DNA from: Mycobacteriales bacterium
GTDB lineage: Bacteria > Actinomycetota > Actinomycetes > JAFAQI01 > DASSKL01
Reading direction: 5' to 3'
NCBI GenBank assembly: GCA_035690485.1
Contig: DASSKL010000071.1
Location: 1 to 64,000, forward strand
DNA: 64,000 bases
Below, in pieces: positions 1 to 64,000 of the stretch. Under the pieces are notes generated by a model, which saw only the letters and a program-made list of their open reading frames with translations, had not been told where the DNA came from and made no database searches. A program made the translations under genes and the position numbers. The number at the start of each line of letters is the position of its first letter. Positions within the stretch are counted from its first letter, which is position 1.

Positions 1-3
1 CTC

Positions 4-43
4 CCGCTGCGCCGGAGTGCCACTGCGCACTCCGGCGCAGCGG
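4..43. terminator. Strong hairpin, likely terminator of an upstream gene
   Basis: The sequence shows a perfect 17-bp stem: bases 4-20 pair with 27-43 around a 6-base loop (CACTGC). It has no T-run after it, which is usual for terminators in very GC-rich actinomycetes. It lies before the first gene and most likely ends transcription from a gene left of the window. Confidence 0.6.
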
Positions 44-106
44 CGCCTCCACGTTGAACCAATGGCCGGCAGCGCACGTGCACAGCCCTGAAGAAGGGAG
101 CGCACC

Positions 107-349
107 ATGCGCATGCGCCTGCTGGCGTCCGGCCTGACGGCACTGCTCGCGATGACGCTCGCCGCCTGCGGGGCCTCCTCGGCGGCGGCACCGACGTCTC
201 CCGCGACGACCAACCAGAGCGTGCCGTCGACCTCGTCGTCGACCGGCGCGCAACCCACACCCTCCTGCACGAAACCGCAGAACAACGGTGGTGACCATGA
301 CGCGGACAACAACGGCGGCCCCGACGACGGCGACGGCTGCGGCACCTGA
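107..349 (+). CDS. Small secreted lipoprotein, function unknown
   Basis: An 80-residue protein with a basic start (MRMR), a hydrophobic stretch and a lipobox (LAAC, Cys about residue 21). It is therefore predicted to be exported and lipid-anchored. The mature part is a disordered Ser/Thr/Pro linker followed by an Asn/Asp/Gly-rich acidic tail (repeated NNGG and DDGDG) that could bind cations. A purine-rich ribosome site (AAGGGAG) sits six bases before the ATG. No known domain is visible. The 3' end overlaps the start of the next gene, which suggests co-transcription. Confidence 0.6.
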   Translation: MRMRLLASGLTALLAMTLAACGASSAAAPTSPATTNQSVPSTSSSTGAQPTPSCTKPQNNGGDHDADNNGGPDDGDGCGT

Positions 350-776
350 GCCGGCCTGGCTGGCCTGGCTCTTCCGGCCGGTGCCGCGAGCAGCTGCTCC
401 GGCGGCGCGCGTCGCAGTCCTGGCGGGGATCGTCTTCGGCGCGGCCATGGTCGCGACGTCGGCGGTGATCCACCTGCACCTCTGGATGATCGGGTACAAG
501 CACGTCCACCTGATCGGGCCCGCCTTCATGTTCCAGGCCATCTCGGGGTTCGTCCTGGCGCTGGTCATGCTGGGCTACCGGAGGCTGATCACGGTGCTCG
601 CCGGCCTCGCATTCTGCGCGGGCAGCGTGGTCGCGCTGCTCCTGTCGGCGACGGTCGGCTTCCTCGGGCTGCACGACGGCCTCAGCGTGCCCTGGGCCGG
701 CTGGTCGTTGACGTGCGAGCTTGCCGGGGCGGTGATCCTGTTCGGCTGTGCCGGCGTGATGCTGAAGCGCCGTTGA
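288..776 (+). CDS. Four-helix integral membrane protein, unknown function
   Basis: About 160 residues: a Thr/Ala/Pro-rich cytoplasmic N-terminus, then about four hydrophobic helices (near residues 43-63, 78-97, 102-125 and 138-158) and a short basic C-terminus. Its position right after a lipoprotein gene suggests a shared membrane role, but no family is recognised. The GTG at 288 and an in-frame ATG at 297 are both possible starts. Either one overlaps the lipoprotein gene by 50-60 bases in another frame, an unusually long overlap, so the true start could lie further in. Confidence 0.6.
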   Translation: MVTMTRTTTAAPTTATAAAPEPAWLAWLFRPVPRAAAPAARVAVLAGIVFGAAMVATSAVIHLHLWMIGYKHVHLIGPAFMFQAISGFVLALVMLGYRRLITVLAGLAFCAGSVVALLLSATVGFLGLHDGLSVPWAGWSLTCELAGAVILFGCAGVMLKRR

Positions 777-798
777 GGCCCGGGCGCCGTAGCAGCTG

Positions 799-1953
799 TC
801 AGGCGGGCGACGTCGTGGAGGCCGTGGGCTGCGGCGTGACCGGGCGGCCGGGTCGAATCGCGGACCAGCCGCGCCGGCGCTGGAACGGCAACTCGAACAC
901 CTCGGCGAAGAGGCGGGCGAACGCGACGGTCAGCGGCACGATGACGGCGCACAGTACCAGGAACGTCGACCCACCGGTGCCGACGTGACCCTGCATCATC
1001 CCGAAGTAGGCGGCGATGACGATCGGCATGTGGGTCAGGTAGAGGCTGTAGGAGAAGCCGCCCAGGCTGCGCAGGGGGCGCAGGTCGAGGAGGCGCACGA
1101 ACCACGCCGCCGGGATGCTGGCCACCGCCACGAGGAAGCAGCCGATCGCCGGCCCCAGAGCCAGATCCACCCAGAACAGATGCGTGTTCGTCCAGACCGC
1201 GCCCCTGACCGCGATCAGGACGAGCACCGGCGCGACCAGGGCGACTGAGCTCACGCCCCACACCCCTCGCCCCCGACCCTTTGCAGTGCCGACGAGGCTC
1301 GCGGCGACGACACCGACGGCGAACAGCACCGCCAGGTCGGGGGTGTACTGGTCCACCAGCCCTTGCGCGGCTCCCACGTGCGCGGCTGCGCAGCCACCCA
1401 GCGCGAACACCGGCACTCCGACGATCGCCAGCGGCGCCGCGCGGTTGACGCGGCGCACCGCCAGGACGAGGAGGGGGAGTACGACGTACAGCTGGGCCTC
1501 GATCGCGATGGACCAGAACGCCCGGTTGGGACTCGGCGCCGGGACCGCGTCCTGCACCAGGAGCGCGTTGGCGATCACCGACTTTCCGGTCGGGCGCGGC
1601 CAGCCCGGCTGGGCGACCACCATCCAGGTCATCAGCAGGCTGAAGGCGAGGGCCGCCCAGTAGGGCGGGAGGATCCGCCACGCCCGGCGCCGCGCGAAGG
1701 CCGCGACCCCGCCCAGGCGCCACCCGTGCCGCGCCGGTGACAGCGACAGCGAGAAGCCCGACAGCACGATGAAGACCACGACAGCGAAACGACCGTAGAT
1801 GAAGCCGGCAGCCCACGGTGGGGCACGGTCGGCGGGATAGCCGGGGAACGCGCGCAGGAAGATGTGGTTCACCACGACGAACAGCGCGGCCAGCCCTCGG
1901 ATGCCGTCGAGCCCCGCGAGCCGCCGCTCGCCCGCGGCGACCGCGGCGGTCAC
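799..1953 (-). CDS. Acyltransferase 3 (OafA/YrhL family)
   Basis: A polytopic membrane O-acyltransferase of about 384 residues. The family signature is at the N-terminus (LDGIRGLAAL with the Arg, then the conserved His in VVVNHIF), followed by about ten hydrophobic segments. Such enzymes move acetyl or other acyl groups from cytoplasmic acyl-CoA onto sugars or lipids at the membrane. The GTG start overlaps the stop of the upstream ribA-like gene (GTGA), so the two are translationally coupled. It is the last gene of the six-gene minus-strand operon, where it probably acylates the final product. A much longer frame is open upstream, but it only shadows ribA. Confidence 0.85.
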   Translation of the reverse strand: MTAAVAAGERRLAGLDGIRGLAALFVVVNHIFLRAFPGYPADRAPPWAAGFIYGRFAVVVFIVLSGFSLSLSPARHGWRLGGVAAFARRRAWRILPPYWAALAFSLLMTWMVVAQPGWPRPTGKSVIANALLVQDAVPAPSPNRAFWSIAIEAQLYVVLPLLVLAVRRVNRAAPLAIVGVPVFALGGCAAAHVGAAQGLVDQYTPDLAVLFAVGVVAASLVGTAKGRGRGVWGVSSVALVAPVLVLIAVRGAVWTNTHLFWVDLALGPAIGCFLVAVASIPAAWFVRLLDLRPLRSLGGFSYSLYLTHMPIVIAAYFGMMQGHVGTGGSTFLVLCAVIVPLTVAFARLFAEVFELPFQRRRGWSAIRPGRPVTPQPTASTTSPA

Positions 1954-2627
1954 GACGAAGCCTGCGAGGGGCAGGCAACGTCTGCATCGGTGCAGTGCGA
2001 GAGCCCACGCAGGGTGTGTGCACCGCGGCGCGCCTTCGTCAGCAGGTAGGCCGCGTTGACGGCCGACAGGTGCACGGCTGTCGACACCAGTTCGGTCACG
2101 ACGACGCCGTGCGCAGTGAGCTGTGAGGCCTTGTCGGGGTTGTTGCTCAGCAGCGCGATGCGCTGCACGTCGAGCGCCTGCAGCATCTGCGCGGCGACCG
2201 TGTAGTCGCGCTCGTCGGCGTGGCGGCCCAGCGCGAGGTTGGCCTGGTAGGTGTCGAGGCCGCAGTCCTGCAGCGCGTAGGCGTCCAGCTTGTCGTAGAG
2301 GCCGATGCCGCGACCTTCCTGTCGCAGGTAGAGCAGGTAGCCGCCGTGCCCGGAGATGCGTTCGACCGCTTCGCGAAGCTGCGCCCCGCAGTCGCACCGC
2401 TGGCTGCCGAACACGTCGCCGGTGACGCACTCGCTATGAGGTCGGACCAGGGGCGGGGTGCTGCCGTCCGGGTCGAATGCGCCCAGCGCGAGAGCGAAGT
2501 GCGGCTGCTGATCGGCCAGGCCGTTGAACGTCACCATGTCTGCGGTCGTGGTGTAGCCGTCGGCGAAGCGCAGCGGCACCGAGATCCGCCGGCGCACCGA
2601 GGCGCGGGACCGCGCGGCCGGCTTCAC
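1950..2627 (-). CDS. ribA: GTP cyclohydrolase II (RibA family), stand-alone
   Basis: A 225-residue enzyme that opens GTP to the 2,5-diamino-6-ribosylamino-pyrimidinone phosphate that starts riboflavin synthesis. The zinc ligands are visible (Cys of HSEC and both Cys of RCDCG), as is the core RQEGRGIGL motif. The Tyr of DAYALQD matches the catalytic Tyr105 of E. coli RibA. Some Streptomyces paralogues have lost this Tyr and stop at a formylated product, so normal chemistry is expected here. It lacks the DHBP-synthase (RibB) domain often fused to RibA, and no other riboflavin genes are near except a lone reductase. The GTG start overlaps the reductase stop (GTGA). Its lipid-enzyme neighbours suggest a specialised pathway rather than bulk riboflavin. 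Confidence 0.9.
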   Translation of the reverse strand: MKPAARSRASVRRRISVPLRFADGYTTTADMVTFNGLADQQPHFALALGAFDPDGSTPPLVRPHSECVTGDVFGSQRCDCGAQLREAVERISGHGGYLLYLRQEGRGIGLYDKLDAYALQDCGLDTYQANLALGRHADERDYTVAAQMLQALDVQRIALLSNNPDKASQLTAHGVVVTELVSTAVHLSAVNAAYLLTKARRGAHTLRGLSHCTDADVACPSQASS

Positions 2628-3328
2628 CGGCCCGCCCGTTCCGCCTCGAAGCGTGACGACAGCGCGTAGCGGGTGAGCACGACGTCGCCCACCTGGCGGA
2701 CCTCGGCTAGCTCGGCCCGGCGGTCGACCGTCCACGGGAAGCAGCCGTCGAGCACGAACCGGCGCGCCCGCGAGTCGCCGACGAAGAACGGCGCGATCAC
2801 GAGCTGCAGCTCGTCGGCCAGCCCGGTGGTGAGGAACTGCGTGTGCAAGGTGGCACCGCCCTCGACCATCAACCGATTGACCCCGCGTGCGCTGAGGTCC
2901 TCGCTGATCAGCCGCATGTCGAGCGACTCGCCGAGGTCGATCACGGTGGCTACCGCACCCAGCCGTGCGGCGATCCGGGCCGCTGCCGCGTTGCTGCAGT
3001 AGACGTACTTGTCGGCGTCGTCCGTGGCGAAGAAGTGGGCGCAGGGGTCGAGGTGCCCGGAGGAGGTGACCGTCACCTTGACGGGGGTCGGCGGGTCGCC
3101 GCGCTCGATCCGGTCCCGCCGACGTGCGGGGGAGCGCACGAGCAGCCGCGGGTTGTCGTTGCGCAGGGTCGTCGCGCCGACCATGATCGCGTCGCAACCG
3201 GCCCGGACGCCGTCGACGCGATCGAGGTCGGCGTCGTTGGACAGCACCAGCCGCCGGACGTCCGGGCTGTCCAGGTAACCGTCGAGCGACATGCTGGCGC
3301 TGAGCAGTGTGTACGGACGGTCAGCCAC
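2624..3328 (-). CDS. RibD C-terminal-type pyrimidine reductase
   Basis: A 234-residue protein of the RibD_C/dihydrofolate-reductase fold. It should reduce the ribosyl side chain of the RibA product to ribityl using NADPH. Family features are the start (TLLSASMSLDGYLD), the nucleotide-site segment (DAIMVGATTLRNDNPRL) and the MVEGGATLHTQFL motif. The deaminase domain of bifunctional bacterial RibD is absent, so the product would be the diamino-ribityl compound, as in archaeal and fungal order, unless a deaminase is supplied elsewhere. The GTG start has a good ribosome site (AAGGAGG) and overlaps the upstream stop by eight bases. It is coupled to ribA downstream (GTGA). Confidence 0.85.
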   Translation of the reverse strand: MADRPYTLLSASMSLDGYLDSPDVRRLVLSNDADLDRVDGVRAGCDAIMVGATTLRNDNPRLLVRSPARRRDRIERGDPPTPVKVTVTSSGHLDPCAHFFATDDADKYVYCSNAAAARIAARLGAVATVIDLGESLDMRLISEDLSARGVNRLMVEGGATLHTQFLTTGLADELQLVIAPFFVGDSRARRFVLDGCFPWTVDRRAELAEVRQVGDVVLTRYALSSRFEAERAGR

Positions 3329-4310
3329 CGTTGCCTCCTTCCAGCGAGCGGGCGATTGCGAGCTGCGGCGGCGTGCCGGCGGGATGGGGCGGCACCCGCC
3401 GGCGGGCCGCCGTCCGCGACATCTCCGCGACCAGCACGGCGGCTCCGGGCGACACCGAAGCGAGCGCCAGCACGCCGTACAGCGTCGTGATTGCGACCCC
3501 GGTCGCGGCACCGAGACCGGCAGCGGCGAACGCCCAGGCCGCGGCCCCTTCGCGTGGTCCCCAGCCCGCGATGCCGAGCGGCGCCGATGTCGCCAGCTGC
3601 ACCAGGATCGCCAGCGGCAGCAGTGTGCTGACGGAAGCAGACGCCCCGGCCGCGTGCGCGGCGATGAGGAAGACCGTGGTGTGCCCGGCCACCACGACGA
3701 GCGAGGCCAGTGCGACCTCGAGCCGGATGCCGCGGGCGAGCGGACCCGCGCGCAGGTCTGCGGTCACGGCACGGACTGCACGTGCGACGCGGCCGGCGGG
3801 CATCCGCGCGGCCAGCACCGCCACGGCAGCGGCGACTGCTGCGGCGGCACCGAGGACGAGGAGGGCGGCCGGGACGGCGGCGCGCACGGGCGAGGGCAGC
3901 GCGGCCAGCACGACGATCGCGACGGCCGCCTGCACCAGCTGTCCGGCGGTGCGTTCCCAGGCGACCGCCCGCAGGCCGCCGCCGACACTGCCCACGTCGC
4001 GCCCGTGCACCACACCGCGGTGCACGTCACCGACGATGCCTCCCGGCAGCACCAGGTTGAGCAGCTGCGAGCGGTAGTAGGCCGCGACGGCGACCGGCAG
4101 GGGGAGCCGCACCCCGAGGCCGTGCGCCACCAGCGTCCAGCGCCAGGCGGCACAGGTCGTCGTCAGCGCGGTGATGACGACGGATGCAGCGAGGGTCGTC
4201 GGCGTCATCGCGCGCAGACCGTGCGCGAACGGCGACGGCCCGATCCGCGCGACGACCGCGACGAGCACGGCCATCCCGATCACGAGCCGCAGCGCGCGCC
4301 CCCGGCTCAT
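3321..4310 (-). CDS. LPG-synthase-type transmembrane protein (flippase-like)
   Basis: A 329-residue polytopic membrane protein with about eight hydrophobic segments. It resembles the transmembrane half of lysylphosphatidylglycerol synthase (MprF) and the YbhN/UPF0104 family: see the YYRSQLLNLVLPGGIVGDVHRG segment and the APLGIAGWGPREGAAAWAF segment. The aminoacyl-transferase half of MprF is missing. Related stand-alone proteins are thought to flip or hold lipid-linked products. The ATG overlaps the methyltransferase stop (ATGA). In this operon it is a natural candidate for moving a lipid-linked product across the membrane; that role is inferred. Confidence 0.75.
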   Translation of the reverse strand: MSRGRALRLVIGMAVLVAVVARIGPSPFAHGLRAMTPTTLAASVVITALTTTCAAWRWTLVAHGLGVRLPLPVAVAAYYRSQLLNLVLPGGIVGDVHRGVVHGRDVGSVGGGLRAVAWERTAGQLVQAAVAIVVLAALPSPVRAAVPAALLVLGAAAAVAAAVAVLAARMPAGRVARAVRAVTADLRAGPLARGIRLEVALASLVVVAGHTTVFLIAAHAAGASASVSTLLPLAILVQLATSAPLGIAGWGPREGAAAWAFAAAGLGAATGVAITTLYGVLALASVSPGAAVLVAEMSRTAARRRVPPHPAGTPPQLAIARSLEGGNGG

Positions 4311-5098
4311 GCGTGCGCCACCTTCTCGGCCACCAGCGCGAACTTGCGGACGCGCCCGTCGCGCAACCAGTCACGCCACAGCCGGTGCGACGTGAGCAGG
4401 TCGTGGAGGCAGTCACGACCGAGCTGGGCGGCGATTGCGTGGGCATCCGCGCGGAACGCGTCGTGGAGAGCCGCAGCGGTGGACCGATGGGCCTGCGTGC
4501 ACTCGGTCTGCCAGGTCACCCGCAACCCGGCCCGATCGAGGGACGACAGGAGATCCGGCAGCGCGACCGGCCACACGGTGCCGGACGCGGGCATGCGCGA
4601 TCGCTCCGCTGCGGTCAGCGGGGGTCCTTCCTCCGCGGTGACGGCGAGACGCCCGCCCACGTCGAGGACGGCGGCGACCTGCTGCAGCAGCGACTCCTTG
4701 TCGGCGAAGGCGAGCAGCGTCTCCAGCATGAGGACGACGTCGTAGGGGCCACGGGGGATGGGCGGCACCCGGGCGACCTCGAAGCGGCAGTCCAGATCCA
4801 GGGCCCGTTGGCGCGCGACGCCGATCGCTTCGGCGTCCTCGTCGATCCCCACGTAGCTGCAGCCCAGCTCTCGGCTGATCAGCAGCCCGGGGCCACCGAC
4901 ACCGCAGCAGAGGTCCAGGACGGCCACTCCTGGTGCAACCCCAGCCCGGGCGGCCAGCTGCAGGATCTCGGTCGCCCCCATGAAGCTCTCCTGGCCGACG
5001 AACTCACCCGGCGCGAAGGCCGACAGGCGCGCCTGCAGCAGTGCGCGGTCGTAGTGCGCCCGCCCGTTGACCCGTCGCGGCTGCCGGACCACGTTCAC
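4307..5098 (-). CDS. Class I SAM-dependent methyltransferase
   Basis: A 263-residue Rossmann-fold methyltransferase. Motif I (VLDLCCGVGGPGLL) lies near residues 51-64, an acidic motif II follows (YVGIDED), and motif IV is around YDVVLMLETLLAF. The layout is UbiE/sarcosine-methyltransferase-like, and the substrate is unknown. The GTG start overlaps the stop of the upstream CDP-alcohol transferase gene (GTGA), and its own stop overlaps the next ATG, so it sits in the middle of a coupled operon. The plus-strand half of the cluster has a second methyltransferase, so the product probably carries at least two methyl groups or needs one on a lipid and one on the heterocycle. Confidence 0.85.
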   Translation of the reverse strand: MNVVRQPRRVNGRAHYDRALLQARLSAFAPGEFVGQESFMGATEILQLAARAGVAPGVAVLDLCCGVGGPGLLISRELGCSYVGIDEDAEAIGVARQRALDLDCRFEVARVPPIPRGPYDVVLMLETLLAFADKESLLQQVAAVLDVGGRLAVTAEEGPPLTAAERSRMPASGTVWPVALPDLLSSLDRAGLRVTWQTECTQAHRSTAAALHDAFRADAHAIAAQLGRDCLHDLLTSHRLWRDWLRDGRVRKFALVAEKVAHA

Positions 5099-7446
5099 GG
5101 CTGGGCCACGATCGGTGCTGTTGGTGCCGCACTGAACGCGCGCAGGAAACGGTTGCGGAAGGCATCCATCCGCCAGACCGGTGCATGCGCGTTCGGCAGC
5201 AGTCCGGGCTGCCACCGCCAAGCTGCGATGCGCGCGAGCACCTGGGGATCGCGGGCGATGATCGAGACCGGGACGTCGTGTCCGGCCCTCGCGCCGCTGA
5301 CGACGGTGGCCGGCTGATGGTCGCCCAGCACGATGAGCACGAGGTTGTCGTCGTGGACGTTCTGCAGGAACGAATCCAGGGCGTGCAGTGAGTACTGCAC
5401 GGACTCGCCGTACGCCGCCTGCACCTGCGCCCCGTCGCGCCAGACGGCCGACGGCTGTTCGCCCTGCGCCGGCATCGGGTCGTAGACGCTGCCGTCGCCG
5501 AGGCGCTGCCACGGGACGATGCGCGGCAGCGGTGCCCACGGCGTGTGGCTGGACACCAGGTCGATCTCCGCCATCACGGGTCGGCGGTGCGCCGGAGCGA
5601 GCTCCCGCCGGGCGAACGCCGCCAGGGTGTACTGGTCGGGGATCTTCGCGTAGCTGAAGCTCGGGCCCCGGTAGCCGACGTCGTTGCTGCCGTACAACGC
5701 GTCGAAGTCGTACAGGTGCTGACCCTCTGGCCACGGCGGGCGGCTCGACGGGATGTCCACGACTGTGCGCCAGCCGCCTCGTTTGAACAGCTTGCTGAGC
5801 GTCTCCCGGTTGCTCGCTGCCAGCTGGTCGTAGCGCTGCTGGCTGTCGATCCACAGTCCGGACTGCAGGGTGGAGTGCGCCAGCCAGCTGATGCCGCCGA
5901 ACGTCGGTGAGGTGAGGAACGCGCTGCGGGCGCCGTAGCCCACGGCCTGCAGCTCCCGGGTGCTCGACCGCAGCACCGCATCGACTGGTGCGGAGAACGA
6001 CGAGCCCTCGACCGCGACCCGGCCGTAGCTCTCGACGAACACCAGGAGCACGTCCTTGCCCCGCAGGCCGGTGAGCAGTGCGCTACCTGCTGTGCCGGCG
6101 TACGGGTCGGTGGCCGCGATCTGTTCGGTGAAGGCGTGCTGGTCCTCGACGGCCGTCCGCGCCCGATCGACCTCGCTGGTCAACGTTCCCGCCGCCGAGG
6201 TCGAGGCGAGCGGCGCACCGCCTCCGGCCGTGACCCCGAGTGCGATGCACAGCGTCCAGACGACGGCCAGCGTCGTGACCGTCGGAATCGCGGTGGGCCG
6301 GTGCCGGGCCGCGAGCGCCGCAACCCGCAGGGTCGCCAGCGTGATGACGGCGGCGAGCGCGACCATGGCGCATCCCGCTGCCACGAGGTAGAGGACCGCT
6401 CGGACCCGGCCGACCGAGTCGCTCAGCACCCCGATCGCGGGCCCGAAGCTGCTCCAGTCGGTGACCGGGTTGAACGGCCGGTCGAGGACGGTGAAGAACC
6501 CGAGGTCCAGGATCCGGATCAGGGTCAGCCCGCTGAGTGCCACGCCGGCGACCCCGGCGATGAGCCGTCGGGGTCGAGGCGGTACGGCGACTGCGACGGC
6601 GACGAGCAGCAGCCCCTCGACGGGCACCCGCAGGAACGCCCCGGGGGTCAGCTCGGTCAGGTGATCGGGCACTACGAGCGCGGCCCAGACCACGAGCACG
6701 GCGACGACGGCGACCACCCTGCGGATGGCCGGGCGCAGCCCCGACGGCGCCGGCGGTGCCGGCCGGTGCCGGTGCAGCCACCAGACGTCGCGGCCGAACG
6801 ACTCGAGCAGCAACGCGAGCGCGACGGCCACGGCGACCCGGCCCCACACGGCGGGCAGCAGCGTCGCCGCGGCAACGGTGAGGACGATTCCCTGGATCGC
6901 GGCGACCGACTTCCGCCACTGCCGCGGCGGCAGCGCGGCGCGCAGCCAGGGCGCCGGCCGGCCCGCGACGAGGAAGGCGTAGCGCATCAGCCCGATGGCG
7001 AGCACCCACGGAGCCAGCGACTGCGCGACCTCGACGCTGAGGGCCAGGATCAGGAAGGCGTCGACCTCCCCGTCGAACCGTGCGCCGACCGCCGACGCCG
7101 TCGCGGTGCGACGAGCGATCCATCCGTCCACCGCGTCCAGGGCGATGACGAGCGAGGCCAGCGTGACGATCGCCGCGGTCGGCGCCGGCCGGCTGAGGCC
7201 CGTCGTGACCAGCGCGGCCACGGCGCCGGCCAGGATCGAGCGCCCCAGAGTCACCAGGTTCGCCGGGCCCAGCCGATCGGCGCCGGCTCGGAGCAGGCCG
7301 CGGTGCAGCAGCCCCGCGGTGACCGCTGCGCCGGCAACGCCGACGCCCCAGCCAGCGGCCGTCAACCCGACCACGCCGTCGAGCAGCCCGAGCAGCGCGA
7401 GCGCCGCGGCGAGACCGGTGAGCAGGGCTGATTGAACCGCGCGCAC
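5095..7446 (-). CDS. CDP-alcohol phosphatidyltransferase fused to sulfatase-type phosphotransferase
   Basis: A 783-residue two-part membrane protein. Residues about 15-230 form a CDP-alcohol phosphotransferase with the complete family motif DGxxAR-x8-G-x3-D-x3-D at residues 107-129. This catalyses transfer of a phospho-alcohol from a CDP-activated donor. A second bundle of hydrophobic helices follows (about 245-410). From about residue 465 comes an alkaline-phosphatase/sulfatase-superfamily domain (LLVFVESYG, SHTPW, LGDHQP) like those of phosphoglycerol and phosphoethanolamine transferases. It is probably extracytoplasmic. The GTG at 7446 has a GGAGG site five bases away and opens the minus-strand operon. 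A fusion of head-group attachment with head-group transfer in one chain is unusual. Confidence 0.8.
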   Translation of the reverse strand: MRAVQSALLTGLAAALALLGLLDGVVGLTAAGWGVGVAGAAVTAGLLHRGLLRAGADRLGPANLVTLGRSILAGAVAALVTTGLSRPAPTAAIVTLASLVIALDAVDGWIARRTATASAVGARFDGEVDAFLILALSVEVAQSLAPWVLAIGLMRYAFLVAGRPAPWLRAALPPRQWRKSVAAIQGIVLTVAAATLLPAVWGRVAVAVALALLLESFGRDVWWLHRHRPAPPAPSGLRPAIRRVVAVVAVLVVWAALVVPDHLTELTPGAFLRVPVEGLLLVAVAVAVPPRPRRLIAGVAGVALSGLTLIRILDLGFFTVLDRPFNPVTDWSSFGPAIGVLSDSVGRVRAVLYLVAAGCAMVALAAVITLATLRVAALAARHRPTAIPTVTTLAVVWTLCIALGVTAGGGAPLASTSAAGTLTSEVDRARTAVEDQHAFTEQIAATDPYAGTAGSALLTGLRGKDVLLVFVESYGRVAVEGSSFSAPVDAVLRSSTRELQAVGYGARSAFLTSPTFGGISWLAHSTLQSGLWIDSQQRYDQLAASNRETLSKLFKRGGWRTVVDIPSSRPPWPEGQHLYDFDALYGSNDVGYRGPSFSYAKIPDQYTLAAFARRELAPAHRRPVMAEIDLVSSHTPWAPLPRIVPWQRLGDGSVYDPMPAQGEQPSAVWRDGAQVQAAYGESVQYSLHALDSFLQNVHDDNLVLIVLGDHQPATVVSGARAGHDVPVSIIARDPQVLARIAAWRWQPGLLPNAHAPVWRMDAFRNRFLRAFSAAPTAPIVAQP

Positions 7447-7528
7447 TCCCGCCTCCGTGTCTAGGCCGCAACGCTGTGCACGCGAGCGTCGGCGAGACGG
7501 TTCAACGCCCCGCAGAAACGAGGTCGAG
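7447..7528. promoter_or_regulatory. Divergent promoter region between the two halves of the pterin/lipid cluster
   Basis: An 82-base gap separates the minus-strand operon of six genes from the plus-strand operon of four, so it must hold both promoters. Apart from the GGAGG ribosome site of the minus gene I cannot pick out convincing -35/-10 boxes or an operator. The shared control region is inferred from the layout alone. Confidence 0.45.
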
Positions 7529-8506
7529 GTGGATGAGGCCCGGGCGTTCTGGGTGCGCGAGCCCGGTACCGGTGAGATCCGCGCGGCGCGACTGCCTGCG
7601 CTCGGGCAGGGTGACGTCCGCGTGCGCACGCTCTGGTCCGCAGTCAGCCGCGGGACGGAGGCGCTGGTCTTCCGCGGCGGCGTGCCGGCGAGCCAGTACG
7701 CCGCGATGCGCGCGCCGTTCCAGGACGGCGAGCTGCCCGGCCCCGTGAAGTACGGCTATCTCAACGTCGGCGTCGTCGAGGAGGGGTCGACGGCGCTGCG
7801 GGGACGCCGCGTCTTCTGCCTCTACCCGCATCAGACGTCGTACGTCGTCCCGGCCGGATCCGTGATCGTCGTGCCCGACGACGTCCCGTCGCGTCGTGCG
7901 GTGCTTGCCGGAACGGTCGAGACGGCGGTCAACGCGCTGTGGGACGCCGCGCCGCTGCTGGGTGACCGGATCGCCGTGGTCGGCGCCGGGATGGTCGGCT
8001 GCTGCGTGGCGCGGCTGCTCGCGCAGTTTCCGGGCATCGACGTCACCCTCGTCGACGTCGACCCGCAACGCGCGCAGGTCGCCGAGGCGCTCGGGGTTGC
8101 GTTCGCCGTGCCGTCAGCGGCGCCGCGGGGGCGCGACCTGGTCGTGCACGCCAGCGCGACGTCCGCCGGTCTGCAGCTGTCGCTGGACCTGCTCGCATTC
8201 GAGGGCACGGTCGTCGACCTCAGCTGGTACGGCGACACCGAGGTCACCCTGTCGCTCGGCGGTGCCTTCCACTCGGGCCGGCTCGCCATCAGGGCCAGCC
8301 AGGTCGGTCGCGTGGCGCCGGGCCGCCGGGCCAGCCGGACCGGTGCGGATCGGCTCGCGCTCGCCCTCGACCTGCTGCGCGACGGCGCGTTCGATGCCCT
8401 GCTGACCGGCTCGTCGAAGTTCGAGGAGCTGCCCGACGTGATGGTCGGGCTGGCCACCGGTGCGCTGCCGGCGCTGTGTCACACGATCAGCTACGACGAG
8501 GGGTGA
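7529..8506 (+). CDS. Zinc-less MDR dehydrogenase, BchC-like
   Basis: A 325-residue medium-chain dehydrogenase/reductase. The N-terminal catalytic domain has the SRGTEALVFRGG and PVKYGYLNVG segments that recall bacteriochlorophyllide dehydrogenase (BchC) and its relatives. An NAD(P)-binding fold follows (AVVGAGMVGCCVARLL, then acidic VDVD). The four-Cys structural zinc loop of classic alcohol dehydrogenases is missing, as often in this branch. It probably oxidises or reduces an alcohol on the cluster product. The GTG at 7529 was chosen because the reading frame upstream runs into the promoter gap. It is first in the plus-strand operon and three bases before the PTPS-like gene. Confidence 0.8.
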   Translation: MDEARAFWVREPGTGEIRAARLPALGQGDVRVRTLWSAVSRGTEALVFRGGVPASQYAAMRAPFQDGELPGPVKYGYLNVGVVEEGSTALRGRRVFCLYPHQTSYVVPAGSVIVVPDDVPSRRAVLAGTVETAVNALWDAAPLLGDRIAVVGAGMVGCCVARLLAQFPGIDVTLVDVDPQRAQVAEALGVAFAVPSAAPRGRDLVVHASATSAGLQLSLDLLAFEGTVVDLSWYGDTEVTLSLGGAFHSGRLAIRASQVGRVAPGRRASRTGADRLALALDLLRDGAFDALLTGSSKFEELPDVMVGLATGALPALCHTISYDEG

Positions 8507-8509
8507 GGC

Positions 8510-8908
8510 GTGTTCAGCGTGACGGTCCGCGACCACATGATGGTCGCTCACAGCCTGCGCGGAGAGGTCTTCGGCCCGGCGCAGCGGTTGCACGGCGCGA
8601 CGTACGTCGTCGACGTCACCTTCCGCCGGCAGGCGCTCGATGCCGACGGCGTGGTCGTCGACATCGCCGCTGCGGCCGCGCAGGTCGGAGAGGTCATCGC
8701 GGAGCTCACCTATCGCAACCTCGACGGCGAGCCGACGCTGGCCGGTGTCAACACGACGACCGAGGTGTTGGCGCAGGTGGTCGCCGACCGGCTCGCGCAG
8801 CGGATCCATGACGGGCGGCTCGGTGCGACCGCGCTGGGGCTCGGGGAGATCCACGTCACGCTGCACGAGTCGCACATCGCCTGGGCCAGCTACGAGCGGT
8901 CGCTGTGA
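8510..8908 (+). CDS. 6-pyruvoyl-tetrahydropterin synthase / QueD family protein, divergent
   Basis: A 132-residue T-fold protein. PTPS and QueD enzymes remodel the side chain of dihydroneopterin triphosphate using a zinc held by three His. Here His14 and His28 are present, but the family HGH reads HGA, so the third ligand is Ala30. The catalytic Cys and the His of the family LDH motif (here LTYRNLD) are also absent, while the late Glu (LHES) remains. It may bind a pterin or pyrimidine with altered chemistry, or none. The stop overlaps the GTG of the glycosyltransferase (GTGA). Family placement is good, the reaction is unknown. Confidence 0.75.
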
Positions 8909-9972
8909 CGTCCCTGCACGTCGTCGTCCCGGACGGTGTCGACGACCCGACGCGGCCCAGCGGTGGCAACGTCTACGACCGTGAGATCTGCGACGGGTTG
9001 GCGGCGGCCGGGTGGTCGGTCCACGAGCACCCGGTGCCCGGGGCGTGGCCGTGCCCGGACGGTGCTGCCACGGCGGCTTTGGCCGACGTCGTCGGCGCGA
9101 TCCCGGACGGCGCCACGGTGCTCGTCGACGGCCTGATCGGCTCGACCGTGCCGGGCGTCCTTGCGGCTGCCGCCACCCGGTTGCGTCTCGTCGTGCTCGT
9201 CCACATGCCGTTGGGGGACGGGCCGCCGGGCCACCGGGTCCGCGACGCCCGCGACCGCGAGCGAGACGTGCTGCGCGCTGCGGCAGCCGTCATCACGACC
9301 AGCGCCTGGACACGCGAGAAGTTGCTCTCCGACTACGCGCTGGCGGTCGATCGCGTGCACGTCGCCGAACCCGGAACGCGACCTGCCGCGCCGGCCCCGG
9401 GCACCGCCGCCGGCGGGCGGCTGCTCTGCGTCGCCGCGGTCACCCGGCAGAAGGGCCACGACCTGCTGCTCGCGGCACTGGCCGGGATCCGCGACCTTTC
9501 CTGGCACTGCGACGTCGTCGGCAGCCTGGAGCGGGAGCCCGGCTTCGTGGCGGCGCTGCGCCGGCAGGCCGAGGCGCTGCACGTCGGCGACCGCGTCGCC
9601 TTCCGGGGGACCCAGGTTCGCGACCGCCTCGACAGCGCCTACGCCGCCGCCGACGTGCTGGTCCTGCCGTCGCGTGCGGAGACGTTCGGCATGGTCGTCA
9701 GCGAGGCGCTCGCGCGTGGGCTGCCGGTGATCGCGACCGGTGTCGGAGGAGTGCCCGGTGCGCTGGGCCGCGCCCCGGACGGCCGGCCACCGGGGCTCCT
9801 CGTCCGCCCGGCCGACCAGCAGGCTCTGGCCGCTGCCTTGCGCGGCTGGCTCTCGGACGCCGAGCTGCGCGCGCGGCTGCGACGAGCCGCCGCACAGCGC
9901 CGCCCGATGTTGCCGCGGTGGTCGGCGACGGTCGACTGTGTCGTCCGGGTCCTGGCGGCGGTGGCGGCGTGA
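8905..9972 (+). CDS. GT4-family glycosyltransferase
   Basis: A 355-residue GT-B retaining glycosyltransferase. The C-terminal half shows the GT4 pattern: [14 protein letters not shown], then [29 protein letters not shown] with the conserved Glu residues of the E-x7-E donor site. The N-terminal half has a Gly-rich acceptor loop ([11 protein letters not shown]). It should move a sugar from a nucleotide donor onto a lipid or small molecule at the inner membrane face. It is coupled by GTGA overlaps to both neighbours, so it belongs to the heterocycle/lipid pathway. The sugar and acceptor cannot be told from sequence. Confidence 0.85.
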
Positions 9973-10790
9973 GCGACGCAGTGGGGGTGGTGAGCCCGGC
10001 GTGGCTGGACCTCCGGGAGCGGGCCGACGCCTCCGCCCGCGATCCGGCTCTGGTCGACGCGCTCCGCCACCAGCTGCCTGGCGGTGCCCCGCTGGTGGCC
10101 CATGACCTGGGGTGCGGGAGTGGCGCCATGACGCGCTGGCTCGCGCCGCAGCTCGCCGGCCCCCAGCACTGGGTGCTCCACGACCGCGATGCCACGCTGC
10201 TTCGGCTCGCCGCAGCTGTGGCCGTGCGGTCAGCGGATGGCGCCGCCGTCACCGTCGAGACCCGGCTCGAAGACCTCACCGACTTCGATGCCCACGACCT
10301 GGCCGGTGCCTCGCTCGTCACTGCCTCGGCGCTGCTGGACGTGCTCACCGTCGAGCAGGTGCGGCGCGTCGTGTCCGTGAGCACGGCGGCCGGCTGCCCA
10401 GCCCTGATCACGCTCACGGTGGTCGGACGCGTCGAATTCACTCCGGCCGACCCGTCCGACGCGGCGCTCACGTGCGCGTTCAACGCCCACCAACGACGAA
10501 CGGTCGACGGGCACCGGCTGCTCGGCCCGGACGCGATCGCGTTCACGACCGCGGCATTCACCCACGCTGGAGCCGCGGTGCTGGTCCGGCCGAGCTGCTG
10601 GCGTCTCGACGCGTCACACCAGGACCTGCTGGGTGAGTGGCTCGCCGGCTGGATCGACGCGGCGTGCGAGCAGGAGCCCGGACTCGCGCCGGTCGCTCGC
10701 GCCTACGCCCGGCGTCGCGCCGCCGAGTTGGCCCGCGGCGACCTGCGAGTCGTGGTGCACCACCGGGACCTGCTCGCACTTCCGCCCTAG
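9969..10790 (+). CDS. SAM-dependent methyltransferase
   Basis: A 273-residue class I methyltransferase with motif I DLGCGSGAMTRWL near residues 38-50 and an acidic motif II (VLHDRD). The middle reads like the small-molecule methyltransferases that follow glycosyltransferases in polysaccharide and glycolipid clusters. The GTG start overlaps the glycosyltransferase stop (GTGA). A longer open frame upstream only shadows that gene. It is last in the plus-strand operon, and its TAG stop forms a shared CTAG with the convergent gene on the other strand, leaving no room for a terminator between them. Confidence 0.8.
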   Translation: MSDAVGVVSPAWLDLRERADASARDPALVDALRHQLPGGAPLVAHDLGCGSGAMTRWLAPQLAGPQHWVLHDRDATLLRLAAAVAVRSADGAAVTVETRLEDLTDFDAHDLAGASLVTASALLDVLTVEQVRRVVSVSTAAGCPALITLTVVGRVEFTPADPSDAALTCAFNAHQRRTVDGHRLLGPDAIAFTTAAFTHAGAAVLVRPSCWRLDASHQDLLGEWLAGWIDAACEQEPGLAPVARAYARRRAAELARGDLRVVVHHRDLLALPP

Positions 10791-11047
10791 ACGAGCCCCG
10801 GTGGCGCCGCGTCCAGGAGGGCGAGGATGCCCAGTGCGAGCCGCCGCGCGTCGTGCGGGTCGAGCTCGACGGCGACCCGCGCAGAGGGCCCCCGGTCGGG
10901 ATTGCGGAAGTCGATGTTGAGCGTGTGCGTCGCCGGAGCGGACACGGGGTGGTCCAGGTAGAGCATGGCGTCGGACAGCGGGAACCAGCCCGTCGCTCCC
11001 TTGCCGGCGCCGCTGATCGCTACGTGCGTCGTCTCGTAGGTGCACAT
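10787..11047 (-). CDS. DUF6295-type small protein
   Basis: An 86-residue protein starting MCTYETTHVAISGAGKGA with WFPLSDAMLYLDHP and HTLNIDFRNP segments. This matches a small actinobacterial family of unknown function that I recall as DUF6295. It has no signal peptide or membrane segment. It starts eight bases after the dienelactone hydrolase gene, so the two are very likely one transcript. The TAG stop is shared on opposite strands with the methyltransferase stop through a CTAG palindrome. Confidence 0.75.
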   Translation of the reverse strand: MCTYETTHVAISGAGKGATGWFPLSDAMLYLDHPVSAPATHTLNIDFRNPDRGPSARVAVELDPHDARRLALGILALLDAAPPGLV

Positions 11048-11055
11048 GAGAGCTC

Positions 11056-11799
11056 TCACGCAGCCAGGTGTCGGCCGAAGAACTGCCAGATCTTCTGCCA
11101 TCCGTCGGCGGCCGCCTCCGGTCGGTAGCTCGGCCGGTCGGTGGAGAAGAACGCGTGACCCGCGTCGTCGTAGGTGTGGAACTCGAACTCCTTGCCCGCG
11201 GCCGCGAGCGCTTGCCGCAGGACCTCGGTCTCCTCCGGAGTCGGGTAGCTGTCGTCGGCCCCGAAGAGTCCGAGCAGCGGGCAGCGCAGCTCGGGCGCCA
11301 GGTCGACGATCGGCTCCGCGCGCAGCGGCATGCCCTCCGGTGGCCGGGCGACGAGGAACGCGCCGTAGCAGTCGACGGCCGCGTCGAGCGGCAGGCTGCA
11401 GGCGGCGAGAAACGACTGGCGACCGCCGGAGCAGTAGCCGATCGTCGCGACCTTGCCGTTCGACGCCGGCAGCGATCGAAGGTAGTCGACGGCGGCACCG
11501 ACGTCTCCGATCAACCGATCGTCCGGCACCCCGCCCACGGCGCGCGCTGCCGCCGCCGCGTCGTCCGGGTCTGCACCGGGCGCCTCTCGGCTGTAGAGGT
11601 TCGGGCACAGCGCGAGGTAGCCGTGTGCGGCGAACTTGCGGGTGATCTCCTTCGTCCCCTCGTCATATCCGGGCATGTGATGAATGACGACCACGGCGCC
11701 GTAGCGGCCCTCGGCCAGCGGTTCCGCGAGATAGGCCTCCACGGGATCGCCGCCGTGGCCGGTCAGCGTGATGGTGTGGGCCCGTAGATCAGCACTCAT
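11056..11799 (-). CDS. Dienelactone hydrolase family protein
   Basis: A 247-residue alpha/beta hydrolase. The family triad is visible: Cys in GYCSGGR, Asp in FGADDSYP and His in DDAGHAFF, with the VVVIHHMPGYD oxyanion region near residues 35-45. Classic members open dienelactone in aromatic breakdown, but actinobacterial homologues often hydrolyse other esters and lactones. The ATG was chosen for its GAGGAG ribosome site; an upstream in-frame start would only add an Arg-rich tail. It forms a pair with the DUF6295 gene. Confidence 0.85.
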   Translation of the reverse strand: MSADLRAHTITLTGHGGDPVEAYLAEPLAEGRYGAVVVIHHMPGYDEGTKEITRKFAAHGYLALCPNLYSREAPGADPDDAAAAARAVGGVPDDRLIGDVGAAVDYLRSLPASNGKVATIGYCSGGRQSFLAACSLPLDAAVDCYGAFLVARPPEGMPLRAEPIVDLAPELRCPLLGLFGADDSYPTPEETEVLRQALAAAGKEFEFHTYDDAGHAFFSTDRPSYRPEAAADGWQKIWQFFGRHLAA

Positions 11800-11876
11800 C
11801 CGGACTCCTCGGCGTCGGGTGCGGCCAGACCTGCCGGCCGGCCGCACCCGACCCTATGGCCGGCGGAGTGCGTGAC

Positions 11877-12797
11877 TCAGACGTGCTGCTGCGCCGCCGC
11901 GAACAGCTCGAGCTCGATGCCGTCGGGGTCGCGGACGACGAACCCGGAGCCGTACGGCGCGTCCGTGATCGTCCCCGGCGCGACGCCCCTGTCGGTGAGT
12001 GTGCCGCGCCACCGGACGAGCTTCTCACGATCCGCGCAGCTCACGGCGACGTGCTGGACCTCCGCGGCGGGAGCGCCGGCCAGCGCGAGGATCCATCCGC
12101 CCGTCGGGCTCAGCAACGTGACGTGTCCGGTGCCGTCGTCGGCGATCTCGCCGTCGATGCGTACGAGGTCGAACGCCTCGCGGTACCAGCGCTCACTCCT
12201 CGCCAGGTCGGTGACGCAGAGTGCGATGTGGTTGATCGAGCCGAGCGTGGGCGCGTCGCTGCCGGGTGGCAGGTGGCGGCGTGCCTCGTCCTCCTCCAGC
12301 GACGGACCGATCATCGGCGCGCCGTGCTCGGCGCTGGCGCGCGAGAGCGTCTCGAAATCGAGGTCGAACTCGTCGTGGGGCGGCAGCCGGCGGTCGTCGG
12401 TCGGCGTACCGACGGCCTGGACGAAGCGCAGGAAGCTGTCGTCCGCATGCACGAGGAGCAGGCGCGCCGGGACGCGGCTGGTGACGCGGAACGTGTGGCC
12501 GATCCCGTGGGGCAGCACGACGTAGCTGCCAGGCCGCGCGACGATCGTCCGGTCGCCGCAGCGGATCACCAGCTCGCCGTCGAGCAGGTAGAACGAGTCG
12601 TCCAGCGACTCGTGCACGTGCTCCGGCGGCGACCCGCCGGGCGGGATCGTCAGCTCCATGACGGCCGGGCACACCGGTGCGCCCTCGGGGTTGCGCAGCA
12701 CCAGGAGCGTGCCGAGGAACCACCAGGCGCGGCTGGTGGCGGGCTCGCTGGCGATCTCCCGGTCGCCGATCTGCGTCGGTGCGGATGTGACGGTCAT
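11877..12797 (-). CDS. Cupin-VOC fusion protein (putative dioxygenase)
   Basis: A 306-residue two-domain metalloprotein. The N-terminal cupin (about 40-125) has the HxH of EHVHES and a later His in HGIGHTF. The C-terminal vicinal-oxygen-chelate domain (about 190-303) has the INHIALCVTDL start, a second His (VQHVAV) and the Glu of GIELELF, which together make the usual His-His-Glu metal site. Both folds often host dioxygenases or isomerases. The ATG overlaps the stop of the upstream TetR gene (ATGA) and has an AAGGGGG site, so regulator and enzyme are made together and the enzyme probably handles the TetR ligand. Confidence 0.8.
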   Translation of the reverse strand: MTVTSAPTQIGDREIASEPATSRAWWFLGTLLVLRNPEGAPVCPAVMELTIPPGGSPPEHVHESLDDSFYLLDGELVIRCGDRTIVARPGSYVVLPHGIGHTFRVTSRVPARLLLVHADDSFLRFVQAVGTPTDDRRLPPHDEFDLDFETLSRASAEHGAPMIGPSLEEDEARRHLPPGSDAPTLGSINHIALCVTDLARSERWYREAFDLVRIDGEIADDGTGHVTLLSPTGGWILALAGAPAAEVQHVAVSCADREKLVRWRGTLTDRGVAPGTITDAPYGSGFVVRDPDGIELELFAAAQQHV

Positions 12798-13441
12798 CGA
12801 GATTCCCCCTTCGTGGACCTGGATGGAGACGTCGTACGGCTTCTGGCCTTTCGGCGGTCGTGGCTCTCGTCGCGCAATGCGGCCACCAGCGTGTCGATCG
12901 CCCACGCCACGGCCTGCTGTGCGTCGGTGTCGTCGAGCCCGCTGTCGTCGCTGATGCTCACCCACGACACGGCACTGCAGAGATGCGCGATCACCGCGGT
13001 GGCGCGGCGCGCGGTGTCCGCGTCGAGGCCGTCGGTCAACGGCTTCAGGGCGGTGCGGATCGCCGCGACGCGGTGCGGGCGGCCCGAGGATCGCGCGGCA
13101 CGCCCGGCCGTGGTCTGCACCAGTGCGCGGGTGAGCGTCGGCCGGGAGGAGAGGCGGCGTGCTGCGTCGAGGAAGCTGGCGGAGATGTCGTCCGGGTCGC
13201 CGATGTCGAACGGAACTCCGAGTGATCCGTAGAGGTGTTCGCCGGCTGCGGCCAGCAAGGACGCCCGGTCGGGGAAGTAGCGGTAGAGCGTGCGCAGCGA
13301 GATCCCGGCCGCGGCCGAAACGTCCGACATCGACACGTCGTCGACGGTCTTCTCCTCGAGCAGGCCGACCGCCGCCTCGAGCACCGCCAGCCGGACGTGG
13401 TCGGCTTGGCGCTCGCGGAGTGACCGCTCCGGAAAGGTCAT
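12794..13441 (-). CDS. TetR/AcrR family transcriptional regulator
   Basis: A 215-residue repressor. The N-terminal helix-turn-helix is clear (VSMSDVSAAAGISLRTLYRYFPDRASLLAAA), followed by a ligand-binding helical domain. The ATG at 13441 is preferred over one ten codons upstream because that one lies inside the operator and would put the promoter in the gene. At 13441 the mRNA would start at or next to the start codon. It is coupled to the cupin-VOC gene (ATGA) and likely represses both from the palindrome just upstream. Confidence 0.85.
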   Translation of the reverse strand: MTFPERSLRERQADHVRLAVLEAAVGLLEEKTVDDVSMSDVSAAAGISLRTLYRYFPDRASLLAAAGEHLYGSLGVPFDIGDPDDISASFLDAARRLSSRPTLTRALVQTTAGRAARSSGRPHRVAAIRTALKPLTDGLDADTARRATAVIAHLCSAVSWVSISDDSGLDDTDAQQAVAWAIDTLVAALRDESHDRRKARSRTTSPSRSTKGESR

Positions 13442-13476
13442 GACACGACTATGACATCGAGACATAGTCATGTCAA
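13441..13476 (-). promoter_or_regulatory. TetR promoter and operator, predicted leaderless start
   Basis: Read on the minus strand: -35 TTGACA (13476-13471), exactly 17 bases, -10 CATAGT (13453-13448), six bases, then the ATG. A near-perfect inverted repeat spans this promoter: arms TGACATGACTATG and CATAGTCGTGTCA (one mismatch) at 13475-13463 and 13453-13441, nine bases apart. A TetR dimer bound there would cover both boxes, which implies autorepression. Confidence 0.75.
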
Positions 13477-13527
13477 CGCAAGTCGCGTCGCGAGTTTCCG
13501 ACCGAGCAGGCCGATGACGGCGCGGCC

Positions 13528-15888
<2,361 letters not shown>

Positions 15889-15951
15889 GCCGTTCAGGCT
15901 AGGGGCGACCGGAAGGTCGGCAGGTCTCGCGCCAGACCGCTGCCGGCAGCC

Positions 15952-17181
15952 TCAGGCAGCGGCGTCCAGTGCCCCCGGGAACAGCAGCGCCAGCTCGCGT
16001 GGGTAGCGGGCGATGAGGCCGAGCTCGTCGTCGGTGAGCGGCCGGCCGGACATCGCGTTGCACAGCTGGACGACCTGGAACGCCAGCTCCTCGTCGGGAC
16101 TGTCCAGCCCGAGCCCGTCCATCACGTGCCGGAACCCCGCCTTCCCGCCGTACTCGCCGGTGAGGACGACGCGTCCCTCCCGGCCGTGCCAGTCGTGGGG
16201 GAACGGACCGAGGGTCTGCTCGTCGTAGAGCTCGTAGTTGCCGTGGTCCTTGAGCGCGCCGTCGGCGTGGATCCCCGACTCGTGCGCGAACGCGTTGCGC
16301 CCCACGCCGACCTGGTTGAGGGGGAGCGGCTGGCCGAGCGCGTACGACGCCCACAGGGCGAACCGCCGTGCCCACGACAGGTCGATGGGGTCGCCGATCT
16401 CCGCCGGGGACAACCCGAACCCGTGGCGGAATGCGAGGATCGTGGACAGCAGGTCGGCGTTGCCGGCCCGCTCCCCGATGCCGTTGATGCAGGTGTTGAT
16501 CCAAGCATCCTGGCCCGCGTCGAGATCGCCGAGCGCACCGGACACGGAGTTGGCGACGGCGAGGCCGAGGTCGTTGTGGCAGTGCGTCTCGATCGGCAGC
16601 CCGGTGTCGGTCGCCAGCTTGGCGAACCGTTCGCGGATGCGGTCGGGAGTGTCACCGCCGATCGTGTCGCAGTAGCGCGCGCGGTCGGCGCCGGCCTCCT
16701 TCGCCGCGAGGGCGAATTCACGCAGGAACGCGTCGTCGGTGCGCGACCCGTCCTCGGCGTTGACGCCGACCGTGGTAGCGCCGGCCTGCTTGGCCAGCCG
16801 CACCGCCGCCGTCATCTCCCGGACGATGGCATCGCGATCGAGCCGCCCGCGGAACTTGTTGGCGATCATGTAGTCGGAGGTCGAGATCGAGAGGTTGTAG
16901 TGCCGCAGACCCAGCGGCGCGGCCTTCTCGACGTCGGCGGGCACGGCGCGGCACCAGCCGGAGAGGCGCAGATCTCCGAACGCGCCCGCCTCGGCCAGCG
17001 CGATCTGCGCGCGGACGTAGGGGACCTCGTGGAAGAGGAACGGGAAGCCGATCTCCGACTGCGCCACGCCGAGGCGCCCCAGGTAGACGTTGACCATCGT
17101 CTTGCCGAACTTCGACAACCCGGTCCGGGCCGTCTGGACGCCGTCGCGGTTGGTCACGTCGAGGAAGTGGATCTGGGGCAT
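15952..17181 (-). CDS. Homocitrate synthase / isopropylmalate synthase family protein (DRE-TIM)
   Basis: A 409-residue TIM-barrel acyl-CoA condensing enzyme. The catalytic NRDGVQ (usually LRDGxQ) near residues 11-16, the metal site THCHNDLG and NGIGERAGN are all present, so an active Claisen condensation of acetyl-CoA with a 2-oxo acid is expected. The C-terminal regulatory domain of leucine-pathway LeuA is absent, which fits NifV/homocitrate-type or related enzymes. The GGAGGA ribosome site fixes the ATG. It is transcribed away from an HTH-citrate synthase, so the pair may make and sense a citrate-like acid. The substrate is not decidable here. Confidence 0.8.
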   Translation of the reverse strand: MPQIHFLDVTNRDGVQTARTGLSKFGKTMVNVYLGRLGVAQSEIGFPFLFHEVPYVRAQIALAEAGAFGDLRLSGWCRAVPADVEKAAPLGLRHYNLSISTSDYMIANKFRGRLDRDAIVREMTAAVRLAKQAGATTVGVNAEDGSRTDDAFLREFALAAKEAGADRARYCDTIGGDTPDRIRERFAKLATDTGLPIETHCHNDLGLAVANSVSGALGDLDAGQDAWINTCINGIGERAGNADLLSTILAFRHGFGLSPAEIGDPIDLSWARRFALWASYALGQPLPLNQVGVGRNAFAHESGIHADGALKDHGNYELYDEQTLGPFPHDWHGREGRVVLTGEYGGKAGFRHVMDGLGLDSPDEELAFQVVQLCNAMSGRPLTDDELGLIARYPRELALLFPGALDAAA

Positions 17182-17242
17182 GCGTCCTCCTGTCGGGCTC
17201 GTTCTTCGCCTCTCACATTGACAGTTGGAGCGACATCGATCA

Positions 17243-17264
17243 ACATTGATTCCACAATCAATGT
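17243..17264. promoter_or_regulatory. Perfect palindromic operator between homocitrate-type synthase and HTH-citrate synthase genes
   Basis: The sequence ACATTGATT, four bases (CCAC), AATCAATGT is a perfect 9-bp inverted repeat. Related half-sites occur just upstream (ACATCGATC at 17233-17241; ACATTGACA at 17215-17223). A -35-like TTGACA lies at 17218-17223. Its place in the 96-base divergent gap makes it a likely binding site for the HTH domain of the neighbouring citrate synthase protein. Confidence 0.65.
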
Positions 17265-17277
17265 CAGAGGGTGGCGG

Positions 17278-18498
17278 ATGGCGGCTCGCGACTGGGTCGA
17301 TGCCGCCGAGGCGGCCCGGCGCCTCGGGGTGAAGCCGGCGACGCTCTACTCCTACGTGAGCCGGGGCCTGCTGCGCTCCCGTCGCGATGCCGACGGGCGG
17401 CGCAGCCTCTTCGACGCGGCCGAGGTGGCGGCGCTGCGCCGGCGGGCGCACCCGCCCAGCCAGGACCAGCAGCTGACGATCGAGTCCGCGATCACCACGC
17501 TCGGCGACGACCGCCCCTACTACCGGGGGCGTGACGCGCTGGCCCTGGCGCGGACCGCGACCTTCGAGCAGGTGGCGGAGTGGCTCTGGAGCGGCCCGGA
17601 GGCGCCTACCGCTACGCCGTGGCAGGCGGACCCGGCGGCGGCGGCAACGGCCGCGGCCGCGCAGACGCTGCTGCCGGAGACGGCCCTCCCGCTGGATCGG
17701 CTGCACGTCGTCGTCACCACGCTCGCGATGAGCGACCCGCTCCGGTTCGCACTGGAACCCGAATCGGTGGCCGCGGTCGGCAGGTCGATGATCGCGGGCA
17801 TGGTCGAGGCGTTGCCGGCGCAGAGGCGCCGCCGCCCGGGCCCGGCGATCGCCGAGCGGTTGTGGTCCAGGCTGGCCCGGACCCCGCCGGCATCAGGCCT
17901 GCTGCGCGCGCTCGACGCCGCGTTGATCCTGCTGGCCGATCACGAGCTCGCCGCCTCGACCGTCGCCGCGCGCGTCGCTGCCTCGGTGCAGGCCGATCCC
18001 TATGCCGTGGTGAGCGCCGGCCTCGGCGTCGTCGGTGGCCCCATGCACGGCGGGGCGACGTTGGGTGCCGAGCGAATGCTCGCCGAGGTCCGCGAGCCGG
18101 AGAGTGCAGCGGCGGTGATCGGCGAGCGCCTGCGCCGCGGCGAGCGCATCCCCGGCATCGGGCACATGGTCTACCGGGAGGCGGACGGCCGCGCGCGGGT
18201 GCTGCTCGACCTCGTGCGCGCGGCGGCACCGGGTCACCCGAGGCTGCAGGCGGCGGAGGCGCTGCTCGCAGAGTTCGCCGCGCGGGGCCTGCCGATGATG
18301 AACATCGACTTCTCGCTGGCCGCGCTGACCGCGGTGGCCGGCATGGTGACCGGCGCGGGGGAGGCGGTCTTCGCGGTGGCCCGCACGGCGGGCTGGCTCG
18401 CGCACGCGCTGGAGGAGTACGCGCACCCCTCGCCGCTACGCCCGCGCGCGGTCTACGTCGGCCCTGCTCCGCTGGACGCGCCGCTCGAGCCGGTCTAG
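17278..18498 (+). CDS. Citrate synthase with N-terminal HTH domain
   Basis: A 406-residue protein. Residues about 7-55 form a MerR/excisionase-type helix-turn-helix (DAAEAARRLGVKPATLYSYV) with wing residues after it. The rest is a citrate-synthase fold with all three catalytic residues: His in GPMHGGA, His in GIGHMVYR and Asp in NIDFSLA. It may condense acetyl-CoA or another acyl-CoA with oxaloacetate, act as a metabolite-sensing regulator, or both. The long open frame upstream only shadows uvrA and the synthase gene. The TAG stop overlaps the convergent cupredoxin stop through CTAG. Confidence 0.85.
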   Translation: MAARDWVDAAEAARRLGVKPATLYSYVSRGLLRSRRDADGRRSLFDAAEVAALRRRAHPPSQDQQLTIESAITTLGDDRPYYRGRDALALARTATFEQVAEWLWSGPEAPTATPWQADPAAAATAAAAQTLLPETALPLDRLHVVVTTLAMSDPLRFALEPESVAAVGRSMIAGMVEALPAQRRRRPGPAIAERLWSRLARTPPASGLLRALDAALILLADHELAASTVAARVAASVQADPYAVVSAGLGVVGGPMHGGATLGAERMLAEVREPESAAAVIGERLRRGERIPGIGHMVYREADGRARVLLDLVRAAAPGHPRLQAAEALLAEFAARGLPMMNIDFSLAALTAVAGMVTGAGEAVFAVARTAGWLAHALEEYAHPSPLRPRAVYVGPAPLDAPLEPV

Positions 18499-18935
18499 CC
18501 GCGGACGATCAGCGTGCCCTTCATGTAGGGGTGGATCGTGCAGATGTAGTCGTAGGTGCCGGGTTTGGTGGGTGCGGTGAACGTCGCCGTCTTGCCCGGG
18601 TCGATGGTGCCCGTGTCGAACGACTTGTCCTTGGCGGTCACCGTGTGCGGGGCCGTGTCGTTGTTGCGCACCGTGATCCGGGCTCCCGGCGCGACGGTCA
18701 GCGTGGCCGGTGAGTAAGCGAAGTTCTTGATGCTGATCGTCGACCCCGACACCGGCGTCGACGAACCGCCGCTCGACGACGCCGACGACATCGGCATGTT
18801 CGACATCGACGCGGTGCCCGACGCGCCGGAACCGCCCGACGAGCCGCCGCAACCGGCGGCAACCACGGCCAGCGTCAGGATGGCGAGCGCGGTGGCGGGA
18901 AGGCCGGACGCGCGGGAGCGGTGGTGGGAGGTCAT
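18495..18935 (-). CDS. Cupredoxin-domain lipoprotein
   Basis: A 146-residue exported copper protein. It has a signal sequence with lipobox AAGC (Cys about 29), a Ser/Gly/Met-rich linker and a plastocyanin-like domain. The type-1 copper ligands are all visible: His in APHTV, then Cys, His and Met in YICTIHPYM. It should carry electrons outside the membrane or bind copper. It stands alone on the minus strand. A CAGGAT box seven bases before the ATG suggests a leaderless mRNA. Confidence 0.9.
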   Translation of the reverse strand: MTSHHRSRASGLPATALAILTLAVVAAGCGGSSGGSGASGTASMSNMPMSSASSSGGSSTPVSGSTISIKNFAYSPATLTVAPGARITVRNNDTAPHTVTAKDKSFDTGTIDPGKTATFTAPTKPGTYDYICTIHPYMKGTLIVRG

Positions 18936-18958
18936 GGCCCAGATCCTGACATGCGTGC

Positions 18959-19870
18959 CTAGAGCGTCTTCACCGCTTGCGCCAACTCTCGCCAGCCGTC
19001 GCGCGGGGGTGCCGCGAGGTCTTCGCCGAGCACTTGGACGCAGACGTGGTCGGCCCCGAAGTCGAGGTGCTGCTGCACCCGGTCGACCGCCTTCTCGACC
19101 GGCCCGACCGCGACGATCGCGTCGACGAGCCGCTCGCTACCGCCGTCGGCCACGTCGTCGTCGTTGAACCCGAGCCGCTTGAGGTTGTTGACGTAGTTGG
19201 GCGCCCGCAGGTAGACGGCCATGCCCTTGCGGGCCGTCTCGAGGCCCCGCTCACGGTTGCTGTCGATGACGACCATCTGCTCCGGCGCGAGGATCGGGCC
19301 GGGCCCGAGGATCTCCCGTGCCGTCTTCGTGTGCTCGACCGGCACGAAGTAGGGGTGCGCGCCGTCGGCCTTGGTGGCGGCCAGCTGCAGCATCTTGGGC
19401 CCGAGCGCCGCCAGCACGGTCGCGGAGCGCTCCTTCGGCCCGACCCCGCGGAAGATCGCCTGATCCATCTCCTCGAGGTAGCCGACCATCTTCGAGTAGG
19501 GCTTCGAGTAGTCGTGGTGCCGCACCCGGTCCACCAGGTGGTGATGGCTGACGCCGAGCCCGAGGAGGAAGCGGCCGGGGAACGCTTCCTCGAGGCTGCG
19601 CTGGGTGTTGGCCATCGTGACCGCGTCGCGCGCCCAGATGTTCGCGATACCGGTGGCGATGTGGAGGCGCTCGGTGGAGTCGAGCAGCAGCGTCGCGGTG
19701 ACGAACGGATCGCGCCCGACCGTCTCCGGGATCCACAACGTCGGGAAACCGAGCTCCTCGAGCTCACCGGCGACCCGCCGAGCCTCTGCGGAGGGCAGGG
19801 CGTCGAGAACTCCGGTCCAGATACCGACCCGACCCAGGTCGAAGCGCTTCGTCGTCACGATGCCGACCAT
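18959..19870 (-). CDS. LLM-class F420-dependent oxidoreductase
   Basis: A 303-residue luciferase-like TIM-barrel protein of the actinobacterial F420 subgroup. It opens with the GRVGIWTGVLDALPSAEA segment and continues with ELGFPTLWIPE, which I recall from the MSMEG_4141-type family. LLGLGVSHHHLV and PYSKMVGYLEEMD follow. Members transfer hydride between F420H2 and varied substrates; the substrate is unknown. The ATG is used; a GTG four codons later is an alternative. Confidence 0.85.
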   Translation of the reverse strand: MVGIVTTKRFDLGRVGIWTGVLDALPSAEARRVAGELEELGFPTLWIPETVGRDPFVTATLLLDSTERLHIATGIANIWARDAVTMANTQRSLEEAFPGRFLLGLGVSHHHLVDRVRHHDYSKPYSKMVGYLEEMDQAIFRGVGPKERSATVLAALGPKMLQLAATKADGAHPYFVPVEHTKTAREILGPGPILAPEQMVVIDSNRERGLETARKGMAVYLRAPNYVNNLKRLGFNDDDVADGGSERLVDAIVAVGPVEKAVDRVQQHLDFGADHVCVQVLGEDLAAPPRDGWRELAQAVKTL

Positions 19871-19890
19871 ACGTGAGGCGCTGCCCGCGC

Positions 19891-20154
19891 CTACCGGCGT
19901 ACCGGCTGCTTCTCGCGCTCCGACGACGGGTACGGCGCCGCGCCGGGAGTTCCCTCGCGCTTCGCGCGCTGGGTGCGAATCACCTCGGCCGCGACGCGCA
20001 CGAGCAGAGCCGCGACGTAGACGACGGCGTAGAGGAGTGCGAAGACGATGAGCGCCACGGCGAGCCACGACAACCAGACCACGTCGGGTGGTGTACCCGA
20101 ATCCGGGCCGTTACTCCTGGGTGTCGGCTCGCCGGGTTGGCGGGTAGGGAGCAC
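19891..20154 (-). CDS. Small single-pass membrane protein
   Basis: Up to 87 residues: a Pro-rich N-terminus, one long hydrophobic helix (LAVALIVFALLYAVVYVAALLV) and a basic cytoplasmic tail. The far GTG would leave only two bases to the divergent PBP gene and has no ribosome site. A GTG at 20082 giving 63 residues is an equally good start and leaves room for promoters. Function is unknown. It lies next to a cell-wall synthesis gene, which may or may not matter. Confidence 0.5.
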   Translation of the reverse strand: MLPTRQPGEPTPRSNGPDSGTPPDVVWLSWLAVALIVFALLYAVVYVAALLVRVAAEVIRTQRAKREGTPGAAPYPSSEREKQPVRR

Positions 20155-20156
20155 GA

Positions 20157-22151
20157 ATGCCCCGCGTTCCCTGGCCTTCGCCCCTGCTCGTGCTCAAGAT
20201 CGCCGGCGGCATCTTCGGAGCGTTCGCCCTGATCTCCGGGGCGGTGTTCGCGGTCGTCTACCTCACCACGCCCACGCCCGAGCCCAAGGCGTCGGCCACG
20301 GCGCAGGCGACCACGTTCTCCTTCGCCGACGGCAGCTCGCTGGCGACGGTGGGGCAGGTGATGCGCAAGAACGTGCCGCTGCAACACGTGCCACTCGACC
20401 TGCGGCACGCCGTGCTGGCCGCGGAGGACGACAGCTTCTACTCGGCGCCGGCGATCGATCCCTGGCGCACGCTCGAGGCCGGCTTCCGTGACCTCGCCGG
20501 CGGCAGCATCCAGGGCGCCTCGACGCTGACGCAGCAGTACGTGAAGATCGCCTACCTCAACGACGAGCGCAGCATCGGACGCAAGCTGCAGCAGGCGGTC
20601 CTCGCGGTGAAGCTGGCGCAGGCCCAGCCGGCCGACCAGATCTTCCAGGACTACCTCAACGCCGTCTACTTCGGCCGGCACGCCTACGGCGTCGACACTG
20701 CGGCCGAGGCCTACTTCGGTCAGCCGCTGTGGAAGCTCGACACCGCGCAGTCGGCGCTGCTCGCCGGGGTCATCAACGCCCCGAGCTCGCTCGACCCGGC
20801 GCTGAACCCGCAGGCGGCGAAGACGCGATGGCACTACGTCGTCAACCGCCTCGTCGCCGACGGCTACCTGGCGCAGGCCGAGGCCGACCGGCTGCAGTTC
20901 CCGAAGACGGTCCCGCCGCACGCCTCCGCCGCGCAGGCATACAACGGCTCGCGCGGCTACCTCGTGCAGGCGGTCAAGCAGGAGCTGCGGCGACACGGAT
21001 TCAGCGACCGGGAGATCGAGACCGGCGGGTTGAAGGTGACGACCACCATCGACCCCAGGATGCAGCGGGCCGCGGTGGCCGCCGAGGAGCAGGTGCTGCG
21101 CGCCGGTCCGCCGACCGACCCCCTGTCCGGGCTCGTCGCGGAGGTGCCCGGCGACGGCGCGATCCGTGCGCTCTACGGCGGCCGCGACTACGGCGGCAAG
21201 TACCCCGCGTCGCAGGTCAACACGGCGCTGGACGCACGCCGTCAGGCCGGGTCGTCCTTCAAGCCCTACGTCCTCGCGACCGCGCTCGAGCACGGCATCC
21301 CGCTCAGCCAGCCCTTCGACGGGTCAAGCCCGAAGACGGTGCCCGGCTACCCGCACCCGGTCCTCAACTTCAACAACGAGCAGTGCACGCCCTGCACGCT
21401 GCTCGACGCGACCGCTCAGTCGGTCAACACCGTCTACGTGCCGCTCGCCGCGCAGGTCGGTCCCAACCAGGTGGCCGCCCTCGCGCACGGCGCGGGCATC
21501 CCGGCGTCGGTGCCGTTGCACGGTACGCACGGCTATGCCGATGCGGGTATCGCGCTCGGCATCTACGGCGTACACGTTGTCGACCAGGCGACGGCCTACG
21601 GCACGTTCGCCGACGGCGGCGTCGCGGTCGAGCCCTACCTCGTGTCGAAGGTCGTGCGGCCGGGGCACGGCGTCGTCTACCAGCACAAGGCGGTGCGGCA
21701 CCGGGCGATGCCGCCGAGCATCGCCGCGGGCGTGACCTACGCGCTGCAGGACGTCATCGCCAACGGCACCGGCAAGGGCGCGACCCTGCCGGGCCGACCG
21801 GCGGCCGGCAAGACCGGCACGGCCGAGAACGCCGCCGACGCCTGGTTCGTCGGCTACACCCCGCAGCTCGTCACTGCGGTCTGGATGGGCTACCCGAGCC
21901 CGTCACACACCCTGCACGACGTCGAAGGAGTCGCGACGGTGACCGGCGGCACCCTCCCCGCCACGCTGTGGCAGCATTTCATGACCGCGGCACTGGCCGG
22001 GGTCCCGGCGGCGCCCTTCCCCGCCTACAGCGTCGCGCCCGCGCCCGCCCCGGCGGCGCCGGCCGCCCAGCCGCCGCCTCAGCCGCAGCCGGCCGTCCCG
22101 CCGCAGAACCTGCCGTTCGGGCACGGCGGCAAGCATCATCGCCACGGCTAA
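20157..22151 (+). CDS. Class A penicillin-binding protein
   Basis: A 664-residue bifunctional peptidoglycan synthase. After one membrane anchor (about 12-36) comes a GT51 glycosyltransferase domain with the catalytic Glu of AAEDDSFY and GASTLTQQYVK. The transpeptidase domain has all three active-site motifs: SSFK, SVN and KTGT. The last 45 residues are a Pro/Ala/Gln-rich tail ending in a His cluster (GKHHRHG), a disordered wall-facing end. A good AGGGAG site precedes the ATG. It polymerises lipid II and cross-links peptide stems outside the membrane. The length is on the short side for actinobacterial PonA proteins. Confidence 0.9.
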   Translation: MPRVPWPSPLLVLKIAGGIFGAFALISGAVFAVVYLTTPTPEPKASATAQATTFSFADGSSLATVGQVMRKNVPLQHVPLDLRHAVLAAEDDSFYSAPAIDPWRTLEAGFRDLAGGSIQGASTLTQQYVKIAYLNDERSIGRKLQQAVLAVKLAQAQPADQIFQDYLNAVYFGRHAYGVDTAAEAYFGQPLWKLDTAQSALLAGVINAPSSLDPALNPQAAKTRWHYVVNRLVADGYLAQAEADRLQFPKTVPPHASAAQAYNGSRGYLVQAVKQELRRHGFSDREIETGGLKVTTTIDPRMQRAAVAAEEQVLRAGPPTDPLSGLVAEVPGDGAIRALYGGRDYGGKYPASQVNTALDARRQAGSSFKPYVLATALEHGIPLSQPFDGSSPKTVPGYPHPVLNFNNEQCTPCTLLDATAQSVNTVYVPLAAQVGPNQVAALAHGAGIPASVPLHGTHGYADAGIALGIYGVHVVDQATAYGTFADGGVAVEPYLVSKVVRPGHGVVYQHKAVRHRAMPPSIAAGVTYALQDVIANGTGKGATLPGRPAAGKTGTAENAADAWFVGYTPQLVTAVWMGYPSPSHTLHDVEGVATVTGGTLPATLWQHFMTAALAGVPAAPFPAYSVAPAPAPAAPAAQPPPQPQPAVPPQNLPFGHGGKHHRHG

Positions 22152-22202
22152 CCGGCCGGCCGCCGGCTCGCCGGGCGGCGCGGTGCCGAGGACAGTGAGG
22201 GC

Positions 22203-23147
22203 ATGAGCGGACCCGTCAGCACCGTCGACGCAGCAGCCGTCCCCGAGCACGGGGAGCCGACCGCGCCCGAGGTCGAGATCAGCGAGAGCCACTTGGCGAC
22301 CGTCGGCCGCTTCCGGGTGCGACGCGCGCTGCCGCGTCGCACCCGCCGCACGGTGGGAGCGTGGTGCTTCGCCGACCACATGGGCCCCGCGAGCGTGACG
22401 GAGAACGCGAGCCTCGACGTCGGCCCGCACCCGCACATCGGGCTGCAGACCGTCACCTGGCTGCTCGACGGCCAGGTGCTGCATCGCGACAGCCTGGGCA
22501 GCGAGCAGATCATCAGCCCCGGGCAGCTGAACCTCATGACCGCCGGGGGCGGGGTGAGCCACAGCGAGGAGGCGACCGGGCACTACCGCGGCGAGCTCGA
22601 GGGCATCCAGCTCTGGATCGCGCAGCCCGACGCGACCCGCACGGCGGGCGCACGGTTCGAGCACCACACCGACCTGCCCGCTGTCGACCTGCACCGCGGC
22701 GCGGCCACCGTGCTGGTCGGCGAGCTGATGGGTGCCGGCAGCAGCGCGCGCCACGACTCGCCGCTCGTCGGCGCCGACCTGCACCTGGGCGGCGGGCGGG
22801 TCCTCGTCGAGCTGCGACCGCAGTGGGAGTACGCCGTCGTGGTGCTGCGCGGCCGGCTGGTCGTGGACGGCGCGCCGCTCGGGCCGGGCCATCTCGGCTA
22901 CCTCGGCCGCGGCCGGGACGAGCTCGCCCTCGACGCCGACGTCGAGACCCGGGCGATGCTGCTCGGGGGTGAGCCCTTCGAGGAGCGGATCGTCATGTGG
23001 TGGAACTTCGTCGCCCGCAGCCGCGAGGAGCTGGCCGCCGCCTACGCCTCGTGGGACCTCGGTGACGACCGCTTCGGCACGATCGACTCGCCCCTGGCGC
23101 GCATCCCGGCCCCGACGCCCTACTGGCTGACGATGCGTGAGCCGTGA
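22203..23147 (+). CDS. Pirin family bicupin
   Basis: A 314-residue bicupin. The pirin metal ligands are present in the N-terminal cupin: HPHIGL (two His), then SHSEE (His and Glu). Pirins bind iron; some are quercetin dioxygenases and others are redox-dependent regulators. Function here is open. It lies after the PBP gene and 22 bases before the pterin dehydratase gene, which could share its transcript. Confidence 0.85.
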   Translation: MSGPVSTVDAAAVPEHGEPTAPEVEISESHLATVGRFRVRRALPRRTRRTVGAWCFADHMGPASVTENASLDVGPHPHIGLQTVTWLLDGQVLHRDSLGSEQIISPGQLNLMTAGGGVSHSEEATGHYRGELEGIQLWIAQPDATRTAGARFEHHTDLPAVDLHRGAATVLVGELMGAGSSARHDSPLVGADLHLGGGRVLVELRPQWEYAVVVLRGRLVVDGAPLGPGHLGYLGRGRDELALDADVETRAMLLGGEPFEERIVMWWNFVARSREELAAAYASWDLGDDRFGTIDSPLARIPAPTPYWLTMREP

Positions 23148-23169
23148 GCGCCGGTGGCAGGCTGAGGGC

Positions 23170-23460
23170 ATGGCGCGACCCGAGCTTCTGAACGAGTCCG
23201 AGGTGCAGCGACGGCTCGCCGAGCTTCCCGGCTGGTCGGGGGACTCGCAGCGGATCAGACGCAGCGTGGCGCTGCCGGCCGAGCGGTTGAGTGCGCTGCT
23301 CGGGGAGGTCGACCGGGTGCAGGCAGAGCTCGACCATCACGCGCAGATCGAGCAGCAGGACGGCGGCGTGACGTTCGTGGTCTGGACCCATTCGGCCGGC
23401 GGCGTCACCGGCCTCGACTTCGAGCTGGCGCTGCGCATCAACGCCGTCATCGGCGGTTGA
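23170..23460 (+). CDS. Pterin-4a-carbinolamine dehydratase (PhhB/DCoH)
   Basis: A 96-residue protein that recycles the 4a-hydroxy-pterin left by aromatic amino acid hydroxylases. The family motif is clear: the DHHAQIE His pair, then VWTHSAGGVTGLDFELA. The ATG at 23170 follows a GAGGG site; an upstream in-frame ATG would overlap the pirin gene. No aromatic hydroxylase is in the window. A link to the pterin-type cluster at 0.8-10.8 kb is possible but not shown. Confidence 0.85.
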   Translation: MARPELLNESEVQRRLAELPGWSGDSQRIRRSVALPAERLSALLGEVDRVQAELDHHAQIEQQDGGVTFVVWTHSAGGVTGLDFELALRINAVIGG

Positions 23461-23476
23461 GCGGGCCGCCTGGGAG

Positions 23477-24196
23477 CTAGTGGACCTCGAGGCCGGCCTG
23501 GTCGGCCTCGACCCAGAAGCCGACCTCGTCGAGGTGGCGGAGCAGCCGTTCCCTGCCGGCCATGATGTGGGCCGCGGTCGCGTCTCGCGCGCCGTCGGCG
23601 TCCCCCGCGCGAAGCGCCGACAGGATCGCCTTGTGGTCGCGCGTGACCGCGCGCCGCCACTGCGGGTCGGCGCTGTAGAAGTTCTGCGGCAGGTACTGCG
23701 AGGCGCTGCGCAGCAGGTAGGCGAGCTTGCGCGACCCGGCTGCGGTGTTGAGCGTGCGATGGAAGAGGTACTCCAGCGTCTGGATCTGCCGCGGCGTGCC
23801 CTCGGCGACGGCCACGGTGAGCCGCCCGTTGATGTCGTCGAGCTTGGCGATGCGCTCGTCGTCGACGCCCGCGGTGGCTCGCGCGGCGAGCTCGCCGGCG
23901 AGGCGAGCCTGGACCTCGAAGAGGTCCTCGACGTCGAGACGGCTCAGCGGCGAGACGACGAAGCCGCGCCGCGGCAGCAGCCGCACGATGTCCTCGCCGC
24001 GGAGCAGGAGCAGTGCCTCGCGCACGGGGGTGACGCTCGTGCCCAGCCGTTGCGCGACCGCTTCGAGCCGGATGAACTCACCGGGGCGAAGCTTGCCGGA
24101 CATCACCTCGTCGCGCAGCTGCGCCGCGATCTCTGCCGAGAGCTGTCGCCGGTTGCCGACCTCTGCCGCGCTGCCCTCCCATGCGGAAGTCACCAC
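23477..24196 (-). CDS. GntR family regulator (FadR-type, FCD domain)
   Basis: A 239-residue repressor with an N-terminal winged helix (LRDEVMSGKLRPGEFIRLEAVAQ, then SVTPVREALLLL) and a C-terminal all-helical FCD ligand domain that usually binds an organic acid and a metal (RDHKAILSALRAGD). The GTG is chosen for the GTGAGG stretch before it; other GTGs lie three bases inside and twelve outside. A further open frame upstream is not real coding. It diverges from the hemerythrin gene. Its target is unknown. Confidence 0.8.
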   Translation of the reverse strand: MVTSAWEGSAAEVGNRRQLSAEIAAQLRDEVMSGKLRPGEFIRLEAVAQRLGTSVTPVREALLLLRGEDIVRLLPRRGFVVSPLSRLDVEDLFEVQARLAGELAARATAGVDDERIAKLDDINGRLTVAVAEGTPRQIQTLEYLFHRTLNTAAGSRKLAYLLRSASQYLPQNFYSADPQWRRAVTRDHKAILSALRAGDADGARDATAAHIMAGRERLLRHLDEVGFWVEADQAGLEVH

Positions 24197-24371
24197 GACA
24201 GGCCTCACTTCCGACGCGACGAGCCAGGACCTCGCGGAACGCCTAACGGTACCGCGGGCGAATCGTCGCGATCCGGCGACGGAGCGCCCCGCAGATGGAC
24301 GTGGCAGCGGCAGATTCGTGGCCGAGCGGGGCGGGAATCTCGACGGCACGTCGTACAGACAGGAGATCCCC
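24197..24371. promoter_or_regulatory. Divergent gap between GntR regulator and hemerythrin genes
   Basis: The largest gene-free stretch in the window (175 bases). It must hold promoters for both genes, and an AGGAG ribosome site ends it on the plus side. I see no clear palindrome or promoter boxes. Confidence 0.35.
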
Positions 24372-24944
24372 ATGGCAGCCACAGACGCCATCACCTTGCT
24401 CACGAAGGACCACCGGGAGGCGGAGACGCTGTTCGGCAAGATCGAGGCCTGCACCGGCAACGACGACAAGACGCTGTCCCGCAAGCGGGACCTCGCCGAA
24501 GAGGTCGTCACCGAGCTGATCCGCCACTCGATCGCCGAGGAGGAGTACCTCTACCCGGCGGTCCGTGACGCGTTGCCCGACGGCGACCAGATCGCCGACC
24601 GCGAGATCTCGGAGCACTCCGAGGCCGAGAAGACGATGAAGAAGCTCGAGGGGCTCAGCCCCGACAACATCGAGTTCGACGCGGCGTTCCGCACGCTCGT
24701 GACGCAGATCAAGGCGCACGTCTCCGAGGAGGAGGGCGAGCTCTTCCCGCGGCTGCAGCAGGCGTGCACCCCCGAGCAGCTGCGCGAGCTCGGTGGCAAG
24801 CTGGAGACCGCGAAGAAGATCGCTCCGACCCGGCCGCACCCGTCGTCGCCGAAGACGCCGCCTGGGAACAAGATGGTCGGCCCGCTGGTGGGTCTCGTCG
24901 ACCGGCTGCGCGACGCTCTGACCGGGCGCGGCGCCAAGCGGTGA
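24372..24944 (+). CDS. Hemerythrin HHE-domain protein
   Basis: A 190-residue helical di-iron protein. The metal-binding His/Glu set is visible: KDHREAE, RHSIAEEEYLYP, EHSEAEK and KAHVSEEEGELFP. A Lys/Pro-rich tail follows. Such proteins bind oxygen or nitric oxide or buffer iron under stress. The CAGGAGATCCCC site sets the ATG; the open frame further upstream is not coding. It is a single gene. Confidence 0.9.
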   Translation: MAATDAITLLTKDHREAETLFGKIEACTGNDDKTLSRKRDLAEEVVTELIRHSIAEEEYLYPAVRDALPDGDQIADREISEHSEAEKTMKKLEGLSPDNIEFDAAFRTLVTQIKAHVSEEEGELFPRLQQACTPEQLRELGGKLETAKKIAPTRPHPSSPKTPPGNKMVGPLVGLVDRLRDALTGRGAKR

Positions 24945-24995
24945 GCCGGACCGCGCCGACTTGCTCTACTCGCGGGTAACCGATGGCATCGGTGT

Positions 24996-26495
24996 GTGAC
25001 GGAACAGAAGCCTGATGACGCCCGCGGCATCCAGTTCCCGCAGGTAGGCGGGCGGCGCAGCACCACGCAGACGGCGCGGCAGGTGTTCGCCGCCGCCGTG
25101 CGCGACGTGGACGCGCGCACGGCGGCGGCGATCGAAGGCGAGACCGCCTGGCGCAAGCGCTACCCGCGGCACCTGCGCGCCGTCCTCGAGGCGGAGGCGG
25201 GGACGACCGACGCAGCGGTGCGCATCGCCCGCACCGGGCTCGACCGGCTGCGCGCAGAGCTGGTGTTCGCCGATGCGCAGGAGGAGCGACCGCTCGCCGC
25301 CGGCCTGCCGTCCCGACGGGGCGCGGCTCTCGGCACGACCAGCGTCAAGGGCGAGGGCGTGCGCCAGCGGGAGCTCGTCGTCCCCTACCGCGGACGGCAG
25401 CTTCGCGGCGACGAGTTGCACCGGCAGCTGGACGACTGGGTGGGGCGCGACATCGCCGAGCCGTCGTTCGCCGAGGTGATCCGGCGGGTGATGGCCAACC
25501 CGGACTGGCTCGCCGTGCCCGACCGGCAGGTGGTCCTGCTCGGCGCCGGTGCGGAGATGGGGCCGTTGCAGCCGCTGACCGCGTGGGGCGCCAGTGTGCT
25601 CGCCGTCGACGTCGCCCGGCCGACGATCTGGAAGCGGATCGCCGCGACCGCCCGGGCCGGCAGCGGCGTGGTGCACGCCCCCGTCCACGACAACGCCGAC
25701 CTCGAGCAGGCCGGCGCCGACCTGCTGACCGAGACCCCGGAGATCCTCGACTGGATCGGCGGCGTCGACGGGCCGATCGTCGTCGGCAACTATGCGTACG
25801 CCGACGGCTCGTCCTTCGTGCGGGTCGCGATGGCTGCCGACAGCATCACCGCCGAACTGCTCGCGCAGCGCGGCGACGTGGCCGTCGCCTACCTCGCGAC
25901 GCCTACCGACGTCTTCGTCGTACCTCCCGAAGCCGCGGCTGCCGCGCAGGAGCGCTTCGCGCACCAGGGCTGGCGGGGCGGCGTCTACCGACCTCTGCGG
26001 CTGATGACCGGGGGCCGGCTGTTCGCTCCTCACTACGCCGGCACGGTGACCACGCAGGCCGGACCGGTTGGCATCGCCGATGCACTGGTCACGCAGCAGG
26101 GGCCGAACTATGCCCTGGCCAAGCGTCTGCAGCGTTGGCGGGCGGTCGTCGCCCGGCACGACGGCGTACTGACCTCTGCGCACGTCGCGCCGTCCACCCG
26201 CACGCGGTCGGTGATGAAGAACCGCATCCTCGCCGCCGCATACCGGGGCGCACCCCTGTTCGGCGTCGAGATCTTCGACCCCGCCACGTCGAACACGCTG
26301 ATGGCCGCGGTCCTCGTGCACGACCTGCACGAGCCGTCCGCGGCGGCCAACCCGGCCACGCCGCTCGCGCACCCGCACCAGCTGTTCATGGAGGCCGCCA
26401 ACCACGGCGGCCTGTGGCGGGAGCAGTTCCACCCGCGCACCGCGCTGCCGGTCGCTGCCGTGCTGGGGCTGGCGGGTCTCGGCCCGCGGTCGTGA
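24996..26495 (+). CDS. Conserved-looking protein of unknown function with Rossmann-like motif
   Basis: A 499-residue soluble protein I cannot place in a family. There is a charged helical N-terminus (about 20-110), then a nucleotide-binding-like turn (VVLLGAGAEMGPL near residue 180) followed by an alpha/beta pattern (ASVLAVDVARP). Later segments rich in small residues are VVGNYAYADGSSF and FMEAANHGGLWREQFHP. It has no signal peptide or membrane span. The stop overlaps the GTG of a methyltransferase gene (GTGA), so the two act together. A dehydrogenase- or SAM-type fold is a guess. Confidence 0.7.
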   Translation: MTEQKPDDARGIQFPQVGGRRSTTQTARQVFAAAVRDVDARTAAAIEGETAWRKRYPRHLRAVLEAEAGTTDAAVRIARTGLDRLRAELVFADAQEERPLAAGLPSRRGAALGTTSVKGEGVRQRELVVPYRGRQLRGDELHRQLDDWVGRDIAEPSFAEVIRRVMANPDWLAVPDRQVVLLGAGAEMGPLQPLTAWGASVLAVDVARPTIWKRIAATARAGSGVVHAPVHDNADLEQAGADLLTETPEILDWIGGVDGPIVVGNYAYADGSSFVRVAMAADSITAELLAQRGDVAVAYLATPTDVFVVPPEAAAAAQERFAHQGWRGGVYRPLRLMTGGRLFAPHYAGTVTTQAGPVGIADALVTQQGPNYALAKRLQRWRAVVARHDGVLTSAHVAPSTRTRSVMKNRILAAAYRGAPLFGVEIFDPATSNTLMAAVLVHDLHEPSAAANPATPLAHPHQLFMEAANHGGLWREQFHPRTALPVAAVLGLAGLGPRS

Positions 26496-27259
26496 GCCTC
26501 GGGTCGTTCGATCGCGCCGCCGGCTACTACGACGCCACCCGCGGCCTATCGCCCGACGTCCAACGTCAGGTCGCCGACGTCCTGACCGATGCACTGCGCG
26601 GTGCAGGCCCGTCCCTCGAGATCGGGGTCGGCACCGGGCGGATCGCGCTGCCGCTGCACGCGCGCGGGGTGCGGCTGGTCGGCACGGACGTCGCGGCCGC
26701 GATGGTGGCGCGACTCGTCGCCAACGCGGGTGGGCGCCAGCCCTTTCCCCTGGTGCTGTCCGACGCCGCGGCGCTGCCGTTCCGTGACGCGGCGTTCGAC
26801 GGGGCGCTGGCCTGCCACGTGCTGCACCTCATCCCCGAGTGGACGACCGTGGTGGACGAGGTGTGGCGGGTCCTGCGGCCGGGTGCGCCGTTTCTCGTCG
26901 ACTTCGGCGGCGGCACGCCCGCGCCGTGGAGCAAGGACATCGCGCGCATCTTCCGGGGCCACGGGATCGAGCACCGGCGGCCAGGAGTCTCGTCGGTCGA
27001 TCCGGTGGCGGAGCGGCTCGGGGTCGCGCCGCTGCCGCTGCCAGAGATCCGCGTGCCCGTCGAGCGCACCCTGGGCGGGGACCTGGCCGACTGGGAGGCG
27101 CAGATCCACTCGTGGACCTGGCCCTACTCGGCGGCTCAGATCCGGGCCGCCTGCGACGACGTGCGGGAGTGGGCCCGCGACAGTGGCCGCGCGCTCGGCG
27201 AGCCCGCGTGCCTCGAGCAGGTCATCAGGTGGTGGTCCTTCATCCGGCCTGCTGCTTGA
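26492..27259 (+). CDS. Class I SAM-dependent methyltransferase
   Basis: A 255-residue methyltransferase of the Methyltransf_11 type. Motif I is SLEIGVGTGRIALPL near residues 41-55, the acidic motif is VGTDVA, and motif IV/V are ACHVLHLI and EVWRVLRPGAPFLVDF. It is coupled by GTGA to the unknown 499-residue protein, which may supply or modify its substrate. The substrate is unknown. Confidence 0.85.
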   Translation: MSLGSFDRAAGYYDATRGLSPDVQRQVADVLTDALRGAGPSLEIGVGTGRIALPLHARGVRLVGTDVAAAMVARLVANAGGRQPFPLVLSDAAALPFRDAAFDGALACHVLHLIPEWTTVVDEVWRVLRPGAPFLVDFGGGTPAPWSKDIARIFRGHGIEHRRPGVSSVDPVAERLGVAPLPLPEIRVPVERTLGGDLADWEAQIHSWTWPYSAAQIRAACDDVREWARDSGRALGEPACLEQVIRWWSFIRPAA

Positions 27260-27291
27260 TGGCGCGACGCGTCGCCTGACACGCTCGCCGC

Positions 27292-28092
27292 ATGAGCGAT
27301 CTCGATGTACGGCGTCTTTCCACGCTCGCGGCACAGCTGCGGGACGCCCATCACGCGGGCGGCCCGCTGGTGCTGCCCAACGCCTGGGACGCCGCGAGTG
27401 CCCGGTCGGTCGCGGCTGCGGGCTTTCCGGTGGCGACGACCAGCGGCGGGGTGGCGGCAGCCCTGGGTTATCCCGACGGCGAGCGCATCCCGGCCGACGA
27501 GATGTTCGCGGCAGCTGCCCGCATCGCCGCCGCCGTCGACGTCCCGGTCACTGCCGACATCGAGTCCGGCTACGGGTTGTCCCCCGACGAGCTGGTCACA
27601 CGGCTGCTCGCCGCAGGCGTCGTGGGCTGCAACCTCGAGGACACCGACCACCGGGAGCGCGGCGCGTTGGTCCCGGTTGATGTGCAGGCGCAGCGCCTGG
27701 CCGACGTGAAGGAGGCTGCGCAGCAGCAGGGTGTCGACATCGTGGTCAACGCGCGGGTCGACGTGTTCGTGCAGCAGGTCGGCAGTGCCGGCGAACGCGT
27801 GGCGCTGTCGCTGCAGCGCGCAGCGGAGTACGTCGCGGCCGGCGCCGACTGCGTCTACCCGATCCTGGCCAATGCTGAGCAGCTCGCGGAATTCGCCGCG
27901 TCTCACCCGGGGCCGGTCAACGGCATGGTGCGGCCCACGGACCCGACGCTGGCGGAACTGCTACGCCTGGGCATCGCGCGCATCAGCTTCGGCTCCGGCC
28001 TGCACCGCAGCACCGATCAGGATCTGCAGCGGCGCCTGGCCGCCATCGCGCAGGGCAGCGACGACTGGTCCGCAGCCCCAGACCGGGCCTGA
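27292..28092 (+). CDS. Isocitrate lyase / PEP mutase superfamily protein
   Basis: A 266-residue TIM barrel of the PEP-mutase type (LPNAWDAASARSVAAAGFP, TADIESGYG, CNLEDTD). The KRCGH catalytic loop of true isocitrate and methylisocitrate lyases is missing, in contrast with the second family member in this window. A phosphonate- or 2-oxo-acid-related carbon-phosphorus or carbon-carbon bond reaction is possible. It starts 19 bases before the next gene and may form an operon with it. Confidence 0.8.
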   Translation: MSDLDVRRLSTLAAQLRDAHHAGGPLVLPNAWDAASARSVAAAGFPVATTSGGVAAALGYPDGERIPADEMFAAAARIAAAVDVPVTADIESGYGLSPDELVTRLLAAGVVGCNLEDTDHRERGALVPVDVQAQRLADVKEAAQQQGVDIVVNARVDVFVQQVGSAGERVALSLQRAAEYVAAGADCVYPILANAEQLAEFAASHPGPVNGMVRPTDPTLAELLRLGIARISFGSGLHRSTDQDLQRRLAAIAQGSDDWSAAPDRA

Positions 28093-28111
28093 TTCTCGGT
28101 AGCGTTGCGCG

Positions 28112-29086
28112 ATGGACATCTCCTGTGCCTTCGCCACCTCGCTCGAGACGCCGCAGCACATCGCGCGCGCGGAGTCGCTCGGTTACAAGCGCGCCTGGTG
28201 CTACGACAGTCCGGGGCTCTACCCCGATGTCTGGATGATCCTGGCGAAGGCGGCCGAGATCACCGACCGGATCGCCCTCGGTCCCGGCGTACTCGTGCCG
28301 AGCAACCGGCACGTGATGACCAACGCCGCAGCCATCGCCACCCTGGAGGCGCTGGCGCCCGGGCGGGTCGTGGTCGCGGTCGGCTCCGGCTTCACCGGTC
28401 GGTTCGTGCTCGGCCAGAAGCCCGTGAAGTGGGCGGCGGTGCGGGCGTACGTCGAAGCGCTCCGGGCGCTCCTGCGCGGTGAGGACGTCGAGTGGGAGGG
28501 GGCCACGATCCGGATGATCCATCCGCAGGGCTTCGTCGCCGACCGGCCGGTCGACGTCCCGCTCATCATCGGCGCCGCCGGTCCGGTCGGTACCGAGGTC
28601 GCACGCGCCGTCGGTGACGGTGTCTTCGCCGCGGGGGCGACGGTGACCGGCTTCGACTGGGCCGCCGCGCTGACGTTCGGCACCGTGCTCGAGGACGGCG
28701 AGGACCCGGGCTCCGAGCGAGCCCTGCAAGCCGCCGGCCCGGCCGTCAGCGTGCTGTTCCACTTCCTCTACGAGCACAACCGGGATGCGCTGGCCGCGAT
28801 CCCCGGCGGCGCCGAGTGGGCCGCGATGATCGAGACGCTCGACCCGCGCACGCGCCACCTCGCCGTGCACGAGGACCACCTGGTCGCGCTCACCGAACGC
28901 GATCGTCCCTACGTCAGCGGCGAGGCCCTTCTCGCGCTGACGACCAGCGGCACCAGAGAGCAGGTGGCCGACAAACTCCGCGCGATGGCCGACTCCGGAG
29001 TCACCGAGGTGGCCTACCAACCCGCGGGCGCCGACATCGACCGTGAGCTCACCGCGTTCATGGATGCCGCTTCGCTGGTCTCCTAG
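28112..29086 (+). CDS. Luciferase-like (LLM class) oxidoreductase
   Basis: A 324-residue flavin/F420-type TIM barrel. Typical features are the SLGYKRAWCYDSPGLYPD start, ITDRIALGPGVLVPSNRHVM, and the VVVAVGSGFTGRFVLG loop. It differs from the other LLM protein in the window in sequence and subgroup. The substrate is unknown. A TAGCGT box six bases before the ATG suggests a leaderless start of its own. Confidence 0.85.
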   Translation: MDISCAFATSLETPQHIARAESLGYKRAWCYDSPGLYPDVWMILAKAAEITDRIALGPGVLVPSNRHVMTNAAAIATLEALAPGRVVVAVGSGFTGRFVLGQKPVKWAAVRAYVEALRALLRGEDVEWEGATIRMIHPQGFVADRPVDVPLIIGAAGPVGTEVARAVGDGVFAAGATVTGFDWAAALTFGTVLEDGEDPGSERALQAAGPAVSVLFHFLYEHNRDALAAIPGGAEWAAMIETLDPRTRHLAVHEDHLVALTERDRPYVSGEALLALTTSGTREQVADKLRAMADSGVTEVAYQPAGADIDRELTAFMDAASLVS

Positions 29087-29159
29087 CGCGCCGGCTCGAT
29101 AGGTCGTGACCCGTGAGTTCTCCTAGTGAAGGGCCACCCGCGGGTCTACTGTCGGCGCC

Positions 29160-29939
29160 GTGAGCGAAGCGCTTGACGCGACGGCGGAAGGACGACTGGC
29201 GGAAGCGGGTCGCCTGTTCACGTCGGACCTGTCCGTCCCCGAGTTCACCCTGCTCGAGCACACCGGCTTCGCGCCCGTCGAGTTCGTGATGGGGGTGTCC
29301 GTCTACCACGTCGGCTTCCAGCCGTCGCGCGGCATGGCCGCCGGTGAGTACCAGGTGCTCACGCAGGCGATGTACCAGGCGCGGATGAACGCCATCGCGC
29401 GTCTCGTCGCCGAGACCAAGAAGGTCAACGCGGACGGTGTCGTGGGCGTGCAGCTCGGCTACCGCGCGCACGGCCCGGAGTCGATCGAGTTCACCGCCAT
29501 CGGTACGGCGGTGCGCCGCAGCGACGGCCAGGGATCGGGCTACCGGCGGCCGAACGGTGAGCCGTTCACCTCGCACCTCGGCGTCAAGGAGTTCTTCCAG
29601 CTGCTGAACGTCGGCTGGTGCCCGGTGTCGTTCGTGCTCGGGACCTGCGTCTACCACATCGCCGTGCAGGGTCTGCTGCAGACGATGAAGCAGGTCGGTC
29701 GCAACACTGAGATGCCGCAGTGGACACAGGGTTTCTACGACGCCCGTGAACTCGCGATGTCGAGGCTGCAGTCGGAGGCCGAGCGGGACGGGGCTGAGGG
29801 CGTCGTCGGCGTCAACACCGAGACCAAGGAATGGGTCTGGGGCGGCCACACCCTCGAGTTCTACGTCTCCGGCACCGGCATCAGGCGGATCAGCGACCAG
29901 CGCGGCGAGCTGCCCGCCTTGGTCGTGCCCACCGGATGA
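29160..29939 (+). CDS. Tandem YbjQ/UPF0145 heavy-metal-binding-domain protein
   Basis: A 259-residue protein holding two copies of the YbjQ-type domain, one at about 25-120 (FTLLEHTGFAPVEFVMGVSVYHVG) and one at about 140-250 (FFQLLNVGWCPVSFVLGTCVYHIA). Most family members have a single copy of about 105 residues. The family is assigned as heavy-metal-binding by fold, but its role is not known. A TACTGT box seven bases before the GTG suggests a leaderless mRNA. The stop overlaps the next ATG (ATGA). Confidence 0.8.
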   Translation: MSEALDATAEGRLAEAGRLFTSDLSVPEFTLLEHTGFAPVEFVMGVSVYHVGFQPSRGMAAGEYQVLTQAMYQARMNAIARLVAETKKVNADGVVGVQLGYRAHGPESIEFTAIGTAVRRSDGQGSGYRRPNGEPFTSHLGVKEFFQLLNVGWCPVSFVLGTCVYHIAVQGLLQTMKQVGRNTEMPQWTQGFYDARELAMSRLQSEAERDGAEGVVGVNTETKEWVWGGHTLEFYVSGTGIRRISDQRGELPALVVPTG

Positions 29940-30328
29940 GCCGGGCGCAGCTGACCGCAGCCCTGCAGGCGGCCGCGCAGCACCCGGACGGTGGCGCCTG
30001 GGCGCTGCAGGCACTCGGCAACGTGCCGGGCTGCTCGTGGGCGCAGGCCGAGAAGTCCCTGTTCGGCCGCGAGAAGTCGCCGGCCGGTCTCACGGTCGGC
30101 GAGTGGAGGTTCGAGCCCACCGTCGTCTCCGGGCTGCCCGGTGTGCGGGTCGTCCATGCCGTCGGCGGGATCAGGCTTGCGGAGACGGAGGCAACGCTGG
30201 AGAGCTGCGCGCAGGAACTGGCGGGCGTCATCGCCGATCGGGTGCAGGCGCTGGGCACCGGCGCGCAGACCGAGCTCGCCGCGGTGACCGAGGGCCTCGC
30301 CCGCGCCGCCGAGGAAGTCGGCGGCTGA
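29936..30328 (+). CDS. Small soluble protein coupled to the tandem YbjQ gene, unknown
   Basis: A 130-residue acidic, helix-rich protein with no signal peptide and no family I recognise. The middle has a beta-like stretch (TVVSGLPGVRVVHAVGGIRL) and the C-terminus a long Ala/Glu-rich helix. Its ATG overlaps the stop of the YbjQ-type gene, so the products are probably made in step and may interact. Confidence 0.65.
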   Translation: MSRAQLTAALQAAAQHPDGGAWALQALGNVPGCSWAQAEKSLFGREKSPAGLTVGEWRFEPTVVSGLPGVRVVHAVGGIRLAETEATLESCAQELAGVIADRVQALGTGAQTELAAVTEGLARAAEEVGG

Positions 30329-30383
30329 CCGGTCGCAGCGTCCGATCAGACCGCAGATGGGCGGCAACGGAGCCGTCGGGGAG

Positions 30384-32450
30384 TCACGGGCCGGCGTAGA
30401 CGTCGACCCAGACGTGCGTGCCGTCGGGCAGCAGGACCCCGCGGGTCTGCTGGTCGGGTGCCGCCTGCGGTCGGCCGTCCAGGTCCATCCACTGCACGCC
30501 GGCGCTGCCGGGCGTGTAGGTGGTTGCGGTTCTCGCGTCGTACGACGTGGCGCCCGCGGTCGCGACGGTGACGCCCACCGCACCCCCGCCCGGAGCCGCT
30601 GTGAAGCCGCTGGTCGCCGGGCCGCAGCCGAGGAGGCCGTCGCCGGTCGGGTCGCTGTGCAGGGAACCGCCGGCGTAGACGTAACGCCCGCTGCGCACCT
30701 GGTCGTGCGGCGACCGCGGCAGCAGCGCGGTGAGCGCGTCGTCGACGACGTCGCCCTCCTGCCCGCTCGACGCCTCCGCGTCGTCGACGTGGTGGCAGCC
30801 GAACCGGTCGACGTCGTTGCCGTTGGGGTTGGACGGCGTCGGTGTGCCGACCTCGTTGTCGGCCGGGAAGATGTAGCCCGACAGGTCCTCGCCCAGGCCT
30901 TGCACGAAGCGCCAGCGCCCGCCGAGCTGGGCGAGCACCCAGCCGTGCACCGGCCCCGCCGTCGGGGCCGCCTCGCCGGACGCGCCGTGGAAGTCGTGCG
31001 CGTAGGTGAAGGGGAACAGCTCACCCGGTGCGGTCACGAACGAGCCGTCGCCGATCCGGAAGTAGCCCACGTCGGTGGCGATCTGGTTGCCCGCACCGCA
31101 GGCCGGCGGGATTCCGGTGCCGGTAGGGATGCCGTCGGTGTAGAGGATGCGGTAGTCGAAGACGCAGGCCGGGCCGGCGGCCAGGAACAGCAGGTTGGTC
31201 ACCGGCGCCTGGATCGTCTCGACGGCGTAGGAGATCTGGTCACTGCGCGACCAGGCCCCCTCGTCGAGCGCCCGCTCCGCCCAGCCGGCGACCCGCTCGC
31301 CGAGCGTCTTCGTGTAGGTGTCGTAGCCGCCCTCGTGCGGGACGGTCTCCGGCGGCCCCTGATAGATCGTGCGGCACCCGTCGAGCGAGGGGTCCTCGTG
31401 CTCGCCGACAGGGGTGCGGTCGAACGGGCCGCTGAGGATGCGTGGCATCTCGACGGAGCCGACCATGCCAGCCATCGACAGCACCGGCGAGTCGCCGTAG
31501 CGGGCCCGGATCGACGTGCGCAGGAAGTGCCACCAGTCGCCCGACACGTAGTGCTTGGTGCTGCTGGAGAACCCGAGGTCCTCGGCGTGGATGCCGTAGT
31601 TGACCAGCGTGGCGAACACGTTGTCGCCGTGGGCGGAGACCACCTGCATGGCACCGACGCTCTCGTCGGCGGTGAACGGATAGGACGACCAGCACGGCAT
31701 CAGGTCGTCGGCGAGCACGCGGCCGTAGCGCACCCGGGCCGGTTGCACGTCTGCCGCGGCCTTCTCGATGGCAGACGAGATGCGACCGACGAGGAACTCC
31801 ACGTAGAACGGGTCGACGCCGCTCGTCGTCTGGGTCGGTCCGGTGATGCCGATGGTGTCCGGTGCCGACTCGTCGTGGGTCGAGGACGGGAAGACGGCGT
31901 CGAGGCGCACGCCGTCGGCCGCCACCTTCGCCCGCACCTCGTCCCAGATCTCCTTGAAGACGCCCTCGTTGTCGGCGGTGACGATCGCGATTCGCTTGCT
32001 GCCGTTGGCGACGACGAGCGCGTCGGCCTCGAGCGGGTCGAGCGTCTTGCTGGCCAGGCGATCGCAGCAGTCGCCGCCGCCGAGGTAGATGCCGTCCCAG
32101 CGGCCGTCCGGCGGGCGCAGGCCACCCAGCGCGGTCGGCGTCGGGCAGTCGAGGAACGGCTCGCCGGCCACGCCGTTCGCCGGGTCGGGAGCGTCGTAGT
32201 GGCCGTTGCCGTTGAGGTCCTTGTAGGGCTCCTCCAGAGCGAACTGGCGTGGGCCGTCGTAGATCCCGGGAGTCCCGACCGGCCGGCAGTCGGCCGGGTC
32301 GGGCGCCGTACCCGCGGCGGGTGGCGTGATGTCGACGGATGCGGCGCCGGCGACCAGCCCGGCCTGCACCTGGCCGGCGTCTGCCGCGACGACGGTCAGG
32401 GGTGTCGCGGTCAGCACGAGCACCGCCGATGCGACGAGCACGCGTCGCAC
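30384..32450 (-). CDS. Secreted neutral-ceramidase-like hydrolase
   Basis: A 688-residue exported protein. A signal peptide (residues 1-24, ending VVAADA) leads into GLVAGAASVDITPPAAG, the hallmark N-terminus of the neutral/alkaline non-lysosomal ceramidase family. SSTHDESAPDT and VNYGIHAEDLG resemble its metal and nucleophile regions. Members cleave ceramide amides, but many bacterial relatives act on unknown esters or amides. The GTG follows a GGGAGG site and lies one base after the stop of the subtilase-like gene, so it is third in a run of secreted proteins. Family placement is moderate. Confidence 0.7.
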   Translation of the reverse strand: MRRVLVASAVLVLTATPLTVVAADAGQVQAGLVAGAASVDITPPAAGTAPDPADCRPVGTPGIYDGPRQFALEEPYKDLNGNGHYDAPDPANGVAGEPFLDCPTPTALGGLRPPDGRWDGIYLGGGDCCDRLASKTLDPLEADALVVANGSKRIAIVTADNEGVFKEIWDEVRAKVAADGVRLDAVFPSSTHDESAPDTIGITGPTQTTSGVDPFYVEFLVGRISSAIEKAAADVQPARVRYGRVLADDLMPCWSSYPFTADESVGAMQVVSAHGDNVFATLVNYGIHAEDLGFSSSTKHYVSGDWWHFLRTSIRARYGDSPVLSMAGMVGSVEMPRILSGPFDRTPVGEHEDPSLDGCRTIYQGPPETVPHEGGYDTYTKTLGERVAGWAERALDEGAWSRSDQISYAVETIQAPVTNLLFLAAGPACVFDYRILYTDGIPTGTGIPPACGAGNQIATDVGYFRIGDGSFVTAPGELFPFTYAHDFHGASGEAAPTAGPVHGWVLAQLGGRWRFVQGLGEDLSGYIFPADNEVGTPTPSNPNGNDVDRFGCHHVDDAEASSGQEGDVVDDALTALLPRSPHDQVRSGRYVYAGGSLHSDPTGDGLLGCGPATSGFTAAPGGGAVGVTVATAGATSYDARTATTYTPGSAGVQWMDLDGRPQAAPDQQTRGVLLPDGTHVWVDVYAGP

Positions 32451-32451
32451 G

Positions 32452-35400
32452 TCAGGCCTCCCGGCGTCGGCGGTGGCGGCGCCGCAGCAGCGCTGCCGCG
32501 AGAGCGAGCAGCGCGACGTCGACGGGCGCGAGGAGGGCCGCCAGGTTGCGTTTCGCACCCGAGCCCGTGGTCGCGGCAGCGGCAACGGTCCCGGCCGGCA
32601 GCGGTGTGGCGCCGGCGCCGGACGCCGGCGGCGACGCGGCCCGCACGGCGAACTGCACGGGGACGCCGCTGTGCACGTCGATCGGGAACGACAGGTTGCC
32701 CGCGGCATCCCGCTCGCTCACGGTCACCGTGCTGCCGCCGTCGGCGAGAGTGCCGAGGTCGATGTCCTGCGCCGTGCCCGCCGCTGCCGGCTTGGTCGGC
32801 AGCACGTGCGGGGTGCCGTCGACGGTCACGACGTACGCCGTGCCGGCCTGGCCCGCGCAGTAGCCGTTGTCGCCGCTCGCCGTCAGGTGCAGGACGTCGC
32901 CGCTCAGCGACACGTGCCGCAGTGCGCCGGGAGGTGTCGCGTCGGTGTCGTAGTCGCCGCTGTTGCGCAGGTCGTGCTGGAACTTCGGCCACTCGAGGTC
33001 GCCGCAGACCGAGCCCGTGGTGTGCCAGACGAAGAGGTTGCCCTCCCGGGTCGGGATCGCGACCTCGAGCCCGCCGTCGCCGAGCAGGTCACCGACGGCC
33101 GGTGTCTGGGTGACCCAGCCGCCCGTGAACTTCGGCCAGCCGGTCGGTGACGTGCCGCCGAGCTGGTAGGCGCGCAGGTCGTAGACGGCCGATCCCTGCA
33201 GCACCGACGCCCGGCCGCTGCCATCGATGTCGGCGATCGCCGGGGTGTCGAAGAACATCAGGTCGTTCATGCGCGCCGGGAAGCCGGGCTCGAAGGTGCC
33301 GGTCGTGGCGTCCCAGGCGTCGAGGTGGTCCTCGGCGCCGAGCTGCTGGTCGGGCAGCACGATGTCGAGCAGCCGCTTGAGGCCGGTCGCACCCATCGCG
33401 AACGACATCGGCGAGCTGGGCCCGGCCAGCCGGCCGAGCACCCCGCCGCCGAGCGACGCGATCGAGGGCCCGTCGGTCGCCCCGCTCTTGAACTCCGCCT
33501 GCTCCTCGGCCATGGTCAGGTAGTGGCCCTGGGGGTCGGTGCCGTAGGCGCTGGTGCCGTCGGGGTTCAGCAGGTAGGGCGGGCTGGCGATGGACGCGGT
33601 CGCGATCTGAGGCGTCGTCGAGTTGGGTAGCACGTGACCGACGACCGGTGAGCCGTTGGAGCCCGAGCCGACGTCGGGCAGCACCTCGGTTTCGACCATG
33701 CCGATCTTCACCGGCCACCCGGGCAGGTAGGCGTTGTCGCCGAGGCCGGCGACCGTCGGCTTGCCCGGGTGCGCCGTGCCGTCGGCCCAGAGCGCGTAGG
33801 TGCGGGTGTTGCCCCCGGCGATCGCACCGCTCTGCCCGATGAGGTCCGCGAGCGGGGTGCGCATGCCGTAGTTCGGCGTCTCGGCGTACTCCTCGTCGAC
33901 GTTGACGAGCACCTCGGGGCGGCCGTCGCCGTTGATGTCGGCGACCGTCGGCGTCGTGATGATCTGCCGGCCGTACTTCGGCGCCGCGTCGGGCTTGAAG
34001 TCGATCCGGTTGCTGACCGGGTCGACCGAGGCGACCTTGACCGGGTCGCGCAGCAGCACCGGCCAGCCGGCCACCGGGGTCCCGTCGTCGTGCCACGCGT
34101 AGACGTGCCCGTCCATCGCGCCGGCGACGATCTCCAGCCCCGGGTGGTGCGGGTCGAGGTCGCCGATCGAGGGCATCGACGCGAACGCCTTGTCGACCGT
34201 GTTGACGTGGTCGCGCGCGTGGTGCGCCACGTAGTGGTCGCAGATGGGGCCGATGCCGGTCTCGCAACCCGGATCGTGGGAGTACGCCGGATCTGTGTGC
34301 ACCGGGAAGCCGGGCAGTTCGTGACCGGTGTGGTCGAAGACGTGGAGGGTGCCCTCGACGTCGGTGACCGCCACCTCCGGGTAGCCGTCGTCGTTCAGGT
34401 CGGTCACGACCGGGCTGCCGAGCAGCAGCGGAGCGTGGACGTCGGCCGACACCGCTCCGGACGTGAAGGCGTTGTGCCCCTTGGTCGGCAACCAGTCGAG
34501 CGGGTCGGTCTGCGCCGGCCAGCCGGTGGCCTCCGTGCCGTCGGCCTTCAGGGCGTGGATGTAGCCGTTGCCGTCGCCGAACACCATCTCGGCCTTGCCG
34601 TCGCCGTCGACGTCGGCGAAGGCGACCGCGGTCATGTCGGCGTCGAGGTAGCGCGGGAAGCCGGGCAGCAGGTCGGGGTCGGCGTGCGCGAAGTACTCGC
34701 GCTGCTCGATCGCGTCGAGCCCGGACGACGGGTGCACGACGACCCGCACCCGGAACGCATCCTTCTCGGGCAGGTCCGGCGACGTCGGGTCGTCGAGAGG
34801 CGTGTAGGCCGGCGGTGCCGCGTCGACGAGCGCGCGGACCTTGGCCAGGTCGAGGGTGGCCAGCGTGCCCGTCCTCGGCGAGGACCCGTGCCCGGCGGCG
34901 ACCGTCGTCCACGTCTCGGACATCGGGAACGGCGGCGGCTGCACGCCCGGCGCGACCTGGACGCTGTAGTCGTAGGACGCCGCGCGCGGGGCGGCCACCG
35001 TGCCCACGACGTCGACGGTGCCGGTGGTGCCGAGGGGTGACCACCAGCGAGGCGACGTGATGTCGGCCTCCGCCGGCACCGTGCCCGCGGCGACGAGGTG
35101 CACGAGCTTGTCGGCGGAGATGCGGCCCCAGCCGGTCATCTGGTCCCAGCCCTTGGTCGTCACGTAGCGCACGGTGCCGGGCAGGGTCGTGGCGCGGTTG
35201 TCCGGCGGGCCGAACGGCGGCGCGGGGTCGGAGAAGTCGATGTCGTCGGCGGCCAGCCGGAACAGCTGCTTGGCCTCTTCGGCCGACAGTGGGCGACCGC
35301 TCGCGTCGGGCTTGATCAGCCCGTGCTGCACGGCGTTCTGCGCCGCGGAGTAGAGCAGCCCGGCCATGCCGGACGCCTGGCCGGTCGCATCGGAGGAGCA

Positions 35401-36597
35401 CGAGTTGGACTCCACCGACACCCATGTGTAGCCGCCGTAGTTGGTGCAGCCGTTGAACGCCAGGTAGGACTTGGGCGACTCCAGCGCGACCCCGCTCTGG
35501 TCGGCGTAGTGGGTCACCGAGTTGACGACCATCGTGTGGTTCAGGGCGGCCGGATAGTTGTGGTGGCCGGCCTCCTCGTCGGCCTCGCTGGCCACGACGA
35601 GCACGCCGTGCCGGTAGGCGTAGTCGACCGCCGTCTGCCCGAACGCCGTGTGGTTGATCGTGCCCAGCGCCTCCTGCACCACGTCGGCCCCGTTGTCGGT
35701 TGCGTAGACGACTGCGGCGGCGAACTTGTTGATGTCGGCGATGAACGAGTCGCCCACCCGCAGCGGCAGCACGCGACAGCTCGGGCACTCGCTGATCGAG
35801 GTGGCCGTCGCGGCGGCGCTCGAGTCCTGCGCCTCGCCGGTGCCGTGCCCGTAGGTCACGTCGTCGGCCGGGTCGTTGTCGTGCTGGTAGAAGTCCCAGC
35901 CGGCGATGTCGTTCTTGTAGCCGTTGTGGTCGTGGTCCTTGCCGTCGGAGAACGTGCGGATCAGGTCCTCGGGCGTGAGGTAGCCGCGGGTCTTCGACTC
36001 GGGCACGGCAGCGGCGATCCGGGGGTCGCCGTCGTAGTCGCTGACGCTGAACACGTGGTCGCCGTTGGTGTCGTAGACGCCGTGGCGGGCGCCGTACGTG
36101 TTGTCGCACGCGGCCGGGTCGTTGCCCTTGCAGGGGGGTGGCAGCTCGCCCCGGTTGAGCTCGACCTTGTCGACCAGGTTCGGGGTGTCCCACTCGATGC
36201 CGGAGTCGAGCACCGCGATCACGGTGTCGGGCCGGCCGGTCGTCACCTGCCACGCGCGGTTGGTGCCGGCCCCCTTGACGCCGTAGAGCTCCTGCGGATT
36301 GTTCTCGACGAGCGGGTCGTAGTCGCTGTCGCCCGGCTGCGGCGCGTAGTCGGTGAGCTTCTGCGAGTCCTTGCACTTGAAGCCCGGCGGCAGGTCGCTG
36401 CCGGCCGGGTGCTGCGTCGCCGGGTCGAGCGTCCCGGCGCAGCTGCCGTCGCGGATGTGCAGGGTGCTGTAGTCGCTGCTCGCCAGCGCCGGGTAGGTCG
36501 TGGCCGGCCCGGCCTCGGCCGTGGCCGGCGAGGCGAGCACGACGAGGGCGACTGCGGTGACGGCGGGCAGGGCGCGACGGCCCGGCAGCATGCGCAT
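32452..36597 (-). CDS. Subtilase-like secreted protein with FG-GAP repeats and C-terminal anchor
   Basis: A 1381-residue exported protein. A signal peptide (1-29) is followed by a subtilisin-like S8 domain (about 95-460) with Asp131 (VLDSGIEWD) and His251 (YGHGTGEAQ). The Ser region reads GQASGMAGL instead of GTSMAAP, and the oxyanion AAGN is replaced by an acidic ASEADEE, so activity is doubtful. From about 660 to 1230 there are at least five FG-GAP/VCBS-type repeats (DVDGDGKAEMVFG, DLNDDGYPEVAV, DINGDGRPEVLV) that bind Ca2+ and form a propeller. The C-terminus is a hydrophobic helix plus an Arg tail, an anchor or sorting signal. It is the second of three secreted genes. Confidence 0.8.
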   Translation of the reverse strand: MRMLPGRRALPAVTAVALVVLASPATAEAGPATTYPALASSDYSTLHIRDGSCAGTLDPATQHPAGSDLPPGFKCKDSQKLTDYAPQPGDSDYDPLVENNPQELYGVKGAGTNRAWQVTTGRPDTVIAVLDSGIEWDTPNLVDKVELNRGELPPPCKGNDPAACDNTYGARHGVYDTNGDHVFSVSDYDGDPRIAAAVPESKTRGYLTPEDLIRTFSDGKDHDHNGYKNDIAGWDFYQHDNDPADDVTYGHGTGEAQDSSAAATATSISECPSCRVLPLRVGDSFIADINKFAAAVVYATDNGADVVQEALGTINHTAFGQTAVDYAYRHGVLVVASEADEEAGHHNYPAALNHTMVVNSVTHYADQSGVALESPKSYLAFNGCTNYGGYTWVSVESNSCSSDATGQASGMAGLLYSAAQNAVQHGLIKPDASGRPLSAEEAKQLFRLAADDIDFSDPAPPFGPPDNRATTLPGTVRYVTTKGWDQMTGWGRISADKLVHLVAAGTVPAEADITSPRWWSPLGTTGTVDVVGTVAAPRAASYDYSVQVAPGVQPPPFPMSETWTTVAAGHGSSPRTGTLATLDLAKVRALVDAAPPAYTPLDDPTSPDLPEKDAFRVRVVVHPSSGLDAIEQREYFAHADPDLLPGFPRYLDADMTAVAFADVDGDGKAEMVFGDGNGYIHALKADGTEATGWPAQTDPLDWLPTKGHNAFTSGAVSADVHAPLLLGSPVVTDLNDDGYPEVAVTDVEGTLHVFDHTGHELPGFPVHTDPAYSHDPGCETGIGPICDHYVAHHARDHVNTVDKAFASMPSIGDLDPHHPGLEIVAGAMDGHVYAWHDDGTPVAGWPVLLRDPVKVASVDPVSNRIDFKPDAAPKYGRQIITTPTVADINGDGRPEVLVNVDEEYAETPNYGMRTPLADLIGQSGAIAGGNTRTYALWADGTAHPGKPTVAGLGDNAYLPGWPVKIGMVETEVLPDVGSGSNGSPVVGHVLPNSTTPQIATASIASPPYLLNPDGTSAYGTDPQGHYLTMAEEQAEFKSGATDGPSIASLGGGVLGRLAGPSSPMSFAMGATGLKRLLDIVLPDQQLGAEDHLDAWDATTGTFEPGFPARMNDLMFFDTPAIADIDGSGRASVLQGSAVYDLRAYQLGGTSPTGWPKFTGGWVTQTPAVGDLLGDGGLEVAIPTREGNLFVWHTTGSVCGDLEWPKFQHDLRNSGDYDTDATPPGALRHVSLSGDVLHLTASGDNGYCAGQAGTAYVVTVDGTPHVLPTKPAAAGTAQDIDLGTLADGGSTVTVSERDAAGNLSFPIDVHSGVPVQFAVRAASPPASGAGATPLPAGTVAAAATTGSGAKRNLAALLAPVDVALLALAAALLRRRHRRRREA

Positions 36598-36638
36598 GCG
36601 CGGCTCATTCGACGCCACCGGCGCGCGTCCCTGCCGGC

Positions 36639-38975
36639 TCACGGGGGCAGCAGGACGTACTGGTCCCGGGAGCTCGTGGCGCTGGTGCCGGCCGGCGTGC
36701 GCACGACGACGTCGACCTGCCCGGGCACGAGGCCGGCCGGCGGGGTCGCGACGAGGTAGTTGGCCGACAGCACCCGCACGCCGTGCGCGCGGTGCGCGGC
36801 ATCGGTGCCACCGAGGAAGACCTGCGTTTCCGGGCCGAAGCCGGAGCCGCTGACCAGCACCGGTTGCGAGGAGGCGCCGGCCGCGTAGTCGGGCCCGCCC
36901 GGGCCGACGCCGGTGACCTCGGGCCGCTGGGAGGTGACGAGGTCGCGGTAGGCCGGCTCCAGCCCGGCGTTCTTCAGCAGGGACTCCGGCAGGTCGCTCG
37001 GTCCCGGGTGGTCGGGCAGCACGTGCGGGTCGACGATGCGGATGTCGACGGGCGGGGGCGGGCAGATGTACGCCGGTGCCGGCTGCGCCCAGTAGTTGTG
37101 CTGCATGAGGATGTGGCCGACCGTGTTGCAGCCGCCGTGGGCGAACGCGTGCGCCTGGTACTCCGCGTTGGTGTCGTAGGTGACGTAGTCGCTGCCCTCG
37201 TCGTTGTAGTAGGTGAACTCCGCCCAGGTGGCCAGCAGCGCCACGTTGCCCCGGATCATCAGGCCCCGGGCCATCTGGGCGTCGGAGGTGCTCGTGGTCA
37301 GGAACGGGTCCGTTGCCGGGCCGGCCGGGTCGACCGGCCCCTGCGTGCCGTTGGTGTAGATCGCGCCACCGTCGGGCGTGGTCGTGAGGTAGTCGTAGAT
37401 GAGGTTGTCGGCGATGAGGTTGTGACCGACGATCGACGGGTTGTCGGGGTTGAGGGTGTCGGTGTGCCAGCCGCCCCAGCCGAAGCTGATCGCCGTGTAG
37501 GGCGTGCGGGCGATCTGGTTGTGCGCGATGACCGTGTCGCGCGTGTAGCCGACCCAGATGCCGATCGCGCCGTGGTACTCCTGCGCGACGTCGTGGATCC
37601 AGTTGTCCTCGATGACGTCGCGCTCGTTGATCTCGCGGGCGTCGGCGTGCACCCACGACGGCAGCGGGTCGTCGGTGCTGCCGAGCTGGATGCCCGACCC
37701 GGAGGTGTCCCAGATCTCGTTGCCGCGGATCACGTCGTCCTTCGCGCCGTACGAGAAGTCGACCGCCGCGGCACCGACGTGCGCGAAGCGGTTGCGCTCG
37801 AGCAGTACGCCGCGGGCAGCGGTGAACTCCACCGTCGCGGGCGGCTTGGTCCAGGCGGCGAAGGGGCAGGTCCCGCGCGGGGTCGTGTACTGGCAGGTGC
37901 CCTGCGGCGGCCGTCCCGACGACGGGTCCGAGCCGGACGCGTTGACGCCGGTGAGCGTCATGTTGGCCTGCATCTCGGCGAAGCCGTCGTCACCGCTCGG
38001 TTGCCGCCACGTCGTGTAACCGAACGTCAGGCCACGGATCGTCAGGTGCTCGATCGGCCGGTCGAGCGACCCGTGCGCGTCGATGAGGGTCTGCAGGACG
38101 GGCAGCTCGACGTCCTGGCGGTTGGGGTCGACGCCTGCGGGCGGGTGGTAGTAGAGCCGGCCCGCCGGCTGGTCGAGGTACCACTGGCCGGTGGTCAACG
38201 GCTGCCAGACGTTCTCGATCGCACTCGGCGGGTTGGCCGCCGACAGCCCCTCGAAGCCGCCCATCGCGTTGTCGTCGGGATCGGTGCCCGCGACGAGCGT
38301 GTCGGGGATGTGCAGGTTGGACCAGCACGGCTGGCGCACCCGGACGGCCGCCCCGCCCGGCACCGCCGCGACCGAGGCGACGTCGCAGCGTGGCTCGGTC
38401 CAGAAGCCGTTGCCCATGCTGAAGACCAGCTCGACGTCTGAGGGGTTGCGCCACGCGAGGACGCCGGTGTCGGCGGTCAGGTAGCCGTCGGAGGTCTGGA
38501 CCCACGCGCTGGGACCAGAGGACGTCCTGGCCAGCCGTTGCCCGTCGGCGTACAGCTCGCGGCTGACGAGGTTCTTCGGCACCGGCGCCGACCAGGTGCC
38601 GGTGGACGCGTCGGGGACCCAGCCGGTGACCTGCCGGCCGCCGGACAGCAGGGGGGCGGCGCCAGGAGCGTTCTCGTAGACGACCTCGTGTCCGTCGCGT
38701 CCGCCGTCGCGGGCGTCCATGGCCAGCGGTGCGGTCAGCCGGTAGGTGCCGCCGGTCAGCTCCACGGTGACGTCGCGCGTGCCGTCGAGCGTGCGCGCGA
38801 GCCGCTGCGCCTGCAGCAGCGAGCAGGGAACCTGGGCGCTGCACGCAGCGCCGGCCCCGGTCGGCGCGACCGTCAGCACCGCGGGCACACCGCTGTCGGC
38901 CCAGCTCGCAGCGCCCGCCGTTCCGGTGACGGCCAGCGCGGCCCCGACCAGCCATACCCAACCGTGCCGACGCAT
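36639..38975 (-). CDS. Secreted right-handed beta-helix protein with IPT/TIG domain
   Basis: A 778-residue exported protein. A signal peptide (1-23) precedes a long parallel beta-helix of the pectate-lyase/NosD type: repeated short strands such as GVLLERNRFAHVG, DVIRGNEIWDTSGSG and TVIAHNQIARTPYTAISF. Such helices bind or cleave polysaccharides. The last 90 residues form an immunoglobulin-like IPT/TIG domain (VTGVGPGGP, VLVSGSGFGPETQVFLGG). It is first in the minus-strand run and 41 bases before the subtilase-like gene. Substrate unknown; extracellular polymer turnover is the likely theme. Confidence 0.8.
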   Translation of the reverse strand: MRRHGWVWLVGAALAVTGTAGAASWADSGVPAVLTVAPTGAGAACSAQVPCSLLQAQRLARTLDGTRDVTVELTGGTYRLTAPLAMDARDGGRDGHEVVYENAPGAAPLLSGGRQVTGWVPDASTGTWSAPVPKNLVSRELYADGQRLARTSSGPSAWVQTSDGYLTADTGVLAWRNPSDVELVFSMGNGFWTEPRCDVASVAAVPGGAAVRVRQPCWSNLHIPDTLVAGTDPDDNAMGGFEGLSAANPPSAIENVWQPLTTGQWYLDQPAGRLYYHPPAGVDPNRQDVELPVLQTLIDAHGSLDRPIEHLTIRGLTFGYTTWRQPSGDDGFAEMQANMTLTGVNASGSDPSSGRPPQGTCQYTTPRGTCPFAAWTKPPATVEFTAARGVLLERNRFAHVGAAAVDFSYGAKDDVIRGNEIWDTSGSGIQLGSTDDPLPSWVHADAREINERDVIEDNWIHDVAQEYHGAIGIWVGYTRDTVIAHNQIARTPYTAISFGWGGWHTDTLNPDNPSIVGHNLIADNLIYDYLTTTPDGGAIYTNGTQGPVDPAGPATDPFLTTSTSDAQMARGLMIRGNVALLATWAEFTYYNDEGSDYVTYDTNAEYQAHAFAHGGCNTVGHILMQHNYWAQPAPAYICPPPPVDIRIVDPHVLPDHPGPSDLPESLLKNAGLEPAYRDLVTSQRPEVTGVGPGGPDYAAGASSQPVLVSGSGFGPETQVFLGGTDAAHRAHGVRVLSANYLVATPPAGLVPGQVDVVVRTPAGTSATSSRDQYVLLPP

Positions 38976-39139
38976 GTCCGGAACCCCTAACCTGACGCGG
39001 GCTTCAGGTGAAGGTAGGGGAACCGTCACCATCGCGCCAGGGAGGTCATTTCGGCCGATGGCCGGCGACCGGCCCGCCGATCCGGCGTATGGTCCAATCA
39101 GTATCTGAGACCTACGTCACATACCTCGTGGAGGGCCGT
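38976..39139. promoter_or_regulatory. Divergent gap between secreted-protein operon and BVMO-esterase gene
   Basis: A 164-base gap with promoters for both sides. It has an inverted pair CCCCTA (38984-38989) and TAGGGG (39015-39020) near the minus gene, a possible operator or hairpin. A GAGGG ribosome site precedes the plus-strand GTG. I cannot assign promoter boxes with confidence. Confidence 0.35.
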
Positions 39140-41731
39140 GTGATCCCGCAGCAAAACGACAACCGGACGCCCGATTTCGACGCCGTGGTGGTGGGGGCAG
39201 GGTTCTCCGGGCTCTATCTCCTGCACCGGCTGCGCACGCTCGGCTTCTCGGTGCGGGTCTTCGACGGCGCGGGCGACGTGGGCGGCACGTGGTACTGGAA
39301 CCGCTACCCCGGGGCTCGCTGCGACATCCCGACGACCGACTACACCTACAGCTTCGACCCGGAGCTCGAGGATGCCTGGCAGTGGTCGGAGAAGTACGCC
39401 ACCCAGCCAGAGATCCTCCGCTACCTGGGCTTCGTCGCGGACCGCTACGACCTGCGCCGCGACATCCAGTTCAACACGCGCATCGAGTCGGCCACGTGGG
39501 ACGACGCGGCATCGCTCTGGCGGCTCACGACCGACCAGGGCAAGCACGTCACCTGCCGCTTCTACGTCATGGCCACGGGCTGCCTGTCGCTGCCGAAGGA
39601 AGTCGACATCGAGGGTGCCCCGTCGTTCGCAGGCGAGGTCTACTACACCGGTCGATGGCCGCACGAGCCGGTCGACTTCACCGGCAAGCGGGTGGCCGTC
39701 ATCGGCACCGGCTCCTCGGGCATCCAGTCGATCCCGCTCATCGCGCAGCAGGCCGCACAGCTGACGGTGTTCCAGCGCACCCCCAACTTCTCTGTCCCGG
39801 CGCACAACGGCCCACAGCCGGCCGACCGCGTCGCTCAGATCAAGGCCGACCGGGCCGCCTACCGCGACGCCGCGAAGTGGTCACGTGGAGGCATCCCGAC
39901 CGAGATCAGCGAGGTCAGCGGCCTGACCGCGCCCGACGACGTGGCGCGGGCCCGTTTCGACGAGGCGATCGCGCGCGGGGAGCTGTTCGCGATCCTGGGC
40001 GTCTTCAACGACCAGGGCGTGCACCTGCAGTCCAACGAGCGGGTCGCCGAGATGATCCGCGAGCGCATCCGCTCGATCGTAAAGGACCCGGAGACGGCCG
40101 AGACGCTGTGTCCCAAGGACCACCCCTTCGGCACCAAGCGGCCGTGTCTCGACACCAACTACTTCGAGACCTACAACCTGCCGCACGTGCGGCTGGTCGA
40201 TCTGCGCAAGCACCCGATCAGCAAGATCACCCCGACCGGCATCGACACCGTCGACGAGTCGTTGGAGTTCGACGCGATCGTCTACGCCACGGGCTTCGAC
40301 GCGATGACCGGCCCGATCGTCGCGGTCGACATCACCGGGCGCGACGGCGTGACCCTCAAGGAGAAGTGGGCCGACGGCCCGTCGACCTACCTCGGCCTCA
40401 CGACCGTCGGCTTCCCGAACTTCTTCGCCATCACGGGCCCCGGCAGCCCTTCGGTGCTGTCCAACATGGCGGTCTCGATCGAGCAGCACGTCGACTGGGT
40501 CTCCGACGCCATCGCCTACCTGCGCGACCACCAGTTCACGACGATCGAGCCGACGCCGGGTGCAGAGGCCGGGTGGAACCAGCACAACGCCGACTGCGCG
40601 GCGATCACGCTGCACCCGACCGCCAACTCCTGGTACATGGGCGCCAACGTCCCGGGCAAGCCGCGCGTCTTCTACCCCTACATCGGCGGGGTCGACGCCT
40701 ACCGCGGGGCCTGCGACGAGGTCGCCGCCAAGGACTACCTCGGCTTCAAGCTCACCGGCCCCGCCGGTGAGCAGTGCCACGACGGCGTCGTCCGCCGCGT
40801 CCAGCCCGACGTGCAGCTCGTCCTCGACATGATGGGCATGCTCGGGCTGCCGCCGCTCGAGTCCCTTCCGGTGCCGGACGCCCGCGCGTTCATGGAGCAG
40901 ACCAACGCGATGCGAATGCCCGGGCCCGAGGTCGGCGAGATCGTCGACGGCCAGCTGCCCGGCGCCGCCGGCCCGCTCGACTTCCGGCTGTTCCGGCCGC
41001 CGACCCCCGGCGCGCACCCGGTCGTCGTCTACTTCCACGGCGGTGGCTGGGTGCTCGGCGACCACGTCTCCGACGAGCCGCTGTGCCGCGACCTGTGCGT
41101 GCGCACGGGCGCGGTCGTGGTCTCGGTCAACTACCGGCACGCGCCCGAGGACCGCTTCCCGGCCGCGGCCGACGACGCCTTCGCGGCCGTGCGCTGGGTC
41201 GCCGACAACGCGGTCGAGCTGGGGGGCATCCCCGGGCAGCTCGTGGTCGCCGGCTGGAGCGCCGGGGGCAACGTCGCCGCGGTCGCCTGCCAGCGAGCAC
41301 GCGACGAGGGCGGCCCGGAGATCCTCGGCCAGCTGCTGCTGACGCCGGTCACCGACGAGGACATGACGCGCCCGTCGTACGTCGAGAATGCCGACGGCTA
41401 CGTCCTGACCGCACCGCTGATGCAGTGGTTCTGGGACCACTACGCCGACCCGGCCGATCGCGCCGACCCGGTCGCGTCGCCGCTGCACGGCAAGCTCGAG
41501 GGGCTGCCGCCGGCCGTCATCGTCACGGCCGACTTCGACCCGCTGCGCGACAGCGGTGAGGCCTACGCCCAGGCGCTGTCGGCGGCCGGTGTGCCGGTGC
41601 AGCGCATCAGGGCGCGCGGCCACACGCACACGTCGCTGACCATGGTCGACGTGGTGATCTCCGGGGCGCCGGTGCGCGCCGAGATCGCCGGGGCGCTGCG
41701 GTCGATGCTCAAGGCGCCGGTGCCGGCCTGA
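39140..41731 (+). CDS. Baeyer-Villiger monooxygenase fused to alpha/beta-hydrolase esterase
   Basis: An 863-residue two-enzyme fusion. Residues about 14-545 are a flavin monooxygenase of the cyclohexanone-monooxygenase type: FAD site VVVGAGFSG (16-24), the BVMO motif [15 protein letters not shown] (48-62) and NADP site GTGSSG (189-194). The second BVMO fingerprint (163-174) has Tyr169 where His is standard. Residues about 570-860 are a hormone-sensitive-lipase-type esterase with HGGGW (oxyanion, about 633) and nucleophile GWSAGG (Ser about 707). Oxygen insertion into a ketone followed by hydrolysis of the ester or lactone by the same chain is the evident logic. The GTG follows a GAGGG site. 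Confidence 0.85.
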
Positions 41732-41734
41732 CGG

Positions 41735-42826
41735 TCAGCCGGCGCCGGGGAGCACGCGGCGGTCGATGAGCACCTGCAGCCAGTGGCAGAAGCTCTGCTC
41801 GGTGTCGTAGGTCGCGCAGAACCCTGCCTGCTTGATCTTCACCGTGCTGACGAACGCCGGCGGTGGTGCCTGCTCGGCACCGTAGGCGAAGCAGAAGTCG
41901 GCGTAGTGGTGCGACTCACCGAGCAGGTCGGCCATCGGCACCGGTCGCAGGCCCCGATCGCGGACGATCTCGTCCCACACCTGCGCGTGTGCCGGAAGGA
42001 ACTCCGCGAGGCGCACCGGGTCGTCGGGCCCGGCCTCGACGCCGAGCACCTCGGCCATGGCCGGCCACAGGTCGCGCCAGGCGAACACCTCGCCGTTGGT
42101 GAGGTTGAAGTGCTGACCGGCCGCAGCCGGCGTCGTCGCGGCCCAGCGGATGGCGTCGGCCACCAGCCGGGTGTCGACCGCCTCCCACACGTAGGGCACG
42201 CCGCCGGGGAACCCGAACGGCTTGCCCAGCCTGGTGCAGATCGCGGCGTAGGCCCCGATGACCGGAGGCAGGTTCATCACCACGCCGTAGTTGGGCCCGA
42301 CGATGAGCTGGGGCCGCATGATCGTCCAGTCGTAGCCGGCGCGGGCGGATTGCTCGCGGACGAAGTCCTCCTGCAGCCAGTAGAAGTTCTCGTGCTGGTC
42401 GCGGGGAAGACGTTCTCGCGCCGGCACCGGCATCGGGTGCAGGTGGATGCCGTAGGCCTTGGTGCCCTGCAGCAGCGTCACGTGTCGCAGGTCGGCCGCG
42501 ACCTCGGCGAGCGGCTCCATGAGGTTGCGCAGCATCGCCAGGTTGGTGTCCATCTGCTCGCGCTGGGTCCAGCCCGGCACCAGGCCTGGCAGCTCGTGCA
42601 CGGCTGTGTAGACGACGTGCGTCACCGCGCCGAGGTCGGCGGCGGCCGCGCGGCACGACGCCGTGTCTCTCAGGTCGAGGGACAGGTGGCGGAAGGGCTG
42701 GTCGCTGAACACCTCGGGCGTACGTCGCGACACCGCCACGACGTCCCACCCGTCATCGAGGAAGGCGTCGACGCACGCCGTTCCCACCAGGCCGCTGGCC
42801 CCCGCGACGAGAACGGTGCCGGCCAT
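41735..42826 (-). CDS. PRISE-type NADPH enone reductase (SDR family)
   Basis: A 363-residue extended short-chain dehydrogenase. The nucleotide site (VLVAGASGLVGTACVDAFL) is at the N-terminus. LQGTKAYGIHLHP and ENFYWLQEDF match the progesterone 5-beta-reductase/iridoid-synthase-like (PRISE) motifs with the catalytic Lys and Tyr. Such enzymes reduce activated C=C bonds of enones. The AAGGAG site sets the ATG. It ends three bases from the end of the convergent BVMO gene and lies ten bases after the SMP-30 gene, so it shares that transcript. Enone reduction next to a BVMO suggests cyclic ketone or terpenoid/steroid breakdown. Confidence 0.8.
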   Translation of the reverse strand: MAGTVLVAGASGLVGTACVDAFLDDGWDVVAVSRRTPEVFSDQPFRHLSLDLRDTASCRAAAADLGAVTHVVYTAVHELPGLVPGWTQREQMDTNLAMLRNLMEPLAEVAADLRHVTLLQGTKAYGIHLHPMPVPARERLPRDQHENFYWLQEDFVREQSARAGYDWTIMRPQLIVGPNYGVVMNLPPVIGAYAAICTRLGKPFGFPGGVPYVWEAVDTRLVADAIRWAATTPAAAGQHFNLTNGEVFAWRDLWPAMAEVLGVEAGPDDPVRLAEFLPAHAQVWDEIVRDRGLRPVPMADLLGESHHYADFCFAYGAEQAPPPAFVSTVKIKQAGFCATYDTEQSFCHWLQVLIDRRVLPGAG

Positions 42827-42836
42827 GGCCGCTCCT

Positions 42837-43760
42837 TCAGAAGTTGAGCCGGAGTCCTGGGCACGACCACTCGGTCGCGTAGAGCTTTCCACGGCCGGAC
42901 GACGTGATGTAGGCCGTGCGCAGGTCGTCACCGCCGAAGCAGATGTTCGTGACGAACACGTCGTACTCCGGGACCTTGACGACCTCCTTGACCTTGCCGT
43001 CCGGGGTGATCGCGGTGATGGCCCCGGTCAGCAGGGTGGCGACGCAGACGTTGCCCTCGCTGTCGACGGCGAGCGAGTCGAGCAGCTGGAACCCCTCGAA
43101 CGAGTGCAGCAAGGTCGCGCCCGCCGGTGTGTAGAGCTGGGTGCCGGGCTTGAGCACCCCGGGCCCCTCGACCTCCCACTGCCAGACCCGCCCGGTCATG
43201 GTCTCCGCGACGTAGAGGCGGGTGCCGTCGGGGGACAGCCCTACGCCGTTGGGGTGGTCGAGCGGGAAGACGATCTCGCGAATCGACGAGCCGTCGGGCA
43301 GCGCGTAGTAGAGCGCGCCCCGGTCCACCTCGCGGTCGCGGGTCTTGCCCAGGTCGGTGAAGTAGAAGCCGCCCTCGGCGTCGAACACGATGTCGTTGGG
43401 CCCGCGCAGGCCGCGGCCGTCGCACTCGGTGTAGAGGTCCTCGACCGTGCCCGTAGCCGGGTCGACCTTCTGGATGCGCCCGCCGATGTAGTCGGGCGGC
43501 TGCGGCCCGGGTGCGGTGATGCCGTCCACCTCGAACCACACGAACCCGCCGTTGTTGCAGACGTAGATCGCGCCGTCGGGACCGACGGCCGCGCCGTTCG
43601 GCCCGCCGCCGCAGTCGGCGAACCGCTCGATGCTGCCGTCGGGCGAGACGCGGGCGAGAGTGCCGCCCTGGATCTCCACCACGACCACCGACCCGTCGGG
43701 CATGGCGATCGGTCCCTCCGGGAAGCGCAGCCCGGAAGTGACCTCGCGCAGCTCGGGCAC
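42837..43760 (-). CDS. SMP-30/gluconolactonase family lactonase
   Basis: A 307-residue six-bladed propeller of the SMP-30/Gre/LRE family. The divalent metal ligands are recognisable: Glu in RFPEGPIA (about 15), Asn in GPNDIVFD, and Asp in LLDSLAVDSEGN. Members open lactone rings. A lactonase next to a Baeyer-Villiger monooxygenase fits, since BVMOs turn cyclic ketones into lactones. The GTG has an AAGGAG site; the open frame upstream is non-coding. It leads a two-gene minus-strand unit with the PRISE reductase. Confidence 0.85.
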   Translation of the reverse strand: MPELREVTSGLRFPEGPIAMPDGSVVVVEIQGGTLARVSPDGSIERFADCGGGPNGAAVGPDGAIYVCNNGGFVWFEVDGITAPGPQPPDYIGGRIQKVDPATGTVEDLYTECDGRGLRGPNDIVFDAEGGFYFTDLGKTRDREVDRGALYYALPDGSSIREIVFPLDHPNGVGLSPDGTRLYVAETMTGRVWQWEVEGPGVLKPGTQLYTPAGATLLHSFEGFQLLDSLAVDSEGNVCVATLLTGAITAITPDGKVKEVVKVPEYDVFVTNICFGGDDLRTAYITSSGRGKLYATEWSCPGLRLNF

Positions 43761-43843
43761 GGATTTCTCCTTTCCACGGCGCGGATCCGGAGGCGTGGAC
43801 CGGTCGTGACGGGTACCTCCGAAGACGGCGACCATCGCACTAC

Positions 43844-43859
43844 TTGACGTTGACGTCAA
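43844..43859. promoter_or_regulatory. Palindromic operator between lactonase and enoyl-CoA hydratase genes
   Basis: TTGACGT, TG, ACGTCAA is a perfect 16-base palindrome in the gap between the divergent lactonase and hydratase genes. It probably binds a regulator that controls the whole catabolic group. No regulator gene of matching type lies in this group. Confidence 0.55.
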
Positions 43860-43929
43860 ATACAGGTTTGTTGGGAGATCGGGTCCGGGGCGGTGGTGTC
43901 GCGGCCACTGGCAGGAGGTGTCGCAGGAC

Positions 43930-44763
43930 ATGGTCGAGACGGTGGCGGCGGCGTTCGAGACGCTGATCCTCGACGTGGCCGACTCGATCGCGACGATCAC
44001 GCTCAACCGGCCCGAGCGCATGAACGCCTACACGGCGTTGATGGGACGCGAGCTGGCGGCCGCCATGCGGCGGTGCGACGAGGACGACGAGGTGCGTGCC
44101 GTCGTCGTCACCGGCGCCGGCCGGGCGTTCTGCGCGGGGCTCGACCTCGACTCCGGCGGCGACGCGTTCTCGCCCGACTCGCTCAAGCAGCACGAGCAGG
44201 GCCGCGGTGAGGGGCGCTCGCCGATCGACGTGCGCAAGCCGGTCATCGCCGCGATGAACGGCCACGCGGTCGGCATCGGGCTCACCATCGCCATGCAGTG
44301 CGACATCCGCATCGCCGCTGAGGAGGGCAAGTACGGCTTCGTCTTCGTCTCCCGCGGGATCGTGCCGGAGAACAACTCCAACTGGATCCTGCCGCGGGTG
44401 GTCGGCAGCGCGGTCGCCGCGGAGCTCATGCTGACCGGCCGCATCTTCTCCGGCGCCGAGGCGGCGGCGCTCGGGGTCGCCGGTCGCGCGCTGCCGTCGG
44501 CCGAGGTGCTCCCGGCCGCGCGGGCACTCGCCGAGCAGATCCGCGACAACACCGCACCCGTGTCGGTCGCGCTGACCAAGCAGCTGCTGTGGCACGCGAT
44601 GGAGAGCACCCGGCTGCAGAGCCTGGCCGCCGAGCGGGCCTTGCTGGGCTGGGTCGGTGCACAGCCCGACGCCACCGAAGGGGTGCTGTCTTTCGCCGAG
44701 AAGCGGCCACCGAAGTGGTCGTTGCGGGTGTCCACCGACATGCCGGACTGGCCCGCCACCTGA
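43930..44763 (+). CDS. Enoyl-CoA hydratase/isomerase (crotonase) family protein
   Basis: A 277-residue crotonase. The oxyanion loop AGRAFCAGLDLD and NGHAVGIGLTIA are standard, and the catalytic Glu is kept in IVPENNSNWILPR, so hydration of an enoyl-CoA is likely. The ATG is preferred; an in-frame GTG four codons earlier lies right on the AGGAGG site, too close for translation. It stands 15 bases before the acyl-CoA ligase gene and forms an operon with it. Confidence 0.85.
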   Translation: MVETVAAAFETLILDVADSIATITLNRPERMNAYTALMGRELAAAMRRCDEDDEVRAVVVTGAGRAFCAGLDLDSGGDAFSPDSLKQHEQGRGEGRSPIDVRKPVIAAMNGHAVGIGLTIAMQCDIRIAAEEGKYGFVFVSRGIVPENNSNWILPRVVGSAVAAELMLTGRIFSGAEAAALGVAGRALPSAEVLPAARALAEQIRDNTAPVSVALTKQLLWHAMESTRLQSLAAERALLGWVGAQPDATEGVLSFAEKRPPKWSLRVSTDMPDWPAT

Positions 44764-44778
44764 GCCGTCGGAGGACCC

Positions 44779-46500
44779 ATGGCACGCACGCGAGACCAGC
44801 TCGTCCAGGAGCTCACCGCACCGGGCGGCCCGTTCGAGATCGTCGAGAAGCCGGTGCGCGGCGTCCCCCTGCGGGTCTACACGATGCCGCCGCGCACGCT
44901 GCGCGACGTCGTCATGTCGATGGAGCAGCACGCCGACCGCGACTACCTCGTCTACCGCGGTGAGCGCTGGACCTTCGGCGACGGGCTGCGGATCATCGCC
45001 GGCCTGGCCACCCACCTGCGCGAGCAGTACGGCGTACGGCGGGGCGACCGGGTCGCCATCGCGATGCGCAACTATCCCGAGTGGCCGTTCGCGTTCTGGG
45101 CCTGCCAGGTGCTCGGCGCGGTCGCCGTACCCCTCAACGCCTGGTGGACCGGACCGGAGCTGGCCTACGCGCTGGGCGACTCCGGGGCCGTCGCGCTGTT
45201 CGCCGACGGGGAGCGGGTCGAGCGGCTGCAGCCCGAGCGCGCCGGTCTGCCACAGCTGCGCCACGTCGTCTGCGTCCGCGGTGACACGGCCCACAGCGAC
45301 ACCCACCCGTGGCAGGACGTGCTCGATGCGCTGGACCCGGGCGCGACGTTGCCCGACCCGGACATCGACACCGACGACGACGCCACGATCATGTACACCT
45401 CCGGCACGACCGGCGTGCCGAAGGGTGCCGTCGCCACCCACCGCAACCACTGCACCAACCTGCTCAACACCGCTTTGCTCGGCGCCGTGAACGCCGTGCT
45501 CGCCGCGCCCGACGGTGCCGCTCCGCAGGCGCCGGCGGCGCCGGCCCAGCCGGCGTCGCTGCAGACGTTCCCGCTGTTCCACATCGGCGGGCTGACGGGG
45601 CTCTACGTCAACACCGCGTTCGGCGGCAAGATCGTGCTGCAGTACAAGTGGGACACCGCGGAGGCGCTCGATCTCATCGAGCAGGAGGGCATCACCGGCC
45701 TCGCGCTGGTGCCGACCCTGCTGCGCCGGCTGCTGGAGTCACCGGAGATCGAGAAGCGTGACCTGTCGACGCTGGGCGGCATCTCGTCGGGCGGTGCACC
45801 GGTGCCCGCCGACCTGATCACCCGCATCGAGTCCGACTTCGAGCGCAAGGTCGCCCCCGCCAACGGCTACGGGCTCACCGAGACGACCTCGGCGGTCATC
45901 GTCAACGCGGCCGACATGTACTTCGCGCACCCCGACAGCATCGGGCGCCCGGTGCCCGGCACCGACGTCCGGGTCGTGGAGCCGGGCGGCGACGACGTGC
46001 CCACCGGCGAGGTGGGCGAGCTCTGGGTGCGCGGCCCCAACGTGGTGCGCGGCTACTGGAACAAGCCCGAGGCGACGGCCGAGGCCTTCACCGACGGGTG
46101 GTTCCACACCGGCGACCTGGGCTACGTCGACGCCGACGGCTTCGTCTACGTCGTCGACCGGCTCAAGGACGTCGTCCTGCGCGGCGGCGAGAACGTCTAC
46201 TGCGCCGAGGTCGAGGCGGTGCTCTACCAGCACCCCGCGGTCTACGACGCCGCCGTCATCGGCGTGCCGCACCCGAGCCTCGGCGAGGAGGTCGCCGCGG
46301 TGGTGCAGCCGCGCCCGGGCAGCGACCTCGGCGCCGACGAGGTCCGGCGTTACGCGGCGCAGCACCTGGCGGCGTTCAAGGTGCCCGTGCACGTCTTCGT
46401 GCAGCGCGAGGACCTGCCTCGCAACGCCGCCGGCAAGGTGCTCAAGCGCGAGCTGCGGGAGCGGGTGACGCAGCCGGCGGGGCTGACGCCCGGCGCCTAG
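44779..46500 (+). CDS. Acyl-CoA synthetase (AMP-forming)
   Basis: A 573-residue ANL-superfamily ligase. The P-loop YTSGTTGVPKGAV (near 205), GYGLTETT, the hinge YVVDRLKDVVLRGGENVYCAEVE, and the C-terminal catalytic Lys in NAAGKVLKREL are all present. It activates a carboxylic acid to its CoA thioester via an acyl-AMP. In this group the acid could come from the BVMO/esterase or lactonase. A GGAGG site precedes the ATG. The TAG stop overlaps the convergent MerR stop through CTAG. Confidence 0.9.
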   Translation: MARTRDQLVQELTAPGGPFEIVEKPVRGVPLRVYTMPPRTLRDVVMSMEQHADRDYLVYRGERWTFGDGLRIIAGLATHLREQYGVRRGDRVAIAMRNYPEWPFAFWACQVLGAVAVPLNAWWTGPELAYALGDSGAVALFADGERVERLQPERAGLPQLRHVVCVRGDTAHSDTHPWQDVLDALDPGATLPDPDIDTDDDATIMYTSGTTGVPKGAVATHRNHCTNLLNTALLGAVNAVLAAPDGAAPQAPAAPAQPASLQTFPLFHIGGLTGLYVNTAFGGKIVLQYKWDTAEALDLIEQEGITGLALVPTLLRRLLESPEIEKRDLSTLGGISSGGAPVPADLITRIESDFERKVAPANGYGLTETTSAVIVNAADMYFAHPDSIGRPVPGTDVRVVEPGGDDVPTGEVGELWVRGPNVVRGYWNKPEATAEAFTDGWFHTGDLGYVDADGFVYVVDRLKDVVLRGGENVYCAEVEAVLYQHPAVYDAAVIGVPHPSLGEEVAAVVQPRPGSDLGADEVRRYAAQHLAAFKVPVHVFVQREDLPRNAAGKVLKRELRERVTQPAGLTPGA

Positions 46501-47309
46501 CCCGTCACCGGCCAGCAGACCTCGGTGGTGTGCGCGAGCAGGTCGTCCGGGTCGCCGGTCGGCAGGTAGTACTCCCGGATCGGCCCCGCCGCGCCGGTCG
46601 CCCGCTCGAGCACCCAGGTGCCGAGCGTGCCGTAGGTCCGGTCGAGATCGCCGAACGGCCCGTCGTGCACGAGCACCGCGACGTCGACGCCCGGCACCTC
46701 GGCGTACGTCACGCGCGGCGGCAGGGCCGACGCCGGCGCCGCGTCGACCGGGACGAACACGACCACGTCTCCCTCCTCGTCCTCGAAGAACTCGCGCGGG
46801 AACAATGCGCCGTCGGGACCGCTGCGCGTCGCCGCACTGCCGGCCAGAGTCCGGTGCAGCAGGGTGAACGCCTCCATCCACCACGCCACGGCCTGCTCCG
46901 CCGGCACGTGCTCGGCGACCATCAGCGCCGGGGTCGCCGGGAGGTGGCGCCGCTGCACCCGCTCGTCGTCGCGCGGCTGCTCCAGCAGCGAGCGCAGCGA
47001 CGCGACGGTCTGCTGGGTCTCCTGCAGACGCTCCTCCATCCGGCGCAGGTGCGCGACGAGTGCGGCATCGCGCCGGGACGGGTCCGGCGCCTGCACGATC
47101 TCGCGCACGTCGTCGAGCGGCATGCCCAGGTCGCGCAGCCGCCGGATCATCTGGGCGGTGCCGACCTGGTCGGGCGTGTAGAACCGGTAGCCGGTCGACG
47201 CGTCGATCTCGGCCGGGTCGAGCACGCCGACGTCGTGGTAGTGCCGCAACGCCTTGACGCTGAGATAGGTCATCCGCGAGAAGTCGCCGATCGACAGCTT
47301 GGTCGTCAT
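46497..47309 (-). CDS. MerR family regulator with effector-binding domain
   Basis: A 270-residue activator. The N-terminal winged helix (SIGDFSRMTYLSVKALRHYHDVGVL) is followed by a dimerising coiled coil (about 75-115) and a GyrI-like drug-binding domain (about 120-268, ending DLLAHTTEVCW), as in BmrR/TipA-type multidrug sensors. It diverges from an MFS exporter and both promoters carry 19-bp spacers typical for MerR control, so it likely senses a drug and turns on the pump and itself. The ATG appears to be the first base of the mRNA. Confidence 0.9.
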   Translation of the reverse strand: MTTKLSIGDFSRMTYLSVKALRHYHDVGVLDPAEIDASTGYRFYTPDQVGTAQMIRRLRDLGMPLDDVREIVQAPDPSRRDAALVAHLRRMEERLQETQQTVASLRSLLEQPRDDERVQRRHLPATPALMVAEHVPAEQAVAWWMEAFTLLHRTLAGSAATRSGPDGALFPREFFEDEEGDVVVFVPVDAAPASALPPRVTYAEVPGVDVAVLVHDGPFGDLDRTYGTLGTWVLERATGAAGPIREYYLPTGDPDDLLAHTTEVCWPVTG

Positions 47310-47315
47310 GGGCAC

Positions 47316-47346
47316 ACGGTGGACTCTCCCGTAGGGGGAGGGTCAA
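47316..47346 (-). promoter_or_regulatory. MerR-type promoter of the regulator gene (19-bp spacer)
   Basis: Read on the minus strand: -35 TTGACC, a 19-base spacer that holds a dyad (CTCCCCCTACGGGAG), -10-like CACCGT, six bases, then the MerR ATG. The long spacer is the signature of promoters that MerR proteins untwist. A leaderless transcript is implied. Confidence 0.75.
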
Positions 47347-47374
47347 GTGCGCGCGACGCCGCGAGATTCGCTGC

Positions 47375-47405
47375 TTGACTCTCCCGTTGGGGGAGGCCCG
47401 ACAAC
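47375..47405 (+). promoter_or_regulatory. MerR-type promoter of the MFS exporter gene (19-bp spacer)
   Basis: The sequence shows -35 TTGACT, a 19-base spacer with the same dyad (CTCCCGTTGGGGGAG), a weak -10 GACAAC, six bases, then the ATG of the exporter. It mirrors the promoter on the other strand 28 bases away. Confidence 0.75.
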
Positions 47406-47411
47406 GGCTGC

Positions 47412-48866
47412 ATGACAGACATCGCTCCCGTGGCCACCCGCGTCACCGCTCCCCGCACGGTTACCGGCAGGCTCGCCGACCTGCGCGCCAGCCGCTGGCT
47501 GCCGCTCCCGGTGCTGCTCGCCGGCACCTGCCTCATCGTCCTCGACTTCTTCATCGTCAACGTCGCGATGCCGGCGCTGCAGCGCGAGCTGCACGCGGGC
47601 ACGTCCGCGCTCGAGTGGGTCGTCGCCGGCTACGGCCTGACATTCGCGGTGTTCCTGCTCGCCGCCGGTCGGCTCGGCGACCGCATCGGTCGCCGGCGGA
47701 TGTTCGGTCTCGGCGTCGGGGTGTTCACCGCCGCGTCGCTGGCGTGCGGCCTGGCCCCGTCGGCCGAGGTGCTCGTGCTGGCCCGGCTGGTGCAGGGCCT
47801 CGGCGGCGCGATGATCTCGCCCACGGTCCTCGCCCTTCTCGGGACGTTGTACGACGGAGCCGATCGCGCCAAGGCGATCGGCGCCTACGCCACGGTCATG
47901 GGCGTCGCGGCCGCCGGCGGCCAGCTGGTCGGTGGCGTGCTGCTGCACGTCGACCTCGCCGGCCTCGGCTGGCGCACGGTATTCCTCATCAACGTGCCGG
48001 TCGGCGTGCTCGTGCTGGCGCTGCTGCGCAGCAGCGTGCCGGCCTCGCGGCCCACGGCGCGGGTGAGAGTCGACGTGGTCGGCCTGCTGCTCGCGACCCT
48101 GGCGCTGACCGCGCTGGTCTTTCCGCTCGTCGACGACCCGGCGCGCGGCTGGCCGGTCTGGTCGTTCGTCTCGCTCGCGGCGGCACCGCTGCTGGGCGCG
48201 GACTTCCTGCTCTGGCAGCGCCGGCTGGTGCGCCGCGGCGGGTCCCCGCTGCTGGTGCCGGCGTGGTTCCGCGAGCGGCACTTCAGCATCGGCATGGTCA
48301 CGCAGTTCGCGTTCTGGTGCGGGCAGGCGTCGTACTTCCTCGTGCTCGCGCTCTACCTCCAGCTCGGCCGGGGGTTGACGGCGCTGCAGGCCGGTGCGGT
48401 CTTCTCGGTCCTGGCTGCGGCGTACCTCCTCGCCTCGATGCGGTCAGCCACGCTCGTCGCGCGGTTCGGTCGCGCGGTCGTCGTCGACGGCGCCCTGGCG
48501 CTGGCGCTGGGCCACGTCGCCACCGTGCTCGCCGTCGCCGAGGCCGGCGGCTCGGTGCTTGCGCTCGTGCCCGGCCTGCTGCTCGCCGGCGCCGGCATGG
48601 GCCTGTGCCTGGCGCCGATCACCACGATCGTGCTGACGAGCATCGACCCCGCCCGCGCCGGGGCGGTGGGCGGGCTGCTGTCGACGATGCAGCAGATCGG
48701 CAACGCCGTCGGCGTGGCCGTCATCGGCCTGGTGTTCTTCGGCAGCGCCGACCAGGGCTACCCGCACGCGTTCGCGCTCAGCACCGGCCTGCTCGCGATC
48801 CTGCTGTGCGGCGTCGCGGGTTGCGCGCGGCTGCTGCCCGGCGACCAGGGGCGCGACGGCGCGTGA
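47412..48866 (+). CDS. MFS drug exporter, DHA2 (14-helix) type
   Basis: A 484-residue proton-driven efflux pump with about 14 hydrophobic segments. The MFS signature between helices 2 and 3 is ADGRLGDRIGRRRMFGLG-like (GRLGDRIGRRRMF), and LDFFIVNVAMPALQREL is typical of EmrB/QacA-type pumps. The divergent MerR regulator with a drug-binding domain strongly suggests that it exports the compound sensed by that regulator. Confidence 0.9.
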   Translation: MTDIAPVATRVTAPRTVTGRLADLRASRWLPLPVLLAGTCLIVLDFFIVNVAMPALQRELHAGTSALEWVVAGYGLTFAVFLLAAGRLGDRIGRRRMFGLGVGVFTAASLACGLAPSAEVLVLARLVQGLGGAMISPTVLALLGTLYDGADRAKAIGAYATVMGVAAAGGQLVGGVLLHVDLAGLGWRTVFLINVPVGVLVLALLRSSVPASRPTARVRVDVVGLLLATLALTALVFPLVDDPARGWPVWSFVSLAAAPLLGADFLLWQRRLVRRGGSPLLVPAWFRERHFSIGMVTQFAFWCGQASYFLVLALYLQLGRGLTALQAGAVFSVLAAAYLLASMRSATLVARFGRAVVVDGALALALGHVATVLAVAEAGGSVLALVPGLLLAGAGMGLCLAPITTIVLTSIDPARAGAVGGLLSTMQQIGNAVGVAVIGLVFFGSADQGYPHAFALSTGLLAILLCGVAGCARLLPGDQGRDGA

Positions 48867-48907
48867 GGTGCGCTAATACGGTTGCCGGCGCTCGGCAGGA
48901 TGGCGGC

Positions 48908-49582
48908 ATGAGCGATCCGTCGACCGTCCACATCCTGCGCGTCTTCACCGACGTCGACGGGCGCCACGGCAATGCGCTCGGCGTGGTGCTCGACACCGCG
49001 GGCATGCCCGACGACCGGTGTCAGGAGATCGCCCGAGATCTGGCGTTCAGCGAGACCGTCTTCGTCGACGACCCCGCCCGCGGGGCGTGCCGCATCTTCA
49101 CGCCGGCCGTGCAGCTGCCGTTCGCCGGCCACCCGATGGTCGGCACCGCCTGGCTGCTCGCGCACGAGGGAGGCGGCCCCGACAATCTGCGTCCGCCGGC
49201 CGGCGCCGTGCGTTACGGCCACGACGGCGACGACTGGTGGGTGCAGGCGCAGGTCGCCTGGTGCCCGGCCTGGGGGTTGCGTCAGCTGGCTTCCGCGGCG
49301 GAGGTGCTCGCGGCCGCCGCCCCCACCGACCACGCTCACGACCTCGTGTGGGCGTGGGCCGACCGCGCCGAAGGCGCGGTGCGCGCCCGGGTCTTCGCCG
49401 CCGACCTCGGCGTGGTCGAGGACGAGGCCACCGGTTCCGCCGCCATCCCCCTCGCGGCGCACCTCGGGCGTCGCATCGTCATCACCCAGGGCGTGGGCTC
49501 GCGGCTGGTCGCCGAGCCGACCGGCGACGGATCGGCGCGGGTCGCCGGCCGCGTCGTGCTCGACGGCCAGCGGGTTCTCTGA
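48908..49582 (+). CDS. PhzF family isomerase-like protein, short form
   Basis: A 224-residue PhzF-type protein. The catalytic Glu region AFSETVFVD and the FTPAVQLPFAGHPMVGTAWLL segment near the N-terminus, and DEATGSAAIPLAAHL near the C-terminus, are conserved. Family members are usually 260-300 residues, so the linker between the two lobes is shortened. PhzF isomerises a dihydro-anthranilate in phenazine synthesis, but most homologues have other, mostly unknown roles. CAGGAT six bases before the ATG suggests a leaderless start. Confidence 0.8.
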   Translation: MSDPSTVHILRVFTDVDGRHGNALGVVLDTAGMPDDRCQEIARDLAFSETVFVDDPARGACRIFTPAVQLPFAGHPMVGTAWLLAHEGGGPDNLRPPAGAVRYGHDGDDWWVQAQVAWCPAWGLRQLASAAEVLAAAAPTDHAHDLVWAWADRAEGAVRARVFAADLGVVEDEATGSAAIPLAAHLGRRIVITQGVGSRLVAEPTGDGSARVAGRVVLDGQRVL

Positions 49583-49685
49583 GCCCGACGTCTACGCCGC
49601 CCCGACGTGGCCGCCGACGAACGCGGTCGGGAGACTGGCCGTCAGGTGGCTCGGCCGTGGGGGCCGGCCGGATCGGAGGCACCCG

Positions 49686-50492
49686 GTGAGCACTGTCCGC
49701 GTCGAGCGCGAGCGGCCCGAGATCGCGGTCGTCACCCTGGACCGACCCGACCGGCTCAACGCGATGAACCACGACCTGGTGTCGGACCTGCACGCGGCCC
49801 TCGACGAGCTCGCCGCGGACCTGACCTGCCGGGTGGTCATCCTCACCGGTGCCGGACGGGGGTTCTGCGCCGGGCTGGACCTGAAGGGGGCCGGGCAGGC
49901 ACCGCACACCGAGGGGCTCGGCCGCGCCGCCGCCGGGATGCGCTCGCAGCAGCACATCGCGGCGCTCGTGCCGCGGCTGCGGTCGATGCCGCAACCGGTC
50001 ATCGCCGCGGTCAACGGCGCGGCCGCCGGCGGCGGGCTGGCGCTCGCCCTCGCCTCCGACGTACGCATCGCGTCGGCCTCGGCGAAGTTCAACGTCGCCT
50101 TCGTGCGCATCGGGTTGTCCGGCTGCGACATCGGGGTCAGCTGGCTGCTGCCCCGGCTGATCGGGGCGACCCGCGCCTTCGAGCTCATGCTGACCGGGCG
50201 GATCATCGACGCGGCGGAGGCCGACCGGATCGGTCTGGTCGTCCGCGTCGTCGCCGACGACGAGCTGATGGGCGCGGCGATGCAGACCGCCGAGCTGATC
50301 TGCGCCAACTCGCCGTTCGGAATCTGGATGACCAAAGAGGTCATGTGGTCCAACCTGGAGACGCCCAGCCTGCACGCCGGCATCGACCTCGAGAACCGCA
50401 CGCAGATCCTGTCGTCGTTCACCGAGGACATGCAGGAGGCGCTGGCGGCGTTCCGCGACAAGCGCCCACCCCGCTTCGGCGGGATGGGCTGA
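49686..50492 (+). CDS. Enoyl-CoA hydratase/isomerase family protein
   Basis: A 268-residue crotonase with the loop GRGFCAGLDLK and NGAAAGGGLALALA. At the catalytic Glu position the LSGCDIGVSWLLPR segment has Asp instead, a pattern found in some crotonases whose reaction may differ from hydration. A GGAGG site precedes the GTG. It lies between PhzF and an exporter on the plus strand without tight coupling. Confidence 0.85.
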   Translation: MSTVRVERERPEIAVVTLDRPDRLNAMNHDLVSDLHAALDELAADLTCRVVILTGAGRGFCAGLDLKGAGQAPHTEGLGRAAAGMRSQQHIAALVPRLRSMPQPVIAAVNGAAAGGGLALALASDVRIASASAKFNVAFVRIGLSGCDIGVSWLLPRLIGATRAFELMLTGRIIDAAEADRIGLVVRVVADDELMGAAMQTAELICANSPFGIWMTKEVMWSNLETPSLHAGIDLENRTQILSSFTEDMQEALAAFRDKRPPRFGGMG

Positions 50493-50565
50493 ACCGGACA
50501 GGTCGGTGCCGCGGAATGGGGGCGCCGGGTCCGGAGTTGTCGGCGGGGAGCGATAGGGAGGGCCG

Positions 50566-52041
50566 GTGAGCCTGAGCGCACCGCAACGGCACGTCCCCGA
50601 CGGGATGATCCTGGCGCTGGTCTGCGCCGCGCAGTTCATGGTCGTGCTCGACGTGTCGGTGGTCAACGTCGCGCTGCCCTCCATCGGGCGCGAGCTGCAC
50701 TACACCGCCGGCGGCCTGCAGTGGGTCGTCAACGCCTATGTCCTGACATTCGCCGGTTTCCTGCTGCTCGGAGGCCGCATCGCCGACCTGTTCGGGCGCC
50801 GCCGCGTCTTCATCGGCGGCCTCGCGCTGTTCTCGATCGCGAGCCTGCTCGGCGGGCTGGCCCAGACGTCGACCGAGCTGACGATCGCCCGCGCCGTGCA
50901 GGGCGTCGGCGGTGCGGTGCTCTCGCCCGCCACCCTCACCGTGATCATGACGACGTTCGCCGAGGGCAAGGCCCGACACCGCGCGCTCGGCATGTGGAGC
51001 GCGGTGGCGGGCGCCGGCGGCGCGTTCGGCGGCATCATCGGCGGCGTCCTCACCAACTACCTCAGCTGGCGCTGGGTGCTGTTCGTCAACGTCCCGATCG
51101 GCGCCGCTGCGGTCGTCGCCGCGGTCGCCCTGCTCACCGAGACCCGCCGGAGGGAGGCGACGCGCGACATCGACGTCAGCGGTGCGGTCCTCGCGACCGT
51201 CGGCCTGGCCACCGTCGTCTACGCGATCGTCGGCACGACGACCCACCCGTGGGGCTCGGCGCGCACGATCGCGCTGCTGGCCGTCGGCATCGTGCTCCTC
51301 GGTGCCTTCCTGTTCAGCCAGGCCCGGCTGGCCAAGGCGCCGCTCATGCCACTGTCGCTGTTCCGCTCGCGGTCGGTGTCCGGCGCCAACGCGGTGATGC
51401 TGCTGTCGGGCATCGCGTTCTTCTCGATGTGGTACTTCCTGTCGCTCTACCTCCAGGACGTGCTCGGCTACGGCCCGCTGAAGGCCGGGCTGCTGTTCCT
51501 GCCGATGAGCGGCGCGATCATCATCGGCGCGCAGACCAGCGCGCGCCTCGTCACCCGAGTGGGAGTGCGCCCGGTGCTCACCACCGGCCTGCTACTGGCC
51601 ACCGGCGGGTTCGTCTGGCTGGCCGAGCTCGGCGCCGCCAGCGGCTACGTCTCCGGCGTGCTGGGCGGCAGCCTGCTCACCAGCCTCGGCATGGGGCTGT
51701 CGTTCACCCCGCTCGCCACCGCCGCGACGGCCGGGGTGCCGATGCACCAGGCCGGACTGGCCTCCGGCGTCCTCAACACCTCGCGGCAGGTCGGCGGCTC
51801 GCTGGGCCTCGCGATCCTCGCCACCATCGCCACCGACCGCACGCACGCGCTGCTCAGCGGAGCGCACACCGGCACCGGGGCCGCGCTCACCGCCGGCTAC
51901 GACCGGGCGTTCCTGGCTGCCGCGGTGGTCATGCTGGTGGCGGCCGCGGTGGCGGCGCTGGCGATCCCGGCCCTTCGGCGTACGCCGGAGGAGGAGGTCC
52001 GCACCGCGGTCGGCACCCCGACCCCGGTGCTCACCGACTGA
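50566..52041 (+). CDS. MFS drug exporter, DHA2 (EmrB/QacA) type
   Basis: A 491-residue transporter with about 14 hydrophobic segments. Signatures are VVLDVSVVNVALPSIGREL in helix 1, GGRIADLFGRRRVFIGG between helices 2 and 3, and GAGGAFGGIIGGVL in helix 5 (the antiporter motif C). Its relation to the other exporter in this window is one of family only. An AGGGAGGG site lies close before the GTG. No regulator is adjacent. Confidence 0.9.
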   Translation: MSLSAPQRHVPDGMILALVCAAQFMVVLDVSVVNVALPSIGRELHYTAGGLQWVVNAYVLTFAGFLLLGGRIADLFGRRRVFIGGLALFSIASLLGGLAQTSTELTIARAVQGVGGAVLSPATLTVIMTTFAEGKARHRALGMWSAVAGAGGAFGGIIGGVLTNYLSWRWVLFVNVPIGAAAVVAAVALLTETRRREATRDIDVSGAVLATVGLATVVYAIVGTTTHPWGSARTIALLAVGIVLLGAFLFSQARLAKAPLMPLSLFRSRSVSGANAVMLLSGIAFFSMWYFLSLYLQDVLGYGPLKAGLLFLPMSGAIIIGAQTSARLVTRVGVRPVLTTGLLLATGGFVWLAELGAASGYVSGVLGGSLLTSLGMGLSFTPLATAATAGVPMHQAGLASGVLNTSRQVGGSLGLAILATIATDRTHALLSGAHTGTGAALTAGYDRAFLAAAVVMLVAAAVAALAIPALRRTPEEEVRTAVGTPTPVLTD

Positions 52042-52053
52042 CCGAGGCCCGTC

Positions 52054-52941
52054 CTACGAGCCGAACCGCTGCTCGAGGTCGCGCACCTCGGTCATCCCGA
52101 TGAAGTCGGCGAACTCCTGCAGCGAGGGCAGCCCGTCGAGCGCGCCCGCGGGGGTGCCGTCGGCGCGCAGGGTCGCCAGCAGGCGGCGCATGCCGGCCGT
52201 CGCCGCGAGCAGCGTCCCGACCGGGAAGATCACCAGTCGGTAGCCCAGCTCGGTCAGCCGCGCCAGCGGCACGGGAGGCGTGCGGCCGCCTTCGGCCCAG
52301 TTGAACAGCAGCGGCACGCCGCGCAGGGTCGCCGCGATCGCCTCGACCTCGGCCTCGTCCTGCGGTGCCTCGACGAACAGCATGTCGGCGCCCGCCTCGG
52401 CGTAGGCCGCGGCCCGGCGCAGCGCACTCTCGAGCCCCTCCGGCGCGCGCGCGTCGGTGCGGGCGATGAGCAGGAAGTCGGGGTTGGTGCGGGCCGCGAC
52501 CGCCGCGCGGATCTTGGCGACCATGTCCTCCTGCGGCACCACGGCCTTGCCGGCGAGGTGCCCGCATCGCTTGGGCATCACCTGGTCCTCCAGGTGGATG
52601 CCGGCGACGCCCGCCTGCTCGTAGTCGCGGACCGTGCGGATGACGTTGATCGGGTTGCCGTAGCCGGTGTCCGCGTCGGCGACGACCGGTACGCCGACCG
52701 CACCGGCGATCGCGCGGGCGTTGTCGACCATCTCGCTTCCGGTGAGCAGGCCGATGTCCGGCCGGCCGAGCCGGGCGGCCGCGGTGCCGAACCCGGTCAT
52801 GTAGACGCAGTCGAACCCGGCCGCCTCGACCAGCCGCGCCGACAGCGCGTCGTAGGCGCCGGGTGCGAGGACCGGCGACTCGGACGCGAGCAGCTCGCGG
52901 AGCCGGCCGGCGGGCGCCCGGGGCTGCAGCAGGGCGGACAT
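52054..52941 (-). CDS. Isocitrate lyase/PEP mutase family enzyme (methylisocitrate-lyase-like)
   Basis: A 295-residue TIM barrel. It has YMTGFGTAAARLG, the metal site VVADADTGYGN, HLEDQ and the intact catalytic loop KRCGHLAGK with the Cys acid, so a lyase reaction on a substituted citrate or malate is likely. It belongs with 2-methylisocitrate lyase and oxaloacetate decarboxylase relatives. TACGGT eight bases before the ATG points to a leaderless start. It converges on the MFS gene with 12 bases between. Confidence 0.85.
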   Translation of the reverse strand: MSALLQPRAPAGRLRELLASESPVLAPGAYDALSARLVEAAGFDCVYMTGFGTAAARLGRPDIGLLTGSEMVDNARAIAGAVGVPVVADADTGYGNPINVIRTVRDYEQAGVAGIHLEDQVMPKRCGHLAGKAVVPQEDMVAKIRAAVAARTNPDFLLIARTDARAPEGLESALRRAAAYAEAGADMLFVEAPQDEAEVEAIAATLRGVPLLFNWAEGGRTPPVPLARLTELGYRLVIFPVGTLLAATAGMRRLLATLRADGTPAGALDGLPSLQEFADFIGMTEVRDLEQRFGS

Positions 52942-52960
52942 CGCTGCAGACCGTAACCCG

Positions 52961-53590
52961 TCAGCGTCCCGGCCGGAGCCGCCGGTGCAGCCGGTAGCCC
53001 GCGAACGCCAGCACCGCCACCGCGATCGCGACCCCGACGTAGACCTCGTCGTGGCGGAACGACCGGTAAAGGCTGTCGATGTGGCTTCCCGCGACGTAGC
53101 CGACGGTGAGCCAGACCGCGACCCAGAGCACGGCGCCGATCACGTTGAAGACGATGAAGCGGCGCCAGTGCATCTTGGCGATGCCGGCCACGATGCCGTT
53201 GGCCTGCCGCAGCCCCTCGACGAACCGGGCGATCGTCACGACCTTGCCGCCGTGCCGGGTGAAGAACTGCTCGGCCTTGTCGAGTCGCTTCTCGGTGAGG
53301 AACACCCGCCGGCCCCACCGCAGGACGAGCTGGCGCCCGCCGAAGTGACCGATCGCGAAGCCGACGTTGTCGCCGGCGATCGCCGCGAGTGTGGCGACTA
53401 CGCCGAGCACCACGATGTCGAGCCGGCCGGCGCCCGCGTAGACCGCCGCCGCGATGAGGATGGTCTCGCCCGGCACCGGGACGCCGAAGTCCTCGAGGAA
53501 CAGGAACAGCGCCACCGCGCCGTAGCCGTAGTGGTTCAGCGTCGGGGCCAGGGAGGCGAAGACGCCGGGAAGATGTGGCGAGCCGGTCAC
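52961..53590 (-). CDS. DedA family membrane protein
   Basis: A 209-residue DedA/VTT protein. It has the conserved FLEDFGVPVPGETILI, GDNVGFAIGHFGGR and ARFVEGLRQANGIVAGIAKM-like segments, with re-entrant loops and about four membrane spans. DedA proteins are now seen as lipid flippases, for example for undecaprenyl phosphate or phosphatidylethanolamine. The GTG used here gives a normal family length. It is a single gene 19 bases upstream of the isocitrate lyase family gene on the same strand, possibly co-transcribed. Confidence 0.9.
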   Translation of the reverse strand: MTGSPHLPGVFASLAPTLNHYGYGAVALFLFLEDFGVPVPGETILIAAAVYAGAGRLDIVVLGVVATLAAIAGDNVGFAIGHFGGRQLVLRWGRRVFLTEKRLDKAEQFFTRHGGKVVTIARFVEGLRQANGIVAGIAKMHWRRFIVFNVIGAVLWVAVWLTVGYVAGSHIDSLYRSFRHDEVYVGVAIAVAVLAFAGYRLHRRLRPGR

Positions 53591-53661
53591 CGCGGAAGAC
53601 CAGGCCGGGGCACGCACACGGCGTTGGTCGTGCCCAGGCCCCGTGGGGCCATGCCCGAATG

Positions 53662-54720
53662 CTACGAGAAGGCGGGCGCGTGCGGCTTGGGCAGCAGCTC
53701 GATCCAGGTGCGGCCCGGGTGCAGGGGCAGCGGGTGACCCGCGGCATCGACGATGACCATCGGCCGTGCGACCGTCGGTCGCTGCCACGTGCCCTGCTGC
53801 ACCTGGCCGTCGCGCAGCAGCCAGCAGGTGCCGCTGCCGATGACGACCGGCAGCGGGTCTTCGTTGCCGGCGGCGTCGGTGATGCCGGTGCCGGCGGTCG
53901 CGACCGAGAGGATCACGATGTTGTCGGCCGTTACGCGGCTGCCGTCGACGAGGACGTCGGGGGAGCCGTCCTGGGTGCGCAGCCAGTGCCCACCCGACCA
54001 GGTCCAGGCGGCGCTCGACATCGGTGAGAACGCCATCGTCACGTGACCGGCGGGCGTGCCGGCGCCGGGCGTCGCCGAGTAGCTGAACAGCCGTGGCGGG
54101 GCGGGCATCGTCGGGCGCTGCGCATGCCCGGCTGCCCACAGCGACGCGGTCGAGGTGAAGACGTTGTGTGGCGCGTAGCGGCCGTGCGCCCGGTAGTAGA
54201 GGCTCGGGTGGTCGTCGAAGCCCAGCAGCAGCGACGTCGAGTGGTCGATGACCGGTGCGATCTCGCCGGCCGCCGCGCCCGAGTAGCCGAAGTAGCCGCC
54301 GTTCAGCTCGCGCAGCAGGTCGGCGTCGACCGGCCGGGCGGAGCGCACGGGGCCGACCGCGGACGCACCGGTCGACTGGTAGGTCGCGAGCAGCCTCGTC
54401 AGCCCGCCCTCGACCAGCGCCTCGGTCACGATGTCGGCCTGGTTGACTCCCGCCTGCGGCAGCGCGGACGCGATGTTGTCGATCTTGATCGAGAGGGCGG
54501 GCCGGGCGATCGACGCAGGGTCGGCGGCGGGCAGCCCGGTCAGTGGTGAGACCGGCCGCGGGCTCGGCGTCGCCGACGGCGGCGCGGGCGGCGACGGGGT
54601 CTGCAGGGTGACCGTGTGCGCGGCGGGTTTGGTGCCACCTGCACAGCCGGCCAATGCGGCCACGCCGAGGGCGCCGACGGCGAGGAGCACGCTGGAGCGG
54701 CCGAGGGGTTTTGCTGCCAC
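53662..54720 (-). CDS. DUF3048-domain lipoprotein (YerB-like)
   Basis: A 352-residue lipoprotein. Signal sequence and lipobox ALAGC (Cys about 26) are followed by a Pro/Ser/Thr linker and a DUF3048 region: RPALSIKIDNIASALPQAGVNQADIV, then GPVRSARPVD and PHNVFTS. The family is widespread in Gram-positives and of unknown function. The GTG at 54720 is preferred since a TACCGT box lies seven bases before it; an in-frame GTG three codons earlier (54729) would lie within that box. Confidence 0.85.
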   Translation of the reverse strand: MAAKPLGRSSVLLAVGALGVAALAGCAGGTKPAAHTVTLQTPSPPAPPSATPSPRPVSPLTGLPAADPASIARPALSIKIDNIASALPQAGVNQADIVTEALVEGGLTRLLATYQSTGASAVGPVRSARPVDADLLRELNGGYFGYSGAAAGEIAPVIDHSTSLLLGFDDHPSLYYRAHGRYAPHNVFTSTASLWAAGHAQRPTMPAPPRLFSYSATPGAGTPAGHVTMAFSPMSSAAWTWSGGHWLRTQDGSPDVLVDGSRVTADNIVILSVATAGTGITDAAGNEDPLPVVIGSGTCWLLRDGQVQQGTWQRPTVARPMVIVDAAGHPLPLHPGRTWIELLPKPHAPAFS

Positions 54721-54790
54721 GAATCGCACGGTAGGCCGGTCCGTCCGGTTTCCGGCGTCGCCATGCCGACAGTCACCCGAACGGCCAGGG

Positions 54791-56374
54791 TCAACCCGCC
54801 GACGGGCCCTGGACGCGGCTCACGTTGTCGACCGCCGGGTGCTGCTCGCCGGCGGGTCCGGCCGCAAACGCCCGGAGCAGGTTGGCCGTGACGACCCGGA
54901 TCACCACCTGTGCCCGCTTGTCGCCGCGCCCCTGGGTGCAGATGTCATCGAGCGCGCACACCCACGAGCTGGTGCCGCTGTCGAAGACGCCGGCGCCGCT
55001 GCCCGTCGTGTAGTAGGCCGACTCCTGCGCATCCGACTGTCCCCGGCACTGGACCGGCGAGTGGAAGAGCACCTCGATCGGTCGCGGCGTCTGCGGGCGG
55101 CTCAGGTCGACCCGGTCGTACTCCGAGCCGACGAGACCCGGCAGCTGCTCGCCGTCCCGCGCACCGGTCCCGGCGAACAGCCAGCTCGACGCGTCGGCCA
55201 CGACCAGCGGGTCGTCGACCGGGTTGCACTGGTAGGTGACGCCGGTCAGCGACGTCTCCGGGTCGTCGAGCGGCGGCGCGCGCCAGTTGACCGTGACCTG
55301 CTTGTCGTCGACGCCGTCGAGCGGGTCCTCGCTGGCGGACTTGTAGTCGATGATCAGGCGGTCGGGCCCGAGCGGCCCGTCGCCGAACCGGATGTGCCGG
55401 TAGATCGCGTTGGCACCGAGGAACGCGACGTTCGTGCCCCGGTCGCGGGCCGCCGTGACCGACGCGCGCATCGCGCTGGACCAGTACTCGTCGTGCCCGA
55501 GTGACAGCACCGCGGCCGCCCCGTCGAGCAGCGTCGGGTCGCGGTCGAGGTCGATGCTGGTCGCGTAGGCGAGCGGCAGCCCCAGCTTCTCGGCCAGGGC
55601 GAGGGCGGGCAGCTCGTTGCCCAGGAAGTCGCCGGACCCGGCCCCTTCGGCGTACGGCCGGTCGAAGCTCACGATCCGCGCGCGGTCGGCGTAGCCCGAC
55701 AGGCCGCTCCGGCCGTGGTAGAGGCTGTAGCCGCCCCAGGCGTTGTAGGCCTGCCACGTCGTCACCGCGTTCACGATCACGACCGCGTGGTCGGGCGGGT
55801 GCACCGCCCGGACCGTGAGCGGCACGAACCACTGCTTGCCGGAGTCGGCGTCGAGCCGCAGCAGGTAGTCGCCCGGCGGCCAGCCGTCCGTCGGCACCTG
55901 CATCGACGGCTGCCAGGGAGCGGTGACGGTGTGATTCATCGGGTCGACCCGGGCCGGCAGCTGGTGCACGCCGTGCTGGGGCGGCGATACCCAGACCTCG
56001 CGCGCCTCGTCGCCGGCGTACCACCCCATCCGGTACGCGCGTACGACGTAGCCGGTCGAGCTTGTCGACACGTAGAGCGTCACGGGGTGACCGGTGACCA
56101 CGCTGGTGTGGTCGGCGTAGGCCTCGATCTCGTGGTCGGTGGCGGCATCGTGGATCTGCCAGTCGGCGGTGCCGGGCTTGGCGTTCTCGGTCGCGACGCT
56201 CCAGGGCGCCATGTCCGTCGGCGCGGTCGTCGACGGCGTCGCGGCCGGTGGCGTCGCTCGCGGGGTCGCCTGCACGGCGCAACCGCCGATCGCGGCTGCG
56301 GCGAGAACGGGAACGGCGGCGCGGCGCAGGGTCGACCACCCCGGTCGGACCCGCCCCGGGGAGGACGTCGTCAC
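54791..56374 (-). CDS. Lipoprotein with N,N-dimethylformamidase-beta-like domain
   Basis: A 527-residue exported lipoprotein (lipobox IGGC, Cys about 32). Residues about 85-500 resemble the C-terminal domain of the large subunit of N,N-dimethylformamidase: YRMGWYAGDEAREVW, NAVTTWQAYNAWGGYSLY, LSLGHDEYWS and NVAFLGANAIYRHIR. Despite the name, such stand-alone actinobacterial proteins are not known to act on formamides. They may bind or modify cell-surface sugars. It is a single gene 61 bases from the DUF3048 lipoprotein gene. Confidence 0.8.
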   Translation of the reverse strand: MTTSSPGRVRPGWSTLRRAAVPVLAAAAIGGCAVQATPRATPPAATPSTTAPTDMAPWSVATENAKPGTADWQIHDAATDHEIEAYADHTSVVTGHPVTLYVSTSSTGYVVRAYRMGWYAGDEAREVWVSPPQHGVHQLPARVDPMNHTVTAPWQPSMQVPTDGWPPGDYLLRLDADSGKQWFVPLTVRAVHPPDHAVVIVNAVTTWQAYNAWGGYSLYHGRSGLSGYADRARIVSFDRPYAEGAGSGDFLGNELPALALAEKLGLPLAYATSIDLDRDPTLLDGAAAVLSLGHDEYWSSAMRASVTAARDRGTNVAFLGANAIYRHIRFGDGPLGPDRLIIDYKSASEDPLDGVDDKQVTVNWRAPPLDDPETSLTGVTYQCNPVDDPLVVADASSWLFAGTGARDGEQLPGLVGSEYDRVDLSRPQTPRPIEVLFHSPVQCRGQSDAQESAYYTTGSGAGVFDSGTSSWVCALDDICTQGRGDKRAQVVIRVVTANLLRAFAAGPAGEQHPAVDNVSRVQGPSAG

Positions 56375-56446
56375 GGCGTCCCCAGCGTAGGCGGGGTCTT
56401 GCCGGATGCCTTAGGTTGCCTCCAGGTGACCAGGGGAGGGCAGCCG

Positions 56447-56851
56447 ATGGCCGCGCGACGCGCGAGCGTGCGTCGGCAGGTGCGCATCGCGCGACCGGCG
56501 GACGACGTCTGGTCTCTGGTCGGCGATCCGCGGCGCATCACCGACTGGTTCCCGGGGATCGTCGCTGCCGACGTCGACGGCGAGACCCGCACGATCACCA
56601 CGGGAGCCGGTCTGCCCATGCCGGAGCAGATCGTCACGTGCGACCGCCTGCAGCGGCGGTTCCAGTACCGCATCACCGCCCCGCTCTTCCAGGAGCACCT
56701 CTCGACGATCGACGTGATCGACCTGGGTGACGGGACGAGCCTGGTCGTCTACGGCGTCGACGCCGCCCCCGCGACGATGGCGCTGGTCATCGGCGGCGCG
56801 GCGGGCAACGCGCTCGAGCACCTCCGCGTCGTCATGGAAGGAACCGGCTGA
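56447..56851 (+). CDS. SRPBCC (START-like) family protein
   Basis: A 134-residue helix-grip protein: RQVRIARPADDVWSLVGDPRRITDWFPGI at the start and EHLRVVMEG at the closing helix. Such proteins hold a hydrophobic ligand or act as polyketide cyclase-like enzymes. A strong GGGAGGG site precedes the ATG. The stop overlaps the sulfatase start by one base (TGATG), so the two are co-translated. Confidence 0.8.
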   Translation: MAARRASVRRQVRIARPADDVWSLVGDPRRITDWFPGIVAADVDGETRTITTGAGLPMPEQIVTCDRLQRRFQYRITAPLFQEHLSTIDVIDLGDGTSLVVYGVDAAPATMALVIGGAAGNALEHLRVVMEGTG

Positions 56852-58386
56852 TGGGCCGCAAGATCCTCTTCGTCACGACCGACCAGCAGCGCTACGACAC
56901 GCTCGGCTGCAACGGTGGCCTGCTCTCGCGCACCCCGGTCGCCGACCGGCTCGCCGCCGAGGGCATCCGCTACGAGCGGGCCGTCCCGCAGTCGGTCGTC
57001 TGCATGCCGTCGCGGTCGACGATGCTCACCGGCCAGCACCCCACGACGCACGGCGTCTGGATGAACGGCGTCCCGCTGCCCGTCGACGCTCCCTCGGTCG
57101 CCGGCTTGCTGCACGACGCCGGCTACCGCACCGCGCTGGTCGGCAAGGCGCACTTCGAGCCGTTCCTCGACCCGTTCCTGCGGTTCACCGAGAATGCGCT
57201 GTCGCGCACCGGCACCACCCCGCCGGGGGGCACCCACCGGGGGTTCGAGCACCTCGAGTTCGCGACCCACGGGGCGATCGGGCCGCTGCACTACGCCCGC
57301 TGGCTGCGTGAGCACCACCCCGAGGCCGTCGGCATGTTCTACGCCACGCTCGACGGCGAGCTCGAGGTCAACGCCGAGGGGGGTGGCGACAGCGGAGCGC
57401 CCCAGGTCAAGGCCAACGCCGTGCCGCGGGAGTGGTACCACACCGACTGGGTCGCGGACCGCACGATCTCCTGGTTGGAGTCGCTCGACACCGACGACGA
57501 CTGGTTCTGCTGGATGAGCTTCCCCGACCCGCACCATCCGTGGGACCCGCCGCAGTCGGAGGTCGGACGGGTCGACTGGCGCGAGGTGCCGCTGCCCGCC
57601 GGCTACCCGCAGACCGCCGCCGAGCGGGAGGCGCTGCTCGACCGCAAGCCCCGGCACTGGCGGCTCTGGTACGACGGCACGCTGGTCTCCAACTACGAGG
57701 CGCCGGCCCATTGGGTGCCGGCCACGCTGACTGCCGACCAGGTGCGCGAGGTCAACGCGCGCAACGCCGTCGAGGTCGAGCTCATCGACGAGGCCCTGGG
57801 CCGGGTGCTGCGCTGCATCGAGCGGCGCGGCTGGGGGGCCGACGTCGACGTCGTCTTCACCACGGATCACGGCGAGCTTCAGGGCGACTTCGGCCTGCTG
57901 TTCAAGGGGCCGTACCACGTCGACTCGCTGATGCGGCTGCCGCTGATCTGGCGACCCGCCCCCCGCACGGGCGCCCGTCCGTCGGTCGTCACCAGGCCCG
58001 TCGGGCTGGTCGACCTCGCGCCGACGTTCTGCCGGATCGCCGGGCTCGAGCCCGCCCCGTGGATGCAGGGCCGGCCGCTGCCCGGTGACGACGAGTCGGT
58101 CGCAGTCGAACGGGTGCTGACCGAGTGGGACAGCGAGCTGTTCGGGGTCGACGTGCACCTGCGCACCGTCACCCGTGACCGCTGGGTCTGCACGGCGTAC
58201 CTACCCGGGACCGTGCACGACGGGTCCGAAGGGGAGCTCTACGACCTCGTCGACGATCCGCTGCAGCGGGACAACCGCTGGAACGACCCCACCCAGCGTT
58301 CGCTGCGCGACGACCTGCTCGCCGACCTCTGGGACAACCAGCCCGCGGCACACCGGCCGCGGCTGCAGGTGGAGGCGCCGGTCTGA
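56851..58386 (+). CDS. Arylsulfatase-type sulfatase
   Basis: A 511-residue type I sulfatase. The Cys to be turned into formylglycine is in VVCMPSRSTMLTGQHP (CxPSR), and the metal-binding TTDQQRYDT at the start and TTDHGELQGD later are intact. It hydrolyses a sulfate or possibly phosphonate ester. No signal peptide is seen, so it acts in the cytoplasm. No formylglycine-generating enzyme is in the window. It is coupled to the SRPBCC gene. Confidence 0.9.
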   Translation: MGRKILFVTTDQQRYDTLGCNGGLLSRTPVADRLAAEGIRYERAVPQSVVCMPSRSTMLTGQHPTTHGVWMNGVPLPVDAPSVAGLLHDAGYRTALVGKAHFEPFLDPFLRFTENALSRTGTTPPGGTHRGFEHLEFATHGAIGPLHYARWLREHHPEAVGMFYATLDGELEVNAEGGGDSGAPQVKANAVPREWYHTDWVADRTISWLESLDTDDDWFCWMSFPDPHHPWDPPQSEVGRVDWREVPLPAGYPQTAAEREALLDRKPRHWRLWYDGTLVSNYEAPAHWVPATLTADQVREVNARNAVEVELIDEALGRVLRCIERRGWGADVDVVFTTDHGELQGDFGLLFKGPYHVDSLMRLPLIWRPAPRTGARPSVVTRPVGLVDLAPTFCRIAGLEPAPWMQGRPLPGDDESVAVERVLTEWDSELFGVDVHLRTVTRDRWVCTAYLPGTVHDGSEGELYDLVDDPLQRDNRWNDPTQRSLRDDLLADLWDNQPAAHRPRLQVEAPV

Positions 58387-58443
58387 CCGCTGCCCGATCG
58401 CTCCCTGGCAGGAGCGCGGGTCGCGGCGTTGAAGTCTGCCCGC

Positions 58444-60648
58444 ATGCGTGGTCGTGGGTGGGTCTCCGCCGTCGCGGTCCTGGCCGTCGCCGTGCCGCTG
58501 GCCGTGACGGCGCAGGCCGGCGGTCCGGCCGCCGGCGCCGGCGGCCTGCTCGACGCCGCGCGCGACGCGGCTCCCGTCGTGCTCACCGGCGCGCAGATCC
58601 CCGCCTGGGCCGCACCCCCGGCCGAGGGGCTTGCGCAGCCTTACCCGTCGGGATCGCCGAAGGCCGACGGCGGTGACGGCGTGCGGACCGCGCACAACGG
58701 CACCCTCGAGGTGCCGCCGACGCCACCCACCGTCACCCAGGTCAACCCCGACACGATCGCGGCCTACGCCTGGACCGGCTCGGGCTGGCACGAGATCCCG
58801 GTCCAGGTCGACCAGCGGTTCCCCTACTTCCTGGCCAACGGCCGGTCGAGCTTCGGCGTCTACTCCGGCACCGACGAGGAGCTCACCTACGCGTGGGGCA
58901 GCGACGCACACGACCGGGGCGCGGAGGCGTGGAAGGCGATGTTCGGCCCCTGCCAGGCACAGTTCGCGACCGACACCGCCGAGGTCGAGGCCGCGAGCAA
59001 GGCCGGCTGGCTGTCGCTCGGCCCGCAGGAGACGCCGGCGTCCTACCTCGCGTCGATGACCGACCCCCAGCCACTGTTCGACGCCGACGACGAGCTGTCG
59101 TTCATGGCCGGTGATGCCGGCACGCAGGCGCCCAGCGGGCAGGCCCCGCCGGCGGATGCGACCAACGGCCAGCAGGTCACCATCACCGACCCGCTCGACC
59201 CCGCGACCGTCCGTTACGTCTACCTCTTCACGACCCCGCACGGATCGTCGTACGACGCCGACAACGGTTACGTCCGCATGAGCCGGGACGCCGACTCGCT
59301 CGACTGGCTCGACCGCTACTCGTTCTCCCCGGCCAGCTACGACAAGATCGGCACGTCCAACACCGGCTACGGGCCGAACCTGCCGGGCACCGTGTGCACC
59401 ACGGCCGCCGACAACGACGCGCACCCGCAGATCACCGCGCCCGACGGCACCCCCCGCCCGTCGACCGATCGCCAGCCGCGCGACGACTTCACGATCACCA
59501 CCCCGACCTACACGTTGCACACGACCGGTCGCTGGCTCGTGCAGAGCCTGCAGGTCGCCCGGCCCGCGACCGACGGCCCGCAGCCACCGGGCAAGGCGCT
59601 CGGCCTCGCCAAGCACGTGAAGCCGGTGACCTACGGGCCCAACGTCATCGCCCGCTGGAAGGGCCGGGCGTTCCAGCAGAGTCCCGACTCCTCGGTCTCG
59701 CTCGTCGGCTTCGAGGACGAGCAGGTCAACTGGGAGATGAACTCCGCCCTGCTGGGTTGGCGGGCCGGGCCGGTGCGGGCGATCCGCGAGGTCTGGGGCG
59801 CCGACTCGGGCACCAACGTGACGAAGACCGAGACCTACTACCGCGACGCCGACGTCTTCGCCTACCACGTGCGCGTCCACCCGATCCCGCCCGACGGGCT
59901 CTACACGGACTGGGACTACCGCCCCGGCGTCGCGACGACCTACTACAACCTGCGCAACCCCGCCGGTGTGCCGATCGACGGGGTGCCTGACAGCAGCGTC
60001 GGCGAGGTCGACCAGGTGCCGGTCACCGGGCAGAACGCCGAGGTCAACTCGTGCGACCCGACGTTCGCGATCTGCTCCGCCCTCGACAACCCGGAGGAGG
60101 TCGCGGGACCGGGCTTCGGTCTGGTCTACGAGTTCGAGCTCACCGGCCCCACGGCGCTGGCCGGCAACGTCGCGGTGGTGCCCTACTACCGCGACGACGC
60201 CTGCTTCGACGACGGCACCGGCGACGCGCCGGCTCCGCGTCCCTGGCCGGGGGAGCCCTCGACCGACTCGCGCGTGCGCGACGGCTACGTCGCCTACTGG
60301 CAGCACTACTGGGACACCCACCTCGCCGCGCAGCGCTTCCCGCGCCCGTCGTCGTACGCCGACCTGAAGTGCCGGCCGCAGCTTGCGGTGCACGGCGACC
60401 CCACCGCCAACCCCGGCGTGCCGCCGTGGCAGATCATGCCGTTCCAGGGCGCGATCGCCGAGCAGGGCGTGCACTTCTTCGTCTCGCAGGACAGCGACAA
60501 CACGTTCCTGCCGAAGAACACCGACGAGATCGACGGCCGGCAGTGGCGGTTCGCGATCCCGATGGCGGCACCGACGAACGAGCTGCTGGCCTACGGCGCC
60601 AACGTGACGGCAAAGCTCGTGGCGGTGGCGGCGCCGCTTTCTCCCTGA
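58444..60648 (+). CDS. Large secreted protein of unknown function
   Basis: A 734-residue exported protein. It has a signal peptide (MRGRGWVSAVAVLAVAVPL, cleaved about AQA-GG) and a mature part rich in Asp, Gly, Pro and Tyr with beta-type patterns, but no domain I can name. Paired Cys residues (near FGPCQAQF, GTVCTTA, NSCDPTFAICS, DDACFDDG) suggest disulfides, as expected outside the cell. The ATG is used; a TTG five codons earlier is the alternative. It follows the sulfatase gene by 57 bases and may be co-transcribed. Confidence 0.7.
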   Translation: MRGRGWVSAVAVLAVAVPLAVTAQAGGPAAGAGGLLDAARDAAPVVLTGAQIPAWAAPPAEGLAQPYPSGSPKADGGDGVRTAHNGTLEVPPTPPTVTQVNPDTIAAYAWTGSGWHEIPVQVDQRFPYFLANGRSSFGVYSGTDEELTYAWGSDAHDRGAEAWKAMFGPCQAQFATDTAEVEAASKAGWLSLGPQETPASYLASMTDPQPLFDADDELSFMAGDAGTQAPSGQAPPADATNGQQVTITDPLDPATVRYVYLFTTPHGSSYDADNGYVRMSRDADSLDWLDRYSFSPASYDKIGTSNTGYGPNLPGTVCTTAADNDAHPQITAPDGTPRPSTDRQPRDDFTITTPTYTLHTTGRWLVQSLQVARPATDGPQPPGKALGLAKHVKPVTYGPNVIARWKGRAFQQSPDSSVSLVGFEDEQVNWEMNSALLGWRAGPVRAIREVWGADSGTNVTKTETYYRDADVFAYHVRVHPIPPDGLYTDWDYRPGVATTYYNLRNPAGVPIDGVPDSSVGEVDQVPVTGQNAEVNSCDPTFAICSALDNPEEVAGPGFGLVYEFELTGPTALAGNVAVVPYYRDDACFDDGTGDAPAPRPWPGEPSTDSRVRDGYVAYWQHYWDTHLAAQRFPRPSSYADLKCRPQLAVHGDPTANPGVPPWQIMPFQGAIAEQGVHFFVSQDSDNTFLPKNTDEIDGRQWRFAIPMAAPTNELLAYGANVTAKLVAVAAPLSP

Positions 60649-60760
60649 TCGTCCCTTCACACCCCGCGGGTCGGCCGGCGCGTTTGCCAGGTGGACGGCC
60701 GCGGGCACCAGAATGTCGATCGACCCGTCACGCGGGCGGGTCACGGCAGAAGGGCGCGGC

Positions 60761-61117
60761 GTGTTCGAGGCCGACAACATCCGTGAGTGGCGTGGTCACG
60801 ACGTCGTCGACAGCTCGGGCGGCAAGATCGGCGAGCTCGAGGCGATCTACGTCGACACCGCCACTGACGAACCGTCGTTCGCCACGGTGAAGATCGGGTT
60901 CCCCGGCCGCCACCGGCTGGTGTTCGTGCCCCTCGACCGGGCCACCGTCGGCCCGGGCTACCTGAAGGTGGCCTACGACAAGAAGCTGGTGAAGGACGCG
61001 CCGGCCATCGACACCGACGGCGAGCTGCGGGCGGCCGACGAGCCCGAGGTCTTCAAGCACTACGAGCTTGACTACCAAACGGGTGCGAGCGGCGAGCGCC
61101 GGCTCGCCCGACGGTAA
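60761..61117 (+). CDS. PRC-barrel domain protein
   Basis: A 118-residue protein with one PRC-barrel (FEADNIREWRGHDVVDSSGGKIGELEAIYVD, then RLVFVPLDRA) and a charged tail. PRC barrels occur in photosynthetic reaction centres and in many stress-related actinobacterial proteins. The GTG with AAGGG before it is preferred; an in-frame ATG sixteen codons upstream (60713) is possible. It precedes a tiny membrane protein by 11 bases. Confidence 0.75.
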   Translation: MFEADNIREWRGHDVVDSSGGKIGELEAIYVDTATDEPSFATVKIGFPGRHRLVFVPLDRATVGPGYLKVAYDKKLVKDAPAIDTDGELRAADEPEVFKHYELDYQTGASGERRLARR

Positions 61118-61128
61118 GGGGCAGCGTC

Positions 61129-61293
61129 GTGGCCGTGTTCTTCTTCCTGCTGCTGGTCGCCATCGTGCTCGGCATCATCGGCTGGGTCGTGAAGGGCCTG
61201 CTCTTCCTCTTCGCGATCGGCGTGCTGGTGTTCCTGCTGTCGTTCGTGCTCGTCGGGTGGCGCTGGCGCCGCCGCCGGCGACCCGCTCGCTGA
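61129..61293 (+). CDS. Small hydrophobic membrane protein (54 residues)
   Basis: This short gene starts at a GTG with an AAGGGG site seven bases before it. It encodes two hydrophobic helices (VAVFFFLLLVAIVLGIIGWVV and LLFLFAIGVLVFLLSFVLVGW) joined by KG, and an Arg-rich C-terminus. The pattern is that of small actinobacterial membrane peptides. It lies 11 bases after the PRC-barrel gene and probably shares its mRNA. The stop codon forms the loop of a 6-bp hairpin (GCTCGC TGA GCGAGC). Confidence 0.65.
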   Translation: MAVFFFLLLVAIVLGIIGWVVKGLLFLFAIGVLVFLLSFVLVGWRWRRRRRPAR

Positions 61294-61327
61294 GCGAGCC
61301 GGCCGCCGGCCTGCGGCTTCGGTCTGG

Positions 61328-63040
61328 TCAGGAGCCGCTGGTCAGGGCGGCGAGCTCCCGCTGCACCATCTCCTCGTGCTGCTGCGCGTCCTCGCGTGCC
61401 CTGCGCGGGCTCCAGCGCCCGGTCATCACGAAGACGAACGGGATGAACGCGACCTCGCAGCCGACGCACACCCAGAACCACTTCTGCCACTCGTGCGGGG
61501 CGTCCATGGCGGCCGTGGCGACCTTCGTGCCGTACTTCGCCAGCGTCTCCTTGGCGTTCGCCGGCAACTGCCCCACGGCGACCAGCCGTTGCAGCGCCTC
61601 GGTCGGCGCGATGCCTTCCGCCTTCGCGATCTCACCGACGGCCTTGGTGACCGCCGACTGGTCGGTCGGGTTCGTCTGCAGGATGCCCAGCGTCGCCGGG
61701 TCGACCTCGCCGATGGTCTTGACCTGCTGGGGGTACTTCGCCTGCACCGCCGCGACGTCGGCCCCGTGCTCCACGAGCGGCGTGACCGACGTGACGAGCA
61801 GCGGGATGGCGACTGCCGACAGGGCCACGATGACCCGGATGATCCAGCCCCACACCGCGAGACCCGTGGCCGTCAGCGCCGGGTTGCGGCGCTCGACCGT
61901 CTCGGTGAAGCTCGCCATCCAGGGTGCGTAGGTGATGGCGAGGAAGACCGCGAGCAGGCTCAGCATGAACACGAAGTCGTAGTAGCTCGTGCTCGGCCTC
62001 GTCGCGTGCATCAGGAAGTAGATCGTCATCGCGATCGATCCGAGGGCGCCGAAGACCATGAAGGGCTTGCGCACCTTGATCCAGTCGGAGAGCAGCCCGA
62101 CGACGATCAGCGCTCCGGCGTCGAAGGCCCACAACCAGTTGCCGAGGCCGTTGGCCTGCGACTGGCTGAAGCCGAAGACCGTCGTGAAGTAGATGACCGA
62201 GAACCCGACCATCGTGTAATAGATCATCAGGAAGATGCTGATCGCGAAGGCCGAGCCCACGACGTCGAGATGGAGCATCTGCCGCCAGGGGTGCTGGAGG
62301 CTGGCCTCCACGTCGATGCCCTGGGCTCGGGCCTCGATCAACGCGCGGTCGCGCATGCTCACCATCAGCTGGTCGCGGAGCCGCGGCGACAGCTCGCGCA
62401 GGAAGAGCAGCGCGAGGACGAACACGATCATCCCGGCCCAGCCGGCGTAGCGGAACTGGTCGTTGAAGTCCGCGGTCTGGGAGAGCGTGTGGCTCGAGAC
62501 CTCCGCCACGATCAGGCTGCCGATGACCGGACCGAGCGTCCAGAAGCCCATCGCCGAGGCGCGGCCCAGCTGCGGCGAGTAGTCGCGCACGAGTGCCGGC
62601 GTTGCGACCAGGATGATGCCCTCGACGAAGCTCACCGCGGCGAGCAGCCCCAGGTAGCCGTCCTTGCCCGGTGCGTTGGGCAGCCCGAACCACAGCAGGA
62701 ACGCGACGACGCCCAGCCCGTAGGCGACGAGGTTCGCGCGCCCCCACCGGTCGGCGAGGCCGGCCAGCAGCGACGCGAACGCGCCGACGATGTTGCCGAC
62801 CACCGAGATGTAGACGAAGAACGTGAACGACATCCCGTAGTGACGCATGATCGTCGGGGCGATCGCGCCCTGCACGTAGAGCTCGTAATAGAGGACGATC
62901 GTCGCGAGCACGACGATCGCCAGGTAGAACGTGCGCGGCGCGGTGTCGGGATACCGCTCGATGCGCCGGTCCCACAAGCCTCGAAGCAGCGAGGGATTGC
63001 CCGCCGGATGAGTGGCCACGGCTTGATGTGTGCCTGCCAT
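61328..63040 (-). CDS. MFS transporter, metabolite:H+ symporter-like
   Basis: A 570-residue transporter with 12 helices (LADRWGRANLVAYGLG between helices 2 and 3) plus a soluble insert of about 100 residues before the last helix pair. Its sequence resembles the dicarboxylate/metabolite symporter branch (GFWTLGPVIGSLIVAEV, FSVIYFTTVFGFSQSQANGLGNWLWAFDAGA). A GGGGAG site precedes the ATG. It follows the ThDP enzyme gene on the same strand by 91 bases and may import or export its substrate. Substrate unknown. Confidence 0.85.
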   Translation of the reverse strand: MAGTHQAVATHPAGNPSLLRGLWDRRIERYPDTAPRTFYLAIVVLATIVLYYELYVQGAIAPTIMRHYGMSFTFFVYISVVGNIVGAFASLLAGLADRWGRANLVAYGLGVVAFLLWFGLPNAPGKDGYLGLLAAVSFVEGIILVATPALVRDYSPQLGRASAMGFWTLGPVIGSLIVAEVSSHTLSQTADFNDQFRYAGWAGMIVFVLALLFLRELSPRLRDQLMVSMRDRALIEARAQGIDVEASLQHPWRQMLHLDVVGSAFAISIFLMIYYTMVGFSVIYFTTVFGFSQSQANGLGNWLWAFDAGALIVVGLLSDWIKVRKPFMVFGALGSIAMTIYFLMHATRPSTSYYDFVFMLSLLAVFLAITYAPWMASFTETVERRNPALTATGLAVWGWIIRVIVALSAVAIPLLVTSVTPLVEHGADVAAVQAKYPQQVKTIGEVDPATLGILQTNPTDQSAVTKAVGEIAKAEGIAPTEALQRLVAVGQLPANAKETLAKYGTKVATAAMDAPHEWQKWFWVCVGCEVAFIPFVFVMTGRWSPRRAREDAQQHEEMVQRELAALTSGS

Positions 63041-63067
63041 GCGCTTCTCCCCTCAGTGACGACCTCG

Positions 63068-63103
63068 GTGATCCACGATGAAACCGAATATAGTTCGGAT
63101 CAC
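63068..63103. promoter_or_regulatory. Nested palindromes in the promoter region of the MFS symporter gene
   Basis: Two inverted repeats overlap: outer arms GTGATCC (63068-63074) and GGATCAC (63097-63103), and inner CCGAA-TATAG-TTCGG (63084-63098). On the minus strand the inner repeat contains TATATT (63092-63087), a good -10 box for the transporter gene. A repressor bound here would block it. Confidence 0.55.
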
Positions 63104-63131
63104 GAGGGATGTGGCGCAGGCCACAGCCGGC

Positions 63132-64000
63132 TCAGCCGCTCTTGGTGCCCGGCAGGAACTCCTGCAGCTTCTGCTTGATCCCGGTGCGGGTGACGCCCCA
63201 GACGTCCGGATCGCCTTTGAGCATCGCCTCGGCGGCGTCCTTGAGCTGCTCGAACGTCACGTGCGGCGGGATCGGCGGCACGTCGGGGTCGGTGTGCACG
63301 TCGAGCACCGCGGGGCGACCAGCCTCGAAGGCACGCTGCCAGGCAGGCCCGATGTCCTTGGCGCGCGTCACCGTCTCGCTGTGCAGCCCCAGCGAGGCCG
63401 CGAAGGCGGCGTAGTCGACGTCGGGCAGCGACTGGGACTCGACGAACTTCGGCGCGCCCTCCATCGCGCGCATCTCCCACGTCACCTGGTTGAGGTCGTT
63501 GTTGTGCAGGACGGCGACGACCAGTCGGGGGTCGGCCCACTCCTGCCAGTAGCGCGAGATCGTGATCAGCTCGGCCATGCCGTTCATCTGCATGGCGCCG
63601 TCGCCGACCAGCGCGATCGCCGGCCGGTCGGGATGGGCGAACTTCGCGCCGATCGCGTAGGGCACGCCCGGGCCCATCGTCGCGAGCGTTCCGGACAGCG
63701 ACCCGCGCATCGTCCCGCGCATCTTCAGGTGCCGGGCGTACCAGTTCGCGGCCGAACCGGAGTCGGACGAGAGCATCGCGTCGTCGGGGATGTGGGCGTT
63801 GAGGTCCCACACCAGCCGCATCGGGTTGACGCACTCCGACTTGTCGCTGTCGGTCATCGCGCGCCGCTCGACGACCTCCCACCAGCGGCGGACGTGGCCC
63901 TCGAGCTCCTCCTGCCAGGACCGGTCGGACTTCTTCTGCAGCAAGGGGATCAGCGCCTGCAGCGCCCGCTTCGCGTCGGCCACGAGGTTGACCTCGTAGG
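63132..64000 (-). CDS. Thiamine-diphosphate-dependent enzyme, C-terminal part (window edge)
   Basis: About 289 residues of the C-terminal end are visible; the frame stays open at the last base, so the gene begins beyond the window. The ThDP-binding motif is present (ALVGDGAMQMNGMAELITISRY, then AVLHNND), with SSDSGSAANWYARHLKMRG before it. The pattern is that of the acetolactate synthase/pyruvate oxidase superfamily, related to pyruvate dehydrogenase (quinone)-type proteins. It probably decarboxylates a 2-oxo acid. The transporter gene downstream may be its partner. Confidence 0.85.
   Translation of the reverse strand, partial: YEVNLVADAKRALQALIPLLQKKSDRSWQEELEGHVRRWWEVVERRAMTDSDKSECVNPMRLVWDLNAHIPDDAMLSSDSGSAANWYARHLKMRGTMRGSLSGTLATMGPGVPYAIGAKFAHPDRPAIALVGDGAMQMNGMAELITISRYWQEWADPRLVVAVLHNNDLNQVTWEMRAMEGAPKFVESQSLPDVDYAAFAASLGLHSETVTRAKDIGPAWQRAFEAGRPAVLDVHTDPDVPPIPPHVTFEQLKDAAEAMLKGDPDVWGVTRTGIKQKLQEFLPGTKSG

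Follow-up and report, generated by a model that had tools for sequence, protein, structure and literature searches.

The ten genes between positions 799 and 10790 of the window (the whole 64,000-nt stretch of DNA that was analysed) are best explained, with a probability of roughly 0.6, as a dedicated GTP-derived biosynthetic pathway that is separate from riboflavin synthesis. Judging from the enzyme families, the likeliest end product is a pyrimidine or pterin bearing methyl and sugar groups, which is probably handled at the membrane. Such a pathway is kept in hundreds of actinobacterial species without a known product, despite one crystal structure, and its carriers are soil actinobacteria in which GTP would be diverted through two riboflavin-type enzymes. 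Two interchangeable starts and an always-present reductase fix the probable intermediate and thereby narrow the question to a few assays.

Organisation and conservation of the cluster

The genes form two divergent operons on either side of an 82-bp intergenic region (7447..7528, no strand). The minus-strand operon runs from 7446 to 799 with overlaps of 4, 4, 8, 4 and 4 bp, and the plus-strand operon from 7529 to 10790 with one 3-bp gap followed by overlaps of 4 and 4 bp. Resolution of the gene starts and a count of the junctions thus confirmed the ten-gene divergent pair with 4- or 8-bp overlaps given in a preliminary description of this DNA, and Pfam and NCBIfam profiles, used for family assignment of all ten genes, bore out every family named there.

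The cluster is widespread, with at least 566 relatives in species genomes, and 52 of the 121 Streptomyces sampled carry it. Across 100 neighbourhoods, the gene set and order are kept in many families, the recurring arrangement being a CDP-alcohol transferase divergent from BchC-like, PTPS-like, GT4, methyltransferase, LPG-type membrane protein and RibA genes. The core adjacencies (BchC-PTPS-GT4-MT2-LPG-type) were found in 82-100 of the 100, and the clustering of core genes is far beyond chance. The preliminary description had named a non-conserved neighbourhood as grounds for giving up its reading; the co-occurrence search was run and strong conservation was found. Its treatment of the ten genes as one set holds for the strongly conserved core, but not for the acyltransferase 3 (AT3; Acyl_transf_3 in Pfam; 799..1953, minus strand; 2/100 neighbourhoods) or the outer, minus-strand class I SAM methyltransferase MT1 (Pfam; 4307..5098, minus strand; 8/100), which are local extras.

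A distant lineage keeps the heterocycle genes, and neither the CDP-alcohol transferase nor the membrane protein, nor any other lipid gene, was found within 20 kb of its clusters; the membrane part therefore looks like a later addition to a heterocycle module. FolB adjoins these distant clusters, where it may serve ordinary folate synthesis; being the sole FolB in 5/6 of these genomes, it was not counted as support for pterin chemistry.

Cyclohydrolase, reductase and the probable intermediate

In the stand-alone GTP cyclohydrolase II encoded by the window (RibA; 1950..2627, minus strand), the switch residue is Tyr117, and both the catalytic Tyr and the zinc cysteines are placed by comparison with 4rl4 and 2bz0 in an alignment. 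The enzyme scores 250.9 bits against NF001591 (cut-off 148) and is predicted from sequence to convert GTP to the diaminopyrimidine. The same Tyr was present in 17/17 canonical or paralogous RibA proteins checked. In Streptomyces coelicolor, SCO6655, a GTP cyclohydrolase II homologue of studied activity, reportedly carries Met120 in its place, as described by Spoonamore and Bandarian in 2006. Since the window RibA retains the switch Tyr, unlike SCO6655, the window was filed as a type I variant.

The cluster occurs in two forms, a new observation here. Type I clusters combine a Tyr-type RibA with RibD_C and have no creatininase (22/22), whereas type II clusters combine a RibA bearing Met, His, Gln or Leu for Tyr with a creatininase-family hydrolase and have no close RibD_C (66/66); the 22 and 66 clusters include no exception to this split. 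Phylogenetically, type I RibA groups with another Streptomyces paralogue (100/99) and type II RibA with canonical RibBA. As the two are not sisters, the first step was replaced while the remaining cluster stayed.

The second enzyme is a RibD_C reductase of the archaeal-type diaminopyrimidine reductase family (2624..3328, minus strand) with no deaminase domain. Its best NCBIfam model is TIGR01508 (124 bits, under the cut-off of 186) and its closest solved relatives are 5xux, 6p8c and 2azn; by sequence it thus resembles the ArfC diaminopyrimidine reductase, below the curated cut-off. Among Streptomyces, 44/52 genomes with the cluster have a close orthologue, compared with 14/69 of those lacking it (Fisher p = 7e-13, a pattern that partly follows clades). 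In each of the remaining 8/52, another RibD_C is encoded no more than 4 kb from the PTPS gene (8/8; controls 0/8). The orthologue is also kept in cluster genomes of Actinomadura, Pseudonocardia, Nocardiopsis, Sciscionella and Amycolatopsis, while no close RibD_C was found for a single divergent, incomplete cluster that consists of BchC-PTPS-GT4. The reductase has another role too, for 14 Streptomyces carry it without the cluster. Its constant presence across both types points to 2,5-diamino-6-ribitylamino-pyrimidinone phosphate, rather than riboflavin, as the probable obligatory intermediate; the complementation of in-cluster reductases by others thus lends independent support to the ribityl-diaminopyrimidine phosphate that the preliminary description derived from RibA and RibD_C.

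Proposed scaffold, decoration and membrane functions

The BchC-like MDR dehydrogenase (7529..8506, plus strand) is an invariant core gene (100/100 neighbourhoods), in which a conserved S(R/K)GTE replaces the usual zinc-binding Cys segment; at 49 bits against the BchC equivalog (cut-off 291), it is BchC-like only. The adjoining PTPS-like T-fold protein (8510..8908, plus strand; 82 bits on PF01242) is the orthologue of SCO6650, the solved structure of which is PDB entry 3D7J. With 6-pyruvoyl tetrahydropterin synthase and QueD it shares the family PF01242 and the pterin-binding Glu120; the catalytic Cys, the Asp-His pair and one zinc His are, however, absent in 18/18 aligned members (GPA for GKC, HGA for HGH and (T/N)Y for DH). 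The label PTPS-like given earlier is apt for the family, with the correction that the PTPS catalytic residues are missing. Canonical PTPS/QueD function was rejected, the active site being lost, and the role of the protein might be binding rather than catalytic. The plus-strand operon is completed by a GT4 glycosyltransferase (8905..9972; Pfam; 99/100 neighbourhoods) and the class I SAM methyltransferase MT2 (9969..10790; Pfam; 90/100).

The LPG-type protein and the CDP-alcohol transferase are core in Actinomycetes. The former is an LPG_synthase_TM/flippase-like multi-pass membrane protein (3321..4310, minus strand; Pfam, weak TIGR00374; 93/100 neighbourhoods). The latter is a 783-aa fusion of a CDP-alcohol phosphotransferase to an LtaS/LtaP-like domain of sulfatase fold (5095..7446, minus strand; likewise 93/100), on which Pfam finds CDP-OH_P_transf and a weak Sulfatase; its catalytic motif DAVDGWIAR..G...D...D is intact in the window and in 92/93 relatives. 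A sequence comparison of the fusion protein with solved structures gave no match; an AlphaFold model of its C-terminal domain was therefore built (pLDDT 86), and the top Foldseek matches of the model were 4uop, 4uoo, 4uor and 2w5r (TM ~0.55, 13% identity). The fusion described earlier thus stands, while the part then called a sulfatase resembles, by modelled fold, the LtaS/LtaP phosphoglycerol transferases.

In the proposed pathway, RibA would open GTP to 2,5-diamino-6-ribosylamino-pyrimidinone 5'-phosphate, as its family and switch Tyr suggest, and the archaeal-type RibD_C would reduce the ribosyl to a ribityl group with the 2-amino group kept, as suggested by family and obligatory co-occurrence. 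The BchC-like dehydrogenase and PTPS-like protein would next act on the ribityl scaffold; in the preferred, hypothetical chemistry, the ribityl 2'-OH would be oxidised and the 5-amino group would close the ring, giving (on paper) a pterin of the dihydroneopterin type with no need for GTP cyclohydrolase I. Glycosylation would fall to GT4 and methylation to MT2. Attachment of a phospho-alcohol and/or translocation of the product across the membrane would, in Actinomycetes, be the task of the CDP-alcohol transferase and the LPG-type protein; in the window, the LtaS-like domain, MT1 and AT3 would supply further decoration. A more ambitious version, possible but doubtful as a whole, is that of a second bacterial GTP-to-pterin route that bypasses GTP cyclohydrolase I, in which cyclohydrolase II, the ribosyl reductase and a BchC-like 2'-dehydrogenase yield dihydroneopterin phosphate. 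A PTPS protein re-purposed in its catalysis would then process this compound, the pterin would receive sugar and methyl groups, and it would be inserted into the membrane or carried across it, serving sporulating actinobacteria as a lipid or surface compound whose timing is set by development.

Alternatively, the product might stay monocyclic: GT4 would glycosylate the ribitol-like chain of the ribityl-diaminopyrimidine, a lipid would be linked via the phosphate or the CDP-alcohol transferase, and the PTPS-like protein would only bind or protect the resulting pyrimidine glycolipid. RibA and the reductase would yield exactly this pyrimidine, and the loss of PTPS catalytic residues, the near-universal CDP-alcohol motif and the frequent membrane protein all agree with it; it is nevertheless unlikely, leaving the invariant dehydrogenase and the invariant PTPS fold unexplained and fitting poorly with the distant lineage in which both membrane genes are missing. 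Of the heterocycle on a glycosylated, acylated lipid that was first envisaged, the GTP-derived half is retained and the lipid half is weakened, with AT3 and MT1 outside the core and the distant lineage devoid of lipid genes.

Type II clusters and the riboflavin alternative

For the majority of Streptomyces carriers and for several further genera, a formate-retaining cyclohydrolase (Tyr replaced) and a creatininase-family formamidase would together take over the opening step of the dedicated pathway. The window cluster has no such hydrolase; the single PF02633 protein of the genome lies on another contig. It is conceivable, if quite improbable, that the type II product differs from that of type I by retaining the formyl or ribosyl group, the creatininase not being a deformylase: the hydrolase stays below the cut-offs of both the ArfB model (36 bits, with 180 required) and the MftE model, and an in-cluster reductase is usually missing from type II. 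All type II genomes tested, however, have a dedicated reductase, either in trans or as an in-cluster replacement, which accounts for the lack of RibD in type II clusters that had at first hinted at a different product. Moreover, the shared core proteins are ~40-78% identical to those of the window in type I and type II alike, and BrbF of Sinorhizobium/Brucella, also of the creatininase family, is a proven formamidase acting on the formyl-diaminopyrimidine intermediate (PMC9478397). Supply of the cluster by the third Streptomyces RibA was weakened as a candidate, 6/13 type II genomes having the reductase without it.

That RibA and RibD_C, as members of riboflavin families, merely boost riboflavin or a secreted flavin (in Sinorhizobium, flavins for secretion are proposed to have a RibBA of their own; PMC9478397) next to an unrelated envelope glycolipid operon is highly improbable and was rejected, since the cluster has no RibD deaminase, RibE, RibH or RibB, the genome carries a separate RibD/RibBA pair that makes riboflavin supply an unlikely purpose, and RibA, found in 88/100 neighbourhoods, was displaced independently by an unrelated version while the remaining cluster was kept.

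Comparison with known systems

The SCO6650-SCO6655 locus of S. coelicolor is the same kind of cluster as that of the window, where the SCO6650 orthologue lies beside BchC-like, GT4, MT2, LPG-type and CDP-alcohol transferase genes. Streptomyces loci place BchC-like, PTPS-like, GT4, methyltransferase, membrane protein and RibA genes in order, with a divergent CDP-alcohol transferase, whereas the window has its RibA, RibD_C and membrane-protein genes in the divergent operon. The window further differs in its Tyr-bearing RibA of another lineage, the in-cluster RibD_C, the lack of a creatininase, the addition of MT1 and AT3, and the fusion of the CDP-alcohol transferase to the LtaS-like domain. The earlier statement that no characterised product was known for this gene set was right for the literature searched, where only expression data were found on this locus or its product, although the homologues SCO6650 (structure) and SCO6655 (activity) had already been studied.

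The reaction series expected here, namely opening of GTP, removal of the formyl group and reduction of the ribosyl before deamination, is that of the archaeal riboflavin start catalysed by ArfA (GTP cyclohydrolase III), ArfB (formamidase) and ArfC (reductase), the last being closest to the cluster RibD_C; the first enzyme of the cluster is, in contrast, a GTP cyclohydrolase II, and no riboflavin genes follow. BrbF parallels the type II hydrolase by family, but serves riboflavin and has no counterpart in the window cluster. The glycosylated pterins of Chlorobium and cyanobacteria derive from GTP cyclohydrolase I. Both are precedents for transfer of a sugar onto a reduced pterin in bacteria, the former through the pteridine glycosyltransferase of Chlorobium tepidum (PMC5683033); these systems have no CDP-alcohol or membrane genes and are likened to the cluster by function. 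Lastly, expression of SCO6652, to which MT2 would correspond by gene order, increases ~2^4-fold in late mycelium when S. coelicolor cultures sporulate (PMC3610822), and the product may accordingly be relevant to development.

Cluster organisation and conservation

The ten genes of the preliminary description and their positions were borne out, with start sites settled from gene overlaps and upstream sequence and families assigned using Pfam and NCBIfam. The minus-strand operon encodes a CDP-alcohol transferase fusion (7446-5095), the methyltransferase MT1 (5098-4307), an LPG-type membrane protein (4310-3321), a RibD_C reductase (3328-2624), a GTP cyclohydrolase II (RibA, 2627-1950) and an acyltransferase 3 (AT3, 1953-799). 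The plus-strand operon comprises a BchC-like dehydrogenase (7529-8506), a PTPS-like protein (8510-8908), a GT4 glycosyltransferase (8905-9972) and the methyltransferase MT2 (9969-10790). Outside the conserved cluster, a DUF6295 gene (10790-11047, minus strand) converges on it, and beyond it lie genes for a dienelactone hydrolase (11059-11799), a fused cupin/glyoxalase protein and a TetR regulator. The window also encodes, on the minus strand (13531-15888), a 786-aa protein similar to a UvrA paralogue, in which an ABC ATPase domain is combined with a CXXCXGXG stretch reminiscent of a zinc finger. On the plus strand (39008-41728), a flavin monooxygenase-like part and an alpha/beta hydrolase are fused in a protein of 907 aa.

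Used as a query, the PTPS-like protein was detected in 30 of the 198 genomes searched from the class and in at least 566 confirmed stretches of the species-genome collection. The neighbourhoods compared (100) combined 80 named loci, which were best matches and rich in Streptomyces, with 20 from an evenly drawn genome set. The conserved co-occurrence envisaged for all ten families held for the PTPS-like and BchC-like proteins (always present, 100 each), GT4 (99), the CDP-alcohol transferase (93), the LPG-type protein (93), MT2 (90) and RibA (88), but not for MT1 (8) or AT3 (2); RibD was found in 32. The commonest order (51/100) places a divergent CDP-alcohol transferase beside BchC, PTPS, GT4, MT2, LPG-type and RibA. 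The cluster is a real, widely conserved orphan pathway. One typical actinobacterial cluster (L053), a neighbour of the window in the core tree, lies on a contig labelled as a Burkholderiaceae MAG, probably through a binning error. Several partial BchC, GT4 or CDP-alcohol matches in Pseudonocardia and Micromonospora (L067, L074) may represent cluster genes that are split or duplicated, or errors of assembly.

Two first steps and one reductase

The switch residue of RibA is Tyr in 22/22 loci with a close RibD_C and without creatininase (type I, as in the window), and Met, His, Gln or Leu in all 66 loci with a readable RibA that carry creatininase and lack a close RibD_C (type II). SCO6655 of Streptomyces coelicolor has reportedly been shown to halt at the formyl-pyrimidine because Met120 stands in place of Tyr. 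In the RibA tree, a third Streptomyces RibA clusters with type I (100/99), and canonical RibBA with type II; the two are thus different genes. Since type II is also nested inside type I in the core-protein tree, these phylogenies argue that the first step was replaced while the remainder of the cluster was kept, in few independent events. BrbF, a creatininase-family enzyme of other bacteria, takes formate off the same formyl intermediate (PMC9478397), and by this precedent the variant cyclohydrolase plus creatininase would achieve the same outcome as a normal cyclohydrolase II.

Type II clusters mostly lack RibD_C. Nevertheless, an orthologue of the window reductase (47-54% identity, same clade, 100/99) lies elsewhere in the genome in 11 of the 13 type II strains examined, and the remaining two have an unrelated RibD_C inside the cluster. 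Among 121 Streptomyces genomes, a close RibD_C occurred in 44/52 with the cluster versus 14/69 without it (Fisher p = 7e-13, kinship ignored). The eight exceptional cluster-bearing genomes all had, as predicted, an alternative RibD_C within 4 kb of PTPS (controls 0/8). Orthologues were also present in Actinomadura, Pseudonocardia, Nocardiopsis, Sciscionella and Amycolatopsis genomes. The reductase appears to be obligatory for the pathway. Because it also resembles archaeal-type reductases that work ahead of deamination, the common intermediate is most likely 2,5-diamino-6-ribitylamino-4(3H)-pyrimidinone 5'-phosphate, still bearing the 2-amino group of guanine. The earlier suggestion of a ribityl-pyrimidine is strengthened by the reductase being found in trans or replaced in-cluster; the lipid conjugate put forward with it is a possibility.

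The third Streptomyces RibA is unlikely to be the source, as it is absent from 6/13 type II genomes. It adjoins a RibD_C at loci L187 and L240 (G018:C1:4234418-4236440), and this pair is sister to the RibA/RibD_C of the window; as its reductase occurs in some genomes lacking the cluster, it may serve another pathway.

Relation to the SCO6650-SCO6655 locus

The PTPS-like alignment matches PDB 3D7J, titled 'Uncharacterized protein SCO6650', with E = 6e-74, much more strongly than it does any true PTPS. SCO6650 has reportedly been shown to be without zinc and without the catalytic triad, and the family sequence agrees: Cys is replaced by Ala, HGH by HGA and Asp-His by (Thr/Asn)-Tyr, with Glu120 invariant. 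SCO6655 carries the annotation GTP cyclohydrolase II (PMC2853524), and gene order suggests that the Streptomyces GT4, MT2, LPG-type and creatininase genes between PTPS and RibA are SCO6651-SCO6654. The window cluster is a type I variant of this locus with extra envelope enzymes. Of the conserved S. coelicolor genes without known function, SCO6652 is one of the most induced in late mycelium (log2 4.3 at 48 h, 4.1 at 72 h; PMC3610822), and a list of genes whose expression is anticorrelated with predicted flux, mostly stationary-phase induced, includes SCO6655 (PMC2853524). A contribution to development or to the spore envelope is a plausible conjecture.

Proposed chemistry and membrane steps

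Gene content, order, residue switches and co-occurrence were established directly; we infer the reaction of each enzyme. The BchC-like dehydrogenase might oxidise the ribityl 2'-OH to a 1'-deoxy-2'-keto intermediate, the same as GTP cyclohydrolase I makes by rearrangement, whereupon the 5-amino group would close the ring to give 7,8-dihydroneopterin 3'-phosphate, which would suit the PTPS fold as a ligand. Pterin glycosylation is precedented in bacteria (PMC5683033). The probability of this oxidation and ring closure is about one in four; a more cautious reading ends the pathway at a decorated ribityl pyrimidine, with no ring closure.

The CDP-alcohol catalytic motif is intact in the window protein and in 92/93 relatives. 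The 'sulfatase' half of the fusion (predicted structure pLDDT 86, folded with 22 sequences) has LtaP/LtaS phosphoglycerol transferases as its top solved-structure matches, a resemblance more suggestive of transferring phospho-alcohol outside the membrane than of sulfate chemistry.

In family f50, which belongs to a different class of the same phylum, genes for RibD_C, BchC-like, PTPS-like, GT4 and methyltransferase proteins repeatedly occur in that order (L162-L169, L173-L176), preceded by RibA in one locus or more (L174). No CDP-alcohol transferase or LPG-type membrane protein was found within 20 kb of these loci; the heterocycle, sugar and methyl steps therefore appear older than the membrane steps. 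The f50 PTPS-like protein retains the HGH motif, but its Cys is already gone. Divergently oriented genes for FolB and a PlsC-type acyltransferase lie next to the f50 loci.
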